From Stappia sp. MMSF_3263 (GTDB lineage: Bacteria > Pseudomonadota > Alphaproteobacteria > Rhizobiales > Stappiaceae), in contig NZ_JASHIK010000013.1 in NCBI RefSeq assembly GCF_030733745.1, forward strand, positions 1 to 64,000: a stretch of DNA of 64,000 nucleotides. The letters are read 5' to 3'. Shown in pieces: positions 1 to 64,000 of this stretch (positions within the stretch are counted from its first letter, which is position 1; each line of letters opens with the position of its first letter). The notes beneath the pieces are model-generated. The model did no database searches. It was not told the origin of the DNA and was given only the letters and a program-made list of their open reading frames with translations. The position numbers and the translations under genes are program-made.

Positions 1-86
1 TCAAACGCGAACGCCGCCGCAACGGTCAGCCGAAGCTTGCGTTGCGGCGGTCAGGCATGTCCTCTCGGGCAGGCGATTGGCGCCCC

Positions 87-356
87 TTACGGGCAGACGA
101 CCCGATAGCGGCGGCCGTAGCGATCCCGCGCGATGCAGTTCTTCGGCGTGGTGGCCGAACCGACCATGGCACCGCCGACGCCGCCGATGACGCCACCCAC
201 GAGAGCGCCGCCGACATCGCCGGTTGCCGCCGCTCCGATCACCGCACCCGTTGCGGCGCCAAGGCCACCGCCCACAAGTGCGCGGTCGCGCTGGCTGTCG
301 GACTGGCATGCCGCCAGCAGAAGCGCAGCTGCGCCCACAAGAACAATCCTGACCAT
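87..356 (-). CDS. Glycine-zipper outer-membrane lipoprotein, 89 aa
   Basis: A small predicted lipoprotein of unknown exact role. The N-terminus has a positive residue, a hydrophobic stretch and a lipobox LLLAAC with the acylated cysteine at residue 17. Residues about 29-66 are a Gly/Ala-rich glycine-zipper segment (repeated GGxxG and GAxxG), the kind of helix that packs in membranes. The C-terminus carries a basic/aromatic stretch and a second cysteine. I start at the ATG at 356 because a TGAGGAG ribosome site lies just upstream and the lipobox then sits at the right distance; a longer in-frame start exists at 419. Glycine-zipper lipoproteins of this size are common in rhizobia and are usually linked to envelope integrity, which is family-level inference. 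Confidence 0.8.
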   Translation of the reverse strand: MVRIVLVGAAALLLAACQSDSQRDRALVGGGLGAATGAVIGAAATGDVGGALVGGVIGGVGGAMVGSATTPKNCIARDRYGRRYRVVCP

Positions 357-564
357 CCTATAACTCCTCACATGTCCACTTGGTTCCGGCGAATGTCGCC
401 TCCCGGTAGGCACCACCACGGGAGAGGGCGAACCGTCCCTCCGTTGCAGCCTATCTGAGCACTAAAACACCATTCAGTCTAGCAGATCGCTGGAGCGAAG
501 GTGTGACGCAGATCATTGGATGCTCGTTCCTTTTGACGATTTTCCGCGAGAGGGAAATGGTGTG

Positions 565-2187
565 CTAGTTGCGCAGCCGGCGCAGCAGGCCGAGCGTCGA
601 GGCGTCGCGCCCCTTCGCCGGCGCGCGGCCGTCGACCATCGGCAGCAGTTCCCCGGCAAGCACTTTCCCCAGTTCCACGCCCCACTGGTCGAAGGAATTT
701 ATGTTCCAGATCGCGCCTTCCACGAACACCCGGTGCTCGTAGAGCGCGATCAGGCGGCCGAGCGCGAAGGGCGTCAGTCGCTCATGCAGGATGGTGACCG
801 AGGGACGGTTGCCCGGGAACACCTTGTGCGGGGCGAGCCGGGCGACATCGTCCTGGCTTCGGCCCTCCGCGCGCAGGATCGCTTCGGCTTCCTCCCTCGT
901 GCGGCCGTTCATCAAGGCTTCCGACTGGGCCAGGCAGTTTGCCGCCAGCAAGGCGTGATGGTGGGCAAGGTCCGGCTCGTGTCCCTTTGCGGCGAGAATG
1001 AACTCGCACGGGATCACGTCGGTGCCCTGGTGCAGGAGCTGGTAGAAGGCGTGCTGGCCGTTGGTGCCGGGTTCGCCCCAGACCAGCGGGCCGGTTGCCT
1101 CGCTCACCGGATCGCCGGCAAGCGTCACCCGCTTGCCGTTCGATTCCATGTCGAGCTGTTGGAGATAGGCGGGCAGGCGGGCGAGCCGCTGGTCGTAGGG
1201 AAGGACCGCCCGGGCCGGAAAGCCGCAGGCATTGCGATGCCATATGCCGGCAAGACCGAGCAGCATCGGCAGGTTGACCTTTGCTTCCGCCGTCTCGAAG
1301 TGCCGGTCCATTGCATGGGCGCCGTCGAGAAAGGCGCCGAAATCGTCAGGCCCGATGGCAATCATCACCGGCAATCCGATTGCCGACCAGACGGAATAGC
1401 GGCCGCCGACCCAGTCCCAGAAACCGAAGGTGTGGCTGGCGGCAATGCCGAAGGCGTCGACCTTGTCGAGGGCTGTGGAAACGGCGGCGAAGTGGGCGCC
1501 GACGGCCTGCTCGCCGAGATGGCGGACGATCCAGGCGCGCGCCGTCGCGGCATTGGTCATCGTCTCTATGGTGGTGAAGGTCTTCGACGCGACGATGACG
1601 AGCGTTGTCGCCGGGTCGAGTGGCTTCAGCGTGTCCGCGATATGGGCGCCGTCGACATTCGACACGTAGTGCAGGCGGGGACCGTCGGCGAAGGGGGCAA
1701 GCGCCTGTGTCACCATGGCCGGCCCCAGATCGGAGCCGCCGATGCCGATATTGACCACGTCGGTGAAGGGATGTCCGCCCGAGCCGGTGAGGGCGCCGTT
1801 TCGAACGGCGTCGGAGAATGCGGCCATGCGCGCCAGCGTTGCCTCAACGTCGGGCGTCACGTCGTGCCCGTCGATCTCGACCGGGCTGCCAGAACGGTTT
1901 CTGAGCGCGACATGAAGCACCGCGCGGCCTTCCGTCGAGTTGATCGGGCGACCCTCGAACATCGCCGCCCGCCGATCCTCCACACCGCGCGCACGGGCAA
2001 GGGCGGCGAGGGCGTCAATCGCCTCGCGGTCCCAGTGCATCTTGGAAAAGTCGATGAGCAGGTCGTCGAACGCGACACAGAGCTTGTCGAACCGGCCGGG
2101 GTCTTCGGCGAAGATCCGGCGCAATCCCTTTGCCTGCAGGTCCGTGGCCCGCTGCTTCAGCTCATGCGGCATGGCTGCCTGCGTCAT
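565..2187 (-). CDS. pgi: Glucose-6-phosphate isomerase
   Basis: Interconverts fructose-6-phosphate and glucose-6-phosphate in the cytoplasm. The 540-residue length is normal for the family. Visible motifs are GIGGSDLGP (148-156, phosphate loop), SKTFTTIE (201-208), the PGI signature [13 protein letters not shown] (261-273), the catalytic glutamate E348 in MESNGK, H379 in [10 protein letters not shown], and the C-terminal signature around [10 protein letters not shown]. The start has an AGGAGG site six bases upstream. In this neighbourhood it links fructose taken up by FrcBCA and phosphorylated by the fructokinase to Zwf and the Entner-Doudoroff pathway, running in the F6P to G6P direction. 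It is the last sugar gene of the co-oriented block, separated from eda by an antiporter and a small membrane gene. Confidence 0.97.
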
Positions 2188-2243
2188 CGGTGTCCTCCTC
2201 TTTCAATGTCCTTGGAGCGGGCGGCATTCGGTGGATCCCGACC

Positions 2244-3173
2244 CTAGGCAAGCAATGTGGCGCAATACCAGCCATAGGCCGCGAGAAACGGGAGCCCGGC
2301 GAGACGCGGCGCGCGGCCGGGGATGGCGAACAGCAGGGCGGCAAGCGCCAGTGAAGCGACCAGCATCACCGGAATGTCGAAGGTGGCCATCCGATTGGCG
2401 ATCGGAACGGGTGCAAGCATCGCGGTCACGCCGAGAATGCCCAGAATGTTGAAGATGTTGGAACCGACAATGTTGCCGATGGCAATCTCCGGTTGCCGGC
2501 GAAACGCGGCGGTGACGGAGGTCGCAAGCTCCGGCAGGCTGGTGCCGACGGCCACCACCGTAAGCCCGATCACGGCCTCCGACAGGCCGAAGGCACGTGC
2601 GATCCGGGTGGCGCCGTCGATCAGGCAGTCGGCACCGAAAACCAGGGCTGCGAGACCGCCGCCGACAAGGGCAAGCGCCTGCCAGACCGGCATCAGCCGG
2701 GCGGCGTCGACGATGTCGACAGATTCGCTGCGGCCGGTCTTTGCGCAATAGCCGAGATAGCCGGCAAGCACGGCCACGAACGCGATGCCGACCGGTGCGG
2801 ACAGGGTGCCGGTCCAGGCAACGACGGCCAGGGCGAAGGCGCTTGCGAGCATCGCCGCAAGGTCGCGGCCGAGCCCGTCGATGCGCGTCGGCACGGCCGC
2901 GACGAGCATTGTGAGGCCGAGAATGAGCAGGATGTTGGCGGTGTTGGATCCGACCGCGTTGCCCACGGCGATATCCGGCAGGCCGGCCATGGCTGCCTGC
3001 AGGGAGACCAGCAGTTCCGGCATGGAGGTGCCGAAACCGACGATGGTCAGGCCGACAAGGAGAGGCGGTACGCGCAGTCGCGCGGCCAGCGAGACCGCGC
3101 CGCGCACAAGCGCGTCGCCGCCGCCGAAGAGCAGGGCAAGACCAAGGGCGAGAAGCCCGGTATCGATGAGCAT
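2244..3173 (-). CDS. Calcium/sodium antiporter, YrbG-like (NCX/CaCA family)
   Basis: Inner-membrane cation exchanger of 309 residues, the usual length for bacterial CaCA proteins. The two inverted alpha repeats are plain: GFGTSMPELLVS (46-57) followed by GNAVGSNTANI (71-81) in the first half, and VGTSLPELATS followed by GNIVGSNIFNI in the second half. The GxxxSxPE and GNxxGSN motifs are the ion-binding segments of the family. About ten hydrophobic segments are expected. The stop codon TAG lies in a CTAGG context. It sits between pgi and a small membrane gene on the same strand; nothing ties it functionally to sugar catabolism. Confidence 0.93.
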   Translation of the reverse strand: MLIDTGLLALGLALLFGGGDALVRGAVSLAARLRVPPLLVGLTIVGFGTSMPELLVSLQAAMAGLPDIAVGNAVGSNTANILLILGLTMLVAAVPTRIDGLGRDLAAMLASAFALAVVAWTGTLSAPVGIAFVAVLAGYLGYCAKTGRSESVDIVDAARLMPVWQALALVGGGLAALVFGADCLIDGATRIARAFGLSEAVIGLTVVAVGTSLPELATSVTAAFRRQPEIAIGNIVGSNIFNILGILGVTAMLAPVPIANRMATFDIPVMLVASLALAALLFAIPGRAPRLAGLPFLAAYGWYCATLLA

Positions 3174-3299
3174 GACAAGGCTCCGGCGCCTCGGGCGGGG
3201 CGTGCCGGAGGCGACAAGGGAGGACTGCGTGGCGACGGAATGCCGCCTCGGGAAACTGCAGGTCCGGGCGCGCGGGGCGCCGGTTCGGCGGCTGCCGGA

Positions 3300-3599
3300 T
3301 CAGGTCCCGGTCGGGTCCTGCCGGAGCAGGTCGCGTTCGCCCTCGAAGGCCATCACGGCGAGCTTCCAGGTGGCGAGGGTGGCCGCCGGCAGGAGCACGG
3401 CCGCGACCAGTGCGATGCCGGTCTGACCGAGCGACAGGATGCCGCTCAGCGCCCATAGGAAGCCGAGGGTCATGGTCCAGACTTCGGCGCCGAACAGGGC
3501 GATCGCGGAGACGAGTATGATGTAGAAGACAATGCCCGGACGCGCGTCGCGCGTGCGGGGTGAAACCGCCGGTTGGGTGGCGGCAGGCGAGCCTGGCAT
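3300..3599 (-). CDS. Small membrane protein of unknown function
   Basis: An unrecognised 99-residue protein. The first 22 residues are polar and Pro/Arg-rich; two hydrophobic segments follow, about residues 23-47 and 50-78, then a charged tail ending in QDPTGT. An AAGG-type ribosome site precedes the ATG. It lies between the antiporter and eda with the same orientation. Membrane location is inferred from composition only; no family motif was recognised. Confidence 0.55.
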   Translation of the reverse strand: MPGSPAATQPAVSPRTRDARPGIVFYIILVSAIALFGAEVWTMTLGFLWALSGILSLGQTGIALVAAVLLPAATLATWKLAVMAFEGERDLLRQDPTGT

Positions 3600-3735
3600 G
3601 GCCTTGACCCTCGAAGGACGCGGGCATGATCGCTCGCGGCCAAGCGCAAATGGGAAGGTCCGGGGCCGCGCGCAAGACCTGCCTGCGGGCCTGCGCGGGA
3701 TATTTTTTCACGCCCGTTGCCACGCCGGGCGGCGG

Positions 3736-4371
3736 TCAGGAAAGCGCGGCGGCGAGGCGCGCCCGCGCCTCGATCCCGGCCCAGTCGCCACTGGCGATCG
3801 CGTCCGCCCCGGCGATCCATGAGCCGCCGACGCAGACGACGTTGGGGAGCGCCAGATAGGTCGGGGCGCTTTTCTCGGTGATGCCGCCGGTCGGGCAGAA
3901 GCGGGCGGCAGGCAGCGGCGAGGCGAGGGACCTGAGCAGGTTGGCGCCGCCGACGGCTTCCGCCGGGAACAGCTTCAGCCGCGAGTAGCCTGCCTCCAGC
4001 AGCCGCATCACTTCCGAGGCCGTTGCCGCGCCCGGCAACAGCGGGACGTCGTGTCCGGAGGCCGCCTCGATCAGCGCTCCGGTGGCGCCGGGCGAGACGA
4101 CGAACGTCGCCCCGGCGGCGACAGCCTCGTCATACTGGAAGGCGTCGAGCACGGTGCCGGCGCCGACCATCGCGCCTTCCACCTCGGCGGCGACGGCCCG
4201 GATCGCCTCCAGCGCGCGGGGGGTGCGCAGCGTGATCTCGATGGCCGGCAGTCCGCCGCGCACCAGGGCGCGCGCCATCGGCACGGCCTTGGCCGGATCC
4301 TCCACGATCAGCACCGGGATGACCGGCGCGGCGCCCATGACGCGGTCGAGGATGTCGGTGTTCTGTGCCAT
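3736..4371 (-). CDS. eda: 2-dehydro-3-deoxy-phosphogluconate (KDPG) aldolase
   Basis: Class I aldolase that splits KDPG to pyruvate and glyceraldehyde-3-phosphate, the last Entner-Doudoroff step. Its 211 residues match the family. The catalytic glutamate is E45 in IEITLRT, and the Schiff-base lysine is K133 in RLKLFPAE; both numbers coincide with the Escherichia coli enzyme. The TGGI phosphate-binding motif is at 161-164. It follows edd by 67 bases on the same strand, consistent with co-transcription from the edd promoter. Confidence 0.96.
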
Positions 4372-4438
4372 TGCGTCGAATGCTCCGGATGGTTGCGCGC
4401 CGGCAGGGGCGCGGGGAAAGGATCAGGCGCCGAGGAGA

Positions 4439-6259
4439 TCAGGCGCCAAAGACATGGGCGCCCTGGTCGGCGGGACCGGCATGGGCCCTGAAGGCGGCGA
4501 ACAGCTCGCGGCCGATGCCCTGCTGGTGCGCCGAAAGATCGGCCGTCGCGGGGGCGCGGGCCTCGAACTCGGCTGCGTCGACGAGAACCTCGAGCCGGCC
4601 GGTGGTGGCGTCGACGCGGATCATGTCGCCGTCGCGGATGCGGGCGATCGGGCCGCCGTCAACGGCTTCCGGCGTCACGTGGATGGCCGCCGGCACCTTG
4701 CCCGACGCGCCCGACATGCGCCCGTCGGTGACAAGCGCGACGCGGATGCCGCGATCCTGGAGGACGCCGAGTGCCGGTGTCAGCTTGTGCAGCTCCGGCA
4801 TGCCGCAGGCCCGGGGGCCCTGGAAGGGCAGCACGGCGATGAAATCCTGCGTCAGTTCGCCGGCCTTGAAGGCGTCCTGCACGGCTTCCTGGGAGTTGAA
4901 GATCCGCGCCGGCGCCTCGATCATCCGCCGTTCCGGTGCGACCGCCGAGACCTTGATGACCGCCCGTCCGAGATTGCCGTCGAGCACGGTCAGCCCGCCA
5001 TTGGGCTGGAACGGCTTGGCCACGGTGGACAGTACCTTCGCATCGCCGCTCTCGCGGGTCGCCGGTACCCAGGCGACGCCGCCGTCCTCGCCAAGGCGCG
5101 CCTCGACCGTATAGGTCGACAGGCCGGTACCGTTGACGGTGCGCACGTCCTCGTGCAGCAGGCCTTCCGACAGAAGTTCGCCGATCAGGTAGCCCATGCC
5201 CCCGGCCGCCTGGAAGTGGTTCACGTCGGCCATGCCGTTGGGATAGATGCGCGCGATCAGCGGCACCGCCTCGGAAAGGTCCGAGATGTCGTCCCAGGTC
5301 AGCCGGATGCCGGCCGCATGGGCGATGGCGACAAGGTGCAGGGTGTGGTTGGTCGAGCCGCCGGTCGCATGCAGGCCGACGACGCCGTTGACGATGGCGC
5401 GCTCGTCGATCATCTCGCCGACGGGCGTGTAGGCGTTGCCGAGCGCGGTCAGCGCCAGGGCACGCTTGGCCGCTTCCTTCGTCAACGCATCGCGCAGCGG
5501 CGTGTTTGGATGGACGAAGCTTGCCCCCGGCAGGTGCAGGCCCATGATCTCCATCAGCATCTGGTTGGAATTGGCCGTCCCGTAGAAGGTGCAGGTGCCG
5601 GGAGAGTGGTAGGACTTGCTCTCCGATTCCAGCAATTCCGCGCGGCCGATCTTGCCTTCCGCGTAGAGCTGGCGGGTCTTGGCCTTCTCGTCGTTGGAGA
5701 TGCCGGAGGGCATCGGCCCGGCCGGCACGAAGACCGCCGGCAGGTGGCCGAAGGAGAGCGCCGCGATCATCAGCCCTGGCACGATCTTGTCGCAGATGCC
5801 GAGGAACACGGCGGCGTCGAACATCTGGTGCGACAGGCCGACGGCCGCCGACATGGCGATCACGTCGCGGGAAAACAGCGACAGCTCCATGCCGGTCTGG
5901 CCCTGCGTGACACCGTCGCACATGGCAGGCACGCCGCCGGCCACCTGGGCGACACCGCCGACCTCGCGCGCCGCGTCGCGGATCAGTTCGGGAAAGCGCT
6001 CATAGGGCTGATGTGCGGAGAGCATGTCGTTATAGGCGGTGATGATGCCCAGATTGGGCACCACGTCGCCGGCAAGCCGCGACTTGTCGGTGACGCCGCA
6101 GGCGGCGAAGCCGTGGGCAAGGTTGCCGCAGGACAGCGTCGAGCGCTTCGGGCCGGCCTCGCCGGCGGCGCGGATCCGCGCAAGATAGCGCGTGCGGCTG
6201 TCGCGGCTGCGCTCGGTTATGCGTTCGGTGACGGCTGCGAGTGTCGAATGAAGGCTCAT
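4439..6259 (-). CDS. edd: Phosphogluconate dehydratase
   Basis: Fe-S dehydratase of the IlvD/Edd family that turns 6-phosphogluconate into KDPG. With the start at 6259 the protein has 606 residues, the usual Edd length; the frame is open further upstream to 6385 but that extension is Arg/Pro-rich and runs through an operator-like palindrome, so I reject it. Cluster-ligand cysteines are seen in [11 protein letters not shown] (C114) and GICDKIVPG (C156), with [16 protein letters not shown] near residue 70-84. An AAGGACGGAG site lies upstream of the chosen ATG. eda follows at once. A LacI-type palindrome about 100 bases upstream probably controls edd-eda. Confidence 0.96.
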
Positions 6260-6359
6260 GGCGGTCTCCGTCCTTTCGGTTGCGGCGCCCGGGCGGGAGA
6301 TGTCCGGGACCGGCTTTCCTGTTGGACCGGCGGGTGTGATACCCGTTCCGGCACGATGT

Positions 6360-6373
6360 TTAAATCGATTTAA
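6360..6373. promoter_or_regulatory. LacI-type operator palindrome upstream of edd
   Basis: A perfect 14-bp palindrome TTAAATCGATTTAA with a central CG, in an AT-rich pocket of otherwise GC-rich DNA, lies between the zwf stop and the edd start, 100 bases before edd. A central CG step flanked by A/T-rich arms is typical of LacI-family operators in alphaproteobacteria. No LacI gene is in the window, so the regulator would be encoded elsewhere. Confidence 0.6.
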
Positions 6374-6449
6374 TTTCGTCTTCAACCGGGCGCCGTGCCC
6401 GATGGAGATGCGCGGGGCGACACGGTCGGGCGGGCGGCCGCCATACCGG

Positions 6450-7922
6450 TCAGATCAGGTCCTCGAACCAGGTCCGCCCGTCGCGCTCAATCAGGGCGAT
6501 GGCGGCGGAGGGCCCCCAGGTACCGGAGGTATAGCCCTTCGGCGGTTCCTTCTGGCTCGCCCAGGCCTGCAGGATCGGATCGACCCAGGCCCAGGCGGCT
6601 TCCACCTCGTCGCGGCGCATGAACAGAGTCTGGTTGCCGCGGATCACGTCCATGATCAACCGCTCATAGGCATCCGGGTTGCGCACCTTGAACGCCTTGG
6701 CGAAGGACATGTCGAGCGGCACCTGGCGCAGGCGCATGCCGCCCGGTCCGGGGTCCTTGATCATCACCTGCATGCGCACGCCCTCGTCCGGCTGCAGGCG
6801 GATGACGAGACGGTTGGAAGAGATCGCGCCGGCCTCCTCGCCGAAGATCGAATGCGGGATCGGGCGGAACTGCACGACGATCTCGGAGACGCGGGCGGCG
6901 AGCCGCTTGCCGGTGCGCAGGTAGAAGGGCACCGTCGCCCAGCGCCAGTTGGCGATCTCCGCCTTGACGGCGACGAAGGTCTCCGTCTGCGAGGCGGGGT
7001 CGTCGAGCTCCTCCAGGTAGCCGGGCACGGCCCCGCCGGACGAGGCCCCGGCCCGGTACTGGCCGCGCACCGTCGCCCGTGCCGCCAGTTCGGCGTCCAT
7101 CGGCCGCAAGGCCTTCAGCACCTTCAGCTTCTCGTCGCGCACCGAATCCGCGTCCATCGACTCCGGCGGCTCCATGGCGACAAGGCAGAGCAGCTGGAGG
7201 ATGTGGTTCTGCACCATGTCGCGCATCGCGCCGGCGGTATCGTAATAGCCGGCGCGACCCTCGACGCCGAGCGATTCGGCCACGGTGATCTGCACATGGT
7301 CGATATGGGCGGCGTTCCACAGCGGCTCGAACAGCGCGTTGGCGAAGCGCAGCGCCATCAGGTTCTGCACCGTCTCCTTGCCCAGATAATGGTCGATGCG
7401 GAAGATCTGGTCCTCGCGGAAGACCGCGCCGATCGCCGCGTTGACCGCCCGTGCCGAGGCGCCGTCCTTGCCGATCGGCTTCTCGATGACGACGCGGGCA
7501 AGATTGGTGGACAGTCCATTCGCGCCGATACGTTCGCAGATCGGGCCGAAGAAGTCGGGCGAAACGGCGAGATAGAAGGCGCGGACCACCTCCTCGCGCC
7601 CTGTGAGGGCAGCGGCGAGCTCGCGCCAGCCCCGGTCGCCGGCCGCGTCGACGGCGAGGTAGGAGAGCCGGTCAAGGAACCGGGCAAGGGCCGCGTCCTC
7701 GATGTCGCTGACATGCTCGCGCACCGCTTCGTCCGCGAACCGGCGGTAGTCGGCATCCGACATGTCGCGGCGCGAGCAGGCGAGAATGCGGGCATCCAGC
7801 GGGATTTGCCCGTCGAGATCCCGGTGATAAAGCGCCGGCAGAAGCTTGCGGTGGGCAAGGTCGCCGGTCGCACCGAAGACGATCAGGTCGAACGGGGCTA
7901 CTTCGATGACGCGCGTTGCCAT
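6450..7922 (-). CDS. zwf: Glucose-6-phosphate 1-dehydrogenase
   Basis: Oxidises glucose-6-phosphate to 6-phosphogluconolactone with NAD(P)+. The 490-residue length is typical. The N-terminal nucleotide-binding motif is [10 protein letters not shown] (18-27), EKPIGKD is at 147-153, and the substrate/catalytic motif RIDHYLGK spans 175-182. An AAGGA site precedes the ATG. It sits between the fructokinase gene (42 bases upstream) and edd. The usual partner pgl, commonly found between zwf and edd in rhizobia, is absent here, so the lactone must open spontaneously or through a lactonase encoded elsewhere. Confidence 0.97.
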
Positions 7923-7964
7923 TGCGATCCTTTCAAAAGGCGGGTCATGCCTTCGGGTACCCCT

Positions 7965-8891
7965 TCAGGCGGCGAGGTCGGCGCGGCGGGGGAGGTCCGC
8001 TCCGCGCCGGGTACAGGTAATTGCGGCGGCCCGCCCGGCATAGGCGAGCAGGCCGGCGAGCGTTTCGGCGTCGAGCCCCTTCAGCGCCGCGCGGGTGCGC
8101 CCGACCGTTTCCCCGAGGCGCGCCAGCAGGGCCGCCTGGTAGGTGTCGCCGGCGCCGACCGTGTCGGCCACGGTAACGCGCTGGCCCTGGTCGGAGGCGA
8201 CGGTGCGAGCCGTCACGCCAAGGGCGCCGTCGCCGCCACGGGTGATCACCACCAGCGCCGGTCCGTGCTCCAGCCAGTCGCGGGCGAGGGCCAGCGGATC
8301 GGCACCGGGATAGAGCGTCTCGACATCCTCCGCGCTGATCTTGAGCAGGTCCACATGCGGCAGCAGTACGCTGATGCGGTTCCGCCAGGCATCGAGATCG
8401 GCGACCACGGTCGGTCGGATGTTCGGATCATAGGCGATCATTCGGCGGCCATGCTCGCGCGCGGCGAGCGACAGCAGCGTGTCGCCGATGGTCGGCACCA
8501 GCGCGGAGAAGGAGCCCAGATGAACGGTGTCGATCGCCTCCGGCAGGTCGGGAATGTCGGCGGGGGAGATCATCCGGTCGGCCGCCCCCTCGCCGCAGAA
8601 ACTGTAGGCGGGGCTTCCGACGGCGTCGAGGCCGACGAGGCTCAGCGTTGTCGGCGCGTCGCTGTCGACGACAAGGCTCGTGTCGACGCCTTCCCGCTCC
8701 AGCGCCGCCTTCAGCCTGCGGCCGAGGAAGTCGCGCGACAAGCCGCCGAAATAAGCGGCCGGTGTCTCCAGCCGGGCAAGCCCGACGGCGACGTTGAAGG
8801 GCGAGCCGCCGATGCGCGCATCGAGCGTCAGCCGCTCGCCGTCCTCCTCGGCAAAGAGATCGAACAGCGCTTCGCCGCATACGAGAATCAT
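7965..8891 (-). CDS. frcK: Fructokinase, PfkB/ribokinase family
   Basis: Sugar kinase of 308 residues. The N-terminus MILVCGEALFDLF and the GGSPFNVAVGLARL segment are typical of fructokinases of the PfkB family, and the C-terminal signature DTVGAGD contains the catalytic aspartate D249. It lies just downstream of frcBCA, as FrcK does in Sinorhizobium, and would phosphorylate incoming fructose to fructose-6-phosphate for Pgi and the Entner-Doudoroff route. I start at 8891 because the kinase domain begins there; an upstream in-frame ATG at 8963 adds only Arg/Pro-rich sequence overlapping the end of frcA. Confidence 0.92.
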   Translation of the reverse strand: MILVCGEALFDLFAEEDGERLTLDARIGGSPFNVAVGLARLETPAAYFGGLSRDFLGRRLKAALEREGVDTSLVVDSDAPTTLSLVGLDAVGSPAYSFCGEGAADRMISPADIPDLPEAIDTVHLGSFSALVPTIGDTLLSLAAREHGRRMIAYDPNIRPTVVADLDAWRNRISVLLPHVDLLKISAEDVETLYPGADPLALARDWLEHGPALVVITRGGDGALGVTARTVASDQGQRVTVADTVGAGDTYQAALLARLGETVGRTRAALKGLDAETLAGLLAYAGRAAAITCTRRGADLPRRADLAA

Positions 8892-8928
8892 GTCGTTCGG
8901 TTTCCGTTTGTCTGGTCCGGTTGGTCTG

Positions 8929-9708
8929 TCACGCCGCCTCGGCCTGCGGTGGCTCCATCGCACCGGTCATGATGGCGACCGCGTCCGACATGGAGAAGTC
9001 GCCGGGCTTGATGACACAGGCGCGACGCCCGAGCCTGTGAATGTGGATGCGGTCGGCCACCTCGAACACATGCGGCATGTTGTGCGAGATCAGCACGATA
9101 GGCAGGCCGCGCGCCTTCACGTCACGGATCAGGTCGAGGACCTTGCGGCTTTCCTTGACGCCGAGCGCTGCGGTCGGTTCGTCCATGATCACCACCTTGG
9201 AGCCGAAGGCGGCGGCGCGCGCCACGGCAACGCCCTGGCGCTGGCCGCCGGACAGCGTCTCCACCGCCTGGTTGATGTTCTGGATGGTCATCAGGCCAAG
9301 CTCCGACAGCTTGTCCCGGGCGATCTTTTCCATCGCCTTGCGGTCGAGCTTGCGCAGGTATTTGCCCATCCATCCCCGCATGCGGATCTCGCGGCCCATG
9401 AACAGGTTGTCGGCGATCGACAGGGCCGGCGACAGGGCAAGGTTCTGGTAGACCGTCTCGATGCCGGCGTCGCGCGCGCGCATTGGCGAGGAGAAATGGA
9501 CCGGCTTTCCCTCCAGCCGGATTTCGCCCTCGTCGGGGGTGACGGCGCCGGAAATCGCCTTGATCAGCGTGGACTTGCCGGCGCCGTTGTCGCCGATCAC
9601 GGCGAGCACCTCGCCGGGATAGAGGTCGAAATCGGCCCGGTCGAGGGCGACGACGCGGCCATAGCGCTTGACGAGGCCGGTTGCTGTGAGGATCGGTTCG
9701 CCGGTCAT
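8929..9708 (-). CDS. frcA: Fructose ABC transporter ATP-binding protein
   Basis: Cytoplasmic ATPase of a CUT2-type sugar importer, 259 residues with a single nucleotide-binding domain, as in FrcA and unlike the doubled RbsA type. Walker A is GDNGAGKST (39-47); the ABC signature LSGGQRQGVAVARA and Walker B VVIMDEPTAAL follow, with the switch histidine in LISHN. The start codon overlaps the frcC stop by four bases (ATGA), indicating translational coupling. It powers FrcC with FrcB delivering the sugar. Confidence 0.93.
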   Translation of the reverse strand: MTGEPILTATGLVKRYGRVVALDRADFDLYPGEVLAVIGDNGAGKSTLIKAISGAVTPDEGEIRLEGKPVHFSSPMRARDAGIETVYQNLALSPALSIADNLFMGREIRMRGWMGKYLRKLDRKAMEKIARDKLSELGLMTIQNINQAVETLSGGQRQGVAVARAAAFGSKVVIMDEPTAALGVKESRKVLDLIRDVKARGLPIVLISHNMPHVFEVADRIHIHRLGRRACVIKPGDFSMSDAVAIMTGAMEPPQAEAA

Positions 9709-10781
9709 GCTGCAACCTTTCTGATCCATTGGTCTATGGCGACGGCCGAGATGATCAGCACGCCGATCAGGAGATAGGTCCATTGCGGGTCGGTGCCGAT
9801 CAGGCGCAGGCCGAGCGAGAAGACGCCGACGATGAGCGCGCCGAACAGCATGCCGAGGATCGAGCCGCGTCCGCCGAACAGCGAGATGCCGCCGATCACC
9901 ACGGCCGTGATCGATTCGATGTTGGTGAACTGGCCGGTGGTGGGCGAGACCGAGCCGAGACGGCCGATCATGGCCCAGCCGCCAACGGCGCAGATCAGCC
10001 CGGCCAGCGTGTAGACGGAGATGCGCATGCGCGAGACGCGCACGCCGGCCAGTTCCGCCGCCTCCGGATCGTCGCCGATGGCATAGACATGCCGACCCCA
10101 GGCGGTGTGGTTGAGCACGTAGTTGAGCACGATGACCAGCGCGAACATGGCGATCACGCCATAGGTGAAGACAGCGCCGCCGATGTTGAACTTCTCGCCG
10201 AAGAACTGGAGGATCGGCGCCTGCGCCTCGATGTCCTGGCTGCGGATGGTCTCGTTGGCGGAGAACAGGAAGTTGGTGGCGAGCACGATCTGCCACATGC
10301 CCAGGGTGACGATGAAGGGCGGCAGCCGCATCCAGGCGACGAGCACGCCGTTGATGAAGCCGCACAGCATGCCGCAGGCCAGGCCGCACAGGACCGCGAT
10401 CTCCGGCGGCAGGCCATAGCGGAAGGTGAACTGGCCCATCACCACCGATGACAGGACCATGATCGCGCCGACCGACAGGTCGATGCCGGCGGTGAGGATC
10501 ACCAGCGACTGGGCGCAGCCGACGATGCCGACGATCGCCACCTGCTGCAGGATCAGCGTCAGCGCGAAGGGCGAGAAGAATTTCGAGCCGAGCAGGATGC
10601 CGAACACCGCCAGCGACAGGACCAGCACGATCAGCGGCACGAATTCGGGCCGCGCGTGGAGCCGGTGCTGGATCCTGTCCAGCAGCGAGCGATGGTGGCT
10701 GTCGAAGGTGGCAACCGTCGCGGCACTGCCCGCGAGGTTCTTGTCGAAATCGTCCGCACCGGATGTCTGCGCGTCGCTCAT
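9705..10781 (-). CDS. frcC: Fructose ABC transporter permease
   Basis: Inner-membrane permease of 358 residues, BPD_transp_2 (RbsC/FrcC) family. After a polar N-terminus of about 55 residues there are some eight to ten hydrophobic segments, with ILTAGIDLSVGAIM and the ISLFGGRGS segment typical of sugar permeases of this class. A strong GGAGGAG ribosome site precedes the ATG. The gene lies between frcB and frcA in the classical order. The hairpin in the gap to frcB may set the ratio of FrcB to FrcC. Confidence 0.93.
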   Translation of the reverse strand: MSDAQTSGADDFDKNLAGSAATVATFDSHHRSLLDRIQHRLHARPEFVPLIVLVLSLAVFGILLGSKFFSPFALTLILQQVAIVGIVGCAQSLVILTAGIDLSVGAIMVLSSVVMGQFTFRYGLPPEIAVLCGLACGMLCGFINGVLVAWMRLPPFIVTLGMWQIVLATNFLFSANETIRSQDIEAQAPILQFFGEKFNIGGAVFTYGVIAMFALVIVLNYVLNHTAWGRHVYAIGDDPEAAELAGVRVSRMRISVYTLAGLICAVGGWAMIGRLGSVSPTTGQFTNIESITAVVIGGISLFGGRGSILGMLFGALIVGVFSLGLRLIGTDPQWTYLLIGVLIISAVAIDQWIRKVAA

Positions 10782-10833
10782 GCTCTCCTCCCCGGAAGGG
10801 GGCCTGGTTGGTCCCGGCCCTGCCTGGCGCGAT

Positions 10834-10860
10834 GCGGGGGCGGAGCGTTTCCGCCCCCGC
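10834..10860 (-). terminator. Strong GC hairpin between frcB and frcC
   Basis: A perfect 11-bp inverted repeat (GCGGGGGCGGA and its complement) with a 5-base loop sits in the 122-base gap between frcB and frcC. No U-run follows on the coding strand, so it is more likely a partial attenuator or an mRNA 3'-end stabiliser for frcB, as is common after binding-protein genes, than a full terminator. Confidence 0.65.
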
Positions 10861-10903
10861 GTTGATGGTTGGTTCGGATCGTCATGTCCGACCAGTCAGG
10901 CGA

Positions 10904-11920
10904 TCAGCCCCAGCACTTGTCCGTGCCTTCCTTGGTGTCGATCGAGCTGACGCCCTCGGCCGGCTTGTCGGTGACGAGCGCCACGCCGGTGTCGAAGAAG
11001 TTCTTGCCCGGGGTCGGCTCCGGCTTGGCGCCGCTGTCGGCGAAGGCCTTGATCGCCTCGATGCCGAGCGAGGCCATAAGCAGCGGGTATTGCTGCGAGG
11101 TGGCGCCGATGACGCCCTCGGCGACATTCTTGACGCCCGGGCAACCGCCGTCGACCGAGACGATCAGCACGTCGTTCTCGCGTCCGACCGCCTTCAGCGC
11201 CTCGTAGGCGCCGGCAGCCGCCGGCTCGTTGATCGTGTAGACGACATTGATCGTGGGATCCTTGGTGAGAAGGTTCTCCATCGCCGTGCGGCCGCCTTCC
11301 TCGTTGCCGGACGTGACGTCGTTGCCGACGATGCGCGGATCGTCCTCGTCGCCCCAGCGGGCCGGGTCCTTCACGTCGATGCCGAAGCCGGTCAGGAAGC
11401 CCTGGTCGCGCAGCACGCCGACGGAAGGCTGGCTGACGGCGAGATCGAGCATGGCGATCTTCGCGTCGGCGGCGGCATCGCCAAGCGTTGCCTTCGCCCA
11501 CTGGCCGATCAGTTCGCCGGCCTTGAAGTTGTCGGTGGCGAAGGTTGCATCGGCCGCGTCGATCGGCTCCAGCGGTGTGTCGAGGGCGATCACCAGGATG
11601 CCGGCGTTGCGGGCCTGCTCGACGCTGTCGACGATGGCCTTGGTGTCGGAGGCGGTGATCAGGATGCCCTTGGCGCCGTCGGCGATGCAGGTCTCGATGG
11701 CGGCGACCTGGCTTTCGTGGTCGCCGTCGATCTTGCCGGCATAGGACTTCAGCTCGATCCCGAGCTCCGCTGCCTTGGCCGTGGCGCCTTCCTTCATCTT
11801 GACGAAGAAGGGATTGGTGTCGGTCTTGGTGACGAGGCAGGCGGAAATGTCCGCTGCCATCGCCGGCGCTGCGGCCGTCATCGCGAGCATCGAGCCGGCA
11901 AGCATCAGTTTGCGTAGCAT
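10904..11920 (-). CDS. frcB: Fructose ABC transporter periplasmic binding protein
   Basis: Periplasmic sugar-binding protein of 338 residues (Peripla_BP_4/RbsB-like). A Sec signal peptide covers residues 1-23 with an APAMAA cleavage region. The mature part begins [16 protein letters not shown], matching FrcB-type proteins, and ends with a Cys-containing DKCWG tail. A GGAGGAA ribosome site lies upstream. It captures fructose (and likely related sugars) for FrcC/FrcA. Specificity is inferred from resemblance to FrcB and from the neighbouring fructokinase. Confidence 0.92.
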
Positions 11921-11983
11921 GTCAGTTCCTCCCAGGGTGTTTTGGCCAAGCTGTTTTCCAGGCCGTGTTGGCCGGCCGGCTCC

Positions 11984-13285
11984 TCATGCCGGGCGGTCAT
12001 CCTGTGCAGGTCCGTTGCCGGCGCGCAGCCTTTCGGGGCCGGTGTCGGTTGCACTTCGCATCGCCTCGTTGGCCGTCAGGATCGCGGCGCGGGGCGAATA
12101 GTTGAAGAAGATCGGCAGGTTGGCGGCGCCTGCCGCGCCCGCGTCCTGGCCGAAGGAGCCGCGCTGCACGCGTGGCGGCCGGCGGGCTTCCGGGGCGGCG
12201 CGTTGAAGCGATTCCCCGAGCGCGGCGAGCAGCCGGTCGGCGAGGCCGCCGTCGATGTCGAAGTCGATGACGACGAGCGGCACGTCGATCAGCGAGATCG
12301 CCGACCAGATGGCCGGCGTCAGCGCGGCGACACAGTCCGCCATCCATTCGTCGACGGCGGGATGGCGCGCCGCGACCGCCTTTTCCAGATCGCCCCGGGT
12401 CTCGGCGCCCAGCCCGTGATGGGCCAGATGCCGTTTCAGCGCCACCATCGAGGCGCGGGTCAGCAGGATGTCGAGTTCGCCGCTGCGCGGCGCCGGGGCC
12501 GAGGCAAGGCGGCTCGGCGGCACCGGGATCATGGCGACGTCGCCGGCATTGCCGTTGACGCCCTTCAGGCAGTCGCCGCCATAGACGAGGCCGCCGCCGA
12601 TGGCCGGTCCCATGAACAGGTAGAGGAAGTCGTCGGCATGCCGTCCGGCGCCGGAGAAAAGCTCGGCGATGGCGGCGGCCGTGCCGTCGTTTTCGGAAAA
12701 GACCGGGAACTCGATCGCCGCTTCCAGCATCTGCTTGAAGTCGATGTCGTCCCACAGGTGGAAATGCTCGCTCGGCAGGCCGAGCTCATGCAGCCAGGAG
12801 CCGAGATTGAAGGGCATTGCGAGGCCGACGCCGGCGATGCGGATACGCTCTTCCGGGGCGATCAGCTTCAGCAGGCTGGCGATGTCGCGCGAGACGATCT
12901 CGACGGCGCGCTCGGGCGAGGGCAGGAAACGGTCGTGCGACTGGCGGCCGATGATGCGGCCCGAAAAATCGGCGATCACCGTCTCGATCGAGGTGCGGTC
13001 GAGACGCACGCCGAAGCCGTAGGCCCCGGTCGGGGCGAGCCGCAGCATGGTCGCCGGCTGGCCGCGCCCGCCAAGGTGGCGCTTGCCCAGCGTCTCGATC
13101 AGGCCGAGGGCGCTAAGGTCCTGAATTATTCCGCCGATCGCCGCATTGGTAAGTTGGGCGAGGCGGGCAAGGTCCGCCTTCGAGGCCTCGCCGACACGGC
13201 GCAACACCTGCAGCACGATGCGCTCGTTGTAGCGGCGCAACTGCACGGAATTCGAGCCTTGTCCGACAAGCGGGCGTCTGGCCAC
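11984..13285 (-). CDS. frcR: ROK-family transcriptional repressor of the frc operon
   Basis: DNA-binding sugar-sensing regulator of 433 residues. The N-terminal winged helix (about residues 12-75) contains NERIVLQVLRRVGEASKADLARL, and a ROK domain follows (about 85-400) with an ATP/sugar-fold segment SENDGTAAAIAELF and GGGLVYGGDCLKG. It starts with GTG preceded by GGAGGAAC. It is the first gene of the frc block and lies 63 bases from frcB on the same strand, as frcR does in Sinorhizobium. It probably represses frcBCAK until fructose or its phosphate binds. Confidence 0.88.
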   Translation of the reverse strand: MARRPLVGQGSNSVQLRRYNERIVLQVLRRVGEASKADLARLAQLTNAAIGGIIQDLSALGLIETLGKRHLGGRGQPATMLRLAPTGAYGFGVRLDRTSIETVIADFSGRIIGRQSHDRFLPSPERAVEIVSRDIASLLKLIAPEERIRIAGVGLAMPFNLGSWLHELGLPSEHFHLWDDIDFKQMLEAAIEFPVFSENDGTAAAIAELFSGAGRHADDFLYLFMGPAIGGGLVYGGDCLKGVNGNAGDVAMIPVPPSRLASAPAPRSGELDILLTRASMVALKRHLAHHGLGAETRGDLEKAVAARHPAVDEWMADCVAALTPAIWSAISLIDVPLVVIDFDIDGGLADRLLAALGESLQRAAPEARRPPRVQRGSFGQDAGAAGAANLPIFFNYSPRAAILTANEAMRSATDTGPERLRAGNGPAQDDRPA

Positions 13286-13560
13286 CGCCTTGTTCCTCCC
13301 ACGGAAGAGACGTTACGTCAGAATAGCCGGAAAAGGGCCTTCCCGACCATTCGCATTTATTTCTTTTAGTTGATTTATAAAATCTCTGATGGTGGCGACC
13401 TGTCAACTGAAATCGTTTTTGCACTGCGCAATTGCCCACCTGCCCGGGCAGGCTGGCGCGGGCCCGCTCGCCTGTGCCATGGTCCCGGTCAACACCGTCA
13501 TGCCCGTATCGGCCCCGTATCGACTGTTCCGCCGTGCGGTTGCATCCGAGGAGACCTCCC

Positions 13561-15279
13561 ATGCCGAACACCCTGGCAAAGCAAGCCTTCCTTGATCGTG
13601 CGATTGCCGCGGGGCGGGGCGAGGTGCCGGCCGACCTGGTGATCCGCAACGCCCTGCTGTTCTCGGTGATCGACGGGTCCGAGACCGAGACCGACATCGC
13701 AATCGTCGGCGAGCGGATCGTCGGCACGCATGGCGCCTATCGCGGCGATCGGGAGATCGATGCCGGCGGCCGGCATGCGGTGCCGGGCTTCATCGATACC
13801 CATCTGCATGTGGAATCCTCTCTCGTCACGCCGCTGGAATTCGACCGCTGCGTGCTGCCGCATGGCGTGACGACGGCAATCTGCGACCCGCACGAGATCG
13901 CCAATGTGCTGGGCGTCGAGGGCATCCGCTATTTCCTCGATGCGGCGGAGCGGACGCTCATGGACCTGCGCGTCAATCTCTCCTCCTGCGTGCCGGCAAC
14001 GGTCTTCGAGACCGCCGGCGCGCGGCTGGAGATCGACGACCTCGCGCCCTTGCGCGACCACCGCGCGGTGATCGGGCTTGCCGAGTTCATGAATTTTCCC
14101 GGCGTGCTGGCCCGGGATCCTGCGGTTCTGGCAAAGCTCGCCGCGTTCCAGGACGGACACATCGACGGGCATGCGCCGCTGCTCTCCGGGCTCGACCTCA
14201 ACGGCTATCTCGCCGCCCGCATCCGCACCGACCACGAGGCGACGAGCGCTTCGGAGGCGCGCGAGAAGCTCGCCAAGGGCATGACCATCCTGATCCGCGA
14301 GGGCTCCGTGTCGAAGGACCTGGAGGCGCTGGCCGAGGTCCTGACGCCGGACACGGCCTCCTTCGTGTGCCTGTGCACCGATGACCGCAACCCGCTCGAT
14401 ATTGCCGAGGAAGGCCATCTCGACAGCATGATCCGCCGGCTGATCGCGAAGGGCGCGCGTCCCTGCGATGCCTACCGCGCGGCAAGCTGGTCGGCGGCGA
14501 CCGCCTTCGGCCTGCGCGACCGGGGGCTGGTGGCGCCGGGCTGGCGCGCCGACATCGTGCTGCTCGACGATCTCGAGGATTGCCGGGTCCATTCGGTGGT
14601 CGCCGCCGGACGGCCGGTCGATGCCGGGCTCTTCGCCGCGCGTCCCCCGCTGGCGCCGGTCGGGCTGGAGAGCGTCCATCTGCGCAAGATGAGCCCGGAG
14701 GATTTCCGCATCGCGGGCGACGGCGCCAACGCGCGCGAGGTGATCGGCGTCGTGCCGGGACGCATCATCACCGAGCGGCTGACCCGCTCGCTTGCCGTGT
14801 CGGAGGGTTTCGTGCCGGCCGATCCGGCGCAGGACGTCGCCAAGGTGGCGGTGGTCGAGCGGCACGGCCGCAACGGCAATATCGGCCGGGCCTTCGTCTC
14901 CGGCTTCGGCCTGACGCGCGGGGCCATCGCCTCCTCGGTCGGCCATGACAGCCACAATGTCTGCGTCGTGGGCGCGGACGACCTCTCGATGGCGAGCGCG
15001 GTCAACCGCATCGCCGCGCTGCAGGGCGGCTTCGTCGTGGCCGACGGCGAGCGGATCGTCGCAGAACTCGCCCTGCCGGTCGCCGGCCTGATGAGCCTCG
15101 AGCCCTTCGAGGCGGTCCGTCACGCGCTGGAGGCGCTGCGCCGTGCCGCCCGGGACCTCGGGTGCACCCTGCCTGAGCCCTTCCTGCAGGTTGCGTTCCT
15201 GCCCCTGCCGGTCATTCCCCATCTGAAGATCACCGACATGGGCCTCTTCGATGTCGACAGCTTTTCGCTCGTCGAATGA
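13561..15279 (+). CDS. ade: Adenine deaminase
   Basis: Metal-dependent amidohydrolase converting adenine to hypoxanthine and ammonia in purine salvage. The 572-residue length fits Ade. Motifs: [12 protein letters not shown] with the metal ligands H81 and H83, [11 protein letters not shown], and [15 protein letters not shown]; the C-terminal [13 protein letters not shown] segment is typical of microbial adenine deaminases. I start at 13561 because GAGGAGACC lies directly upstream and the conserved N-terminus begins here. It is divergent from frcR, with 275 bases between them, and followed by an acyl-CoA ligase on the same strand. Confidence 0.95.
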
Positions 15280-15481
15280 AGGACATGCGCGGATGGCGAC
15301 GATTTGCGCGAAGCCGTGCTATTCTGGCTGGCGCGGTCATGCGGCAAGGGGGCTGTCGTCATTTAACGTTGACGTAAAGGGAAGCTTGATCCATGTTTTG
15401 CCGGCGCCGCGCAAGCCGGCGCTGCCGCCTGCGGGGGAGGAGGCGGCGAGACCAAGAACATCCGGTCCGGGAGGAACCACC

Positions 15482-17137
15482 TTGAGCGAACCCCAGGTTT
15501 GGCTTGCCGCTTTTCGTCCGCAGCCCATCCACACCTATCTCGACGACACGGTGCGCCAGTTCGGCCACCGTCCGGCGATCGACTTTCTCGGCAAGGGCTG
15601 GACCTATGCCGAGCTTGGCGCGCTGGTCGACAAGGCCGCCGCCGGCCTGCAGGCGATGGGGGTCGTCAAGGGCGAGAAGGTCGGCCTGTGCCTGCCCAAC
15701 ACGCCCTATTACACGATCTTCTACTTCGCCGTGCTGAAGATCGGCGGCGTCATCGTCAACTTCAATCCGCTCTATGTGGAGCGCGAACTGTCGTTCCAGG
15801 CGCGAGATTCCGGCGCGCGGATCATGGTGACCCTCGACCTCAGGATCATCTACGACAAGGTCGAGGCGGTTCGCCGCGAGGGCACGCTCGACAAGATCAT
15901 CGTCTGCCCGATGGCCGACATCCTGCCGCAGCCCAAGAAGCTCCTGTTCACCCTGTTCAAGGGACGCGAGCGGGCGCGGATCCCGGATGACGCCGCCCAT
16001 CCCCGCTACGGCGAGGTGATCGGCCACGGCGGCGCGCCGCGGGTCGCGGACATCAATCCCGACACGGACATTGCCGTGCTGCAATATACCGGCGGCACCA
16101 CGGGCGTTCCCAAGGGGGCGATGCTCACCCATACCAATCTGGCCGCCAATCTGGAGCAGATGCGCACGCTGTTCTCCGCCGCCCGCCCGGGCGAGGAGAA
16201 GAAGCTCTGCGTGCTGCCCTTCTTCCACGTCTTCGCGATGACGGTGGCGCAGAACCTCTCGGTCGCCATCGGCGCGGAAATGGTGCTGATGCCGCGTTTC
16301 GAGCTGAAGATGCTGCTCGACACGATCCAGCGCAAGAAGGTCACGCTCTTCCCCGGCGTGCCGACGATCTACACGGCGATCAACAATGCCGAGATCACCA
16401 AGAACTACGATCTGACCAGCATCCGCCTGTGCTTCTCCGGCGGCGCGCCGTTGCCGGTGGAGGTCAAGGAGGAGTTCGAGCGGCGGACCGGCTGCCTGCT
16501 GGTGGAAGGTTACGGGCTGACCGAATCCTCGCCCGTGGTCACCGGCAACCCGCTCAACGAGAACCGCCGGTCGGGCTCCATCGGCCTTGCCCTTCCCGGC
16601 ACCTCGCTGGAGTTCCACGACATCGAGGAGCCCGGCAAGCTGATGCCGGACGGCGAGAAGGGCGAGCTCGTGGTGCGCGGTCCGCAAGTCATGATGGGCT
16701 ACTACAACCGGCCCGAGGAGACCGCGCGCACCATCCGCAACGGGGCGCTCCACACCGGCGATGTCGGCTATCGCGACAAGGACGGCTTCGTCTACCTTGT
16801 CGACCGGATCAAGGACCTGATCCTGTGCTCGGGCTACAACGTCTATCCGCGGGTGATCGAGGAGGCGATCTATCAGCATCCCAGTGTCGAGGAGACGATC
16901 GTCATCGCCATTCCCGACGCCTATCGGGGGCAGGCGCCGAAAGCCTTCGTCAAGCTGCGGACCGGCAAGAGCCTGAGTGCGGAGGACCTGCGCACCTTCC
17001 TGAAGGACCATCTTTCGCCAATCGAGTTGCCCCAGGAGGTGGAGTTCCGCGACAGCCTGCCGAAAACCATGGTCGGCAAGCTTTCGAAGAAGGAACTGGT
17101 CGAGGAGGAGAGCGCGAAACGCGCGCAAGAGGCCTGA
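15482..17137 (+). CDS. Long-chain acyl-CoA ligase (AMP-forming), FadD-like
   Basis: Adenylate-forming enzyme that would activate fatty acids to acyl-CoA. Starting at the TTG at 15482 gives 551 residues; a GGGAGGAACC site sits at ideal distance, whereas the upstream ATG at 15251 lies inside ade and adds unlike sequence. The AMP-binding P-loop is YTGGTTGVPKG (from 202), the adenylate motif is YGLTES (from 344), and the C-terminal TGDVGYRDKDGF and DRIKDLILCSGYNVYP segments carry the usual hinge and nucleotide-binding residues. The final KLSKKELVEEE contains the expected catalytic lysine region. Chain-length specificity cannot be read from sequence. Confidence 0.9.
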   Translation: MSEPQVWLAAFRPQPIHTYLDDTVRQFGHRPAIDFLGKGWTYAELGALVDKAAAGLQAMGVVKGEKVGLCLPNTPYYTIFYFAVLKIGGVIVNFNPLYVERELSFQARDSGARIMVTLDLRIIYDKVEAVRREGTLDKIIVCPMADILPQPKKLLFTLFKGRERARIPDDAAHPRYGEVIGHGGAPRVADINPDTDIAVLQYTGGTTGVPKGAMLTHTNLAANLEQMRTLFSAARPGEEKKLCVLPFFHVFAMTVAQNLSVAIGAEMVLMPRFELKMLLDTIQRKKVTLFPGVPTIYTAINNAEITKNYDLTSIRLCFSGGAPLPVEVKEEFERRTGCLLVEGYGLTESSPVVTGNPLNENRRSGSIGLALPGTSLEFHDIEEPGKLMPDGEKGELVVRGPQVMMGYYNRPEETARTIRNGALHTGDVGYRDKDGFVYLVDRIKDLILCSGYNVYPRVIEEAIYQHPSVEETIVIAIPDAYRGQAPKAFVKLRTGKSLSAEDLRTFLKDHLSPIELPQEVEFRDSLPKTMVGKLSKKELVEEESAKRAQEA

Positions 17138-17147
17138 CCTTGGGCAT

Positions 17148-17164
17148 CGTCCCCCAGGGGGACG
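17148..17164 (+). terminator. Hairpin after the acyl-CoA ligase gene
   Basis: CGTCCCC-CAG-GGGGACG forms a tight 7-bp stem eleven bases after the ligase stop. The downstream sequence is not T-rich, so intrinsic termination would be weak. Confidence 0.4.
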
Positions 17165-17265
17165 GATGACGCGTCGCGCTTGAAGTGCGGGCGGCGGCTT
17201 GGCATTGTCGGATGCACGTTTTATTTCGCCGCAACAAGCTGCCCGCAAACAGGATTCCCGGCACG

Positions 17266-18135
17266 ATGACGGCCGAACCGCCGACCTATCTGACGACCAA
17301 GGAAATGGCGGACCTGCTCCGCGTCAAGGAGCGCAAGATCTATGACCTTGCTGCTGCCGGGGAGATTCCGCACAGCCGCGCCACCGGCAAGCTGCTGTTC
17401 CCGCGCGAGGTGGTGCTGGCCTGGATCGAGAATGCCAGCGATGCGCCCGGCCACGAGGCCGCGCGCCCGCAGGTGGTTCTGGGGAGCCACGATCCGCTGC
17501 TGGAATGGGCCTTGCGCGAATCCGGGTCGGGCCTCGCCACGTTCTTCGACGGCAGTCTCGACGGGCTCGACCGGTTCGACCGGCTGGAAGGGATCGCCGC
17601 CGGCCTGCACGTGGTCGAGGACGAGGGCTGGAACAGGGAGCTGATTGCCCGGCGTTTCCGCTTCCGTCCCGTCGTCCTGGTCGAATGGGCCTGGCGCAGC
17701 CGCGGCATCATCGTGCCGCCGGGCAATCCCGCCTCGATCTCGGCCCTCCAGGATCTTGCCGGCAAGAGGATCGTGCGTCGGCAGGCTCAGGCCGGCGGGC
17801 AATTGCTGCTGGAGCGGCTTTTCGGCGAGGCGGGCCTTGCCGTGCCGCAGGGCGGCCCTGTTGCGCGCGACGAACGCGAGGCCGCACTCGCCGTGCTCGA
17901 CGGCAGCGCCGATGCCGCCTTCGGCCTTGCCGCCTCCGCTCGCCAGTTCAAGCTGGATTTCGTGCCCGTGTGCGAAGAACGGTTCGATCTGCTCGTTGCC
18001 CGGCGCGAGTGGTTCGAGGCGCCGTTCCAGGCGCTGGTCGCCTTCACCCGCTCCCCGGCTTTTGCCGCCATGGCCGCCTCGCTTGGCGGCTATCGGGTGG
18101 ACGGGATCCTGACCCCGCAGTTCAACGGCAGCTGA
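17266..18135 (+). CDS. One-component regulator: excisionase-type HTH plus PBP-like ligand domain
   Basis: A 289-residue protein in two parts. Residues about 5-53 form a MerR/excisionase-type helix-turn-helix (TYLTTKEMADLLRVKERKIY, then a basic wing ending FPREVVLAWIE). Residues about 65-280 resemble a periplasmic-binding-protein fold of the PBP_like (PF12727) type, seen fused to such HTH domains in cytoplasmic sensors related to molybdate or tungstate uptake. There is no signal peptide. Start choice is uncertain: in-frame GTG 17185 and ATG 17212 also exist, but the HTH begins right after 17266. No transporter is adjacent; an orphan molybdenum hydroxylase lies 1.7 kb away. Ligand is unknown. 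Confidence 0.8.
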   Translation: MTAEPPTYLTTKEMADLLRVKERKIYDLAAAGEIPHSRATGKLLFPREVVLAWIENASDAPGHEAARPQVVLGSHDPLLEWALRESGSGLATFFDGSLDGLDRFDRLEGIAAGLHVVEDEGWNRELIARRFRFRPVVLVEWAWRSRGIIVPPGNPASISALQDLAGKRIVRRQAQAGGQLLLERLFGEAGLAVPQGGPVARDEREAALAVLDGSADAAFGLAASARQFKLDFVPVCEERFDLLVARREWFEAPFQALVAFTRSPAFAAMAASLGGYRVDGILTPQFNGS

Positions 18136-18165
18136 GGTCGCCCCCACCCCCCCCGGGGGCTGCGC

Positions 18166-19191
18166 CTATGGCGGGTCGGCACGTACGCCGCTGCGTGCCG
18201 TGACCTGGCGCCCGAGCCGGTTCTCGCGCCACACCGTGTAGAGCGCGCCGGCCACGATCAGTGCGGCGCCCGCATAGGTCGCCAGTGCCGGCAGGTCGCC
18301 GAAGACCAGGAAGCCGATCACCGTCGCATAGAGAAGCCTTGCATAGTCGAGCGCTGCCAGGGCAGAGGCCTCGCCGGCGCGGAAGGCGCGGATGTTGCAC
18401 ATCTGCCCGGCCCAGGACACCAGCCCGACGACCATCAGAAGGCCCCATTCGGCAAGGGTCGGCGTCACCCAGTAATAGAGCGCGATGGGCAGCATGATCA
18501 GGCCGACAAAGACCGCCTGATAGGTGAGGATCGTCACAGGCCTCTCCACCTGGGACAGCTTGCGGATGATGATCATGACGACGGCCGCCGCCGCCGCGCC
18601 TCCAACCGCCATCGCCGCGTAGATGTTGAAGCCGCTGTCGCCGCCCGGCTGGAGGATGACGATCACGCCGAGAAAACCGACCGCCGTTGCCGTCCAGCGA
18701 TGCCTGCCGACGGTCTCGCCGAGAAACAGGATCGCGAAGATCGTCAGGAAAAACGTCTTGGAAAAGCCGATCGCGGTGGCGTCGGCAAGCGGCAGGTGGA
18801 CGACGGCGGTGAAGCCGGTGAGCATCGCCACCGAGGCGCAGCTCACCCGGATGACATGCAGGTGGGGCCGGCTGGTCTTCAGCGATCCCGGCAGGCCGTA
18901 GATGATCGTCGGGGCGACGATCGTCGCCATCACCATCTGCCGGATGAAGATGATCTCGGCGACGTGAAGCCGTTCGCCGAGCAGCTTGATCAGGGTCACC
19001 ATGAAGGTGAAGAACAGGCCGGCAACCAGCATCCAGAGAATGCCGCGCACATTGCCGGGCAGAAGCGAGAGCCGGTCGCCGGCATCGCGGTAGCGGTCCG
19101 CCAGCCCGTGTCGCCCCGAAGGCCTTGCGGCAGGCGCCTGTCTCCTCTTGCCGTTGTCGCCGGGGTCGGGGCGCTCTTGGTTTGCGGACAT
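18166..19191 (-). CDS. EamA/DMT-family exporter
   Basis: Inner-membrane carrier of 341 residues with a polar 45-residue N-terminus and about ten hydrophobic segments arranged as two EamA repeats (roughly 48-180 and 195-322). The first repeat holds GVIVILQPGGDSG at its end, a usual EamA hallmark, and the second has RAFRAGEASALAALDYARLL. Substrate is unknown; many such proteins export amino acids or metabolites. It converges on the HTH/PBP-like gene. A 270-bp repeat lies 83 bases upstream of its start. A second, related EamA protein is encoded at 22301. Confidence 0.88.
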   Translation of the reverse strand: MSANQERPDPGDNGKRRQAPAARPSGRHGLADRYRDAGDRLSLLPGNVRGILWMLVAGLFFTFMVTLIKLLGERLHVAEIIFIRQMVMATIVAPTIIYGLPGSLKTSRPHLHVIRVSCASVAMLTGFTAVVHLPLADATAIGFSKTFFLTIFAILFLGETVGRHRWTATAVGFLGVIVILQPGGDSGFNIYAAMAVGGAAAAAVVMIIIRKLSQVERPVTILTYQAVFVGLIMLPIALYYWVTPTLAEWGLLMVVGLVSWAGQMCNIRAFRAGEASALAALDYARLLYATVIGFLVFGDLPALATYAGAALIVAGALYTVWRENRLGRQVTARSGVRADPP

Positions 19192-19274
19192 GGGCGGGCC
19201 GATCCGTGCCGGTGCGATGGGAGGCGGGGTTGAACCCGTCGAGGCGAGGCGGCAAGCATAGCGCGCCTCGCGGG

Positions 19275-19544
19275 CTAGGGGCAGGGCCCATTGAATTGGC
19301 GGACATGGTCGGAGCGAATTTGTGCGGATGCGAGAAGCAAGACCGCAGGAAGGCTGAAGCCTTTCAAGGTCTTGCGACGCTGACGCCCGTGCAAATTCGC
19401 CCGATCCGAAGGACGTCCGATCTGACGGCGATCAGCGGCGTCAAAGCTCTCGACCGGGGCGCCAACCCCGCTCTTCGAGCTTTTCCTGGCATCTCTTGTC
19501 ATATCGAACGCCATTTTCGTCAATTTAACGGGTCCTGACCCTAG
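19275..19544. repeat. 270-bp palindrome-ended repeat, copy A (MITE-like, structured)
   Basis: This fills nearly half of the 606-bp gap between the EamA gene and the CoxL-like gene. The ends are imperfect inverted repeats: left CTAGGGGCAGGGCCCATT, right (reverse complement) CTAGGGTCAGGACCCGTT, continuing for about 33 bp with about 25 matches. Inside are a nested hairpin (GCAAGACC 19337-19344 pairing with GGTCTTGC 19368-19375, and AAGGCT/AGCCTT inside it) and a CGGGG/CCCCG hairpin at 19455-19470. A second copy of identical length lies at 53201-53470. No convincing coding frame was seen in it; the rest of the intergenic region shows no gene. Confidence 0.8.
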
Positions 19545-19797
19545 GCGAAAGGGGCGTGCTGCATACGCTTTCAACCGCCGTTTCGAGGCACTTGGCGAAA
19601 GGCGCCGATTGCCGTTACAGTTGCGGTCAACGCTTGGCTGGCGGCTCCGCCGCCGGTCCGCTCCGGCCGGGATCCTCCATGCCTGGACGGTTCGCCCTTG
19701 ACCCTCCCGGTTCGCGCGACATGTCGCACGCAACGATTTTCACATTCACCGCAGCGATTTCCGGGCCCGGCCCGGCCGTAGCAACGAGGCATTTTCA

Positions 19798-22101
19798 ATG
19801 AACGAGACGGTTCACGCCAAGTTCGGGATGGGTGCGCCCGTCCGCCGCAAGGAAGACGACGCGCTTGTCACCGGCAACGGCCGCTATACCGACGATCTTG
19901 CGCCGGAGGGGGCCTTGCGGGCTTTCGTCCTGCGCTCCTCCATGGCGCATGCCCGCATCGTGCTGGGGCCGCTTGACGATGCCCGCGCGGCGCCCGGCGT
20001 GGTCATGGTGATGAGCGCGGCCGATATTCCCGACCTCGGACTGATGCCCACCAAGGTGGTGCTGACCCAGACCGACGGCACCCGCCATGCGGTGCCGCCG
20101 CGCCCGGTGCTGGCCACCGACACGGTCCGCCATGTGGGCGAACCGGTGGTACTCGTCGTCGCCGACACGCTGGCCAATGCAAAGTCGGCGGCCGAACTCA
20201 TCGAGATCGACTACGAGCCGCTCGATGCGGTGGTCGAGACCGGGGACGCCTTGAATCCCGGCGCGCCGCTCGTGTGGCCGGAAACGGGCACCAACGTCGC
20301 CTTCAACTACGAGATCGGCGACGCGGCCGCGACCGCCGCCGCCTTCGACACGGCCCATCACGTCACCCGCATCGAGATCGTCAACAACCGGCTCGTGTGC
20401 AACTACATGGAGCCGCGCGGCTGTATCGCCGAGTTCGATCCGCAGACGGGGCGCTACACGCTGACCGCCGGCACCCAGGGCGGCCACGGCATGCGCGACA
20501 TCATCGCCGGCGACATTCTTCGCATCGAGAAGGATCGCCTGCGCGTCGTCACGCCGGATGTCGGCGGCGGTTTTGGCACCAAGAACTTCGTCTATCCCGA
20601 ATATCCCGTCTGCCTGGTTGCCGCCGAGCGGCTGGGACGGCCGGTGAAGTGGATCTGCGATCGCACCGAGCACTTCCTCGCCGATGCGCATGGCCGCGAC
20701 AATCTCGCGGTCGCCGAGATGGCGCTCGATGCGGACGGACGGTTTCTCGCGATGCGGGTCGACCTGATTGCCGCGATGGGGGCCTACCTGCACCAGTACG
20801 GGCCGTTCATTCCCTTCCTCGGCCTGTCGATGACGACCGGCCTTTACGACATCCCGGCCATGCACGCGGCGATGAAGGGCGTCTTCACCAACACCGTCCC
20901 GACGGACGCCTATCGCGGCGCCGGACGCCCGGAAGCGGCCTATCTTCTGGAGCGCCTCGTCGACAAGGCGGCGGCGGACATGGACCTTGCCCCGGCCGAG
21001 ATCCGGCGGCGCAATTTCATCCGCCCGGAGCAGCTTCCCTACACCACCCACACGGGCCGCATGTACGACACCGGCGAGTTTGCCGCGCATATGGACAAGG
21101 CGCTGGCCGAGGCCGACTGGGACGGGTTCGAGGCCCGCGCGGTGGCGTCGGCGGAGCAGGGAAAATATCGCGGCATCGGCATGGCGACCTATATCGAGGC
21201 CTGCGCCTTTGCCGGCTCCGAGGAGGCGACGGTGGAGCTTGGCGGCGACGGCTCGCTGACGCTGCTGATCGGCACCCAGACCAACGGCCAGGGACACGCC
21301 ACGGCCTATGGCCAGATCATCGCCGAGCAGTTCGGCGTCGATCTCGACCGGATCACCATGATCCAGGGCGACACCGACCGGGTGCGCAAGGGGGGCGGCA
21401 CGGGCGGCTCGCGTTCGATCCCGATCGGCCTGCCATCCGTCCTGGAAGCCTCCAAGGCCCTGGTGAAGAAGGTCAAGGACCTGGCCGCCGACAAGCTGGA
21501 GGCCGGTGTCGAGGATCTGGAACTGGCGGAAGGGTCCGTGCGGGTCGTTGGCACCGACCGGGCGATCACTCTGGCCGAGATCGCGGCGACGGCGCCCGAG
21601 CCCCTTTCGGGCCGCGAGGAGGTGAAGCAGGCCGAGGCGACCTATCCCAACGGCACCCATGTCTGCGAGCTGGAGGTCGATCCGGAGACCGGCGACATCG
21701 AGCTTGTCGGCTATCTCATCGTCGACGACTTCGGGGTGACAGTGAACCCGATGCTGCTCGCCGGCCAGGTGCATGGCGGCGTCGTCCAGGCAATCGGCCA
21801 GGCCCTGATGGAGCACACCGTCTATGACGGCGACGGCCAGCTCCTGACGGCGTCCTTCCTCGACTACCGGATGCCGCGCGCCGCCGACATTCCCGACATC
21901 CGCTTCGAGACGCGCAACGTGCCCTCGACCACCAACGCGCTCGGCATCAAGGGCGCGGGCGAGGCCGGCACGATCGGGGCGGCGCCGGCGGTCATGAACG
22001 CGGTCAACGATGCGCTGCGTCGTGGTGCCGGCGTGCCGCAGATCGAGATGCCGGCGACGCCGTCGCGGGTGTGGGACGCGATCGCCGCCGCGCGCAACTG
22101 A
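19798..22101 (+). CDS. Molybdopterin-dependent hydroxylase large subunit (form II CoxL-like)
   Basis: A 767-residue protein of the xanthine dehydrogenase/CO dehydrogenase large-subunit family. The N-terminal hammerhead domain covers about residues 15-125 and the Mo-cofactor part follows. Motifs: GGGFGTKNFVYPEY, AYRGAGR (from 371), the glycine-rich GTGGSRS, and KGAGEAG with the catalytic glutamate E722. AYRGAGR is the form II pattern; true CO dehydrogenases carry AYRCSFR, so the substrate is unlikely to be CO and is unknown. The small Fe-S and medium FAD subunit genes that normally adjoin it are absent on both sides, making it an orphan. GAGG ten bases upstream supports the start. Confidence 0.92.
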   Translation: MNETVHAKFGMGAPVRRKEDDALVTGNGRYTDDLAPEGALRAFVLRSSMAHARIVLGPLDDARAAPGVVMVMSAADIPDLGLMPTKVVLTQTDGTRHAVPPRPVLATDTVRHVGEPVVLVVADTLANAKSAAELIEIDYEPLDAVVETGDALNPGAPLVWPETGTNVAFNYEIGDAAATAAAFDTAHHVTRIEIVNNRLVCNYMEPRGCIAEFDPQTGRYTLTAGTQGGHGMRDIIAGDILRIEKDRLRVVTPDVGGGFGTKNFVYPEYPVCLVAAERLGRPVKWICDRTEHFLADAHGRDNLAVAEMALDADGRFLAMRVDLIAAMGAYLHQYGPFIPFLGLSMTTGLYDIPAMHAAMKGVFTNTVPTDAYRGAGRPEAAYLLERLVDKAAADMDLAPAEIRRRNFIRPEQLPYTTHTGRMYDTGEFAAHMDKALAEADWDGFEARAVASAEQGKYRGIGMATYIEACAFAGSEEATVELGGDGSLTLLIGTQTNGQGHATAYGQIIAEQFGVDLDRITMIQGDTDRVRKGGGTGGSRSIPIGLPSVLEASKALVKKVKDLAADKLEAGVEDLELAEGSVRVVGTDRAITLAEIAATAPEPLSGREEVKQAEATYPNGTHVCELEVDPETGDIELVGYLIVDDFGVTVNPMLLAGQVHGGVVQAIGQALMEHTVYDGDGQLLTASFLDYRMPRAADIPDIRFETRNVPSTTNALGIKGAGEAGTIGAAPAVMNAVNDALRRGAGVPQIEMPATPSRVWDAIAAARN

Positions 22102-22300
22102 AACCGGGGCAGGCCGGCGGGGTTCCGCGCCGCTGGCCTGCCGGTCTTACGCTAGGTCATGTGGCAGGCGCGGGGGTGCCTTGCGTTTTGCGCGGGAAAG
22201 CCCCTTGCGATTCATCATATAAATACGGAAAGTCGTTCCAAACCGGCGGGTTCAGGCACATGCCCAGCGTCGCTGGAGCCAGTCGTGGATCCTTGCCGGC

Positions 22301-23338
22301 ATGCCTCTTGACCGTTCCGACCCCAATGAAGTTCCTGGCGACAATCCCGGCGACGTCCCGGCAGGTTCGACGCGTTCGCAAGAACCGCCCGTCGCCCCGC
22401 CCGCGCGCGAACTGAACGCCTACAATCCGCGTCTGGGCATTGGCCTGAAGGTGACTTCGGCGCTGATCTTCACCGGCATGGTCGCGATGGTGAAGGTCCT
22501 CGACGGCCGTTATCCGGTCGGCGAGCTGATCTTCGCCCGCTCCTTCTTCGGCATGATCCCGGTCCTTGTCATGGTCGCCTGGCAGGGGCAGCTCGCGGTC
22601 GCCTTCACCACCAGCCGCCCGTGGGGGCATGTCAGCCGGGCGATCGTCGGCGGCTCGGCGATGGCCATGTGGTTCGGCGCGCTGGCGCGCCTGCCGCTGC
22701 CGGATGCGACCGCCATCAGCTTCTCCGCGCCGCTGATCACCGTGGCGCTTGCCGCGATCATCCTGCGCGAGAAGGTGCGTGCCTACCGCTGGAGCGCGGT
22801 GGTCGTCGGGTTTTTCGGCATCCTCATCATCCTGTCGCCGCATCTGGGCGGGGCGGTGCTGAGCGAGGAGGCTTCGGAAGGCGCCATGCTCGCCTTCGCC
22901 GCGGCCGTGTTCATGGCGCTCGCCATGATCACCGTGCGCCGGCTGACCAGCACGGAGCGGACCTCGACCATCGTCGTGTGGTTCGCCGCCGTCACCTCGC
23001 TCTTCGCGCTGATGACCGCGCCCTTCGGCTGGGTCGTGCCGGACACGGGCGATGCGGTGATCCTGGTGCTCATCGGGCTGCTCGGCGGCGTCGGCCAGAT
23101 CCTGCTGACCCAGAGCTACCGCTATGCCGATGCCTCGACCATCGCGCCGTTCGAGTACACGACGATGATCTGGACGGTGATTGTCGGCTGGCTGGTGTTT
23201 TCCGAGATCCCGACCGGGGAGGTGGTTCTGGGCGCGGTGATCGTCATCGGCGCGGGCGTCTTCGTCATCTACCGCGAGCGACAGCTCGGCCTCGACCGCT
23301 CCAAGGAGCGGCGCACGGTGACGCCATCCAAGGTGTGA
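22301..23338 (+). CDS. EamA/DMT-family exporter
   Basis: A 345-residue inner-membrane carrier with a Pro-rich polar N-terminus of about 42 residues and about ten hydrophobic segments in two EamA repeats. GGSAMAMWFGALARLPLPDATAI followed by ILREKVRAYRW, here named by its start and end around residues 113-160, is characteristic of this family. It is distantly like the exporter at 18166. Substrate unknown. It stands alone on the plus strand between the CoxL-like gene and a convergent VOC gene; a 10-bp inverted repeat lies just after its stop. Confidence 0.88.
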   Translation: MPLDRSDPNEVPGDNPGDVPAGSTRSQEPPVAPPARELNAYNPRLGIGLKVTSALIFTGMVAMVKVLDGRYPVGELIFARSFFGMIPVLVMVAWQGQLAVAFTTSRPWGHVSRAIVGGSAMAMWFGALARLPLPDATAISFSAPLITVALAAIILREKVRAYRWSAVVVGFFGILIILSPHLGGAVLSEEASEGAMLAFAAAVFMALAMITVRRLTSTERTSTIVVWFAAVTSLFALMTAPFGWVVPDTGDAVILVLIGLLGGVGQILLTQSYRYADASTIAPFEYTTMIWTVIVGWLVFSEIPTGEVVLGAVIVIGAGVFVIYRERQLGLDRSKERRTVTPSKV

Positions 23339-23345
23339 TCGCGGC

Positions 23346-23407
23346 GTCTGGCGGACGACCCAAGCGGAAGCGTTCGATTTGAGGTCGAGGCGACATCTCC
23401 GCCAGAC
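23346..23407. repeat. Inverted repeat after the EamA gene
   Basis: GTCTGGCGGA (23346-23355) and its exact complement TCCGCCAGAC (23398-23407) flank 42 bases, starting seven bases after the EamA stop codon. No T-run follows. It may be an mRNA 3' structure or a small palindromic repeat unit; the remaining 130 bases to the VOC gene show nothing recognisable. Confidence 0.45.
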
Positions 23408-23537
23408 AATTTGAGATGCAACGCCCCCGTATCGGCGATGGACCTTGCCGAAACCCGGCCGTGACGTCCTGGAAAGGTTCCGCTGAGGCCGTGCCCGCCG
23501 GAAGCACACACCGGTGGGGCCATAAGAAGCCTGCGTC

Positions 23538-23918
23538 TTATGCAGCTTCTCCGGTCAAATCCTCTGCAAGCATCAGCGCGTTGCCGTCGGGATCGTAGAA
23601 TGTCGCGGTCTTGACCATGCCCTCGACGACATCCGTTTCGCCATCGAACCTGACCTTGGCCTCTTCCAGTTTCCGCCGCGCGGAATCCAGGTCGGCGATG
23701 CCGAAGACCGGCACGCAGTTGCCCGGCGCGGGCCTGGTGTGCTCGCCAAGGCCGATCGCGACGCCGGGCGTGTTCGTCCGAAGCTCGGACCAGCCAGCCT
23801 CGTCTGCGTGATAGAGCACCTCAAATCCCAACATGGTTTCGTACCACTTCGCGCTCGCATGGCGGTCCTTGACCGACATTGCGATGGTGATGGTTTGATC
23901 TACCGAAATGAGTGACAT
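23538..23918 (-). CDS. VOC-family (glyoxalase/dioxygenase fold) protein
   Basis: A 126-residue single-domain vicinal-oxygen-chelate protein. The beta-alpha-beta-beta-beta pattern is seen twice, beginning TITIAMSVKDRHASAKWYETMLGFEV and again from CVPVFGIADLD, here given in pieces; it ends with FYDPDGNALMLAEDL, the usual closing strand with an acidic metal-ligand position. Such small VOC proteins include lyases and resistance proteins, and the activity cannot be assigned. It is divergently transcribed from an HxlR-type regulator across a 39-bp gap holding an inverted repeat, so it is probably the regulated gene. Confidence 0.85.
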   Translation of the reverse strand: MSLISVDQTITIAMSVKDRHASAKWYETMLGFEVLYHADEAGWSELRTNTPGVAIGLGEHTRPAPGNCVPVFGIADLDSARRKLEEAKVRFDGETDVVEGMVKTATFYDPDGNALMLAEDLTGEAA

Positions 23919-23936
23919 GGGCTTTCCTCATGATTC

Positions 23937-23957
23937 AAAATATACTAACTATATTTT
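23937..23957. promoter_or_regulatory. Inverted repeat operator between VOC and HxlR-type genes
   Basis: AAAATATA-CTAAC-TATATTTT is a perfect 8-5-8 inverted repeat in the 39-bp divergent gap, ending one base before the first ATG of the regulator gene. Position and symmetry fit an autoregulatory site for the HxlR-like protein that also controls the VOC gene. Confidence 0.6.
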
Positions 23958-24500
23958 ATGGACATAGGGATGCTTGTCAACATCACTTCAAGGGCCTGGG
24001 CCTTGCCCATATTGTCGAGCCTGCATTCGGGTGTCGCCGGGCGGCAGGCGCCGCTCCTGGCCGCGACCGGCGCAAGCCGGACCGCCTTCGCGCAAAGCAT
24101 GGATCACTTGATCGAAATGGGATTGGTTGAACGCAACCCCGGTTACGGTCATCCGCTGCGCCCGGAATTCCGGCTCACACAGATGGGAGGTGCTGCCGCT
24201 GTCATCGCCAACCGGGTCCGCTCTGTCTCCACGGAGGAAGACTGGCGGTTGCTGCGCCGATCCTGGACCTTGCCGGTGCTGACGTCGCTGCGCACGCCAA
24301 GCCATTTCAACGAGATCAAGCGAAGCCTGCCGTCCATAACGGACCGGGCCCTGTCGCAGTCGTTGAAATCAATGGAAGCAAGAAGCTGGGTGCGCCGCAG
24401 CGTTGACGGAGCCGCCCGCCCGCCAAGGTCCATCTACAGTGCGGTGAACACCGGCGGACTGATAAGTCAGGTCACTGCGCCTGAAATCAACTTCATCTAG
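23958..24500 (+). CDS. HxlR-type regulator with two tandem winged-helix domains
   Basis: A 180-residue DNA-binding protein, longer than the usual 110-150 residues of HxlR. The two halves look like copies: ITSRAWALPILSSL near residue 9 matches LLRRSWTLPVLTSL near residue 99, and each is followed by a recognition-helix region (GASRTAFAQSMDHLIEMG; ITDRALSQSLKSMEA). A polypeptide with two wHTH units could bind as a single-chain pseudo-dimer. The cysteine typical of redox-sensing HxlR members is absent. The first ATG (23958) has no ribosome site and abuts the operator; ATG 23970 with GGA-TAGGG upstream is an alternative. Confidence 0.82.
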   Translation: MDIGMLVNITSRAWALPILSSLHSGVAGRQAPLLAATGASRTAFAQSMDHLIEMGLVERNPGYGHPLRPEFRLTQMGGAAAVIANRVRSVSTEEDWRLLRRSWTLPVLTSLRTPSHFNEIKRSLPSITDRALSQSLKSMEARSWVRRSVDGAARPPRSIYSAVNTGGLISQVTAPEINFI

Positions 24501-24535
24501 AAGAACCGGCCGCTCCTCGTTTATCGGAACGCACC

Positions 24536-24772
24536 CTAGAACGCCTTGAAGGTGATGATCGTCTTGGTGTCGAGAATGCCGTCGAAGGGATGCAGCTTCT
24601 CGTTGACGAAGTGGCCGATATCGGCGTCGTCGTCGACATAGACCTTGACCAGGAGGTCGTAGTCGCCGGCCGTTGAGTAGATCTCGGAGGCGATCTCGGC
24701 GTCGGCGATGGCGTTGGCGACCTGGTAGGCCTTGCCCAGGTGGCACTTGATCATCACGAAAAACGGAACCAT
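24536..24772 (-). CDS. Stand-alone Lrp/AsnC ligand-binding (RAM) domain protein
   Basis: A 78-residue protein made only of the AsnC/Lrp C-terminal effector domain: VPFFVMIKCHLGKAYQVANA at the start, GDYDLLVKVYV in the middle and TKTIITFKAF at the end. There is no DNA-binding domain. CGGAG six bases upstream supports the ATG at 24772. Such one-domain proteins form ring oligomers and may modulate full-length Lrp regulators or bind amino acids; that is family-level inference. It converges with the HxlR-type gene. Confidence 0.85.
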   Translation of the reverse strand: MVPFFVMIKCHLGKAYQVANAIADAEIASEIYSTAGDYDLLVKVYVDDDADIGHFVNEKLHPFDGILDTKTIITFKAF

Positions 24773-25128
24773 TTCAGTCTCCGGAGCCGGGGCGGCGGGT
24801 GCCGCGAGTCGCCCGACAGTGAAGCGGATGTCTTGGTGCGGGGCAAGGGGAACCTCGCCCGTTGGCGGCAGCACCCCCCGGCAAGGCATGAAACGGCCGG
24901 GTGGAAGCGTCGCGGAACCCGAAAACTTGAACGTTCCGGGCTTGCGAAGTTGCGGCGGGTGTCGGAGTCTGCCATGAAACCGTTGAGTATCCCTGCCGCG
25001 GTGCATGTTCGGATCCCGCGTCCGGGCAGGCCGGTCCGGTCGACGAGACAGTGCACCGGCATCCGTTGGCAGGCACCCGGCACGGCGCAGCCGGCCAAGG
25101 ACGAATACCGAACCGAAGACATGGCCCC
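24773..25128. other. Gene-free interval between the RAM protein and the TRAP binding protein
   Basis: About 356 bases between divergent genes. No open frame with a ribosome site, no clear promoter and no repeat was recognised. It must hold the promoters of both flanking genes. Confidence 0.5.
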
Positions 25129-26244
25129 ATGACCCGCCCGACGTCCCCTACACACCCCGCGCCGTCCTTCACGGTGACGCGACGTGGCGCGCTCGGCCTT
25201 GCCGGGGTCGGGCTGGCTGGCGGTCTGGCCACGCCGGCGCTCGCGCAACCGACGATCGAATGGAAGATGGCCACCGCCTGGCCGGCCGATCTTCCCGGCC
25301 CCGGCCAGGCGGCGCAGCGCATCTGCGATGCCATCGCCTTGCTGAGCGGCGGCCGGATGCGGGTGCGCCTGTTTCCCGCCGGCGGGCTGGTGCCCGGCAG
25401 CGAGGTGTTCGACGCCGTCTCCGCCGGTACGGCGCAGATGGGCCATGCCTCCGCCACGTTCTGGCAGGACCGGCTGCCGGCGGCGGTCTTCTTCGCCACG
25501 GTTCCCTTCGGCTTCCTGCCGCACGAGCATGTGACCTGGATCGAGCAGGGCGGCGGCCAGGCCCTGTGGGACCGGCTCTACGCGCCCTTCGCGGTCAAGC
25601 CGTTTCCCGGCGGCAATGGCGGCGGCCAGCTTGGCGGCTGGTTCATGAAACCGGTGCAGACGCTCGACGACCTCAAGGGCCTGCGCGTTCGCATGCCGGG
25701 CCTTGGCGGCGAGGTCATGCGGCGGCTCGGGGCGACCCCGGTTTCCCTGCCGCCGGCCGAGCTGGTGCCGGCGCTGAAGAGCGGGCTGATCGACGCGGCC
25801 GAGTTCCTGGGACCGGAGAGCGACCGGGCGATGGGTTTCCAGACGGTCAGCAAGCTCTGCTACACGCCCGGCTTCCACGAGCCGAACGGCACCACCGAGG
25901 CACTGGTCAACCGGGTCGCCTATGAGGGATTGCCCGACGATCTTCGCGCGATCATCGCCGCCGCCTGCCGGATGGAAACACTGCACGGCATGTCGGAAAG
26001 CGCCTGGAAAAACGCGGAAGCGATGCGCCAGCTGGTCGCCGAGGACGGCGTCGAGCTCAAGGTCTATCCGACCGAGATCACGAGCGCGCTGCGCGACACG
26101 TCGAACGATGTGGTCGCCGGTCTTGCCGCCGGCGGGGATCTCGATCGCGAGATCTACAAGAGCTATGTCCGCGCGCTCGCAAGGCTGGCCCTGTGGAGCG
26201 ATGCGTCCGAGCGCTTGTTTCTCGAGCGCCGCCGCTTGTCCTAA
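25129..26244 (+). CDS. TRAP transporter substrate-binding protein, DctP family, Tat-exported
   Basis: Periplasmic solute receptor of 371 residues. The N-terminus has a twin-arginine signal (TRRGALGLAGVGLAGG, then ATPALAQ), so it should be exported folded. The mature part starts PTIEWKMATAWPADLPG and has the DctP features GGLVPGSEVFDAVSAGTAQM and the conserved arginine in DLKGLRVRMPGLGGEVM that binds the substrate carboxylate. This resembles the TRAP group acting on carboxylates such as 2-oxo acids. The membrane subunits DctQ and DctM are not adjacent, so it is an orphan receptor here. The C-terminus overlaps the convergent TetR gene by four bases. Confidence 0.88.
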   Translation: MTRPTSPTHPAPSFTVTRRGALGLAGVGLAGGLATPALAQPTIEWKMATAWPADLPGPGQAAQRICDAIALLSGGRMRVRLFPAGGLVPGSEVFDAVSAGTAQMGHASATFWQDRLPAAVFFATVPFGFLPHEHVTWIEQGGGQALWDRLYAPFAVKPFPGGNGGGQLGGWFMKPVQTLDDLKGLRVRMPGLGGEVMRRLGATPVSLPPAELVPALKSGLIDAAEFLGPESDRAMGFQTVSKLCYTPGFHEPNGTTEALVNRVAYEGLPDDLRAIIAAACRMETLHGMSESAWKNAEAMRQLVAEDGVELKVYPTEITSALRDTSNDVVAGLAAGGDLDREIYKSYVRALARLALWSDASERLFLERRRLS

Positions 26245-26954
26245 AGGGGTTTTGCCGGTCCGGGGCCCCTGAGTTCCGGCGGCAGTTCGCGGAACCGGCC
26301 GTCGCGCAGCGCGGCGAGGGCGAAATCCACCATCGGATCGAACATCAGGTCCTGGTGCCCCTCGGGCAGGCAGCGGCAGGTCTGCGCCACGAGCGCGGGG
26401 TGAAAGAACATCACCAGCGAGTGCTGGAACAGCATCGCCGCCGTGTTCGCGTCCTGGTCGGCGAACTCGCCCTTGTCGATTCCCTCGCGGATCAGTCGGG
26501 CGAACGAGCTCCGCATCTCGGCCTTGTGGACCTCGATCTCGTCCCAGGCCTCCTCCATCGCGGCTTCGAGCAGGTCGTGGATCTTGCGGTCCGCTGTGTA
26601 GCTGTCGCGGGTGTGGTGGAAATGCTGGCGGACCATCTGGCGCAGCCGGTCGGCCGAACTGCCCTCGGCCGTCTCCATGCCCTTTTCCATTGCCTCGCGC
26701 AAACCGCCGGTGACCAGCAGCGTGACGGCCTTGGTCAGCTCCGCTTTCGAAGCGAAGAAGCGGTAGACATTGGCCGGCGACATGCCCAGTTCCCGGGCGA
26801 TGTCGGCGACCGTGGTCTTCTGGTAGCCGTAGTGGTGAAAAAGCTCGCTGGCCTTCTCGACGATCCGCCGGCGCATGTCATGCGCGGCTGCGCTCGTCGT
26901 CCCGTCCCGGGTCGCCGCCAGTGTCTCTTCGCTCTCAAGCACGTCACTCATCAT
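26241..26954 (-). CDS. TetR/AcrR-family regulator of the RND efflux operon
   Basis: A repressor of about 237 residues. The HTH is at about residues 27-75: RRRIVEKASELFHHYGYQKT, then VADIARELGMSPANVYRFFASK. The C-terminal ligand domain resembles AcrR-type proteins. Two adjacent ATG codons (26954, 26951) are possible starts. It is divergent from an RND membrane-fusion and pump gene pair, the classical arrangement for a local repressor, and a palindrome that overlaps a -35 box lies between them. Confidence 0.88.
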   Translation of the reverse strand: MMSDVLESEETLAATRDGTTSAAAHDMRRRIVEKASELFHHYGYQKTTVADIARELGMSPANVYRFFASKAELTKAVTLLVTGGLREAMEKGMETAEGSSADRLRQMVRQHFHHTRDSYTADRKIHDLLEAAMEEAWDEIEVHKAEMRSSFARLIREGIDKGEFADQDANTAAMLFQHSLVMFFHPALVAQTCRCLPEGHQDLMFDPMVDFALAALRDGRFRELPPELRGPGPAKPL

Positions 26955-27193
26955 GCACTGATCCGGTTTTCTGTTTCTTCGGTACGCCGCGATCGATGGG
27001 AACGACGGCAGTGCCGCACGGGTTGCCCGCTTGCCGGGCGCGCCTCGCGTGGGCCGGTTCACACCAACAATGGGAGGAGCCGGCGGTTGCGTCAACTTGT
27101 CCCTTCATCTGCGGTCAGGCTGTGGATGGCGGACAGCCGCGCGCGAAGGGCATCCGGCGGATCGTCCCGCTCTTCTGTATGATATATGTTCTC

Positions 27194-27215
27194 TGACGTT
27201 TGTTGACAATCGTCA
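27194..27215. promoter_or_regulatory. TetR-type operator in the RND promoter
   Basis: A 22-bp interrupted palindrome of the form TGACG-n-TTGT-nn-ACAA-n-CGTCA, with 18 of 22 positions symmetric, lies in the 405-bp divergent gap between tetR and the RND operon. It covers a good -35 hexamer, so repressor binding should block transcription of the pump genes. Confidence 0.6.
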
Positions 27216-27230
27216 TTTAATATCCATATT
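27203..27230 (+). promoter_or_regulatory. Predicted sigma-70-type promoter of the RND operon
   Basis: TTGACA (27203-27208), a 16-base spacer and CATATT (27225-27230) form a plausible promoter 130 bases before the membrane-fusion gene. The -35 box lies inside the palindrome. The rest of the gap shows no gene. Confidence 0.45.
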
Positions 27231-27359
27231 CGTGCCGGGCGGTCGCCGCAATCCGGCGGCCGTTGGTGATCCGTCCGGGCAACCATCCGCTGCCTGTCCG
27301 GGAGCGCCGCGCTCCACATGCCCTGAACGACCGGAATACCTGACCGGAGAAAAGATGAG

Positions 27360-28547
27360 ATGAGCCGTTTCCCCGCATTTTCCAGCCTCGTCGACTTGAT
27401 CCGGCCAGATATTCCGGGCGCTCGCCTTCGCCGCGTGCCTCTTTTGCGCCTTGCAGGCGTTGTCGCGCTTGGCGCTGTCGCCGCCGCATGCCAGCCGGAG
27501 GCGGCCGTCGAGGAGGACGTGGCCAAGCCGGCGCGCACGGTGTGGGTCGAGCCGGCGGCGCCGGCGGGCGGGCGCACGATTTCGCTGACGGGCATCATCC
27601 GCGCGCGCAGTGACGCACCCATCGCCTTCCGGGTGGGAGGCAAGATTTCCGAACGCGGCGCCGATGTCGGCGACCGGGTGAAGCCCGGCGACGTCATTGC
27701 CGTGCTCGATGCCTCGGATCTGGAGGCGGCGCTGAGAGCGCGCGAGGCGGAAGAGCGGGCGGCGCGGGCACAGTCCCGCCGTGCCGCGGAAGACCGCCTG
27801 CGGATCGCGGCACTGAAGGAAAAGGGGCATGTCAGCCAGGCGGCGCTCGATCAGGCCGTTGCCTCGGACGATGCCGCGGCCGCATCTCTCAAGGCGGCCG
27901 TCGAGCAGCGCATCCTCGCCGCCAACCAGCTTGCCTATGCCCGCCTGGAGGCGGATGCCGAAGGCGTCGTGACCGCTGTCCTGGCGGAGCCGGGCGAGGT
28001 CGTCACGGCGGGCCAGCCGGTGCTGCGCATCGCCCGCGATGCGGAGCGCGAGGTCGAGGTCGCCATTCCCGAGGCGCAGGTCGCCGCCGTGTCCGGCGCG
28101 ACGCCGCGCATTACCTTGTGGGCCGAGCCCGACCGCTCCTTCCGGGCCACCTTGCGCGAAATGTCGCCCGTTGCCGATGCGGCTGCGCGCAGTTTCACCG
28201 CGCGTTTCTCCATCCTGGATCCAGGCGTCGATGCCCGTCTTGGCATGACCGCGACGGTGCATCTGGATCGGGCCGCGGACAAGGGCGATGTCGCGGTGCC
28301 GCTTGCTGCGGTCTGGTATGACGGCAGCCAGGCCAATGTCTGGCATGCGGAACCGGGAGCGGAAAGGGTCGAGCCGGTCCCCGTCACCGTCCGCCGGATC
28401 GAGGCCGAGCGGGCGATCGTCTCGGGCGGGATCGCGACGGGCGAGCATGTGGTGAGCATGGGAGCGCACCGGCTTGACCCGGGTCTGCTGCTCAGGGTGG
28501 TCGCGCGCGACACGGCCGGCCCGGTTCGCGTGGGAGCCCTGCGATGA
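27360..28547 (+). CDS. RND efflux periplasmic adaptor (membrane-fusion lipoprotein)
   Basis: Adaptor subunit of 395 residues that couples the inner-membrane pump to an outer-membrane channel. The lipobox VAAAC places the acylated cysteine at residue 44. A biotinyl-lipoyl half-motif (RVGGKISERGADVGDRVKPG) precedes a coiled-coil hairpin of about residues 120-190 rich in Ala, Arg and Glu (LRAREAEERAARAQ), followed by the second lipoyl half and beta-barrel. GGAGAAAAG supports the start. It overlaps the pump gene by four bases. Confidence 0.92.
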   Translation: MSRFPAFSSLVDLIRPDIPGARLRRVPLLRLAGVVALGAVAAACQPEAAVEEDVAKPARTVWVEPAAPAGGRTISLTGIIRARSDAPIAFRVGGKISERGADVGDRVKPGDVIAVLDASDLEAALRAREAEERAARAQSRRAAEDRLRIAALKEKGHVSQAALDQAVASDDAAAASLKAAVEQRILAANQLAYARLEADAEGVVTAVLAEPGEVVTAGQPVLRIARDAEREVEVAIPEAQVAAVSGATPRITLWAEPDRSFRATLREMSPVADAAARSFTARFSILDPGVDARLGMTATVHLDRAADKGDVAVPLAAVWYDGSQANVWHAEPGAERVEPVPVTVRRIEAERAIVSGGIATGEHVVSMGAHRLDPGLLLRVVARDTAGPVRVGALR

Positions 28548-31500
28548 GCGGCTTCAACCTGTCCGCCTGGGCAATCCGCCACCAGACGCTGGTCCTGTTC
28601 TTCATCTTCGTCACGGCCGCCGCCGGCATCTTTGCCTACAGCAATCTGGGCCGGAACGAGGATCCCGCCTTTACCGTCAAGGTGATGGTGGTCACCGCCG
28701 TGTGGCCGGGCGCGAGCGCGGCCGAGATGCAGGATCAGGTCGCCGACCGGGTCGAGACGCGGCTGCAGACGCTGCCCTGGCTGGCGCGGCTGGAGACCTA
28801 TACCCGTCCCGGCTTCATGGCGACGCAGATCGTCCTGGAGGACGCCACCCCGCCGGGCGAGGTCGAGGACCTGTGGTACCAGGCCCGCAAGAAGGTCGGG
28901 GACATTTCCGCCGACCTGCCGGCTGGCGTTGTCGGCCCCTTCTTCAACGACGAATACGCGGACGTCTACGTCCAGGTGCATGCGCTGAGCGCGCCGGATG
29001 CCACCTGGTCGGAGCTTTCGGATCTCGCCGAAATGGCGCGTCAGTCCTTCCTCTCCGTTCCCGGGGTGGAGAAGGTCCAGCTCTTCGGCGAGCAGGACCA
29101 GAAGATCCACGTGGATATTTCCTATGCCAAGCTGGCGACGCTCGGCATCCCGGCCAGCGCCATCTTCGATGCGCTGGCCGCGCAGAATGCGGTTGTCCCG
29201 TCCGGTTCGGTCGACACGCCGAGCGAGACCGTGCAGGTGCGCGTGACCGGCAGCCTCAAGGGGGTCGAGGCGGTGGCCTCGGTGCCGGTCGAGGCGGACG
29301 GGCGCACGTTTCGGCTTGGCGATATAGCCACCGTCAGCCGCGGCGTTTCCGATCCGCGGTCCTACGTGACACGCTACAATGGCGAGAACGCGATCCTTCT
29401 CGGCGTTGCCATGGCCGATGGCGGCAACGTGCTGGAACTGGGCGAGCTGTTGCATGACAAGGCGGCCGAGGTCCGCGCCCGGCTGCCGCTCGGCGCCGAG
29501 TTGCATGAGGTCTCCAACCAGCCGGACGTGGTCGAGGAGGCGGTTGGCGAGTTCCTGCTGAAGTTCGTCGCCGCGATCTCCATCGTGCTGCTTGTCTCCT
29601 TCGTTTCGCTCGGCTTTCGCACCGGCATCATCGTGGCGCTGTCGGTGCCGCTGACACTGGCCGCGACCTTCGTCTTCATGATGCTGATGGGCATCGACCT
29701 GGAGCGTATTTCGCTGGGCGCGCTGATCCTGTCGCTGGGGCTCCTGGTCGATGACGCGATCATCGCCATCGAGATGATGGTGGTGAAGATCGAGCAGGGC
29801 TGGGACCGGGTCCGCGCGGCGACCTTCGCCTGGGAATCGACCGCCTTTCCGATGCTGACCGGCACGCTGGTGACGGCTGCGGGCTTCCTGCCCGTGGGCT
29901 TCGCCAAGTCCTCGGCCGGCGAATATGCGGGCGGCATCTTCTGGGTGGTGACCACGGCGCTGCTGGTCTCCTGGGTCGTGGCGGTGGTCTTCACGCCCTA
30001 TCTCGGGCTCAAGCTTCTGCCGCGCTCGCTGGAGCGTCACGCCGCAGCGCGGGGCGACGTCGACGAGGACGCGATCTATCGCACGCCCTCCTACAACCGC
30101 CTGCGCCGCATGGTCACGGGCGCGGTGCGCTTCCGTCTGCCGGTGGTTCTGGCCACGATCGGGCTGCTCGTCCTTGCCGGCTACGGCATGGGACACGTCA
30201 AGAAGCAGTTCTTCCCCAATTCCTCGCGCCCGGAAGTGCTGGTCGAGTTGAAGGGGCCGGAAGGGGCCTCCTTCGCCGCCACCGAGCGCGCGACGCGGGA
30301 GATCGAGGCGCTCCTTGCCGACAGCCAGGACGTCGACTATTTCACCACCTATATCGGTGCCGGTGCGCCGCGCTTTTTCCTTGCCTACAACCCGGCGCTG
30401 CCCAATCCGGGCTATGCCCTTCTGCTGGTTCAGTCCAAGGGCGGCGAGCATGCCGACGCACTGGTCGACCAGTTGCAGGCGCGCTTCGCCGCCACCGAAG
30501 GGGCCGTTCGCGGGCGGGCCAACAAGCTCGAGCTCGGGCCCCCGGTCGGCTATCCGGTGCAGTTCCGCGTGGTCGGCCCGGATCTCGACGTGGTGCGCGG
30601 CATCGCGGAAGAGGTGCGCGACGCGATGCGGGCGAGCCCCGACACGCGCAACACCGAGCTGCAATGGGGCGAGAAGGTGAAGAGCGTCCGCCTCGAGGTC
30701 GACCAGGAACGGGCCCGCGCGCTCGGCCTGTCGACCAGCGAGATCGGCCGTTCGCTGCAGACGCTCCTGGCCGGCTACGAGGTCACCTCGTTGCGCGAGG
30801 GGCGCCATGCCGTCGGTGTCGTCGTCAGGGCGGCGGAAAGCGAACGCGCCGCGATCGGCGACATCTCCGACCTGGTGCTGCAGGTGCGCGACGGGCGGGC
30901 TATCCCGGTCTCCCAGGTCGCGCGTGTCGAATACACGTCCGAGGATCCGATCCTGTGGCGGCGCAACCGCGAGACCGTTCTTACCGTGCGCGCCGACGTG
31001 GCGCCGGGCCTTCAGGCGCCGGATGTCACCGCCGCGCTCACGCCGGTTATGCAGGAAATCGCGGCCGGCCTGCCACCCGGCTACCGGATCGACGCGGGCG
31101 GCGCGGCGGAGGAATCAGCCAAGGCAAACACGGCGCTCGCCGCGGTGTTCCCCCTGATGCTGCTGGCCATGGCCGTCCTCATCATGCTGCAGATGCAGTC
31201 CTTCTCGAAGATGGCGCTGGTCTTCCTCACCTTCCCGCTGGGGCTGGTGGGGGCGGTCGCGGCGCTGCTTGTCACGGACGCGCCGTTCGGTTTCGTCGCC
31301 ATTCTCGGCGTCATCGCGCTGGGCGGCATGGTGATGCGCAACACGCTGATCCTGGCTGACCAGATCGAGCACGACCTGGAGGCGGGGGCGACCATGCGTC
31401 AGGCCATCGTTGAGTCCACCGTGCGCCGCGCGCGGCCGGTGATCCTCACCGCGCTTGCCGCCGTGCTGGCCTTCATCCCGCTGACCTTCAGCATCTTCTG

Positions 31501-31801
31501 GGGGCCGATGGCGATCGCGATGATCGGCGGCCTGACGGTCGCCACCGTGCTGACGCTGATCTTCCTGCCGGCGCTCTATGCGCTCTGGTTCCGGCGCCGC
31601 CTCGATCGCACCGAGGCGCAGGTGCTTGCCGCGCGTGCGGGCAATGCGCCGGAGGAGGAAGGCCAGGCCGGTGGAACAGCGTCCGATACGGCTCCGGCGA
31701 AGACCGTTCCTTCCGGCGGTGTCGTGTCCCGCAAGGACCCGTCCGACAAGGCAGAGAGTGCAACGGACCCCGCGCCGGCTCTGCCTCAGGCGGCGGAATG
31801 A
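28544..31801 (+). CDS. RND efflux pump permease (AcrB/MdtB-like)
   Basis: Proton-driven inner-membrane exporter of 1085 residues. The first transmembrane helix is near the N-terminus, followed by large periplasmic loops and a second half starting near residue 530, the two-fold pattern of RND pumps. The proton-relay aspartates are seen in LGLLVDDAIIAIEMM (TM4, about residue 405). The last 75 residues are a polar Ala/Pro/Glu-rich cytoplasmic tail longer than in AcrB. No outer-membrane channel gene follows; the system would need a TolC-like protein from elsewhere. The closest well-known relatives cannot be named from sequence alone. Confidence 0.94.
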   Translation: MSGFNLSAWAIRHQTLVLFFIFVTAAAGIFAYSNLGRNEDPAFTVKVMVVTAVWPGASAAEMQDQVADRVETRLQTLPWLARLETYTRPGFMATQIVLEDATPPGEVEDLWYQARKKVGDISADLPAGVVGPFFNDEYADVYVQVHALSAPDATWSELSDLAEMARQSFLSVPGVEKVQLFGEQDQKIHVDISYAKLATLGIPASAIFDALAAQNAVVPSGSVDTPSETVQVRVTGSLKGVEAVASVPVEADGRTFRLGDIATVSRGVSDPRSYVTRYNGENAILLGVAMADGGNVLELGELLHDKAAEVRARLPLGAELHEVSNQPDVVEEAVGEFLLKFVAAISIVLLVSFVSLGFRTGIIVALSVPLTLAATFVFMMLMGIDLERISLGALILSLGLLVDDAIIAIEMMVVKIEQGWDRVRAATFAWESTAFPMLTGTLVTAAGFLPVGFAKSSAGEYAGGIFWVVTTALLVSWVVAVVFTPYLGLKLLPRSLERHAAARGDVDEDAIYRTPSYNRLRRMVTGAVRFRLPVVLATIGLLVLAGYGMGHVKKQFFPNSSRPEVLVELKGPEGASFAATERATREIEALLADSQDVDYFTTYIGAGAPRFFLAYNPALPNPGYALLLVQSKGGEHADALVDQLQARFAATEGAVRGRANKLELGPPVGYPVQFRVVGPDLDVVRGIAEEVRDAMRASPDTRNTELQWGEKVKSVRLEVDQERARALGLSTSEIGRSLQTLLAGYEVTSLREGRHAVGVVVRAAESERAAIGDISDLVLQVRDGRAIPVSQVARVEYTSEDPILWRRNRETVLTVRADVAPGLQAPDVTAALTPVMQEIAAGLPPGYRIDAGGAAEESAKANTALAAVFPLMLLAMAVLIMLQMQSFSKMALVFLTFPLGLVGAVAALLVTDAPFGFVAILGVIALGGMVMRNTLILADQIEHDLEAGATMRQAIVESTVRRARPVILTALAAVLAFIPLTFSIFWGPMAIAMIGGLTVATVLTLIFLPALYALWFRRRLDRTEAQVLAARAGNAPEEEGQAGGTASDTAPAKTVPSGGVVSRKDPSDKAESATDPAPALPQAAE

Positions 31802-32239
31802 CGCCCCCGTCGTTCCGTCGCCGCCCTTTCCCCGGTCCGCTCGAATCCCGAACCGTTTCGGGAAGCGGAACGCCGCGCCGTGAGAACGCCGCCCTTTCGA
31901 CCCGCCCTGAGTGATAAATTCGCCACAGTTGTTTTGGAAACGAAGCGCCCTGCGCCCTTCTCGCGATTTGCATATTTTTTGTGCATCTGCGCGGCGACTG
32001 CGCAGGGCGTTACAAAAATGTCGTCAAACGTCCTGATTTAACCGTTGCTTGGACATTCCCTAGGGGAAGGTTGGCGCTACGGAAGCGCGGTTTCGACGGA
32101 TTTTCGCCGGGAGGCCTGCGCATTCTGCTGTCTCCATCGCGATTGCGAAGCGGAACCAACTTGATCATCCTTGTCGAAATGACCGCGAGGGATGGGGCAA
32201 TCGCCTCGCGGAAAGTATCGGGGAGGAGCAGGTCGAGTC
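31802..32239 (+). other. Leader region of fadL with a long inverted repeat
   Basis: This 438-bp gap has no gene. CGCCCTGCGC (31946-31955) and GCGCAGGGCG (32000-32009) are exact complements 44 bases apart; the enclosed bases are AT-rich with a T6 run. The structure lies about 230 bases upstream of the fadL start and could be a terminator for the RND operon or a fadL leader structure. Confidence 0.45.
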
Positions 32240-33544
32240 ATGCTGACACAAAGAGCATCGGTAATTCTTTCATTGTCTGTTGTTGGCGGGCTTGTTGCCG
32301 CAACATCTGCGCAGGCTGGTGGTTTTGCACTACGTGAGCAAAGCTCCTACTACCAGGGGATGTCCTTCGCGGGCTACGGCACGACGGGGCCGTCCATCTC
32401 GTCGATGTTCTGGAACCCGGCGACGATTACGGGCGCGGGCGAAGGGTTTACTTTCGAGACGCACAACACCCTGATCGTTCCCAACGCGGAGATCACAGGC
32501 ACGTTCACGCCCGGCGTCGTACCGGTTCCCGCAAGCACGGTCCCGTCCGGCGATATCGGCAACGATGCCTATGTGCCGGCCTCCTACACCGCCTACAAGG
32601 TGACCGACCAGGTGTTCTTCGGCGTGGCGATCAATGCCCCCTTCGGCCTTGCCACCAAGCCGGGGCAGAACTGGGCCGGCCAGTTCTATTCCCGTTCCTC
32701 CAAGGCCCAGTCGATCAACGTGAACCCGATCATCGGCTACAAGATCAACGACATGCTGTCGGTCGCCTTCGGCGTGCAGTTCCAGCATTTCGCCGTGTCG
32801 CTGAAGACGGGTATCCCCACTGTGGCGGGCTTCCCGTCGGGCATACTCGAAGGCGACGACATCGGTTTCGGCGTGACCGCCGGCGTCACCTACAAGCCGT
32901 TCAAGGGCACCGAGATCGGCCTGGGCTATCGCTCGGGCATTGCCCACACGCTCGGCGGCAGCATCCAGTCACCGGCCGGCACCAATGCCATCAACGCCAA
33001 CCTGATCACGCCGGACATGGTCAACCTGTCGGTGAAGCAGCGCGTCACCGACGCCTTCCGCGTCTTCGGCACGGCCGAGTGGACCAACTGGAGCCGGCTG
33101 AAGTCGCCGCGGGTCACCCTTCAGGCCAATGGCGCGACGGTCCAGACCCTGCATTTCAACTACAATGACGGCTGGTTCTTCGCCCTTGGCGGCGAGTACG
33201 ACGTGACCGAGGACCTGACGATGCGCGCCGGCATCGGCTACGAGCTCTCGCCGATCGACGATGCGATCCGCTCGACCCGTCTGCCGGATTCAAACCGCCT
33301 GTGGTTGTCGGCCGGCGCCTCCTACGAGTTCAGCGAGGACCTGTCGTTCGACCTCGGCTACACCTATATCCACGGCGAACAGGCGAACATCAATATCGGC
33401 CCGGGCCATCAGGATTACGTTCCCGCAGTCGGTACCTATATCGGCAAGGCCAATGCCAATGTGAACATCGTCTCGGCCTCCATGCGCTATCGCTGGGGCG
33501 GGCCGAAGCATCGCGGCGAGGCCGATCCGGTTCGCGGCTACTGA
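32240..33544 (+). CDS. fadL: FadL/OmpP1-family outer-membrane fatty acid porin
   Basis: Beta-barrel channel of 434 residues for long-chain fatty acids or other hydrophobic compounds. A Sec signal peptide (1-25, SAQAGG) is followed by GFALREQSSYYQGMSFAGYG, the conserved N-terminal hatch (NPAT motif in SSMFWNPATIT). Alternating hydrophobic strands continue to the C-terminal strand MRYRWGG. GGGAGGAGCAGG lies upstream of the chosen ATG. An acyl-CoA ligase gene that could activate the imported acids lies at 15.5 kb, but the two are not linked. Confidence 0.93.
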   Translation: MLTQRASVILSLSVVGGLVAATSAQAGGFALREQSSYYQGMSFAGYGTTGPSISSMFWNPATITGAGEGFTFETHNTLIVPNAEITGTFTPGVVPVPASTVPSGDIGNDAYVPASYTAYKVTDQVFFGVAINAPFGLATKPGQNWAGQFYSRSSKAQSINVNPIIGYKINDMLSVAFGVQFQHFAVSLKTGIPTVAGFPSGILEGDDIGFGVTAGVTYKPFKGTEIGLGYRSGIAHTLGGSIQSPAGTNAINANLITPDMVNLSVKQRVTDAFRVFGTAEWTNWSRLKSPRVTLQANGATVQTLHFNYNDGWFFALGGEYDVTEDLTMRAGIGYELSPIDDAIRSTRLPDSNRLWLSAGASYEFSEDLSFDLGYTYIHGEQANINIGPGHQDYVPAVGTYIGKANANVNIVSASMRYRWGGPKHRGEADPVRGY

Positions 33545-33630
33545 GCCCGTCCGGCGTATCAAAAAAACTGCAAGTTTCGATCAATTTTCGCGCAATTATG
33601 CGCAAACAATGTTCGAAATTGTTCGTATTG

Positions 33631-33655
33631 CACCGGCGGAGGCCCTCCGCCGGTG
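33631..33655. terminator. Bidirectional-type terminator between fadL and the SDR gene
   Basis: An 11-bp perfect stem (CACCGGCGGAG with its complement) and 3-base loop, followed by TCTTCGTTTGT, sits between two convergent genes. Confidence 0.75.
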
Positions 33656-33677
33656 TCTTCGTTTGTGCCCTGCGACC

Positions 33678-34457
33678 TTAGAAGGCGGCCGGATAGAGCC
33701 CGCCATCGACGAGGATATTCTGCCCCGTCACATAGCCGGCATGGGCGGAACAGTAGAAGGCACAGACCTGCCCGAACTCTTCCGCCGTGCCGAAGCGCCC
33801 GGCCGGGATTTCCGCGGCCTGCGCCCGTCCGACCTCCTCGACGCTGCGGCCGGAGGTTTCGGCCGCCCGCTCCAGCCCGCCGCGCAGCCGGTCGGTGTCC
33901 ATCTTGCCCGGCAGCAGGTTGTTGAACGTGACGTTGCGCGCCGCGTAGGGCCGTCCGACACCGGCCAGGAAGGCTGTCAGTCCGGCCCGCGCGCCGCTCG
34001 AAAGATCGAGGCCGGCAAGCGGCATCCGCACCGTGATCGAGGTGATGTTGACGATGCGGCCGAACCCGCGTTCGGCCATGCCGTCGGCCACCTTCTGGAT
34101 CATCTCGATGGGCGAGATCATGTTCTGGATGACGCCGTCGATCATCGCCTCGCGGTCGAGTTCCCGGTAGTCGCGGCGCGGCGGGCCGCCGTTGTTGTTG
34201 ACCAGGATGTCGGGTTCCGGGCAGGCGGCGAGAAGGGCTTCCTGCCCCTCGGGCGTCGACACATTGGCGACGACGGGGGTCACGTCGACGCCGAAACGGG
34301 CGCGAATGTCGCTGGCCGTGGCATCGAGGCGGACGGCGTCGAGGCCGTTGACGACGAGATTGCAGCCGGCGGCGGCGAGGGCCTCGGCGCAGCCGCGCCC
34401 GAGGCCGCGGCTCGAGGCGCAGACGATGGCCGTGCGGCCGGAAATTCCAAGATCCAT
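33678..34457 (-). CDS. Short-chain dehydrogenase/reductase, atypical active site
   Basis: Rossmann-fold protein of 259 residues annotated as 3-oxoacyl-ACP-reductase-like. The cofactor loop is CASSRGLGRG (13-22) and NNNGG (87-91) follows. The catalytic serine can be S140 in NITS, but the YxxxK motif is not there: the aligned segment LSSGARAG has Ser at the Tyr position and Arg at the Lys position. This divergence occurs in a known SDR subgroup, so it may be a non-canonical or non-reductase member. Start at 34457 puts the fold at the N-terminus. It is divergent from plcP. Confidence 0.85.
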   Translation of the reverse strand: MDLGISGRTAIVCASSRGLGRGCAEALAAAGCNLVVNGLDAVRLDATASDIRARFGVDVTPVVANVSTPEGQEALLAACPEPDILVNNNGGPPRRDYRELDREAMIDGVIQNMISPIEMIQKVADGMAERGFGRIVNITSITVRMPLAGLDLSSGARAGLTAFLAGVGRPYAARNVTFNNLLPGKMDTDRLRGGLERAAETSGRSVEEVGRAQAAEIPAGRFGTAEEFGQVCAFYCSAHAGYVTGQNILVDGGLYPAAF

Positions 34458-34596
34458 GTCCGTTCTCCCTGGGTGACATGTCGCCGAAGCGGCTTGTCGG
34501 GGCCGCGTTCGCGGTTGCAAGAAGTGATAGCGGAGGGGCAGGGCGCGCGTCCAGTCGACCCCGCCCTTGCCGCAGGACGGCAGCCGTTTCCGCGTG

Positions 34597-34614
34597 CTGT
34601 CATATTTCTGAGAC
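34597..34614 (+). promoter_or_regulatory. Pho box upstream of plcP
   Basis: CTGTCAT-ATTT-CTGAGAC: a perfect first 7-mer of the PhoB consensus, a 4-base AT spacer and a partial second 7-mer. A -10-like CATTTA (34625-34630) begins 10 bases after it, the spacing expected when PhoB replaces the -35 contact. It is 45 bases upstream of the plcP start codon. Confidence 0.75.
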
Positions 34615-34659
34615 CGGAATCGCGCATTTAAACGCTCAAAGTCTTGTCAGGAGCGTGCC

Positions 34660-35466
34660 ATGTCCATCGAGCCGGCCCCGCGACATTACCGGGCGATCTT
34701 CCTGTCCGACATCCACTTGGGAACCCGGGGATGTCAGGCGGAGCTGCTTCTCGATTTCCTCAAGTATCACGATGCGGAGACCATCTACCTGGTCGGCGAT
34801 ATCGTTGATGGCTGGCGCCTGAGGCGCATGTGGTACTGGCCGCAGGCCCATAACGACGTGGTGCAGAAGCTGATGCGCAAGGGTCGCAAGGGCGCGCGCA
34901 TCGTCTACACGCCCGGCAATCACGACGAGTTCCTGCGCGATTTCCTCGGCACCCATTTCGGCGGCATCGAGGTGGTCGAGGAGACCGTCCACGAGGCGGC
35001 TGACGGGCGCCGCTATCTTGTCATCCACGGAGACCGGTTCGACGTGGTCGTGCGTCATGCCAAGTGGCTCGCCTTCCTCGGCGACTGGGCCTATGTCAGC
35101 GCGCTCAACCTCAACACGGTGCTGAACGTGCTGCGCCGCCGCCTTGGGCTGCAATACTGGTCGCTGTCTGCCTGGGCCAAGCTGAAGGTCAAGAACGCGG
35201 TCAATTTCATCGGCAAGTTCGAGGAGACGCTGGCCGGCGAGGCGGAGCGCCAGGGGGTCGACGGGGTGATCTGCGGCCACATCCACCATGCCGCCGATCA
35301 TCGCGAGTTCGGCACCCACTATATTAACACAGGCGACTGGGTGGAGAGTTGCACCGCGGTTGCCGAGCATCATGACGGCACGTTCGAGATCATCCGCTGG
35401 GCGGAACGGGCACGCGAACTGCCCGCCCTCGACGAGGCGCCGCGCGGCGCGCAGGCCGCCGCATGA
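34660..35466 (+). CDS. plcP: PlcP-type metallophosphoesterase (phospholipid phospholipase C)
   Basis: Calcineurin-fold enzyme of 268 residues related to LpxH. Metal-binding motifs are in order: SDIHLG (16-21), GDIVDG (46-51), GNHDE (86-90), HGD (123-125) and GHIHH near residue 205. The closest known group is PlcP of Sinorhizobium and marine heterotrophs, which removes the head group of phospholipids to give diacylglycerol during phosphate starvation. The call rests on the operon with a glycosyltransferase and the Pho box; a lipid A pathway role (LpxH-like) is the alternative. Its stop overlaps the next start by four bases. Confidence 0.85.
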   Translation: MSIEPAPRHYRAIFLSDIHLGTRGCQAELLLDFLKYHDAETIYLVGDIVDGWRLRRMWYWPQAHNDVVQKLMRKGRKGARIVYTPGNHDEFLRDFLGTHFGGIEVVEETVHEAADGRRYLVIHGDRFDVVVRHAKWLAFLGDWAYVSALNLNTVLNVLRRRLGLQYWSLSAWAKLKVKNAVNFIGKFEETLAGEAERQGVDGVICGHIHHAADHREFGTHYINTGDWVESCTAVAEHHDGTFEIIRWAERARELPALDEAPRGAQAAA

Positions 35467-36509
35467 TGAAATCGCTGCTCATCGTCTCCGACGCCTGGCA
35501 CCCGCAGATCAACGGCGTCGTGCGCTCGATCGAGCGTACCGTAGAGGAGTTGCTGCGCCTGGGCGTCAGGGTCGAGGTGCTGTCGCCGGCCGATTTCTAC
35601 ACCGTTCCCTGCCCGACCTATTCCGAGATCCGGCTGACGCTGACGACGCCGGCGGCGCTTCGCCGGCGGATAGAGGCCGGGGATTTCGAACATCTGCACA
35701 TCGCCACGGAAGGCCCGCTGGGCTTGCTCGCGGCGCGGGTGGCGCGCGGCCTCGGGCGGGCCTTCACGACGAGCTACCACACGCGTTTTCCCGAGTATCT
35801 TTCGGCGCGCATGCCGGTGCCGGTCTCCTGGTCGTATGCCTGGCTGCGCAGGTTTCACAATTCGGGCCATGGCTGCATGGTGGCGACGCCGACGCTGGAG
35901 CGCGAACTGCGCGCGCGCGGCTTCACCAACCTGATGCGCTGGTCGCGCGGTGTCGATCACGAGCTGTTCCGTCCGCGCGAGGGCGAGCCGCGCCCCGCCG
36001 GGCTCACAAATCTTGCCGGGCCGGTTTTCATGTATGTCGGCCGGGTGGCGGTGGAGAAGAACATCGCCGCCTTTCTCGATCTGGACCTTCCCGGCACGCG
36101 CGTCGTGGTCGGCGACGGGCCGCAACTGGCGGAGCTGCGGGCCCGCTACCCGCAGGTGCTGTTCACCGGATCGAAGACCGGCGATGAACTTGCCCGTCAC
36201 TATGCGGCGGCCGACGTGGTCGTCTTTCCGAGCCTGACCGACACGTTCGGCAATGTGGTGCTGGAGGCGCTTGCCTGCGGGGTGCCGGTGGCGGCCTACC
36301 CGGTGATGGGCCCGCAGGACATTCTTGAGGGGACCGGCGCCGGCATCCTCGCTTCCGACCTGGGGCAGGCGGCGCTTGCCGCGCTTGGAGTTTCCAGAAC
36401 GCGCTGCCGCGAGGTCGCGCTGACCTATCGCTGGGCGCAGAGCACCCGGCAGTTCATCGAGAACTGCAATGCGGCGGCGGCCAACGCCGCGATGCCTGGC
36501 GCGGCCTGA
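35463..36509 (+). CDS. agt: Diacylglycerol-type glycosyltransferase, GT4 family
   Basis: GT-B glycosyltransferase of 348 residues. The N-terminal domain begins with SDAWHPQINGVVRSIERT, typical of the GT4 lipid glycosyltransferases. The nucleotide-sugar site is the EX7E-like segment PSLTDTFGNVVLEALACG, with GRVAVEKN upstream. The four-base overlap with plcP indicates coupling. In marine and rhizobial bacteria the partner of PlcP adds sugar to diacylglycerol to make glycolipids that replace phospholipids when phosphate is scarce. Sugar donor and number of sugars added cannot be told. Confidence 0.85.
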   Translation: MMKSLLIVSDAWHPQINGVVRSIERTVEELLRLGVRVEVLSPADFYTVPCPTYSEIRLTLTTPAALRRRIEAGDFEHLHIATEGPLGLLAARVARGLGRAFTTSYHTRFPEYLSARMPVPVSWSYAWLRRFHNSGHGCMVATPTLERELRARGFTNLMRWSRGVDHELFRPREGEPRPAGLTNLAGPVFMYVGRVAVEKNIAAFLDLDLPGTRVVVGDGPQLAELRARYPQVLFTGSKTGDELARHYAAADVVVFPSLTDTFGNVVLEALACGVPVAAYPVMGPQDILEGTGAGILASDLGQAALAALGVSRTRCREVALTYRWAQSTRQFIENCNAAAANAAMPGAA

Positions 36510-36606
36510 TTGCCAAAAGACGTGGCAAGCGAATGTCTTGCCCTTCTTCCGCGTGCCGCCATCGTGTACGGATAGGGCATCCCTTTTCGCTCCGGTGGAG
36601 GCCTCC

Positions 36607-37596
36607 ATGGACAGTTTCGCAGTTGCCCCGTCCTATCAGGACATCGTCGATGCGCGGGCGCGCATTGCCGGCGAGGCGATACTGACACCGCTGCTGCGCT
36701 CCGCCTATCTCGATGCACTCGTCGGCGGCACCGTGCTGCTCAAGGCGGAAAACCTGCAGCGGACCGGATCGTTCAAGTTTCGCGGCGCCTATAACCGCCT
36801 GTCGCTGATACCGGAAGGCGAGCGGTCGCGCGGCGTCGTCGCCTGCTCGTCCGGCAACCACGCGCAAGGCGTCGCCGAAGCGGCGCGGCTGCTCGGCATG
36901 CCGGCGACCATCGTCATGCCGCAGGATGCACCGACGGCGAAGCTGGAGCGCACGCGGCGTTCGGGCGCGCGCGTCGTCACCTACAGGCGCGGTGAAGAGG
37001 ACCGTGACGCGATTGCCGCGACAATCGGCGCCGAGACCGGGGCGACGTTCGTTCACCCCTACAACGATGCCGGGGTGATCGCCGGGCAGGGAACCATCGG
37101 CGCGGAACTGGCCGAACAGGCGATGGCCATGGGGCTCTCTCCCGATGCGATGCTGACCTGCGCCGGTGGCGGGGGTATGACCGGCGGCATCGCGCTGGCA
37201 CTGGAAACGCTCCTGCCTGCCTGCGACATGGTTCCGGTTGAACCGGAAGGCTTCGACGATTACGGCCGCTCGTTGGCGGCCGGGACGCGGGTTCCCAATG
37301 CGCGCGAAGCCGGCTCTGTCTGCGATGCGCTGCTGTCGCGGGAACCCGGCGAGCTCGGCTTTTCGATCACCAGCCGGCGGGCATGGGGCGGAATTGCAGT
37401 GAGCGATGCCGAAGCGATGGCGGCGGTTGCCTTTGCCTTCAGGGAGCTGAAGCTGGTGGTCGAGCCGGGTGGGGCGGTCGGTCTTGCCGCCGTGCTGTCC
37501 GGAAAACTGCCGCTTGCGGGGCGGTGCGTGGCGCTGACGCTGTCGGGGGGCAATATCGACGCCGACGTGATGGCGGAGGCGCTGGCCGCCGGGTGA
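36607..37596 (+). CDS. Threonine/serine dehydratase-like PLP enzyme
   Basis: Fold-type II PLP enzyme of 329 residues without a C-terminal ACT regulatory domain, so catabolic in type. The PLP lysine is K57 in RTGSFKFRGAYN; SSGNHAQG (81-88) binds the substrate carboxylate; CAGGGGMTGG is the phosphate loop; SGGN near the C-terminus contacts the pyridine nitrogen. Candidates are threonine ammonia-lyase, serine racemase/dehydratase and threo-3-hydroxyaspartate dehydratase, which sequence alone does not separate. GGTGGAGG precedes the ATG. Confidence 0.85.
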   Translation: MDSFAVAPSYQDIVDARARIAGEAILTPLLRSAYLDALVGGTVLLKAENLQRTGSFKFRGAYNRLSLIPEGERSRGVVACSSGNHAQGVAEAARLLGMPATIVMPQDAPTAKLERTRRSGARVVTYRRGEEDRDAIAATIGAETGATFVHPYNDAGVIAGQGTIGAELAEQAMAMGLSPDAMLTCAGGGGMTGGIALALETLLPACDMVPVEPEGFDDYGRSLAAGTRVPNAREAGSVCDALLSREPGELGFSITSRRAWGGIAVSDAEAMAAVAFAFRELKLVVEPGGAVGLAAVLSGKLPLAGRCVALTLSGGNIDADVMAEALAAG

Positions 37597-37620
37597 ACCA
37601 GGCCTCGGCCAAAAGGCCCC

Positions 37621-38670
37621 TCAGTTGAAGGTGCGCTTGCCTCCGGGGTGGCGCATGGTGCGGTAGGTGTAGACTTCCTGGGCAACGCCTGCGGAGCCTA
37701 CCCCCAACCATTCGCAGCGGAATTTCAGGAACTTGCCGTAGGTCTTGTGGCCGATTCCGGTTTCCTTCATCAGCATTGCCACTGCACCGTCGGCCTGCGA
37801 GGCGAAGGTGTCGCGCACCGAGCCGTCGCGCAGCGAGAGGTGGCGCGAGACCAGCCAGACAATCGCATCCATGTCCTTGCGCTCGAGCAGCGTCAGCAGG
37901 ATGTTCTCGAAGCTGAGCTCGCCGGAGGCGATCTGGATGCGGATCTCGTGCTTCGAGAGCTGCTCGCCGCCAATCTCCAGTCCCGCGTCGCGGTCGTCGG
38001 CAACGGCGCGGCTGGCGATCCTGGTCAGCGTCTCGTCGTCGTCGAGCGCCTTTTCCAGTTCGGGCGGCATCAGGGGGCAGTCGGTCTGCGAGATCATGCG
38101 GAGGTCGTCGCGGAAGCCGTCATCCTGGGCACAGCGGAGCGCCAGGGCGCCGAGCAGACGCTGGTCGGACCCGGCAAGGATCAGCAGCGCCAGCAGGGCG
38201 CGCACAGCGAATTCCGATCCGTCATTCTGCAGCAATGCGTTGAGAACGGGGAAGGTGCCGCGGGCCACCAGCGAATCGACCACCTCCTTGGGCACGCGGA
38301 TGCGCCGGGCGATTGCCAGCCTGTGATGGTCGCTGCGCTTGCGCGACACCTCGATCAGCTTTTCCGTGCTGACGACGGGCGAATGTTCGAGCACCGGCTC
38401 GCACAGCTCGAAGGGCTCCTCGGCGAGGCGGTCGGCAAGCGGCTGGGTGATGCGCTCGGTGCGCGCCAGGCGAACGACAATGTCGAGGCGCACGGAATGT
38501 TCGAGCTGTTCGAAGACATCAAGGACAAGGCCGGAGAAAAGATAGCGCTCCGCGTCGGTCGGCTCGCGCTCCAGCTTGTCGGCATATTGGGCACTTAGCA
38601 GGCGAACGAGTTCCGAGCGAGCCGAAGGCTCACGGATACGCGCCAGTTCCTCCAGTCTGTCCCGGATCAT
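37621..38670 (-). CDS. DUF2336 protein
   Basis: A 349-residue soluble, mostly helical protein of the alphaproteobacterial DUF2336 family, with N-terminal segment ARSELVRLLSAQYADKLERE and repeated helical pairs resembling HEAT-like units. No enzymatic motif is seen. It is neighbour to and on the same strand as the CheZ-like gene, 171 bases apart, with the DUF2336 gene downstream. Members often occur near motility or cell-cycle genes, which suggests a signalling role; that is inference. Confidence 0.85.
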   Translation of the reverse strand: MIRDRLEELARIREPSARSELVRLLSAQYADKLEREPTDAERYLFSGLVLDVFEQLEHSVRLDIVVRLARTERITQPLADRLAEEPFELCEPVLEHSPVVSTEKLIEVSRKRSDHHRLAIARRIRVPKEVVDSLVARGTFPVLNALLQNDGSEFAVRALLALLILAGSDQRLLGALALRCAQDDGFRDDLRMISQTDCPLMPPELEKALDDDETLTRIASRAVADDRDAGLEIGGEQLSKHEIRIQIASGELSFENILLTLLERKDMDAIVWLVSRHLSLRDGSVRDTFASQADGAVAMLMKETGIGHKTYGKFLKFRCEWLGVGSAGVAQEVYTYRTMRHPGGKRTFN

Positions 38671-38841
38671 GCCCCATGGTCCAATGCAGTCGTTTCAATT
38701 CGGAACAGATAACGGCAAACACGCCGTCCTCCCAAGAACAATCGTAGTTTCAGAGCGTTAAAATTACGTAGTGACACTTCCCCTGCGGCAGGAGCGCAGC
38801 TGTCCGCAATGACCCGGCATGAACCCGCCCGGGTCCCGAGC

Positions 38842-40083
38842 CTAGCTGAACAGGGACTGCTTTTCGCCGGGCGACAACTGGTCCATCGGATCGTCGCCGT
38901 CATCGTCGGACAGGGGAGCGGCGGATTTCACCGGCTTCGGGGTGTCCTCCGGCTCGACCTTGAACTCCGCTTCCCAGGCGGCGGTGTCCTCGTCGTCGAT
39001 CATGACGATGTCGTCCTCGGGGAGGATGTCGTCCGCCGTGGTCTTGGCTTCGGGACGCTCGAAGACATCGGCTTCGGCAAAATCGATGTCGTCGAATTCC
39101 AGGCCGGCCGTGTAGTCGGGGTCTCCGGCGTCGTCCTCAGGGGCGGTCTGGAAGACGTCGGCGGGATCCTCGTCAGCCTCAACGGCAGGGGGCGGGGAGG
39201 CGAACAGCGCCTCGATCTCGTCCTGCGAGGCGGTTTCCCCGGCAAAGACCGAGGCGTCGTCCGCGTTGTCGTCGGCACCGGTTTCGTCTTCCGCGCGGAT
39301 TTCCTCGACCTCGGCCTCCATGGCACTGGCCGCGGCCTCGAAAGGATCTTCCCCGGCTGCGTTCGTGTCCTTCTCGAGACTGCCGAACATCTCGTCGACG
39401 GCGTTCTGGGATACGCCCTTGCCGTCCATCTGGGGGCCGTTGAGCAGATGCGCGTCGGGACGCGTGTCCTCGACGAATTTCGTGTCGGTGGCGGTGGCGT
39501 CCTCGATGCCCCAGATCGAGATCATCAGGTTGATGCGCGATTCCAGGTATTGCAGCACCTGGACGATCTTCTGGGTGCGCTGGCCGGTCAGGTCCTGGAA
39601 GGAGCAGGCCATGAAGATCTCGGTGGCGCGCGCATCGATGTCGTCGCAGCTGGCTTCGTCGGCACCGTTCTCGCGCAGCGTCCAGGCGGTTTCCTGGATG
39701 GCTTCGGCGGCGGCGAGGATCTCCTGGGTGGCGCTTTCCGTCTTGGTGACGATCGCGTCGAGTTCGTTGGAGGCCTCGATGAAGCGGTTGCCGTCTTCCT
39801 GCTCGTGCTTGATGTTGGCGATCTCGCGCTTGGTGCGCTCGATGGCTTCCTGCATGTCGGCGATATCGAGGCGAATGCGGTCGATGTTCGGCACCGCGCG
39901 CTCGCGGGTCATCGCCTTTTCCAGCCGACCGATCGCCTCCAGCACCACCTGGGTGTCGGGCTTCTGGTTCCGCTTGGTGTATTCCTGCAGGAACCAGCGG
40001 CCGCGATCGGTATCCGTCAAGGCGGTCAGGATCGCGTCATAGTCGCTTTCCCGGATCGCGCTGGGCGTGCCCATGTCAGCCAT
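38842..40083 (-). CDS. CheZ-like phosphatase with acidic tail carrying FliM-like peptides
   Basis: A 413-residue protein. Residues about 65-195 are helical and contain FQDLTGQ (162-168), the CheZ active-site motif; D164 and Q168 match the D143/Q147 pair of E. coli CheZ that dephosphorylates CheY. The remaining tail (200-413) is acidic and probably disordered. It holds three short peptides: SQNAVDEMFGS (225-235), SQDEIEALFAS (286-296) and LSPGEKQSLFS at the very end (403-413). The first two resemble the CheY-P-binding N-terminus of FliM (SQxEIDALL). The start at 40083 has GGAA upstream; an extended frame to 40212 is rejected. Confidence 0.82.
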   Translation of the reverse strand: MADMGTPSAIRESDYDAILTALTDTDRGRWFLQEYTKRNQKPDTQVVLEAIGRLEKAMTRERAVPNIDRIRLDIADMQEAIERTKREIANIKHEQEDGNRFIEASNELDAIVTKTESATQEILAAAEAIQETAWTLRENGADEASCDDIDARATEIFMACSFQDLTGQRTQKIVQVLQYLESRINLMISIWGIEDATATDTKFVEDTRPDAHLLNGPQMDGKGVSQNAVDEMFGSLEKDTNAAGEDPFEAAASAMEAEVEEIRAEDETGADDNADDASVFAGETASQDEIEALFASPPPAVEADEDPADVFQTAPEDDAGDPDYTAGLEFDDIDFAEADVFERPEAKTTADDILPEDDIVMIDDEDTAAWEAEFKVEPEDTPKPVKSAAPLSDDDGDDPMDQLSPGEKQSLFS

Positions 40084-40210
40084 CAGTATCGTTCCGCGTT
40101 CCTGAATTTTCCCGGTGCCGGCATGCCGACTGCGATCCCACATGCTTAATCGCCAAATCCTTAAAATCGGTATAGAACGCCAGTCCAACCGGAACACGGG
40201 TTCTCCATCC

Positions 40211-41443
40211 ATGCCCTTGCGAGCCAGGGTTGCGGCGCTGTTCGCGGCCTATTTCTTCGGTCTCGGCCTGTTTCTCCCCTTCTTCCCGCTGGTGCTCGCA
40301 GAGGCGGGCCTGGGCGCAGGCGAGATCGGGACGCTGCTTGCCGTGCCGCTTGTCGTGCGGCTTGCGGCCAACCCGCTGATCTCCGCCGCCGTCGACCGTT
40401 TCGCCTCGCCCGGACGGGCCATTGCCCTGCTCAGCCTGTTGGCTGCAATCGCGTTTTCCGGATTCTTCGTGGTCACGGGCTTCCTTGCCAGCGCGCTTTT
40501 GCTGGTGGTGATTTCCATCGCCTGGTCGCCGCTGATGCCGCTGGGCGATGCACTTGCCGCGCGGGTCGAGCGGGAGGGCGCTGGCGACTATGGGCGCATG
40601 CGGATGTGGGGATCGATCTCCTTCATCCTTGCCAACCTTGCCGGGGGCGCGCTGGTCGGGCAATGGACCGTGGAAGTTGTGGTCGGTGGCATCGTCGCGG
40701 GCCTTGCGGGCGCCGCTCTTGCCGGCTGGTCGGTGCCGCTGGGGCGTGTCCGGGTCCTGGAAAACGAATCGGTCTCCTTCGTCTCGCCCGATCTTGCCCT
40801 TGCCGGGCTCGAGACGGAGGAGGCGGGGCGCGGCCGCCGCCGGAGCGGTCTTGCGGCGAAACTGCGCCTGCTGAGGGGCGAGGCGCGCTTCCTCGATGCC
40901 GGGTTCCTGCTCGTCGTGCTGGCGGCGGGCTGCGTGCAGGCGAGCCATGCCGCCTATTATGCCTTCAGCGCGCTGTTCTGGTCGGGGGTCGGCCTGTCCG
41001 GTATTTGGGTCGGTGGGCTTTGGGGGCTCGGAGTGATCACCGAGATCGGCCTCTTCGCGATGTCGTCAACGGTGAGGGCAAGGCTCGGCGTCACCGGCCT
41101 GCTGGCGCTGGGGATCGGCGGCGCCGTCCTGCGCTGGCTGCTGTTCCCGCTGGCGAGCGATCCGGTGTCGATCGCAGCCCTGCAACTGCTGCACGGGCTC
41201 AGTTTCGGCGCCACTCATCTGGGCGCCGTCGCCTTCGTCGCGCGCAATGCCCCGCCGCAATGGGCCGGGGCCGCGCAGGGGGTGATGTCGATGGCCGGCG
41301 GGGTGGTCACGGCCCTCGCGTCCACCGCCGCCGGCCTGCTCTACGCGAGCGGCGCGGTGCCGGCCTTCGCGGCAATGGCGGGGCTCGCCGCGCTTGGAGG
41401 GGTCTTCCTGGTCGCCGGCCTCGCCGTGCGGCGCGAGAGCTGA
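40211..41443 (+). CDS. MFS transporter, HcaT/PPP-like
   Basis: Inner-membrane secondary carrier of 410 residues with about twelve hydrophobic segments. The N-terminus FAAYFFGLGLFLPFFPL and the RMWGSISFILANL segment in TM5 are like the MFS_1-like group that includes the 3-phenylpropionate permease HcaT. The substrate cannot be deduced. The start at 40211 places the first membrane helix at residue 7; it is divergent from the CheZ-like gene with 127 bases between them. Confidence 0.85.
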   Translation: MPLRARVAALFAAYFFGLGLFLPFFPLVLAEAGLGAGEIGTLLAVPLVVRLAANPLISAAVDRFASPGRAIALLSLLAAIAFSGFFVVTGFLASALLLVVISIAWSPLMPLGDALAARVEREGAGDYGRMRMWGSISFILANLAGGALVGQWTVEVVVGGIVAGLAGAALAGWSVPLGRVRVLENESVSFVSPDLALAGLETEEAGRGRRRSGLAAKLRLLRGEARFLDAGFLLVVLAAGCVQASHAAYYAFSALFWSGVGLSGIWVGGLWGLGVITEIGLFAMSSTVRARLGVTGLLALGIGGAVLRWLLFPLASDPVSIAALQLLHGLSFGATHLGAVAFVARNAPPQWAGAAQGVMSMAGGVVTALASTAAGLLYASGAVPAFAAMAGLAALGGVFLVAGLAVRRES

Positions 41444-41464
41444 ACCCTCGCGGCCGCGCCGATG

Positions 41465-42448
41465 TCAGCCCCAGAGCGCCGGTTGCGGGGGATGCAGCGT
41501 GCTGCCCTCGAAGACGAGGCCCGGTTCGCGGTCCTTGGCCAGCAGCAGCGGTGCGTCGAGGTCGACATAGTCGGCTCCTTGCGCGACCAGCGTCGCCGGC
41601 GCCATGGCGAGCGAGGTGCCGAGCATGCAGCCGACCATGACCTTGAAGTTCATCCGCCGCGCGGCGCGGGCCAGCACCAGCGCCTCGCTCAAGCCACCGG
41701 TCTTGTCGAGCTTGATGTTGACCGCGTCGTAGAGCGGTGCGAGCCGCTCCAGGTCGGCCGCGGTGTGCAGGCTCTCGTCGGCACAGACCGGGATCGGCCG
41801 GGCAAGCGTTGCCAGCGCGCCGTCCGCGTCGGCGGGCAGCGGCTGTTCGATCAGTTCGACCCCGGCGGCAAGGCAGGCGGCCATGTTGCGGGCGAACAGA
41901 TCCTCGGTCCAGGCCTCGTTGGCGTCGACGATGAGGCGTGCGTCGGGCGCGGCGGCGCGCACGGCGGCGATGCGGGCATCGTCGCCCTCGCCGCCGAGCT
42001 TGATCTTCAGAAGCGGCCGGGTGCGGGCGCGGGCCGTGTCGTCGGCCATCTTCTCCGGCGTGCCGAGGCTGATGGTGAAGGCGGTGGTCATCGCCGTCAT
42101 CGCGGATACGCCGGCAAGCTCGGCGGCGGAAACGCCGGCCTGTTTCGCGGCAAGGTCCCAGAAGGCGCAGTCGAGCGCGTTGCGCGCCGCGCCGGCCGGC
42201 ATGGCGAGTTGCAGGCTTTCCCGGTCGAGCCCGCGGGCGATGTCCGGGGCGAGACGGGCGATCTCCTCCATCACCCCCTCCACGGTCTCGCCGTAGCGGG
42301 CATAGGGCACGCATTCGCCGCGCCCGCCATGCGGTCCCGATGTCAGGGTCGCCACGACGACATGGGCGTGGGTGCGGCTTCCGCGGGCGATGGTGAAACC
42401 GCCCTCGATCGGCCAACTGTCCGTTGCGACCGCCAGATCGACGGTCAT
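41465..42448 (-). CDS. dgcA: N-acetyl-D-glutamate racemase / dipeptide epimerase family
   Basis: Enolase-superfamily epimerase of 327 residues. Catalytic and metal residues are present: K148 and K150 in LKIKLGG, D175 in VDANEAW, E201 in LIEQPLP, D224 in CADESLH, and the second-face lysine K246 in NIKLDKTGG. This is the L-Ala-D/L-Glu epimerase family. Paired with a DUF1611 gene by a four-base overlap it matches the DgcN-DgcA D-glutamate catabolic pair, in which DgcA racemises N-acetyl-D-glutamate. If the pairing is misleading, peptidoglycan dipeptide epimerisation is the alternative. Confidence 0.88.
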   Translation of the reverse strand: MTVDLAVATDSWPIEGGFTIARGSRTHAHVVVATLTSGPHGGRGECVPYARYGETVEGVMEEIARLAPDIARGLDRESLQLAMPAGAARNALDCAFWDLAAKQAGVSAAELAGVSAMTAMTTAFTISLGTPEKMADDTARARTRPLLKIKLGGEGDDARIAAVRAAAPDARLIVDANEAWTEDLFARNMAACLAAGVELIEQPLPADADGALATLARPIPVCADESLHTAADLERLAPLYDAVNIKLDKTGGLSEALVLARAARRMNFKVMVGCMLGTSLAMAPATLVAQGADYVDLDAPLLLAKDREPGLVFEGSTLHPPQPALWG

Positions 42449-43458
42449 GGCTGACCGAACTCGGCTGCGATCCGCTCGACGACGTTGTCGCAGCCGAAGC
42501 GGACGGGGTCGGTTGCGGGAAGCCCGTATTCGGCCTGCGTGGCGGCCAGCAGCTTGCGCGCCTCGTCCTCGCCGAGGGCGGCCGTGTTGATGCAGATGCC
42601 GACGCAGCGGATGTCCGGGTTGGTCAGCCGGCCGCAGGCGATGGTCAGGTCGATCACCTGCTGGATGGTCGGCAGCGGGGTCTTGACGCCGCGCATGTTG
42701 GTGCGGGTCGGCTCGTGGCAGACGATGAAGGCGTCGGGCTGCGAGCCGTGCAGCAGACCGAGCGTGACGCCGGCGAAGGAGGGATGGAACAGCGAGCCCT
42801 GACCCTCGATCACGTCCCAGTGGTTCTCATCGGCGGCGGGGGAGATCCATTCCGCCGCGCCGGAGATGAAGTCGGCGACGACCGCGTCGAGCGAGACGCC
42901 GCGGCCGGAGATGAAGATGCCGGTCTGGCCGGTGGCGCGGAAATCCGCGTCGAAGCCCTTCGCCCGCATGGCCTGCTCCAGCGCCAGGGCGGTGTATTTC
43001 TTGCCGACCGAACAGTCCGTGCCGACGGCGAGCACGCGCTTGCCGCTGCGCTTCGTGCCCTTGCCGGTGTCGAACCGCATGTCGGAATGGCGGACATCGT
43101 GCAACTGACGCCCGTTGCGGGCGGCCGCATCGCGGATCTCAGGCACGGAGGCAAGCCGCATGTGCAGGCCGCTGGCGATGTCGAGGCCGGCATCAAGCGC
43201 CTCGACAACCGAGGCGATCCAATGGTCCGGCAGCACGCCGCCGGCATTGACGGCGCCGATGACCATCGTCTTGACACCGGACTTCGCGGCTTCCTGGGGC
43301 GTCATGTCGGGCAGTTTCGCATCCGCCTTGCATCCGTCCAGGCGGAGCTGGCCATGGCACCAGTCCCGGCGCCAGTCGACGATGCCGAGGCCGGTCTTGG
43401 CCGCCAGCGCGTCCGGCACGTCGCCGAGAAACAGCAGATAGGGATGGGCGATTTCCAT
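42445..43458 (-). CDS. dgcN: DUF1611 protein, D-glutamate N-acetyltransferase DgcN
   Basis: A 337-residue DUF1611 protein with a nucleotide-binding-like loop GTDCSVGKK (146-154) and a Rossmann-like N-terminal part (residues 1-135). Members have been described as DgcN, which N-acetylates D-glutamate before racemisation by DgcA. The start at 43458 follows the conserved MEIAHPYLLFLGD. It is the first gene of a two-gene operon with dgcA and is divergent from the mla operon across 240 bases. No D-glutamate regulator or deacetylase is adjacent. Confidence 0.85.
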   Translation of the reverse strand: MEIAHPYLLFLGDVPDALAAKTGLGIVDWRRDWCHGQLRLDGCKADAKLPDMTPQEAAKSGVKTMVIGAVNAGGVLPDHWIASVVEALDAGLDIASGLHMRLASVPEIRDAAARNGRQLHDVRHSDMRFDTGKGTKRSGKRVLAVGTDCSVGKKYTALALEQAMRAKGFDADFRATGQTGIFISGRGVSLDAVVADFISGAAEWISPAADENHWDVIEGQGSLFHPSFAGVTLGLLHGSQPDAFIVCHEPTRTNMRGVKTPLPTIQQVIDLTIACGRLTNPDIRCVGICINTAALGEDEARKLLAATQAEYGLPATDPVRFGCDNVVERIAAEFGQP

Positions 43459-43698
43459 CGGATGCTCCTGATACCTGAAGAATGTCCGGCCGGCACGAGG
43501 GGAGAGGGGGCGTGTCCGGCGCGGGCTGCATGTCGCCGGCCCGCACGGCTGGACGCTTGCATCGGGGTCAAGGTATACGTGGGCGAGAGGAGGCTCGGCA
43601 AGGGGGGCGCGCGGCGGTGCGGCAAACCCTGCGGCAGCTTCCGACCTTTGCCCGGCGGAGATCCGCCGAGATGGCATCCACGACAATGGCAGAGGCGG

Positions 43699-44844
43699 AT
43701 GACGGTCCACGCGGCGCAGGATATTCCACGGATTTCGGTCAGCGACCGGGAAGGCGACTGCCGGATCGTGATCGAGGGGCCGTGGACGATCCGCAACAGC
43801 GAAGCGATGGAGCTGGCCGTCGGCGAGTTCGCGATCCCGCGCGCAAATATGGTTCAGCTCGACCTGTCGCAGCTCAAGGGGCTCGATACCGCCGGAGCCT
43901 GGCTTATCCACCGCCTGCAGGCGGACATCGAGTTTCAAGGGGGGCGGGTCGAGCGAACGGGCGTGCGCAGCTCCTACGAGGCCCTCATCGGCGAGGTCGA
44001 GCAGCATCACCCGCCGGCCTGGAAGCCGGAGCGCCACCCTCTGTCGCTGCTTGGCATCCTGGAGAAGACCGGGCGCGAGGTCGTCGATGTCGGCGGCGAC
44101 GTCAAGGCCGTGCTGCATATCGTCGGCTCGCTGGTCAGCGTGCTTTCCGGCGTCTTCCTGCGCCCTCGTAGCCTGCGTCTGGTGTCCGTTGCGACCCAGT
44201 TCGACCGGGCTTGCATCGGCGCAGTGCCGATCGTGCTGCTGATGAGCTTCCTGATCGGGGCGATCATTTCGCAGCAGGGCGGGTTCTACCTGCGCCAGTT
44301 CGGTGCCGACATCTACGTGGTCGATCTCGCCGGCGTGCTGGTGCTGCGCGAGATCGGCGTCATTCTCACCGCGATCATGGTCGCGGGCCGCTCCGGCTCG
44401 GCCTTCACCGCCGAGATCGGCTCGATGAAGATGCGCGAGGAGATCGACGCGCTGCATGTCATCGGCCTCAGGGTGACGGAAGTCCTGATCCTGCCGCGCC
44501 TGTTCGCCCTGATCCTTGCCCTGCCGGTGCTCACCTTTCTGTCCAACCTGGCGGCATTGTTCGGCGCCGGGCTGGTGAGCTGGATCTATCTCGACATCGC
44601 GCCGCGCGTTTTCATCGATCTGATGCAGGTGGCGGTTACCGTCGATACGCTGATGGTCGGGATCATCAAGGCACCGTTCATGGCGCTGATCATCGGCCTG
44701 GTTGCCTGCGTCGAGGGCATGAAAGTGGAAGGTTCGGCGGAATCGCTCGGGCACCACACCACGATGTCGGTGGTGAAGGCGATCTTCATGGTGATTGTGG
44801 TGGACGGGCTTTTCGCAATCTTCTTCTCCTCGATCGGAATCTGA
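43699..44844 (+). CDS. mlaE: MlaE-type lipid ABC permease with N-terminal STAS domain
   Basis: A 381-residue permease. Residues about 10-105 form a STAS-like domain (VQLDLSQLKGLDTAGAWL); the MlaE permease part (about 125-380) contains PIVLLMSFLIGAII and the amphipathic EIGSMKMREEIDAL helix that contacts the ATPase. The STAS fusion stands in for a separate MlaB. The start has an AGAGGCGG site; the frame is open far upstream but overlaps dgcN antisense. First gene of the MCE lipid-transport operon, next to mlaF with no gap. Confidence 0.92.
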   Translation: MTVHAAQDIPRISVSDREGDCRIVIEGPWTIRNSEAMELAVGEFAIPRANMVQLDLSQLKGLDTAGAWLIHRLQADIEFQGGRVERTGVRSSYEALIGEVEQHHPPAWKPERHPLSLLGILEKTGREVVDVGGDVKAVLHIVGSLVSVLSGVFLRPRSLRLVSVATQFDRACIGAVPIVLLMSFLIGAIISQQGGFYLRQFGADIYVVDLAGVLVLREIGVILTAIMVAGRSGSAFTAEIGSMKMREEIDALHVIGLRVTEVLILPRLFALILALPVLTFLSNLAALFGAGLVSWIYLDIAPRVFIDLMQVAVTVDTLMVGIIKAPFMALIIGLVACVEGMKVEGSAESLGHHTTMSVVKAIFMVIVVDGLFAIFFSSIGI

Positions 44845-45660
44845 ATGCAGCCGGCAAGCGACAGTCTTCCCGCGCAGAACCCGGCTCCGGCCGGTCACGC
44901 GGGTTCGCGCCAGGTTATCCTGAGCGCCCGCGGGGTGACCGTCGGCTTTGGCTCGACGATTGTGCTCAGGGATCTCGACCTCGACGTCAACGCGCGCGAA
45001 ATTCTCGGTTTCGTTGGCGGGTCGGGCACCGGCAAATCGGTTCTGATGCGTGCCATTCTCGGATTGACGCCGAAGCGCGCCGGCACGATCGAGGTGTTCG
45101 GCGTCGACCTGCAGAAGGCGACGCCCGACGAACGCCAGGAGGTCGAGCGGCGCTGGGGAGTGCTTTTCCAGCAGGGCGCGCTGTTCTCCTCGCTCACGGT
45201 CCGGCAGAACATCCAGGTGCCGATGCGCGAGCACATGCGCATGTCGCAGCGGCTGATGGACGAGTTGGCGCTGCTCAAGATCGAGATGGTCGGTCTGCCG
45301 CGCTCCGCGGCCGAGAAATTTCCGTCCGAACTGTCCGGCGGCATGATCAAGCGGGCAAGCCTTGCCCGCTCGCTGGCGCTCGATCCCGATCTGGTCTTTC
45401 TCGACGAACCGACCTCCGGGCTTGATCCGATCGGCGCGGCGGCCTTCGACGATCTGGTGCGCAAGTTGCGGGACACGCTCGGGCTGACGGTCTACATGGT
45501 GACCCACGATCTGGACAGCTTGCATTCCATTTGCGACCGGGTCGCGGTATTAGGAGAGAAGAAGGTGCTCAGGGTCGGGACCATCGACGAACTGATGAAG
45601 TTCGACAACGCATGGGTCCAGTCCTATTTCAACGGTGAGCGGGCGCTGCGGCGGGTATGA
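44845..45660 (+). CDS. mlaF: MlaF-type lipid ABC transporter ATPase
   Basis: ATPase of 271 residues. Walker A GGSGTGKS (58-65), signature LSGGMIKRASLARSLAL and Walker B LVFLDEPTSGLDP are intact; the signature variant LSGGM(I/R)KR is typical of MlaF. It directly abuts mlaE and lies 18 bases before mlaD. It energises phospholipid movement between inner membrane and the MlaD ring. Confidence 0.94.
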   Translation: MQPASDSLPAQNPAPAGHAGSRQVILSARGVTVGFGSTIVLRDLDLDVNAREILGFVGGSGTGKSVLMRAILGLTPKRAGTIEVFGVDLQKATPDERQEVERRWGVLFQQGALFSSLTVRQNIQVPMREHMRMSQRLMDELALLKIEMVGLPRSAAEKFPSELSGGMIKRASLARSLALDPDLVFLDEPTSGLDPIGAAAFDDLVRKLRDTLGLTVYMVTHDLDSLHSICDRVAVLGEKKVLRVGTIDELMKFDNAWVQSYFNGERALRRV

Positions 45661-45678
45661 GCAGGAACTGAAAAAAGC

Positions 45679-47328
45679 ATGGAAACCCGCGCGAACTACA
45701 TTGCCATCGGCGCGTTCGTCTTTGCGACGCTCATCATCGGATTCGTTTTCATCTATTGGCTGGGAAGCCGCGCCGAAGGGCCGCGCGCGCTGCCGGTGAA
45801 GGTGATCTTCAACGGGGCGGTCACCGGACTGTCGGTCGGCGGCGCCGTCAACTTCAACGGCATCAAGGTCGGCGACGTCGGCGACCTGGGTTTCGACCAG
45901 CAGGATCCCAGCGTTGTCATCGCGACAATCCGTGTGCGCCCGTCGACGCCGCTGCGCAGGGACGTCAAGGCGACGCTCGGCTTCCAGACACTGTCCGGCA
46001 TCGCCTATGTCGACCTTTCCGGGGGCACCACAGACGCGCCGCTGCTGCTCGATCCCGATGCCGAGGAGCCGCCGGTGATCCATGCCGAGCGTTCCGCCTT
46101 CGAGGACATCGTCGAGGGCGCCCGCGATATCCTGACCCGGGCCGATACAACGCTTGCCGCCGTCGAGAAGGTCGTCACGGACAACCGCGAGGAAGTGAAC
46201 CAGATCATCGTCAACGCGCGCGTCTTTTCCGATGCGCTGGCCAAGAACGCCGACGGCGTCGACACGTTCATGTCGAGCGTGGCGAGCACCGGCGAAGCCC
46301 TGCAGAGCCTGTCCGGCCGGCTTGAGGGGCTCGTCGACAGCGCCACGGCAATCGTCGATGCAGTGCCGCCCGAGAAGGTTACCCAGATTGTCGACGACGC
46401 GGCCTCCGTCACCTCGAAGGTCGCCAATGCCGCGGACGGGCTTGTCGGCCTGATCGACGATGCGGAAAAGGCGGCGGAGGAACTGAAGCAGTTCACCGTG
46501 GGCCTGACACAGAGCCTTGGCGAGTTCGACAAGGTCATCGCCGCGATCCGCCCCGGTGCGATTTCCGAGATCGTCGACGGCGTGGCCGCCTTTACAGCGA
46601 TCCTCAAGGACCGCTCCGACGATATCGACCGGCTCGTCGTCTCGACGACGCGCACGATGGAGAATTTCGAGAGCGTCAGTTCGGTCGCCGCAGCGAGCGA
46701 GGAGGACATCCGCAAGATACTCTCCGACGCGCGCGTGCTGGGCGAGCAACTGGTGGAGACCGTCGGGCGGATCGACCGGATCGTCGCCGCCGTCGATCCG
46801 CAGAAGGTGGCGAGTGTCGTCGCCTCGGTCGAGGAGCTTTCCGGGGGGCTTGCGACCCGCACGCAGACGATTGCGACGGCCATCGACAAGGCCGGAGAGG
46901 CGGTCGACAACGTCACCGAGTTCTCGCAGTCGCTGAAGGGGCGCGGGCCGGAGATCGACCAGATCCTTGCCGATGCGCAGGAGCTTGCCGCGAAACTCAA
47001 TGCAACCGGCACACGGCTTCAGGGTGTCGTCGACAAGGTCGATGCCATGGTCGAGGGCGACGGCGAGGGGCTGGTCGCGGAAGCGACCCAGGCCGCTGCC
47101 TCGATCCGCAAGGTCGCCGACGTGCTGGCCGAGCGCGTCGGTCCGGTGACCAGCGGGCTGGAGCGGTTCACCACACGCGGCTCGGCCGACTTCTCCAGTG
47201 CGATGGCACAACTCAGCCGGACGCTGGTGGAGATCCAGCGCACCGTCGCCGATCTCAACCGTGACCCGCAGCGTGTGATCTTCGGCGGCGACGACAAGCC
47301 CACCTTCGGCGGGGCGCAAAGACGATGA
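45679..47328 (+). CDS. mlaD: MlaD-type MCE-domain protein with long C-terminal helical region
   Basis: An inner-membrane-anchored MCE protein of 549 residues. One transmembrane helix spans about 8-28, the MCE domain about 40-115 (VTGLSVGGAVNFNGIKVGDV), and the remaining 430 residues are heptad-rich amphipathic helix with repeated Val/Ala/Asp patterns, longer than in E. coli MlaD (183 aa) and like other alphaproteobacterial MCE proteins that may span the periplasm. It overlaps the next gene by four bases. Confidence 0.93.
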   Translation: METRANYIAIGAFVFATLIIGFVFIYWLGSRAEGPRALPVKVIFNGAVTGLSVGGAVNFNGIKVGDVGDLGFDQQDPSVVIATIRVRPSTPLRRDVKATLGFQTLSGIAYVDLSGGTTDAPLLLDPDAEEPPVIHAERSAFEDIVEGARDILTRADTTLAAVEKVVTDNREEVNQIIVNARVFSDALAKNADGVDTFMSSVASTGEALQSLSGRLEGLVDSATAIVDAVPPEKVTQIVDDAASVTSKVANAADGLVGLIDDAEKAAEELKQFTVGLTQSLGEFDKVIAAIRPGAISEIVDGVAAFTAILKDRSDDIDRLVVSTTRTMENFESVSSVAAASEEDIRKILSDARVLGEQLVETVGRIDRIVAAVDPQKVASVVASVEELSGGLATRTQTIATAIDKAGEAVDNVTEFSQSLKGRGPEIDQILADAQELAAKLNATGTRLQGVVDKVDAMVEGDGEGLVAEATQAAASIRKVADVLAERVGPVTSGLERFTTRGSADFSSAMAQLSRTLVEIQRTVADLNRDPQRVIFGGDDKPTFGGAQRR

Positions 47329-47972
47329 GAATGCAGACGGGGTGGGGCATGCGGTTGGATGATGTTCGGCATGGCGGCCTGAGGCGCGCCTTCTCGGTGA
47401 TCGGCCTCTCGCTGGTGCTCGTCGTTGCCGGCTGTGCGGGATCGAGTGCGCCGGATGCCTATTACGGCCTGACCACACCGCCGGCGGCGGAGACAGGGCG
47501 TGCGGGCCGGGCTGCCCGTGTGCAAGTGCTGGTTCCCGCGCCGCGCGCGCTGCAGGCGCTCGACACGGCCTCCATCGCGGTGGTCGATACGGGGCCGGTC
47601 TATACCTATTTCCCGAAAGCCGCGTGGACCGACACGCTGCCCAAGGTGGTGCAGGCGAAGATCGTCCAGTCGCTGGAAAACACGAGGGGTCTGCGCGGTG
47701 TCGGCCTGCCGGGCGAGGGGTTGCTGATCGACTACCAGCTGCAGAGCGACCTGCGTGCCTTCGAACTGCGCATCGACGGGCAGGACCGCGCCGTCGTGGA
47801 GATGATGGTTCGCCTCGTCAACGACCGCAACGGCCGCACCAAGGCGACCCGCATCTTCCGCACGGAGGTGCCTGCGAAGAGCACCAGCGTCACCGACGCG
47901 GTGGCAGCGATGAACGCGGCCGCCGACGCGGTGCTGCGCGAGATCTCCACCTGGGTGCTGTCCAACGTTTGA
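47325..47972 (+). CDS. ABC-type transport auxiliary lipoprotein
   Basis: A 215-residue lipoprotein (PF03886-like), lipobox VVAGC with cysteine at residue 37, followed by YYGLTTPP, the hallmark start of the family (xYYxL). Such proteins (PqiC, LetC-like) act with MCE systems at the outer membrane. Its four-base overlap with mlaD and place at the operon end support that role. A hairpin follows after the stop. Confidence 0.88.
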   Translation: MRMQTGWGMRLDDVRHGGLRRAFSVIGLSLVLVVAGCAGSSAPDAYYGLTTPPAAETGRAGRAARVQVLVPAPRALQALDTASIAVVDTGPVYTYFPKAAWTDTLPKVVQAKIVQSLENTRGLRGVGLPGEGLLIDYQLQSDLRAFELRIDGQDRAVVEMMVRLVNDRNGRTKATRIFRTEVPAKSTSVTDAVAAMNAAADAVLREISTWVLSNV

Positions 47973-48019
47973 AGCTTCCGGCGTGGGGGATGCCAGAGCC
48001 GGACGCTGGCGAGGATCTT

Positions 48020-48051
48020 CCGCCGCGCCTGCCGTCCGTTTTTCGCGGCGG
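48020..48051. terminator. Hairpin between the mla operon and the convergent MFS gene
   Basis: CCGCCGCG (48020-48027) and CGCGGCGG (48044-48051) are exact complements with 16 bases between, including a T5 run in the loop. It lies in the 83-base gap between convergent genes and may limit read-through. Confidence 0.4.
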
Positions 48052-48055
48052 GTAC

Positions 48056-49381
48056 CTATTCCGCCGGGGCCGGCGCGGCGCGGCGCCAGAAGAATGTCAC
48101 CTCGTTGCCTTCGGCGGGATCGTCCGGCACCAGCCGCGCCAGGATCAGGCTGACGCAGGCCATGGCCGCGCCGATCAGGAAGACGGCGGCGGGAGAGACC
48201 AGCCAGATCAGGCCGAACAGCGCGGGAATGAACACGGCCGCGATATGGTTGATGGTGAAGGCGACGCCGGCGGTCGGGGCGATGTCGGCGGGGTCCGAGA
48301 TCTTCTGGAAATAGGTCTTCATGGCAATGGCCACGGCGAAGAAAGCGTGGTCGATGACGTAGAGCGCGCCGGCCAGATGGGCGTTGGTGACGAAGGCATA
48401 GGTCACGAAGACGCCGATCAGCCCGACATATTCCACCGTCAGTGCGGTCTTCTCGCCGACCTTGCCGATCCATGAACCGATCTTGGGCGCCAGCAGCATG
48501 TTGACCGCACCGTTCAGCAGGAACAGGCCGGCGACCTCGTGCACGTCGTAGCCGAAGCGCTCGACCATCAGGAACCCGGCGAAGACGGTGAAGATCTGCC
48601 GGCGCGCGCCGCCCATGAAGGTCAGCGCGTAATAGAGCCAGTAGCGCTTGCGCAGCACCAGCTGCTTGCGCTGGGGCACGCCTTCGCGGAATTGCGGGAA
48701 GGCGATGACGAGGAAGGCCAGAACCACCAGCGTCAGCAGTCCGGCGATCAGGAAGACGGTGGCGAAACTCAGGTTGAAGGTCTTCCACGCGACCAGGATC
48801 ATGCCGTAGGCGACCAGCTGCGCGAAGGCTCCGACCGCGAGGATCTTGCCCATGCCGGCCGCGGCCTTCTCCTTTGGCAGCCACTGCAGCGACAGCGACT
48901 GGTTCATCGTCTCGTAATAGTGGAAGCCGACCGACATGACGAAGGTGGTCATGTAGAAGCCCCATGTGCTGGGGAAGTAGCCGGTCGCGGCGACGCCGAC
49001 GCCAAGCAGTGCCAGCGACAGATAGGCGAGCGTCTGCTCGCGAAGAACCAGAAGCAGGTAGATGGCGGTGAAGGCGAGGAAGCCGGGGATCTCGCGGATC
49101 GACTGCTGGATGCCGATCTCCCGGCCCGTGAAGTCGAGCTCGTGAACCGCGAAATTGTTCATCAGGTTCCACCAGGCGGCGAAGGACAACTGCATCGCCG
49201 CCGCCATGATCATCAGCAACACCAGCGGCGAGCGCCAGCCGGTGCCCCTGGGCGCGCCGGACGGGGGCGGGGCGCCCGGGACGGCAGCGCCCGCCTCGCT
49301 TGCGGCGAAGGCCGGTATCGTCTCCACCGGTGCGATGGAGGAGGTGGTGGGGCGACGGTCTGGCATCGGGTTCATCCGCAA
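48056..49381 (-). CDS. MFS transporter
   Basis: A 441-residue carrier with a Pro/Ala-rich N-terminus of about 50 residues and about twelve hydrophobic segments. The segment FAAWWNLMNNFAVHELDFTGREIG is split here for brevity; it marks a group of MFS proteins with an extended first loop. SVGFHYYETMNQSLSLQW in TM4/5 is distinctive. Substrate unknown. It is alone on the minus strand, converging on the mla lipoprotein gene. Confidence 0.85.
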   Translation of the reverse strand: MRMNPMPDRRPTTSSIAPVETIPAFAASEAGAAVPGAPPPSGAPRGTGWRSPLVLLMIMAAAMQLSFAAWWNLMNNFAVHELDFTGREIGIQQSIREIPGFLAFTAIYLLLVLREQTLAYLSLALLGVGVAATGYFPSTWGFYMTTFVMSVGFHYYETMNQSLSLQWLPKEKAAAGMGKILAVGAFAQLVAYGMILVAWKTFNLSFATVFLIAGLLTLVVLAFLVIAFPQFREGVPQRKQLVLRKRYWLYYALTFMGGARRQIFTVFAGFLMVERFGYDVHEVAGLFLLNGAVNMLLAPKIGSWIGKVGEKTALTVEYVGLIGVFVTYAFVTNAHLAGALYVIDHAFFAVAIAMKTYFQKISDPADIAPTAGVAFTINHIAAVFIPALFGLIWLVSPAAVFLIGAAMACVSLILARLVPDDPAEGNEVTFFWRRAAPAPAE

Positions 49382-49624
49382 GAGGAGACAGGAACGGCGG
49401 TACAGTGCGCCTGCGACCGGTTGGCAACCCGGAAGGGGGTGTTGGCCAGGAGGCGCCTGCAGTACCGCGTTGCCAATCCTCTACCGCGAAAGGCCGTCTG
49501 CGTGTTATCGCCATTTTGTCAATTTATGTCGATGAGGCGACGAATGCTTGCCCCCGCCGAACCGCTCCTGAACGCGCAGGCATGGTCCGGCGGGTGCCAA
49601 CTTGTGGTTGGGGAGATGTCCTTG

Positions 49625-50842
49625 TCAGGCCCCGGCGCCCTCCGCCGCCGTGCGCGGGGTCCTGGCGTCGACGCCGGCGATGACCGTGATCGCCGCAAGC
49701 ACCAGAACGGAGCCGCTGGCGAGGAACACGCTCTGGACGCCGCTCAGGTCGAGGATCAGGCCGCCGATTGCCGCGCCAAGGGCAATGGCAAGGTTGATCG
49801 CCGCGACCAGCAGTCCGCCGGCGCTTTCCGCCTCGTCGGGCACCGAACGGGCGATCCATGCGGACCACGCCACCGGAACCGTGCCGAAGGCCAGACCCCA
49901 CAGGGCAATCAGCGTCAGGTCGATGGCGAAAGTTCCGCCGATCGTGGCCAGCAGGAAAGCCAGCACCGCAATCGTCAGCGGCATGATGGCGAGCGTCATC
50001 AGCAGCGAGCGGGCGACCAGCATGCTGCCCAGGTAGTTGCCGATGAAGTTGGCGATGCCGAACGCGAGCAGTGTCGCGGAGATTGCCGTGATGCCGATGT
50101 CGGTGACGGTCTCAAGGAAGGGGCGGATATAGGTGAAGAGCGACATGTGTCCGCCGAACACCATCAGCACGGCCAGCATGGCAAGCGCCACGCGCCTGCG
50201 TGACATAAGCTCGACCAGCATGCCGAAGCGCGCCCGGCCGCGCGAGGGCAGCGAGGGCAGTGTCGCGAACTGGAAGGCGAAGACCGCCAGGCCAAGCCCC
50301 GCCGCGCCGGCGAAGGCGACGCGCCAGCCGAACATGTCGCCGACATAGCTGCCGACAGGGGCTGCGAAGATGGTTGCGGCGGAGACGCCGGAGACCATGA
50401 TCGACAGCGCCTTGGGCACGTTGGCCTCGGGAACGAGGCGCATGACGACGGCGGTGGAAAGCGACCAGAAGCCGCCCAGCGCCGCGCCCAGCATCAGCCG
50501 GCCGACAAGCAGGATCTCGACGCTCGTCGAGAAGGCGACGACGAGGTTCGAGAGGACCAGCAGGGCGGAGAAGCCGAGCAGCACCCGGCGCCGGTCGATC
50601 GACCGGGTGAGGGCGGCGACGCTCAGGCTTGCGACGACGCCCATGGCCGCGGTCGCCGTCACGGCCTGCCCGGCGAGGCCTTCGGAGATGCCGAGGTCCT
50701 GCGCCATGTCCGTCAGGAGGCTGGCGGGCAGGAATTCCGCGCCGACGAGGCCGAAAACCCCCAGGCACATGGAAAAGACGGCGGCCCAGGCAGCCGTCAG
50801 GGTTGCCGCCGGAGTGCCGGCGGCGCTGTGTTCGCTAGTCAT
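49625..50842 (-). CDS. MFS transporter, drug:H+ antiporter-1 (AraJ/YdhP-like)
   Basis: A 405-residue carrier with twelve expected membrane segments. The motif in the loop after TM2, LTRSIDRRRVLLG, and ATIFAAPVGSYVGDMFGWR in TM5 (antiporter motif C-like) place it with DHA1 sugar/drug exporters such as AraJ. GGGGA lies six bases upstream of the ATG at 50842. It is divergent from a broken AraC-type gene, the likely original regulator. Confidence 0.88.
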   Translation of the reverse strand: MTSEHSAAGTPAATLTAAWAAVFSMCLGVFGLVGAEFLPASLLTDMAQDLGISEGLAGQAVTATAAMGVVASLSVAALTRSIDRRRVLLGFSALLVLSNLVVAFSTSVEILLVGRLMLGAALGGFWSLSTAVVMRLVPEANVPKALSIMVSGVSAATIFAAPVGSYVGDMFGWRVAFAGAAGLGLAVFAFQFATLPSLPSRGRARFGMLVELMSRRRVALAMLAVLMVFGGHMSLFTYIRPFLETVTDIGITAISATLLAFGIANFIGNYLGSMLVARSLLMTLAIMPLTIAVLAFLLATIGGTFAIDLTLIALWGLAFGTVPVAWSAWIARSVPDEAESAGGLLVAAINLAIALGAAIGGLILDLSGVQSVFLASGSVLVLAAITVIAGVDARTPRTAAEGAGA

Positions 50843-50946
50843 TGAAGTCCCCATCTTAGGAGCGAGATGGGTGATAGATGGGTGGCATTTCCGGACGATC
50901 CATGACACATATTCTGCAATCATTGATCGAAAATCCGGAAATTGCC

Positions 50947-51895
50947 ATGACCCTGACCATGTCTGCGGATCCGATCGGCGAGCTCTTGATGGGCATGCGC
51001 ATGCGCGGAGCCAGCTACGGGAAGTTGCATCTCCCGCCGCCGCTGGGAGCCGCGTTCCCGGCCTCGTCCGAAGCCCGGTTCCACTTCGTTGCCGGCGGTA
51101 CGGGGCTGCTGCGATCGCCCTCGGGAGAGCTGATGCCGCTGTCCTGCGGCGATGCGATCCTGCTGCCACGCGGCGACGAACATGCGCTTGTCTCGCGAAC
51201 GAACGCCGAGGTGCGCCCGATCGAGACCTTTCTTACCGTGCCGCTGTGTCCGGGCATGTGTTCCTTCGAGCCGGGATGCGGAAAGACCTCTCCGGACAAG
51301 GGCGTGCTGATCTTTTCCGCCGCGATGCAGTTCGAGCTCGACACGCTGCATCCGCTGATCGAACTGATGCCGTCGGTGCTGCATGTCGGGTCGATACCGG
51401 GCAAGGAGCCGGAGGTGCGGCCGCTGCTTGACGCGATGGAGCGGGAGATGTCGACGAACCGGGCCGGAACGGCCGGTATCCTGGCGCGGCTGGCCGAGGT
51501 GGTCGCCGCCTCCGTCGTGCGCAACTGGGTCGAGTGCGGGTGCGGCGATGCCAGCGGCTGGGTCGCGGCCCTGCGCGACGAGCGGCTCGGGCGGGTGCTT
51601 GCGGAGTTGCACCGGGATCCGGGGCGCGACTGGACGCTGGCGGAAATGGCGACAGCCATGGGCAGCTCCCGCTCGGTCTTTGCTGAAAGGTTCGCCGCTG
51701 CCACCGGCAGGCACCACGCCGCTGCGCTACGTGGGCGCGCTGCGCATGCGCCTGGCCGCGCAGTGGCTGTCGCGCGACCGGATGTCGATCGACCAGGTCG
51801 CCCGCCAACTCGGCTACCAGTCGCAGGCGGCCTTCAGCCGGGCCTACAAGCGCGTCACCGGCCAGCCGCCGGGCCAGGCCCGCAAGGCGCGGTGA
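50947..51895 (+). pseudogene. AraC-family regulator interrupted by a +1 frameshift
   Basis: The cupin-type N-terminal domain (RFHFVAGGTGLLRSPSGELM and on to about residue 150) and the first HTH (LAEMATAMGSSRSVFAERFA) read in one frame up to about 51708. The expected continuation TPLRYVGALRMRLAAQWLS and the second HTH (IDQVARQLGYQSQAAFSRAY) reads in the +1 frame and stops at 51895. The shift maps to AGGC at 51709-51712 (one extra base). Unshifted, the frame runs to 51912 with an Arg/Pro-rich false tail. It could be a real mutation, a sequencing error, or recoding. The start could also be 50902. It is divergent from the DHA1 transporter. Confidence 0.8.
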
Positions 51896-51908
51896 GGGGC
51901 GCACGGTC

Positions 51909-52334
51909 ATGACGATCCCTGCCGAATATTCAAACGCCTCGGTCGTGTTCGACCGGTTTCTGGAGGATGCGCGGGACCGTGCCGGCCTTGCGACCCGCAA
52001 CCAGACCTACACGATGGTCCAGGGTGTGCTCCAGGTCTTCCGGGCACGGCTTGAGCTTGAGGAGGCGATCCGCTTCGCCGGGGTGTTGCCACCGCTTCTT
52101 CGCGCGATCTTCATCGCCGACTGGGACCTGGACGCGCCAAAACGGGATTTCAGCAGCTGCGAGGAGATGACCGGCGAGGTGCAGGCCTTGCGACGGCATC
52201 ATAACTTCTCGCCCGACACCGCGATTGCCGATGTGGCAGCGGCCCTTCGCAAGCATGTCGACCAGCAGGCCTTCGACCGTGCGCTCGCGGCCCTTCCCGC
52301 AGAAGCAGCTGCGTTCTGGGCGGTGCCCGCGTGA
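51909..52334 (+). CDS. DUF2267 protein
   Basis: A 141-residue protein of the DUF2267 family: two helical repeats, with FLEDARDRAGLATRNQTYTM at the start and VQALRRHHNFSPDTAIADV later, ending in a short hydrophobic motif. Unknown function; such proteins are common near stress genes. It begins 13 bases after the AraC-type gene and converges on the transglutaminase-like gene. Confidence 0.8.
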   Translation: MTIPAEYSNASVVFDRFLEDARDRAGLATRNQTYTMVQGVLQVFRARLELEEAIRFAGVLPPLLRAIFIADWDLDAPKRDFSSCEEMTGEVQALRRHHNFSPDTAIADVAAALRKHVDQQAFDRALAALPAEAAAFWAVPA

Positions 52335-52348
52335 CCAACGGATACCCC

Positions 52349-52364
52349 GGTCGGAGTGCCGACC
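52349..52364. terminator. Hairpin between DUF2267 and the transglutaminase-like gene
   Basis: GGTCGG-AGTG-CCGACC forms a 6-bp stem in the 33-base gap of a convergent pair. No T-run, so weak. Confidence 0.35.
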
Positions 52365-52367
52365 AAC

Positions 52368-53180
52368 CTATGAGGAGACCGCTTCCTCGTAGGCCCATAC
52401 GCGGAACTCTTTCAGGACATGGGGACCGAAGGAGTTGATCAGCGGAATGTCCGCGGCATCCCGGCCGCGGGCGACGACAATCCGGCCGATCCGCGGGATG
52501 TTGTTGCGAGGGTCGAACGTGTGCCACTCACCGTCGAGAAACACCTCTATCCAGGCACTGAAATCCATCGGGTCGACCACCGGAACGCCAATGTCGCCGA
52601 GATAGCCGTTGACGTAGCGGGCAGGGATATTGAGGCATCGGCAGAATGCCAGGGCAAGGTGGGCATAGTCGCGGCAGACGCCGACGCGCTCTTCAAAGGC
52701 TTCGAAGGCCGTGCGGGTCGCTCTGGCCTGCATGTAGTCGAATTGCAGGTGCCGGTGGACGAAATCGCAGATCGCCTGCACCCGCTGCCATCCCGGTTGC
52801 AGCGACCCGAACAGGTCCCAAGCCGTCTGGCTCAGATGGTCGGTTTCGCAGTAGCGGCTGCCCATCAGGAAGACGAGGCAGTCGTCGGGCAGGTCCTCGA
52901 CCGGCATCTCGCGGGCGCCGTGCCGGATCCGGTCCGTGCGGCCACTGTCTGCGACCGTTGCATCGCTGCGGATGGTGAACGCGCCGCTTGGTGCGACCAG
53001 CCTGCGGCACCGGTTGCCGAAAAGGTCGCGATAGAGGGCCGTTGGCACGGCGGGAGAGGTGTCGAGGGTCTCCGGCACCCGGATGTCGGGGGTGCGCGCG
53101 TCCTCTATCGACATCAGGCAGACCAGCGCGGTCGGCTGCTGGCATTGCAGCCTGATCTCGTAGCCGCAGCGAATGAGCAT
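52368..53180 (-). CDS. Transglutaminase-like protein with altered triad
   Basis: A 270-residue protein of the transglutaminase/protease-like superfamily. C169 in VGVCRDYAHLALAFC is the nucleophile, and D223 in TFDPRNN the acid. The histidine, normally in HAWVEV, is replaced by serine: the motif reads DFSAWIEVF (206-214). DFSAW occurs in a rhizobial subfamily, so this is a family trait, not damage. The start at 53180 has GGAGGGAG upstream; the frame stays open into the 270-bp repeat but that part is repeat sequence. Its promoter must lie within or beyond the repeat copy B. Confidence 0.85.
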   Translation of the reverse strand: MLIRCGYEIRLQCQQPTALVCLMSIEDARTPDIRVPETLDTSPAVPTALYRDLFGNRCRRLVAPSGAFTIRSDATVADSGRTDRIRHGAREMPVEDLPDDCLVFLMGSRYCETDHLSQTAWDLFGSLQPGWQRVQAICDFVHRHLQFDYMQARATRTAFEAFEERVGVCRDYAHLALAFCRCLNIPARYVNGYLGDIGVPVVDPMDFSAWIEVFLDGEWHTFDPRNNIPRIGRIVVARGRDAADIPLINSFGPHVLKEFRVWAYEEAVSS

Positions 53181-53200
53181 GTTCGGGATCGCTCCCTCCA

Positions 53201-53470
53201 TTAGGTCGTGAACTGATAATTCTGGCGAGAAACGGTCTGCGCGAACCTGTTCGGATACAAGGAGCAAGACCGCAGGAAACCATTCGGTTTTCAAGGTTTT
53301 GCGACGCCGTTGCCGGCAGGTTCGCACAGACCCGAAGGGCGTCGGTCCGGCTTCGATCTGCGGCGTCGGACCGCTCGGCCGGGGGACTTGCCCCGGCCAT
53401 CACGCTCCTCCTGGCATATCATTGCCGGGCCAGACGCCGTTTCCGGCACAATTATGAGTCCACGACCTAG
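53201..53470. repeat. 270-bp palindrome-ended repeat, copy B
   Basis: Same length as copy A. Ends: left TTAGGTCGTGAACTGATAAT and right (reverse complement) CTAGGTCGTGGACTCATAAT, 17 of 20 identical. The nested hairpin is kept: GCAAGACC (53264-53271) pairs with GGTTTTGC (53295-53302) through one G-U pair, and the inner stem is AAACC/GGTTT (53277-53290), with different bases but the same pairing as in copy A. A GGCCGGGG/CCCCGGCC hairpin lies at 53377-53398. It occupies the gap between a six-gene operon and the transglutaminase gene; its right-end CTAG supplies the stop codon of the operon's last gene. Confidence 0.8.
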
Positions 53471-53742
53471 CGGAAGTCGGAGGCGTTCAACGTGTAGGAG
53501 GACCGGCGGCGGCTTGTGTGGATCGTGCGCGCGACGTCGTGAATGGTGGCGCGCAGCCGGTCGAAGGCCGACAGGCAGTCGGCCTGGGAGGCATCGAGGC
53601 GGGCGGTGGCGCCGCCCGCTTTCGCAAGTGCGTCGGCTTCTATGAAGAAGGGGACCTCGAACACGCCGTCATGGCCGATGAAACGCACGCCTTTGCGACC
53701 TTCGTCGAAGCTCCGGCTGGGGTTGGGAAAGCTCAATGTCAT
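53467..53742 (-). CDS. DUF1488 protein, 91 aa
   Basis: Small soluble protein of the DUF1488 family: starts TLSFPNPSRSFDEGRKGVRF, then FEVPFFIEADAL, and ends SYTLNASDF, all family hallmarks. Function unknown. GGAGG ahead of the ATG; overlaps the preceding gene by four bases. Last of six tightly packed small genes. The stop TAG lies in the terminal CTAG of repeat copy B. Confidence 0.85.
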   Translation of the reverse strand: MTLSFPNPSRSFDEGRKGVRFIGHDGVFEVPFFIEADALAKAGGATARLDASQADCLSAFDRLRATIHDVARTIHTSRRRSSYTLNASDFR

Positions 53743-54092
53743 GAGAGACCTCCGGTCCTTCGCCAGGTCGCCAGCAGGAATGCCGAAAGCCCGCGCCGCG
53801 GCTTTGCTTGCGCGGCGTGGCGATGAGCGCGGTTTCTGGTGTTGCGATCATTGAGGAACAGCATGCCGTCGGTCGCATCGGAATGACTGAGGCCGGTCAT
53901 GTTGCGGCCGTTGGACGTCGCCGGGATCCCTGTATAGACGTGATAGATTGTCCAGGTCCGGTCCTTCTCGATCCGTCTGCCGAAATGCTGGTCCATGCGG
54001 GCGGGCCGGGATGCGCCACCCTCGTTTTCCCAGATGGCGATGGCCGCCACGTTTGGCTGGCGGTCGGGCTCATGTTTCACGGTTTTCATCAT
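53739..54092 (-). CDS. Small conserved protein, 117 aa
   Basis: No function recognised. The middle DRTWTIYHVYTGIPA followed by MTGLSHSDATDGMLFLNDRN resembles a short conserved rhizobial domain; the Arg-rich C-terminus after residue 85 looks unstructured. GGAG lies upstream of the ATG at 54092, which overlaps the preceding gene by 23 bases. Confidence 0.7.
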   Translation of the reverse strand: MMKTVKHEPDRQPNVAAIAIWENEGGASRPARMDQHFGRRIEKDRTWTIYHVYTGIPATSNGRNMTGLSHSDATDGMLFLNDRNTRNRAHRHAAQAKPRRGLSAFLLATWRRTGGLS

Positions 54093-54327
54093 TGTCGTTC
54101 TCCGGTTGGCCGTGACTGTTGCTGAAAAGGCAGGAATGAAGCGCCGCGCCCCCGGCTTCGGTGATCGTCATGCCGTCCGGTCGCTGCGGCATTCCGAGCG
54201 TATCGAGCAGGCGTCCGGCGATCGCGATCGCATCGTCCCGATCCACGGCATCCACCGTCTCGCGCCCGACAACGGCATGTGCCTTGTCCGTTTTCCGGAG
54301 CCGGAAGAATTCAATCACGACTTTCAT
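54070..54327 (-). CDS. Small conserved protein, 85 aa
   Basis: Starts MKVVIEFFRLRKTDKAHAVV and contains DRDDAIAIAGRLLDTLGMPQ, a short alpha/beta fold shared with hypothetical proteins in rhizobia. Function unknown. AGGAG precedes the ATG by about seven bases. Third from the end of the small-gene operon. Confidence 0.75.
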   Translation of the reverse strand: MKVVIEFFRLRKTDKAHAVVGRETVDAVDRDDAIAIAGRLLDTLGMPQRPDGMTITEAGGAALHSCLFSNSHGQPENDNDENRET

Positions 54328-54357
54328 TGCCTGCTCCTGAAACGGCCGACCGGACCT

Positions 54358-54507
54358 TCAGGCCTTGCTCTTTTCGCGCTGGCCGGTCGAGGCCGAGATC
54401 ACCGAGAGCTTGATCCGATTGGCAAATGGCGCTTCCGGTTTGGCTTCCGTCTTCGTCTGCTTCGGTTTGCGGATTTCCCGGTTGCTACGCTTCTGTCCCT
54501 TAGCCAT
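54358..54507 (-). CDS. Very small basic protein, 49 aa
   Basis: A 49-residue Lys/Arg-rich protein beginning MAKGQKRSNREIRKPKQTKT and ending GQREKSKA. Proteins starting M(A)xGQxRSNRExxKPK recur in rhizobia; function unknown, the charge suggests nucleic-acid contact. AAAGGACG lies upstream, and it overlaps the preceding gene by eight bases. Confidence 0.75.
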   Translation of the reverse strand: MAKGQKRSNREIRKPKQTKTEAKPEAPFANRIKLSVISASTGQREKSKA

Positions 54508-54802
54508 GCCCAAACGTCCTTTCCATCAAGGTTGCCTTCGCGTTGAGGCCTGTCGTGTCGACGAGCTCCAGCTCGTCCTGGAGCGCCACCCGCTCGTGAT
54601 TTTCCTCGGCATTGCGGATCCGATACTGCGGGGCGCCGGCGGATGCCGGCATCATGCCGGTGATGCGGTAGACCTGCGTCTGTCCGGTCGTGTTGCCTAT
54701 CGCGCTTTTCAGGCGGACGGATTGCCCGACACTCAGGAGATGCTCTCCCGCATCACCCGCGGACTGGCTGGCATAGCGTTGCCGAAAACTTGCCGTGGTC
54801 AT
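54500..54802 (-). CDS. Small conserved protein, 100 aa
   Basis: Contains GQSVRLKSAIGNT and QYRIRNAEENHERVALQDEL, a beta-rich SH3-like layout seen in rhizobial hypothetical proteins. Function unknown. The ATG overlaps the upstream stop (ATGA) and has AAGGA before it. Second gene of the operon. Confidence 0.75.
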   Translation of the reverse strand: MTTASFRQRYASQSAGDAGEHLLSVGQSVRLKSAIGNTTGQTQVYRITGMMPASAGAPQYRIRNAEENHERVALQDELELVDTTGLNAKATLMERTFGHG

Positions 54803-55059
54803 TGTGGATCGTCCTTTTCACTTATGGCATCGACAGTTGCGGGATCGACCCGCACCATCTGTTGCGTTGTTGCCCTGGCGCCGATCGCCGGCAAATGGAT
54901 GAAGGTTCCGACCCTGCGCCAGGCGGTCCAGGAAAGTCCCTCGATCAACTCGTCCTCCCGGTCGATCCGGTACTCGCCGGGCGGTTGGGCGTCGGCAAAA
55001 CCGTCGAGCCGAAAAGGGGTCGGGAAGTGGAGGATGCATTGCGTGGTGCGGGTGGTCAT
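54799..55059 (-). CDS. Small conserved protein, 86 aa, first gene of the operon
   Basis: Starts TTRTTQCILHFPTPFRLDGF and contains GEYRIDREDELIEGLSWTAW, a pattern found in other rhizobial small proteins of unknown function. The start at 55059 gives the conserved N-terminus; AAGG is upstream. An AT-rich promoter-like region (55190-55340) lies upstream. Confidence 0.72.
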   Translation of the reverse strand: MTTRTTQCILHFPTPFRLDGFADAQPPGEYRIDREDELIEGLSWTAWRRVGTFIHLPAIGARATTQQMVRVDPATVDAISEKDDPQ

Positions 55060-55473
55060 CTTGTCGACCTTCAGGGTGCCCGCATGAACGAGCCCATGGC
55101 TCTCGCGGACCGGTCGGGCAAACAAGAGGTGATGGCCACGCCGATGGCAAGTTCGGCGCCGTTTTTGCGGAGTTTTCCGGGCTGTGTATTTTCTGGAATT
55201 ATCTTTTAGGTACGAGTTTTATTTTGATATTTAATTAAGTCTCAAATAAGGCGACTTTGAATATATGCGTTTATATCTGTCTTTTATTTTCAGGTTTGAT
55301 GTTTTTTAGGGCACTGGATCTGTTTTTATTTTTTCAGTCTACGGCGCACGGCTGCGTGACGCGCTGACGGAAGGACGGACAGAAGGTCCGGTCAGAGGCC
55401 TGGCGGGGGCATGGCGTGGCCAGGGCATTGCCTGTATGGTTCCGGGAACCGGCGTTCCGATACCCACGGTCCC
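55060..55473. other. AT-rich gene-free interval
   Basis: The 414 bases between the small-gene operon and the divergent AraC-type gene include a strongly AT-rich island at about 55190-55340 with several T-tracts, unlike the GC-rich surroundings. No gene or repeat seen. It must hold both promoters. Confidence 0.6.
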
Positions 55474-56247
55474 ATGATCCATCCGCTGCGTCAGACGAAG
55501 TTCCCGGAGGAGCATCCGGACCCGATCATCTCCTATGTGGGGACGGAGCCGGCCGGCTCGGTGACGCGGCCCCATGCCCACGGGCGGGCGCAGCTCTTCC
55601 ACATCCTGCGCGGGTCGGTGACGGTTGCCACGCAGGGAGGCAGCTTCGTCGTACCGCCGGAGCGGGCGATCTTCATTCCACCGGGCGTGCTGCACCATTC
55701 CAGCTATCACACGGAGACGGAAGTCCGTTTCCTGTACATGCGCCCCGAAGGGCTTCCGGCGATGCCGGAGGAGCCGTTCGTGGTCCAGGTGACGGCATTG
55801 CTGCGCGAGTTGATCCTCGCCTTCATGGCCTGCGCACCCGACTATGACGCGGACGATGCGACCGGGCGGCTTGCCGCCGTTCTGGTCGACCAGATCGCCA
55901 CCTCCCATGTGGCGCCGCTGCATCTGCCCATCCCCGAGGAGCCGCGCCTGCGCGAAGCGATCCGGCCGTTGATAGACGATCCGGCGGCCGGTCTTTCCGC
56001 TGCCGACCTGGCGGGGCGGGCGAACCTGTCCCTGCGCTCTTTCGAACGGCATTTTCCGGCCGCGACGGGGCTTTCCTTCCGCGCCTGGCGACGACAGGCG
56101 AAGCTGATGAAGGCGGTCGAGTGGCTGTCGCAGGGAATGGCTGTCGGTGAAGTGTCGGACCGGCTGGGCTATGAGGGGCCGAGTGCCTTCGTCGCCACGT
56201 TCAAGAAGTCCTTCGGGGTGACGCCGGGGCGCTATTTCAGCCGCTGA
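55474..56247 (+). CDS. AraC-family regulator with N-terminal cupin
   Basis: A 257-residue one-component regulator. The cupin domain (about 20-100) has RPHAHGRAQLFHILRG, then FIPPGVLHHS. The double HTH (about 165-255) includes LSLRSFERHFPAATGLSFRA and VSDRLGYEGPSAFVATFKKS. The start at 55474 removes 21 non-conserved residues of the open frame; its ribosome site is weak. Target unknown; neither neighbour is an obvious partner. Confidence 0.86.
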   Translation: MIHPLRQTKFPEEHPDPIISYVGTEPAGSVTRPHAHGRAQLFHILRGSVTVATQGGSFVVPPERAIFIPPGVLHHSSYHTETEVRFLYMRPEGLPAMPEEPFVVQVTALLRELILAFMACAPDYDADDATGRLAAVLVDQIATSHVAPLHLPIPEEPRLREAIRPLIDDPAAGLSAADLAGRANLSLRSFERHFPAATGLSFRAWRRQAKLMKAVEWLSQGMAVGEVSDRLGYEGPSAFVATFKKSFGVTPGRYFSR

Positions 56248-56303
56248 CCTGGCCGTAGCCCGGTCTGTCTCGCTGGTCGCGCTTCACGTCCGTGGGATCG
56301 AGC

Positions 56304-56327
56304 CCCTCCGGCAAGGGCGCCGGAGGG
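56304..56327. terminator. Hairpin between the AraC-type gene and the chemoreceptor gene
   Basis: CCCTCCGGC and GCCGGAGGG (9-bp perfect stem, 6-base loop) in the gap of a convergent pair. Confidence 0.6.
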
Positions 56328-56350
56328 TCCGTGTTCGCAAGCCGCGGTGC

Positions 56351-58510
56351 TCAGGCGCTGCGCACCTGCAGCAGGAAGCGGTCGACTTCGCCGCGCAACC
56401 GCTCGGCCTGGCCGGAGAGTTCGCCGGCGGAGGCCAGGAGCTGCTCACTGGCGCTGCCGGTTTCCATCGCGGCGGCGTTGACGCCGGTGATGTTGCCGGT
56501 GACGTCGCTCATGCCGGCAGCGACCTGCTCGATGTTGCGGGCGATTTCGTGGGTTGCCGCGCCCTGCTGCGTGACCGAGGAGGAAATCGAGGTCGAGACG
56601 GCGCGGATCCGTTCGATTGTTTCGCCAATGGAGCTGATCGCGGTGACCGTGTCGCGGGTCGAGGTCTGGATGCCGCGCACCTGCTGGCCGATGTCCTCGG
56701 TCGCACGCGCCGTCTGGGAGGCAAGTTCCTTGACCTCGGCCGCGACGACGGCGAAGCCGCGCCCCGCTTCTCCGGCTCGTGCCGCCTCGATGGTGGCGTT
56801 GAGCGCCAGAAGGTTGGTTTGCTCGGCAATGTCGGTGATCAGCGCGACCACCTGGCCGATGCGCTCGGCCGCCGACGACAGTTCCCCGACCTTCTCGTTG
56901 GTCGACGAAATATTGTCGACCGCGACGAGGGAAATTTCCTGGGAGTCCGTCACCTGGCGGTTGATCTCGGCGATCGAGCTGGAGAGTTCCTCCGCGGCGC
57001 CCGACACGGCCTGGACATTGGCGGAAGCCTCTTCCGCCGCCGAGGCGACGACCGTCGAGCGTTCCGACGTGCCCGAGGCATTGGCCGAAAGGCTGCGGGC
57101 CGATGCCAGCATCTCGGTCGCCGCCGAGGCGACGGTCTCGACGATCCCGCCGATCGCGGCTTCGAACTCGGAAGCGAGTTTTTCGCGGGCGACACGGGCC
57201 TGCCTGTCGGCCTGGGCCTGGTTCTCGGCCTGGGCCGCCTCGAGACGACGCACCTCAAGGGCGTTGTCCCTGAACACCTGGACGGCGCCGGCCATGTCGC
57301 CGATCTCGTCGCGGCGGCCGGTATAGGGCACCTCCATCTCGAGATTGCCGTCGGCCAGGACGCGCATGACATTGCTCATCCGTCCGATGGGCGTGGAAAT
57401 GGTGCGGGCGAAGAAAAAGCCGGCAAGGCCCATCAGAAGGACGACCGCGCCGCCGATCATCAGGAACTGCATGCCCATCTGGTCGATCGGACGCTGCACC
57501 TCCGCCTCGTCGATCTCCGCGAGAAGGGCCCAGTTGACGCCCTCGAAGGTGAGCGGCGCAAAAGCCGCGAGCACGGGTTCGCCGCGATAATCGGTCGAGC
57601 TTGCGACATCGGTCTTGCCGGTGAGCGCCGCGCGAACGGAGCTGGTGTCGGAGCGGCGGGCAAGGATCGTGCTCGCCTCGCCCGGCTTGCGGAACCGGCT
57701 CTCGGAGCGCATCAGGAAATCGGTGCCGACGATGTAGGTTTCGCCGGTCTCGCCAAGACCCGTCGAGCGGGTCATGATCTCGTTGATGCGGTCGATGGGC
57801 ATCTGGAATATGAGCGCGCCCGCGAAGCTGCCGGACGCTCCGACAACCGGTGTGCCGATAAAGCTTGCCGGAGCATTGCTGGACGGCGCGTAAGGGGCAA
57901 AGTCGGAGAAGGCGAAGCTGCCCGGTTTCGTGCTTTCCTTCACCTTGCGAAAGACTGTAGCGATGTCGGTCGACTGCCACTCACCGCTCGCAAGGTTGGT
58001 GGCGAAATCGTTCTCCTTGAAGACCGAGTAGACGATGTTGCCGGCGGCATCGACAAGGAAGATGTCGTAGTAGCCACGCTGTTCGAGATAGTCGCGGAAC
58101 CAGGGATGGTTCGCGCCATGAACCTTGCTGTAGGCACTGCCGTCGCCGGCTGCGTCGAGCTTGTGCTTCTCGCCCAAGGGGTTCGGATTGCCGGTGATAT
58201 AGGCATTTCTCAGGGCCGGACTCGACTTGCCGTCATTGCCGGCCTCGTCATAGGTCGACTGGAAACTTGCCAGGGCCGTCCGGACAAAAGGATTGCTCGC
58301 GGCGAGTTGCAGGTCCTCCTCGATCGACCGGAGATAGCCGCTGATCTCCGCGCGGCGCGAGTCGACCGTCGCACGCATGGCCTCGAGCGAGGCGGCGCGC
58401 AGATGGCTGCGGGAGGACTGGTAGCCCACCACACCTGTGACAATGGTGGCGGCGGCAACCGAGATCACGACCAGAAGCGGGATCTTACTCGAGATTTTCA
58501 GGGAGATCAT
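56351..58510 (-). CDS. Methyl-accepting chemotaxis protein
   Basis: Transmembrane chemoreceptor of 719 residues. TM1 is about 8-28, a large periplasmic dCache-like sensor domain about 30-325 (with [20 protein letters not shown]), TM2 about 340-362, a HAMP domain about 362-415 ([20 protein letters not shown]), and the cytoplasmic signalling hairpin with tip [20 protein letters not shown]. No C-terminal CheR pentapeptide is seen. The ATG at 58510 has AAGGA at good distance; another ATG 12 bases upstream is possible. Ligand unknown. Confidence 0.93.
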
Positions 58511-58763
58511 AGGCGCCACCATCCTTAGAATGTGATGTGGTGAAATTACCTATTCATCCTTTCTTTCTGATTAATTCATCAACGTCATTTATGCTTATGT
58601 TCATAATCGTGATAAGTATCATGAGCTTGAGATCGGCGAAATTATTCAAGAATACAACCCTTGATGGAAATAATGACGGCTATTTCCATTTCACGTTACC
58701 GAATCGGGAGAGAATCAGTCTGGAGAAGTGCAATCGGCAAACCGGTCTCTCCTTCTTGCGTTT

Positions 58764-59420
58764 TCAGGAAGAGGCTTTCTCCAGCAAGTAGTGCTCCAGC
58801 GTCTTGCCGGCCTCCAGGATGTGCAGGGATGTCAGCTGCAAGGCGGCTTCCGTGTCGCGGCGATAGCAGGCATCGAGAATGGCACGATGCTCGTCCGACG
58901 ATTTCACGAGGTAGTCCAGCCGGGCAAGGGTGAAGCGCATGTAGCGATCCGCGACGTCGTGCAGGCTCGAGATATGGGCCAGCAGACGAGGCCTTTCGCA
59001 AGGCGCGTAGAGCGTGATGTGGAACGCCTTGTTGAGGCGGCCGAATTCGGCAAGGCCGGCGCTCGCGATCCGGTCCTGCAGCGCCGCCGCCTTGTCGATA
59101 TGCGCGTTGGAGAGATGCGGCAGCGCCAGACGCATGGCGAGCAGCTCGGCCGCCTCGCGCATCTCGAAATTCTCCCGCAATTCGTTCGCGTCGATGGGGG
59201 CGACGACGGCGCCGCGATTGGGCGCCAGCTGCACAAGGCCTTCGCCGGCAAGCACGCGCAGGGCCTCGCGGATCGGCATCCGGCTGGTGCTGTAGGCCCT
59301 GGCCAGCTCTTCCTGGCGCAGGGTGCTGCCGGGTTTCAGTTCGCCGGCGATGATCGCCTGGCGGATCTCCCTCACCAGAAGTTCGGTCCGATCGCCTTTT
59401 CGTGTGTCGCCGGTCGTCAT
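58764..59420 (-). CDS. GntR-family regulator, FCD (FadR) subfamily
   Basis: A 218-residue repressor. The N-terminal winged helix (about 12-75) contains EIRQAIIAGELKPGSTLRQE and SRMPIREALRVLAGEGLV; the FCD ligand domain (about 85-210) shows FHITLYAPCERPRL and DEHRAILDACYRRD, the metal-and-ligand helices. It is divergent from the aminotransferase gene and a perfect 16-bp palindrome lies between them, so it most likely represses the aminotransferase-peptidase operon. Confidence 0.9.
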   Translation of the reverse strand: MTTGDTRKGDRTELLVREIRQAIIAGELKPGSTLRQEELARAYSTSRMPIREALRVLAGEGLVQLAPNRGAVVAPIDANELRENFEMREAAELLAMRLALPHLSNAHIDKAAALQDRIASAGLAEFGRLNKAFHITLYAPCERPRLLAHISSLHDVADRYMRFTLARLDYLVKSSDEHRAILDACYRRDTEAALQLTSLHILEAGKTLEHYLLEKASS

Positions 59421-59483
59421 GGAGGAAAGGCCTAGCAGGCACCTGATTGACAGACAAGACAGGATATAGCATCACATACTCGT

Positions 59484-59499
59484 ATCTTGGATCCAAGAT
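59484..59499. promoter_or_regulatory. GntR operator
   Basis: ATCTTGGATCCAAGAT is a perfect 16-bp palindrome with the TTGG-n-CCAA core common for FadR-type GntR proteins. It lies between the divergent GntR and aminotransferase genes, 10 bases before the start codon of the latter, suggesting repression by blocking initiation. Confidence 0.75.
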
Positions 59500-59509
59500 G
59501 GAGTTTTGT

Positions 59510-60673
59510 ATGACTGTCTCTCGACTTGCACACATTCCCGGTATTGGCGTCGACAGGATGGGCAATGCGGCGGATGCCGCCGGGGTCGCTGAAATGCTCC
59601 GGTTGGAAAATCTCGACACCGACATTCCGCCACCACAGGCCGCCATCGAGGCAACGCTGGCGGCCGTTCGCCGGGACGACGCCAACAGCTATCTGCCGTT
59701 CCTGGGCATTCACGACCTGCGAGCGGCGGCGGCAGCGAGGGTCTCGGCGACCGCGGGACGCGACTACGATCCGGAAACCGAGTGCATCGTCTCGGCCGGG
59801 GGGCTGTCCGGCGTGCTCAACGTTCTTCTGGCGGTGCTGGAGCCGGGCGACGAGGTGGTCATCACGGACCCGGCCTATGCCGGTCTTCTCAACCGCATCC
59901 GGCTTGCCGGCGGGGTACCGCGTCTGGTGCCGCTCCAGGTGGTGGACAGGCGCTGGCGGCTGGATCTGGAGGCGCTGCACGCTGCGGTCAACGACAGGAC
60001 CCGGGCGATCCTGACCATGAGCCCCTCGATGCCGAGCGGCATCGTGCACACGCGCGAGGAATGGGCGGAGATCACGGCGGCGGCCGAGCGGGCGGAGGCC
60101 TGGATCATCCACGATGCGGCGATGGAGCGTATCCTCTTCACCGGCGAGCCGGTCATGCATCCGGCCTCTTTCGGCACTGTCGCGGAACGGGTGATCACGG
60201 TCGGCTCCGTTTCAAAGGAGTACCGGATGATCGGTTGGCGGGTCGGCTGGATCGTCGGGCCGGAGCCGATCATGAAGGATATCGGTCTCGTCAGCCTGAC
60301 CAACGTCGTGTGTCAGGTCGGCATCGGCATGCCGGGGGCAGCCGCCGCGCTTGCGGCGGAGGATGACGGGGTTGCCGCGGCAACCACCGAATGGCAGGCG
60401 CGACGGGACACGATTGTCGACGAACTGTCCGGCCTGCCGGTGGTCATTGCGGACGGGGGCTGGTCGCTGCTGATCGACACGAGGGCCCTCGGCATGGATC
60501 CGGCAGACGCTTCCGCGCGCCTTTTCCGCGACGGGGCCGTTGCCGCGACGCCGATGACCGGCTGGGGCGCGGAGGACAGCGCCGGACGCTACCTGCGTTT
60601 CGTCTACGCCAACGAACCGGTATCCCGGTTGCGCGGCCTGCGCGAGCGGGTGCGAAAGGCATGGCTCCTGTGA
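59510..60673 (+). CDS. Class I/II PLP aminotransferase
   Basis: Aminotransferase of 387 residues. SAGGLSGVLNVLLAVLEPGD is the cofactor phosphate region, MSPSMPSGIVH holds the usual NPxNP-like turn (here SPSMPSG), and the PLP lysine is K236 in GSVSKEYRMIGWRVG. The start at 59510 has GGAG six bases upstream and begins after the operator; two upstream in-frame starts run into the palindrome. It overlaps the peptidase gene by four bases (GTGA). The amino donor is unknown; the linked peptidase suggests it acts on an amino acid released from a peptide or a modified amino acid. Confidence 0.9.
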   Translation: MTVSRLAHIPGIGVDRMGNAADAAGVAEMLRLENLDTDIPPPQAAIEATLAAVRRDDANSYLPFLGIHDLRAAAAARVSATAGRDYDPETECIVSAGGLSGVLNVLLAVLEPGDEVVITDPAYAGLLNRIRLAGGVPRLVPLQVVDRRWRLDLEALHAAVNDRTRAILTMSPSMPSGIVHTREEWAEITAAAERAEAWIIHDAAMERILFTGEPVMHPASFGTVAERVITVGSVSKEYRMIGWRVGWIVGPEPIMKDIGLVSLTNVVCQVGIGMPGAAAALAAEDDGVAAATTEWQARRDTIVDELSGLPVVIADGGWSLLIDTRALGMDPADASARLFRDGAVAATPMTGWGAEDSAGRYLRFVYANEPVSRLRGLRERVRKAWLL

Positions 60674-61683
60674 GCGAGGGAAGGCCAGTGCCACTCTCGG
60701 AGCGGTTTCCCTGGCTCGCGGGAGCGCCGGTCTGCGACGGGCTTTGGCCCTGGTCGCGAGGGTTCCTGCCGGCGGGAGCAGACCTTGCAACGCAGGTCGG
60801 GCGCTTTCGCGCGGCCGGTTTCACGCATGCCTCCTTCACCCTGTCGAGCGGGCGCGACACGGAAACCGACGCACTGGCCAATCTCGGCCACCTGTCGGGC
60901 GAACTGGCGACAGCGGGTGTCGTTGTCGCCCATGATCGGGCGGCGATCCTGGCGGCGCAAGCGGACGAGGTGTTCTCCGCATCCTTCCATTTCCAGTCGG
61001 CAACACCGTTCTCCCGCTGCCCCGAACTCGTCGAGGCCTTTTTCGCCGCGGGCGTCCAACGCTCGATCCTCGCCTATAACGAGGCCAACATCTTCGCCGA
61101 CGGATGCCACGAGCCGCGCAATGCGGGACCGTCGGCGGCCGGCCGCGATCTCGTTCGGCGGATGGTCCGGACCGGAATGCGCGTCGACCTCAGCCATTGC
61201 GGGGTTCGCACCACTTTCGACGTGCTGGAAGCGGGCCTGCCGACGCCGCCGCTCTTTTCCCATTCGAATGCCCGGGCGCTTTTTGAGCATGAACGCAACA
61301 TCAGCGACGAGCAGATCCGCGCGGCGGCGGAGGCCGGGTCCTATATCGGCATCAACGGCGTCGGGTTCTTTCTGGGCGCACAAGGGGAGGCGATCCCGCG
61401 CGAGATGGCCCGTCATGCGGCGCATGTGGCGGAGATCGCCGGGTCGGCCGAACGCATCGGGCTCGGTCTCGATTTCATGTACCTGGAGGGCAGCGACTAC
61501 GGCTTCTATCACGCGGCGCGGGAGCGCTGGCCACGCGGCTATCCCGAACCGCCATGGAGCTTCTTTCAGCCGGAACAGCTCGGTGATCTCGTCGCCGCCC
61601 TTGTGGCGGCGGGCTTCACACGGACGGATGTGAGGGGACTGCTGGGCGAGAACTATCTTCGCCATGCGCTGGCCAGTCGCTAG
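60670..61683 (+). CDS. M19 (renal dipeptidase)-family protein lacking the HxD metal motif
   Basis: A 337-residue TIM-barrel protein. Family segments present: FADGCHEPRNAG, MRVDLSHCG, FSHSNARALFEHERNISDEQI and IGLGLDFMYLEG; the two later metal histidines (DLSHCG, FSHSNAR) and aspartate (GLGLDF) are kept. The N-terminal HxD pair, normally DGHND, is missing: the segment reads VCDGLWPWSRG. The bridging glutamate region also differs. So a binuclear zinc site is doubtful and the substrate may be unusual. A GTG at 60670 overlapping the upstream stop is the likely start; ATG 60661 is an alternative. Confidence 0.85.
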   Translation: MSEGRPVPLSERFPWLAGAPVCDGLWPWSRGFLPAGADLATQVGRFRAAGFTHASFTLSSGRDTETDALANLGHLSGELATAGVVVAHDRAAILAAQADEVFSASFHFQSATPFSRCPELVEAFFAAGVQRSILAYNEANIFADGCHEPRNAGPSAAGRDLVRRMVRTGMRVDLSHCGVRTTFDVLEAGLPTPPLFSHSNARALFEHERNISDEQIRAAAEAGSYIGINGVGFFLGAQGEAIPREMARHAAHVAEIAGSAERIGLGLDFMYLEGSDYGFYHAARERWPRGYPEPPWSFFQPEQLGDLVAALVAAGFTRTDVRGLLGENYLRHALASR

Positions 61684-61687
61684 CGAC
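61676..61687. repeat. Perfect 12-bp palindrome at the peptidase stop codon
   Basis: GTCGCTAGCGAC spans the stop codon of the M19 gene. A CTAG is at its centre. Too short for a terminator; function unclear. Confidence 0.3.
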
Positions 61688-61700
61688 TTCGGCCCTGACC

Positions 61701-62879
61701 CTAGCGCGCCAGTTCCTTCATCGCTGCCTCAAGCCCTTCCAGCGTCAGGGCGTAATGGCGGCCATCCATCAGCTCGCGGATCATCCGGATGGAGTTGGTA
61801 TAGGTCCAGTGCCGTTCGGCGACCGGGTTCAGCCAGACGCTTCTCGAGTAGTGGTCGGTGAGGCGTTTCATCCAGACGGAACCGGCCTCCTCGTTCCAGT
61901 GCTCGACCGAGCCGCCGGCATAGGCGATTTCGTAAGGGCTCATCGAGGCGTCGCCAACGAAGATCAGCTTGTAGTCGGGCCCGTATTTGTGCAGCACGTC
62001 CCATGTCGGCAGCCGCTCGGAATGGCGCCTTGCGTTGTTCTTCCAAAGGAATTCGTAGGGGCAGTTGTGGAAGTAGAAATACTCCATGACCTTGAACTCG
62101 GTACGGGCGGCCGAAAACAGCTCCTCGCAGACGCGGATGTGGTCGTCCATCGAGCCGCCGATATCGAAAAAGAGCAGCACCTTCACCGCATTGCGGCGTT
62201 CCGGTCGCATATGGATGTCGAGCAGGCCGCGATGCGCGGTGGCGCGGATCGTGTGGTCCAGATCGAGTTCCTCGGCCGCGCCCTGGCGAGCAAAGCGGCG
62301 CAGGCGCTTCAAGGCCACCTTGATGTTGCGGGTGCCAAGTTCCACCGTGTCGTCGAGATCGCGGAAGGTACGCTTGTCCCAGACCTTGACGGCGCGCCGG
62401 TGGCGGCTTTCGTCCTGGCCGATGCGGATTCCTTCCGGATTGTAGCCATAGGCCCCAAAGGGCGAGGTGCCGGCCGTGCCGATCCATTTCGAGCCGCCCT
62501 GGTGGCGGCCCTTCTGTTCCTTGAGCCGCTCGCGCAGCGTCTCCATCAGCTTGTCGAAGCCGCCGAGCGCCTCGATCTGCGCCTTTTCCTCTTCCGTGAG
62601 GTGCTTTTCGGCGAGCTTTCTCAGCCAGTCCTCCGGAAGGTCCCGGGCCTCGGTGCCGGAACCGCCGAGCTCAAGCCCGTTGAAGGTCTGGCCGAACACA
62701 CGGTCGAACTTGTCGAGATTGGTCTCGTTCTTGACCAGGCAGGTGCGGGCGAGAAAGTAGAAATCCTCGACCTGCTTGCCGGCAAGATCGGCCTTCAGCG
62801 CCTCAAGCAGCGTCAGGTACTCGCGCAGGGAAACCGGCACGCCGGCGCTGCGCAGATTGGCGAGAAAGGTCACGAACAT
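61701..62879 (-). CDS. VWA-domain protein (CoxE-like family)
   Basis: A 392-residue protein with an N-terminal helical part (MFVTFLANLRSAGVPVSLRE) and a C-terminal von Willebrand A domain (about 230-390). The MIDAS motif is degenerate, DIGGS (239-243) in place of DxSxS. In alphaproteobacteria this protein usually accompanies a MoxR-type AAA ATPase that remodels a target complex; none is in view here. The stop TAG lies in a CTAGGGTCAGGGCC context like the ends of the 270-bp repeat. Confidence 0.88.
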   Translation of the reverse strand: MFVTFLANLRSAGVPVSLREYLTLLEALKADLAGKQVEDFYFLARTCLVKNETNLDKFDRVFGQTFNGLELGGSGTEARDLPEDWLRKLAEKHLTEEEKAQIEALGGFDKLMETLRERLKEQKGRHQGGSKWIGTAGTSPFGAYGYNPEGIRIGQDESRHRRAVKVWDKRTFRDLDDTVELGTRNIKVALKRLRRFARQGAAEELDLDHTIRATAHRGLLDIHMRPERRNAVKVLLFFDIGGSMDDHIRVCEELFSAARTEFKVMEYFYFHNCPYEFLWKNNARRHSERLPTWDVLHKYGPDYKLIFVGDASMSPYEIAYAGGSVEHWNEEAGSVWMKRLTDHYSRSVWLNPVAERHWTYTNSIRMIRELMDGRHYALTLEGLEAAMKELAR

Positions 62880-63241
62880 GGCAGGAGATTAGGGCTGCCA
62901 CCGGCGGATGTCGAGACGGCGCGGATGACTTTGCCGAAGGCGGTTCGGCCCCCCGCGCCGGCCAGATCGGTGTCCTCGAGCTTCAGCGACACGCGTCCGC
63001 CCGCGCCATGGAATGTCTTGAAATTCACGCCCAGACGGGTCTCGCCGATCACCCCGGCGAGAGAGCCGACGGACATATCGTTGATTTCGATGCTGAACTT
63101 TCCTTCGAAGGCCGAACCGTCGACCTCCCTGGCACTCGGCTCGCACCATTTGGTGCACTCGCCGGTGTCCTTGTTGTAGATCGCGGCGCAGCCGTTGCTG
63201 CAGGTGATCGAGCAGCCGTGACCGGCGTTGCAGGTTGCCAT
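62870..63241 (-). CDS. Small Cys-rich protein, 123 aa
   Basis: Not recognised. The first 33 residues contain six cysteines in order C4, C10, C14, C18, C29 and C33 (MATCNAGHGCSITCSNGC, then ECTKWC), a possible metal or Fe-S site or disulfide knot. The remainder is a beta-rich domain of unknown type, ending in another Cys. No signal peptide. AGGGGGAAC precedes the ATG, and its end overlaps the VWA gene by ten bases. Confidence 0.72.
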   Translation of the reverse strand: MATCNAGHGCSITCSNGCAAIYNKDTGECTKWCEPSAREVDGSAFEGKFSIEINDMSVGSLAGVIGETRLGVNFKTFHGAGGRVSLKLEDTDLAGAGGRTAFGKVIRAVSTSAGGSPNLLPCS

Positions 63242-63454
63242 GATATCGTTCCCCCTGAGATGTCTTCGTCAAAAACCCATTGCACAATCGCTTGCGGCGT
63301 CCCGCCACGCCGGCGGCGCATCAGAACACCTAAAAACACTCAAAACGAGTGCGTAGTTAAAATACACTATAAAGGTGCTCTTGAGAAGTGCTTCACCTAG
63401 CGTAAAGCCCGGGGAAGCTCCGTGATACGGCAGTCGCGAAAGGCACGCGTCGCG

Positions 63455-64000
63455 TCAGGCGGTGGTCTGGGCCGGCCGGGAGCACGTCGCCTGCGCGGGC
63501 AGGAAGGCCGCGAGCTCCGCAACCGGCATTGGCCGGGCGAAATGATAGCCTTGCGCGTAGCGGATCCCGATGCCGCCGAGCGAGGCGGCCTGTTCAGCCG
63601 TCTCGACGCCTTCGGCAACGCAGATGGACCCGACCTGGCGGGCGATCGCCAGAATGTTCGGTACCAGGGAGGCGCGCAGGGAGTCCTCCGACGCATCGAC
63701 CTCGCCGACAAACTGGCGGTCGATCTTGATGTAGTGCGGCGACAGCTTGCGGACGCTCGACAGGTTGGCGACGCCAGTGCCGAAATCGTCGATGGCGATC
63801 TCGAAACCCCGTGCGCGCAGATGGGCGATGGCCTGGCTCATGTCGATCCCGGTTTCGAGGCCGTTCTCCAGTATCTCGCAGATCAGCACATAGGGCTTGT
63901 CGCCCAGGACGCGTAGCGCCGCGGATGCCTCAAGGCGGTCGAGGTTGCGGGCATGCAGGTCCTGCCGGAAGAAGTTGGCTGACAGGTGGAAACCCTCCAG
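63455..64000 (-). CDS. EAL-domain cyclic-di-GMP phosphodiesterase (partial, runs off the window)
   Basis: The last 181 residues of a longer protein whose 5' part is beyond the window. LSANFF, the family's early strand, is near the edge; the active-site motifs IDDFGTG, IKIDRQ, VAEGVET and QGYHFARPMP are all kept, so the domain should bind metal and hydrolyse c-di-GMP. What lies N-terminal (sensor, GGDEF) is unknown. It ends 213 bases from the Cys-rich gene; the gap has a short CACTC/GAGTG hairpin and AT-rich sequence but no gene. Confidence 0.88.
   Translation of the reverse strand: MEGFHLSANFFRQDLHARNLDRLEASAALRVLGDKPYVLICEILENGLETGIDMSQAIAHLRARGFEIAIDDFGTGVANLSSVRKLSPHYIKIDRQFVGEVDASEDSLRASLVPNILAIARQVGSICVAEGVETAEQAASLGGIGIRYAQGYHFARPMPVAELAAFLPAQATCSRPAQTTA

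Follow-up and report, generated by a model that had tools for sequence, protein, structure and literature searches.

A widespread family of structured IS5-type MITEs with two inverted arms in Alphaproteobacteria

Two copies of a folded repeat in Stappia sp. MMSF_3263

The first 64,000 nucleotides of contig NZ_JASHIK010000013.1 of Stappia sp. MMSF_3263 (forward strand; hereafter the window) carry two repeats of equal length that differ in many letters and keep an internal hairpin. To what kind of element do they belong, and does the fold serve the element, its host or nothing at all? As proposed in a preliminary description made from the sequence alone, two 270-bp copies are present, copy A at 19275–19544 and copy B at 53201–53470. 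Their ends read CTAG..CTAG in A and TTAG..CTAG in B, and their identity is moderate (72% over query positions 23–221). The inner stem is exchanged on both sides, from AAGGCT/AGCCTT in A to AAACC/GGTTT in B, while the outer stem is GCAAGACC/GGTCTTGC in A and GCAAGACC/GGTTTTGC in B, the latter with one G-U pair.

Once the outer bases and a TA on each side are removed, a mobile unit of 264 bp remains in both copies, built as end, arm, short spacer hairpin, inverted arm and end, with arms of about 100 nt each. The unit of copy A (19278–19541, plus strand) is flanked by TA at 19276–19277 and 19542–19543, thus spanning 19276–19543 with both dinucleotides; the outer C and G complete a YTAR target, and the ends are common to the A-type copies of this genome. 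Its left terminal inverted repeat (19278–19306) pairs in the predicted fold with the right one (19513–19541), which was delimited by end comparison and the fold. The left arm (19307–19406), with its sense on the plus strand, contains the inner stems GCAAGACC/GGTCTTGC and GGAAGGC/GCCTTTC. It is followed by a mini-hairpin, CC-GAA-GG (19406–19412, plus strand), seen in the sequence and with similar CC-loop-GG counterparts in many copies, and by the right arm on the minus strand (19411–19512). The unit of copy B (53204–53467, plus strand; 53202–53469 with the TA at 53202–53203 and 53468–53469) has its left arm at 53234–53332 (plus) and its right arm at 53337–53438 (minus). Both right arms were placed by comparison of the inverted arms and have approximate boundaries. 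The predicted RNA folds are unusually stable (z = -8.9 for A and -11.3 for B), none of 200 dinucleotide shuffles being as stable in either case. A covariance model of the left arm, R1, detected in the whole window only A (102.2 bits, E 2.8e-25) and B (91.7 bits, E 2.1e-22); both copies are among the 33 sequences from which R1 was built.

Copy A lies between divergent genes for an EamA transporter (minus) and a molybdopterin-binding oxidase (plus). Copy B lies between two minus-strand genes, immediately behind a DUF1488 gene (53467–53742, minus) whose TAG stop codon is supplied by the end of the element; a relative with an empty site has TGA at the same codon. The suggestion that the repeat sits in 5' regions of divergent or promoter-less genes is corrected accordingly. 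Scans around the two copies found neither a sigma-70-like promoter nor a terminator. Among 14 loci holding a relative of the gene next to copy A, the seven most similar (83–84%) come from six contigs of Stappia and from a MAG labelled Rhodobacteraceae.

Copy number and taxonomic range

Two subfamilies with a combined total of at least ten copies occur in the source genome: six A-type copies that are full-length or nearly so at 86–100%, with one partial copy, and four such B-type copies at 82–100%, with one partial and one deleted. The preliminary description would have been refuted by a lack of further copies in related genomes; they turned out to be abundant. Plain DNA similarity detected the element in 16 of 61 genomes. 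R1, which does not include the terminal repeats, was derived from 57 sequences, reduced to 38 non-redundant ones and then to the 33 of alignment A3 (seven loci, L048, L049, L050, L055, L081, L091 and L095, were left out of the family alignment). At a cut-off of E 1e-4 per genome, for which about 0.04 false genomes are expected per search (the E-values are rough), R1 matched 76 of 397 genomes and 45 of 141 genera in the order of the source genome, and 15 of 385 genomes in a sample of the class. The latter include the source genome and hence leave 14 of 384 others. In a separate set of 14 named genomes, six carry the element: Stappia sp. WLB 29, S. indica SBBC 49, Stappia sp. TSB10P1A, a Stappia MAG and two other alphaproteobacterial MAGs. 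Copies per genome range from none found to 28 matches, the latter in one complete genome (G079). A plasmid search with copy B returned two Phyllobacterium records; a phage search with copy A gave no match, nor did a search of viral contigs with one exact hairpin pattern of 20 fixed bases.

Two other origins were considered. Copies differ by single-base indels, which rules out a protein-coding origin. Descent from a single-copy host RNA gene is unsupported, as inspected loci with one R1 match in the genome, such as L147, L160 and L226, bear terminal repeats; L218 is an inspected locus of this kind without them. Inner stems resembling AAGGACATGC..GCATATTC and, in part, AGAGCG... ends mark a further subfamily (L172, L171, L177 and L238) in genomes outside the order sample of the window.

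Terminal repeats and target sites

The R1 searches yielded 87 loci (L134–L182 and L204–L241), of which 80 were read for ends; the window itself (L178), five repeats of other loci (L234, L235, L236, L240 and L241) and L233 were left out. Since R1 lacks the terminal repeats, their presence at these loci is an independent check. Strong terminal inverted repeats, with at least 20 of 26 terminal bases in Watson-Crick pairs, were found in 67/80 loci versus 2/149 control windows shifted along the same loci and scored likewise for Watson-Crick pairs only. The called length is 266–275 bp in 47/80 loci. The remainder include cases in which the search had slid inside the repeat, elements truncated at contig ends and, at about 163–203 bp, short versions that could accommodate a single arm (L168, L175, L204, L219 and L226). 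One of these (L168, in G631), of 177 bp and with AGAGCATAATCC ends, sits immediately upstream of a stretch that by eye resembles a tRNA gene. In another genome (G043), four of the nine copies read (L114, L115, L120 and L121) measure 282–283 bp owing to an insertion of about 12 bp in the spacer hairpin.

In 43 of 53 loci the left end reads YTAG and the right end CTAR, Y and R being independent of each other. Such ends fit a 264-bp element inserted at YTAR with duplication of TA. The four-base CTAG duplication that the preliminary description proposed to look for is ruled out by this independence and by a locus with TTAG and CTAG ends (L045); at most TA is duplicated. An empty site was found for copy B and not for copy A. 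The orthologous site of copy B in G005 (L243) lacks the element, reading CTCTATCAGCGGAAG as opposed to CTCCATTA[element]TAGCGGAAG, while in G002 (L244) the element is present there. As the empty site reads TCAG rather than TTAG, TA duplication is compatible with it but not proven. The orthologous region of copy A was compared in seven loci (L100–L106), which gave no match to the element; six match the downstream flank, none of them as a base-exact empty site. Beside the copy B orthologue of G002 (C1, approximately 1272.6–1273.6 kb), two more short palindromic insertions, CTAGTGTGGTG...CCACACTAG and CTAGTCACCC...GGGTGACTAG, occupy CTAG sites, so this place appears to be a repeated target.

Relation to IS5-family elements

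Four classes of element ends were distinguished, CATAA, CATTAAT, TTGACA-like and AGAGCG, the first three of which also occur on IS5-family elements. The NCBIfam IS5 model NF033580 matched three transposase fragments of two loci (L125 and L130), one of them above the curated cut-off. Eleven of 20 IS loci measured gave an IS of 843–869 bp with TAGG at both ends, although one IS accounts for several of the 11; ten have an end that matches element ends of the same genome at 12–17 of 20 bases (TAGG included), and one at 8. One end of the L130 IS has 19 bases (GGCTCAGGACCTATTAATT) in common with 31 of 62 end hits of G043. On the other side of the balance, the source genome is without a match to the IS5 query at E 1e-8, and 6 of 16 element-bearing genomes, G043 included, gave none at 1e-10. 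In the complete genome G002, 25 forward and 29 reverse B-type end hits form 24 pairs at element spacing and none at 600–2500 bp; this genome does carry IS5 copies, but with other ends.

At 264 bp the element is too short to hold a transposase gene. IS5-family elements with related ends were seen in other genomes of the order, and no IS with identical ends was found beside the copies, so the mobiliser is inferred. The ends nevertheless support the view that the folded element is a MITE of the IS5-family type, judged by how these ends behave and with its actual mobiliser not found. We presume that the transposases concerned belong to the IS427 group, a name that we supply ourselves, as the analysis gave the IS5 family. 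Such DDE transposases would move the element in trans, acting on its TAGG...CCTA ends and duplicating TA within YTAR.

Other IS5-type arrangements were noted. In L199 (G002, 827 bp) and L361 (G115, 850 bp), IS5-type elements abut the end of a folded element exactly and have the TA in common with it, so element ends themselves seem to serve as YTAR targets. A 2083-bp stretch (L125:2439-4521) has TAGGGTCAGGACCC and a similar end, and contains an IS5 transposase in two overlapping frames as well as two other ORFs, possibly passenger genes.

Conserved fold of the two arms

In alignment A3, 90.9% of cells pair in the drawn left-arm structure, versus 30–48% when the structure is slid by 1–3 columns; for 26 of 35 pairs, both partners are altered somewhere in the alignment. 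For the larger set, 109 arms were reduced to 88 non-redundant ones, and L168 and L181 were removed for the covariation and G.U tests, leaving 86. We used our own implementation of an R-scape-like test, not R-scape itself, with a null in which substitutions were re-simulated 100 times along a FastTree tree of the 86 arms and with columns less than 4 apart not tested. The covariation that the preliminary description had inferred from two copies is significant beyond this tree-based null: 22 column pairs covary at E 0.05, and 17 of them belong to the structure drawn beforehand. Of the other five, four amount to a register correction of an adjoining helix and one is non-canonical. After this correction 21 of 22 lie in the structure; yet the register of helix P2b was corrected after the covariation result had been seen, and 17/22 thus remains the unbiased count.

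Unpaired positions are conserved as well. The inner stem is flanked by a non-canonical pair, A.G in 51, C.A in 30 and other in 7 of 88 arms, next to which stands G.A or A.A in 87/88, and the asymmetric inner loop has AA on one side in 81/88. The sense motifs can be summarized as AGGR-stem-GNN-stem...stem-AA-stem-RACG and are clearest in the left arm. That so elaborate a fold is kept while almost every letter changes suggests that the spread of the element depends on its folded shape.

The second arm, which the preliminary description did not mention, is homologous to the first and inverted with respect to it. In 12/56 loci the opposite strand of the right arm gives an R1 match in register (E < 1e-3). 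The AGGN-stem-RACR motif occurs in 26/56 right arms on the minus strand and in 0/56 on the plus strand, while left arms have it on the plus strand in 54/88 and never on the minus. The right arm covaries in its own right, with eight significant pairs of which seven are in its structure (alignment without L205, L161 and L171; the remaining 53 reduced to 51).

What the fold may serve

Both halves of the earlier reading, a MITE or a dispersed structured RNA, are thus borne out, by IS5-like ends on one side and a covarying fold on the other. The ends, the copies, the fold of the arms as read from covariation and their inverted homology are shown by the analysis, and the identity of the family as real, widespread, structured MITEs of the IS5 type is well supported. 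Service of the fold to propagation is the best-supported mechanism, but remains unproven. We put at roughly 0.6 the probability that this is a non-autonomous IS5-type MITE family whose folded arms serve its own propagation, with transcript, mobiliser and partner all unproven. By inference, the arms would then probably bind a transposase or host factor that favours mobilisation or tolerance of the element, and they would work mainly as RNA, the left arm on the plus strand and the right arm on the minus strand.

The preference for RNA comes from the mismatches. Folding of double-stranded DNA would make G.T and A.C mismatches equally frequent; G.T is the best-tolerated mismatch in DNA too. The inner left-arm helices tolerate G.U far more than A.C, which points to RNA: helix P3 has 46 G.U versus 5 A.C cells, a further pair reads G.U in 72/86 sequences, and the branch events leading from paired states number 58.5 to G.U versus 14.9 to A.C (binomial p 4e-7 under equal odds). 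The left-arm cell ratio of G.U to A.C is 3.3 for the true structure versus 0.8–1.7 for slid controls. As the controls reach such values, equal odds are not quite the baseline, and the event count of the whole left arm (86 G.U versus 50 A.C, ratio 1.7) is not convincing, so that the argument rests on the inner helices only; the outer helix has 75 G.U versus 50 A.C cells. On its own sense strand the right arm gives a cell ratio of 2.0 versus 0.8–1.2 when slid, and 43 G.U versus 28 A.C events (p 0.096). By this pattern of substitutions the inner left arm likely acts as RNA of the plus strand, for which no transcript data exist, and the right arm leans toward RNA of the minus strand, without significance.

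The same evidence bears on a serious though unlikely alternative, that the arms function as single-stranded or cruciform DNA recognized by a transposase or host protein at replication or excision, comparable to REP/RAYT systems. Two tagged hairpins in inverted order would suit it, the more so as the CGTC/TGTC/CGTT tags on the reverse strand of the left arm resemble those of tagged REP dimers, as far as the accessible part of that description goes (PMC3733652). The absence of a detectable promoter around either copy and the non-significant right-arm excess of G.U events also speak for DNA. It is not easily reconciled with the G.U preference of the inner left-arm helices and their almost fixed G.U pair, and a double-stranded cruciform cannot tell the strands apart, although a one-stranded DNA hairpin could.

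Rather doubtful, but worth stating, is a counterpart of SINE-type parasitism, in which two opposed structured RNAs of a non-coding element capture transposases of different IS5 lineages in trans, the terminal repeats being swapped as the IS5 elements of the hosts change and the fold persisting across the class. If it were true, it would suggest how CGTC-type hairpins, for which no transposase is known, moved between genomes.

Where selection acts

A fold conserved across many genera might also be expected if each resident copy served the host as a small RNA or transcript-end module, which we consider improbable. Among the private changes of four genomes (with 14, 17, 9 and 24 copies), 63 pair breaks were counted versus 73.9 expected when the changes are re-dealt to like bases, that is, nearly as often as without constraint (one-sided p by genome 0.11, 0.04, 0.90 and 0.09). 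The test is small, its deficit is borderline, and L270, L271, L305, L312, L313 and all 11 copies of G327 were left out. Usefulness to the host also sits poorly with copy numbers that run from none found to 28 matches and with an orientation to flanking ORFs that has no clear preference (29, 24, 24 and 20 of 97; weak evidence from a crude ORF caller with open ends). Constraint is weak in resident copies and strong between lineages, as would be expected with a fold that matters for the propagating source rather than for each copy in the service of a host. For the IS5-type MITE with self-serving arms, this means that the fold seems to be maintained in propagating lineages more than in single resident copies, the small size of the test notwithstanding. 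The fold would be needed in the lineage that keeps jumping and resident copies would then be freed from most constraint, a pattern to be expected by analogy with other parasites that have a master lineage.

Mutation rather than selection could in principle produce paired changes. Stem correction by template switching is known for quasi-palindromes, and the element is strongly palindromic, so that one side of a stem copied onto the other would mimic compensatory change. This process should, however, erase mismatches, yet the AA inner loop, the A.G/C.A pair (also 81/88) and the nearly fixed G.U persist, and it predicts no bias of G.U over A.C, which makes it a very improbable explanation. That this is an ordinary MITE with an incidentally stable fold is hardly tenable, for although its terminal repeats and TA sites are those of any MITE, a free body would drift, whereas 47/80 loci keep to 266–275 bp and the covariation of 22 pairs exceeds the tree-based null.

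Comparison with known elements

Rfam 15 has no match in the window, and three element loci searched up to E 10 gave four matches, all far below gathering scores. No description of the folded family was recognized from titles and abstracts, most subscription papers being outside our reach. With IS5-family MITEs (IS427-like, on our assumption) it shares a short non-coding body, IS5-like terminal repeats, YTAR sites with TA and sets of similar copies per species. It differs from them in a body that is not free to drift, with two inverted covarying arms over dozens of genera, and in end classes that vary while the body fold stays. MITEs are usually regarded as internal deletions in decay, with a functionless body; in the folded family, by contrast, the body structure is conserved in dozens of genera and with several types of end. 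This makes testable the idea of a small bacterial transposon that uses RNA or folded DNA to win a transposase it does not encode. It would also add a large family of structured elements without an Rfam match, likely to be encountered in small-RNA screens and intergenic regions of Alphaproteobacteria.

REPINs are pairs of inverted REP hairpins mobilised by RAYT, with a GTAG tag at the stem. As far as the sources at hand go, they resemble the folded element in being an inverted hairpin pair that moves as a non-autonomous unit; it has no GTAG stem tag, but IS5-type ends and TA sites instead. MiniMdi3 of Methylobacterium is likewise an alphaproteobacterial MITE related to a named IS, but is about 400 bp long, and the available part of its description does not mention a conserved fold (PMC2680597). 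QMITE1 and QMITE2 of Coxiella burnetii are MITEs with stable predicted RNA folds, some of them transcribed as small RNAs; according to the accessible text, QMITE1 has no orthologues in other genomes, the QMITE direct repeats are 2–3 and 7–11 nt, and covariation is not mentioned ('covaria' is absent from that text) (PMC5896051). A 2024 review of bacterial MITEs treats stable stem-loop transcripts and has, in its available portion, nothing on conserved covarying bodies (PMC10969869).

The nearest published kind for the arms, judged from the accessible part of its description, is the CGTC-tagged REP (PMC3733652). Its hairpins often occur in inverted pairs, mostly in alphaproteobacteria, and no dedicated transposase was found for them. 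Of our left arms, 53/88 combine a stem of 8 bp with CGTC or TGTC as a one-sided tag. The published hairpins, as there described, span 20–40 bp, with a stem of 8–9 bp that starts with AT pairs, a loop of 4–5 nt and a 3-nt tail that is mostly CCA. The folded element, in contrast, has arms of about 100 nt with a nested second stem and conserved inner loops; its outer two pairs are GC/GC in 51/88 and AA/TT in 7, and the 4 nt before the stem are AGGA in 40 and AGGC in 26 of 88 (TCCT and GCCT on the other strand) where the tail would be CCA. Moreover, its tags face inwards, and IS5-type ends enclose the arm pair. Because size, stem start and tail differ, the folded element was not assigned to this kind. 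The tag variants named in the accessible part of that paper are CGTC, TGTC and CCTC, with CGTT not among them; beside the stem on the reverse strand of our 88 left arms, the tag is CGTC in 40, CGTT in 31, TGTC in 13 and another sequence in 4.
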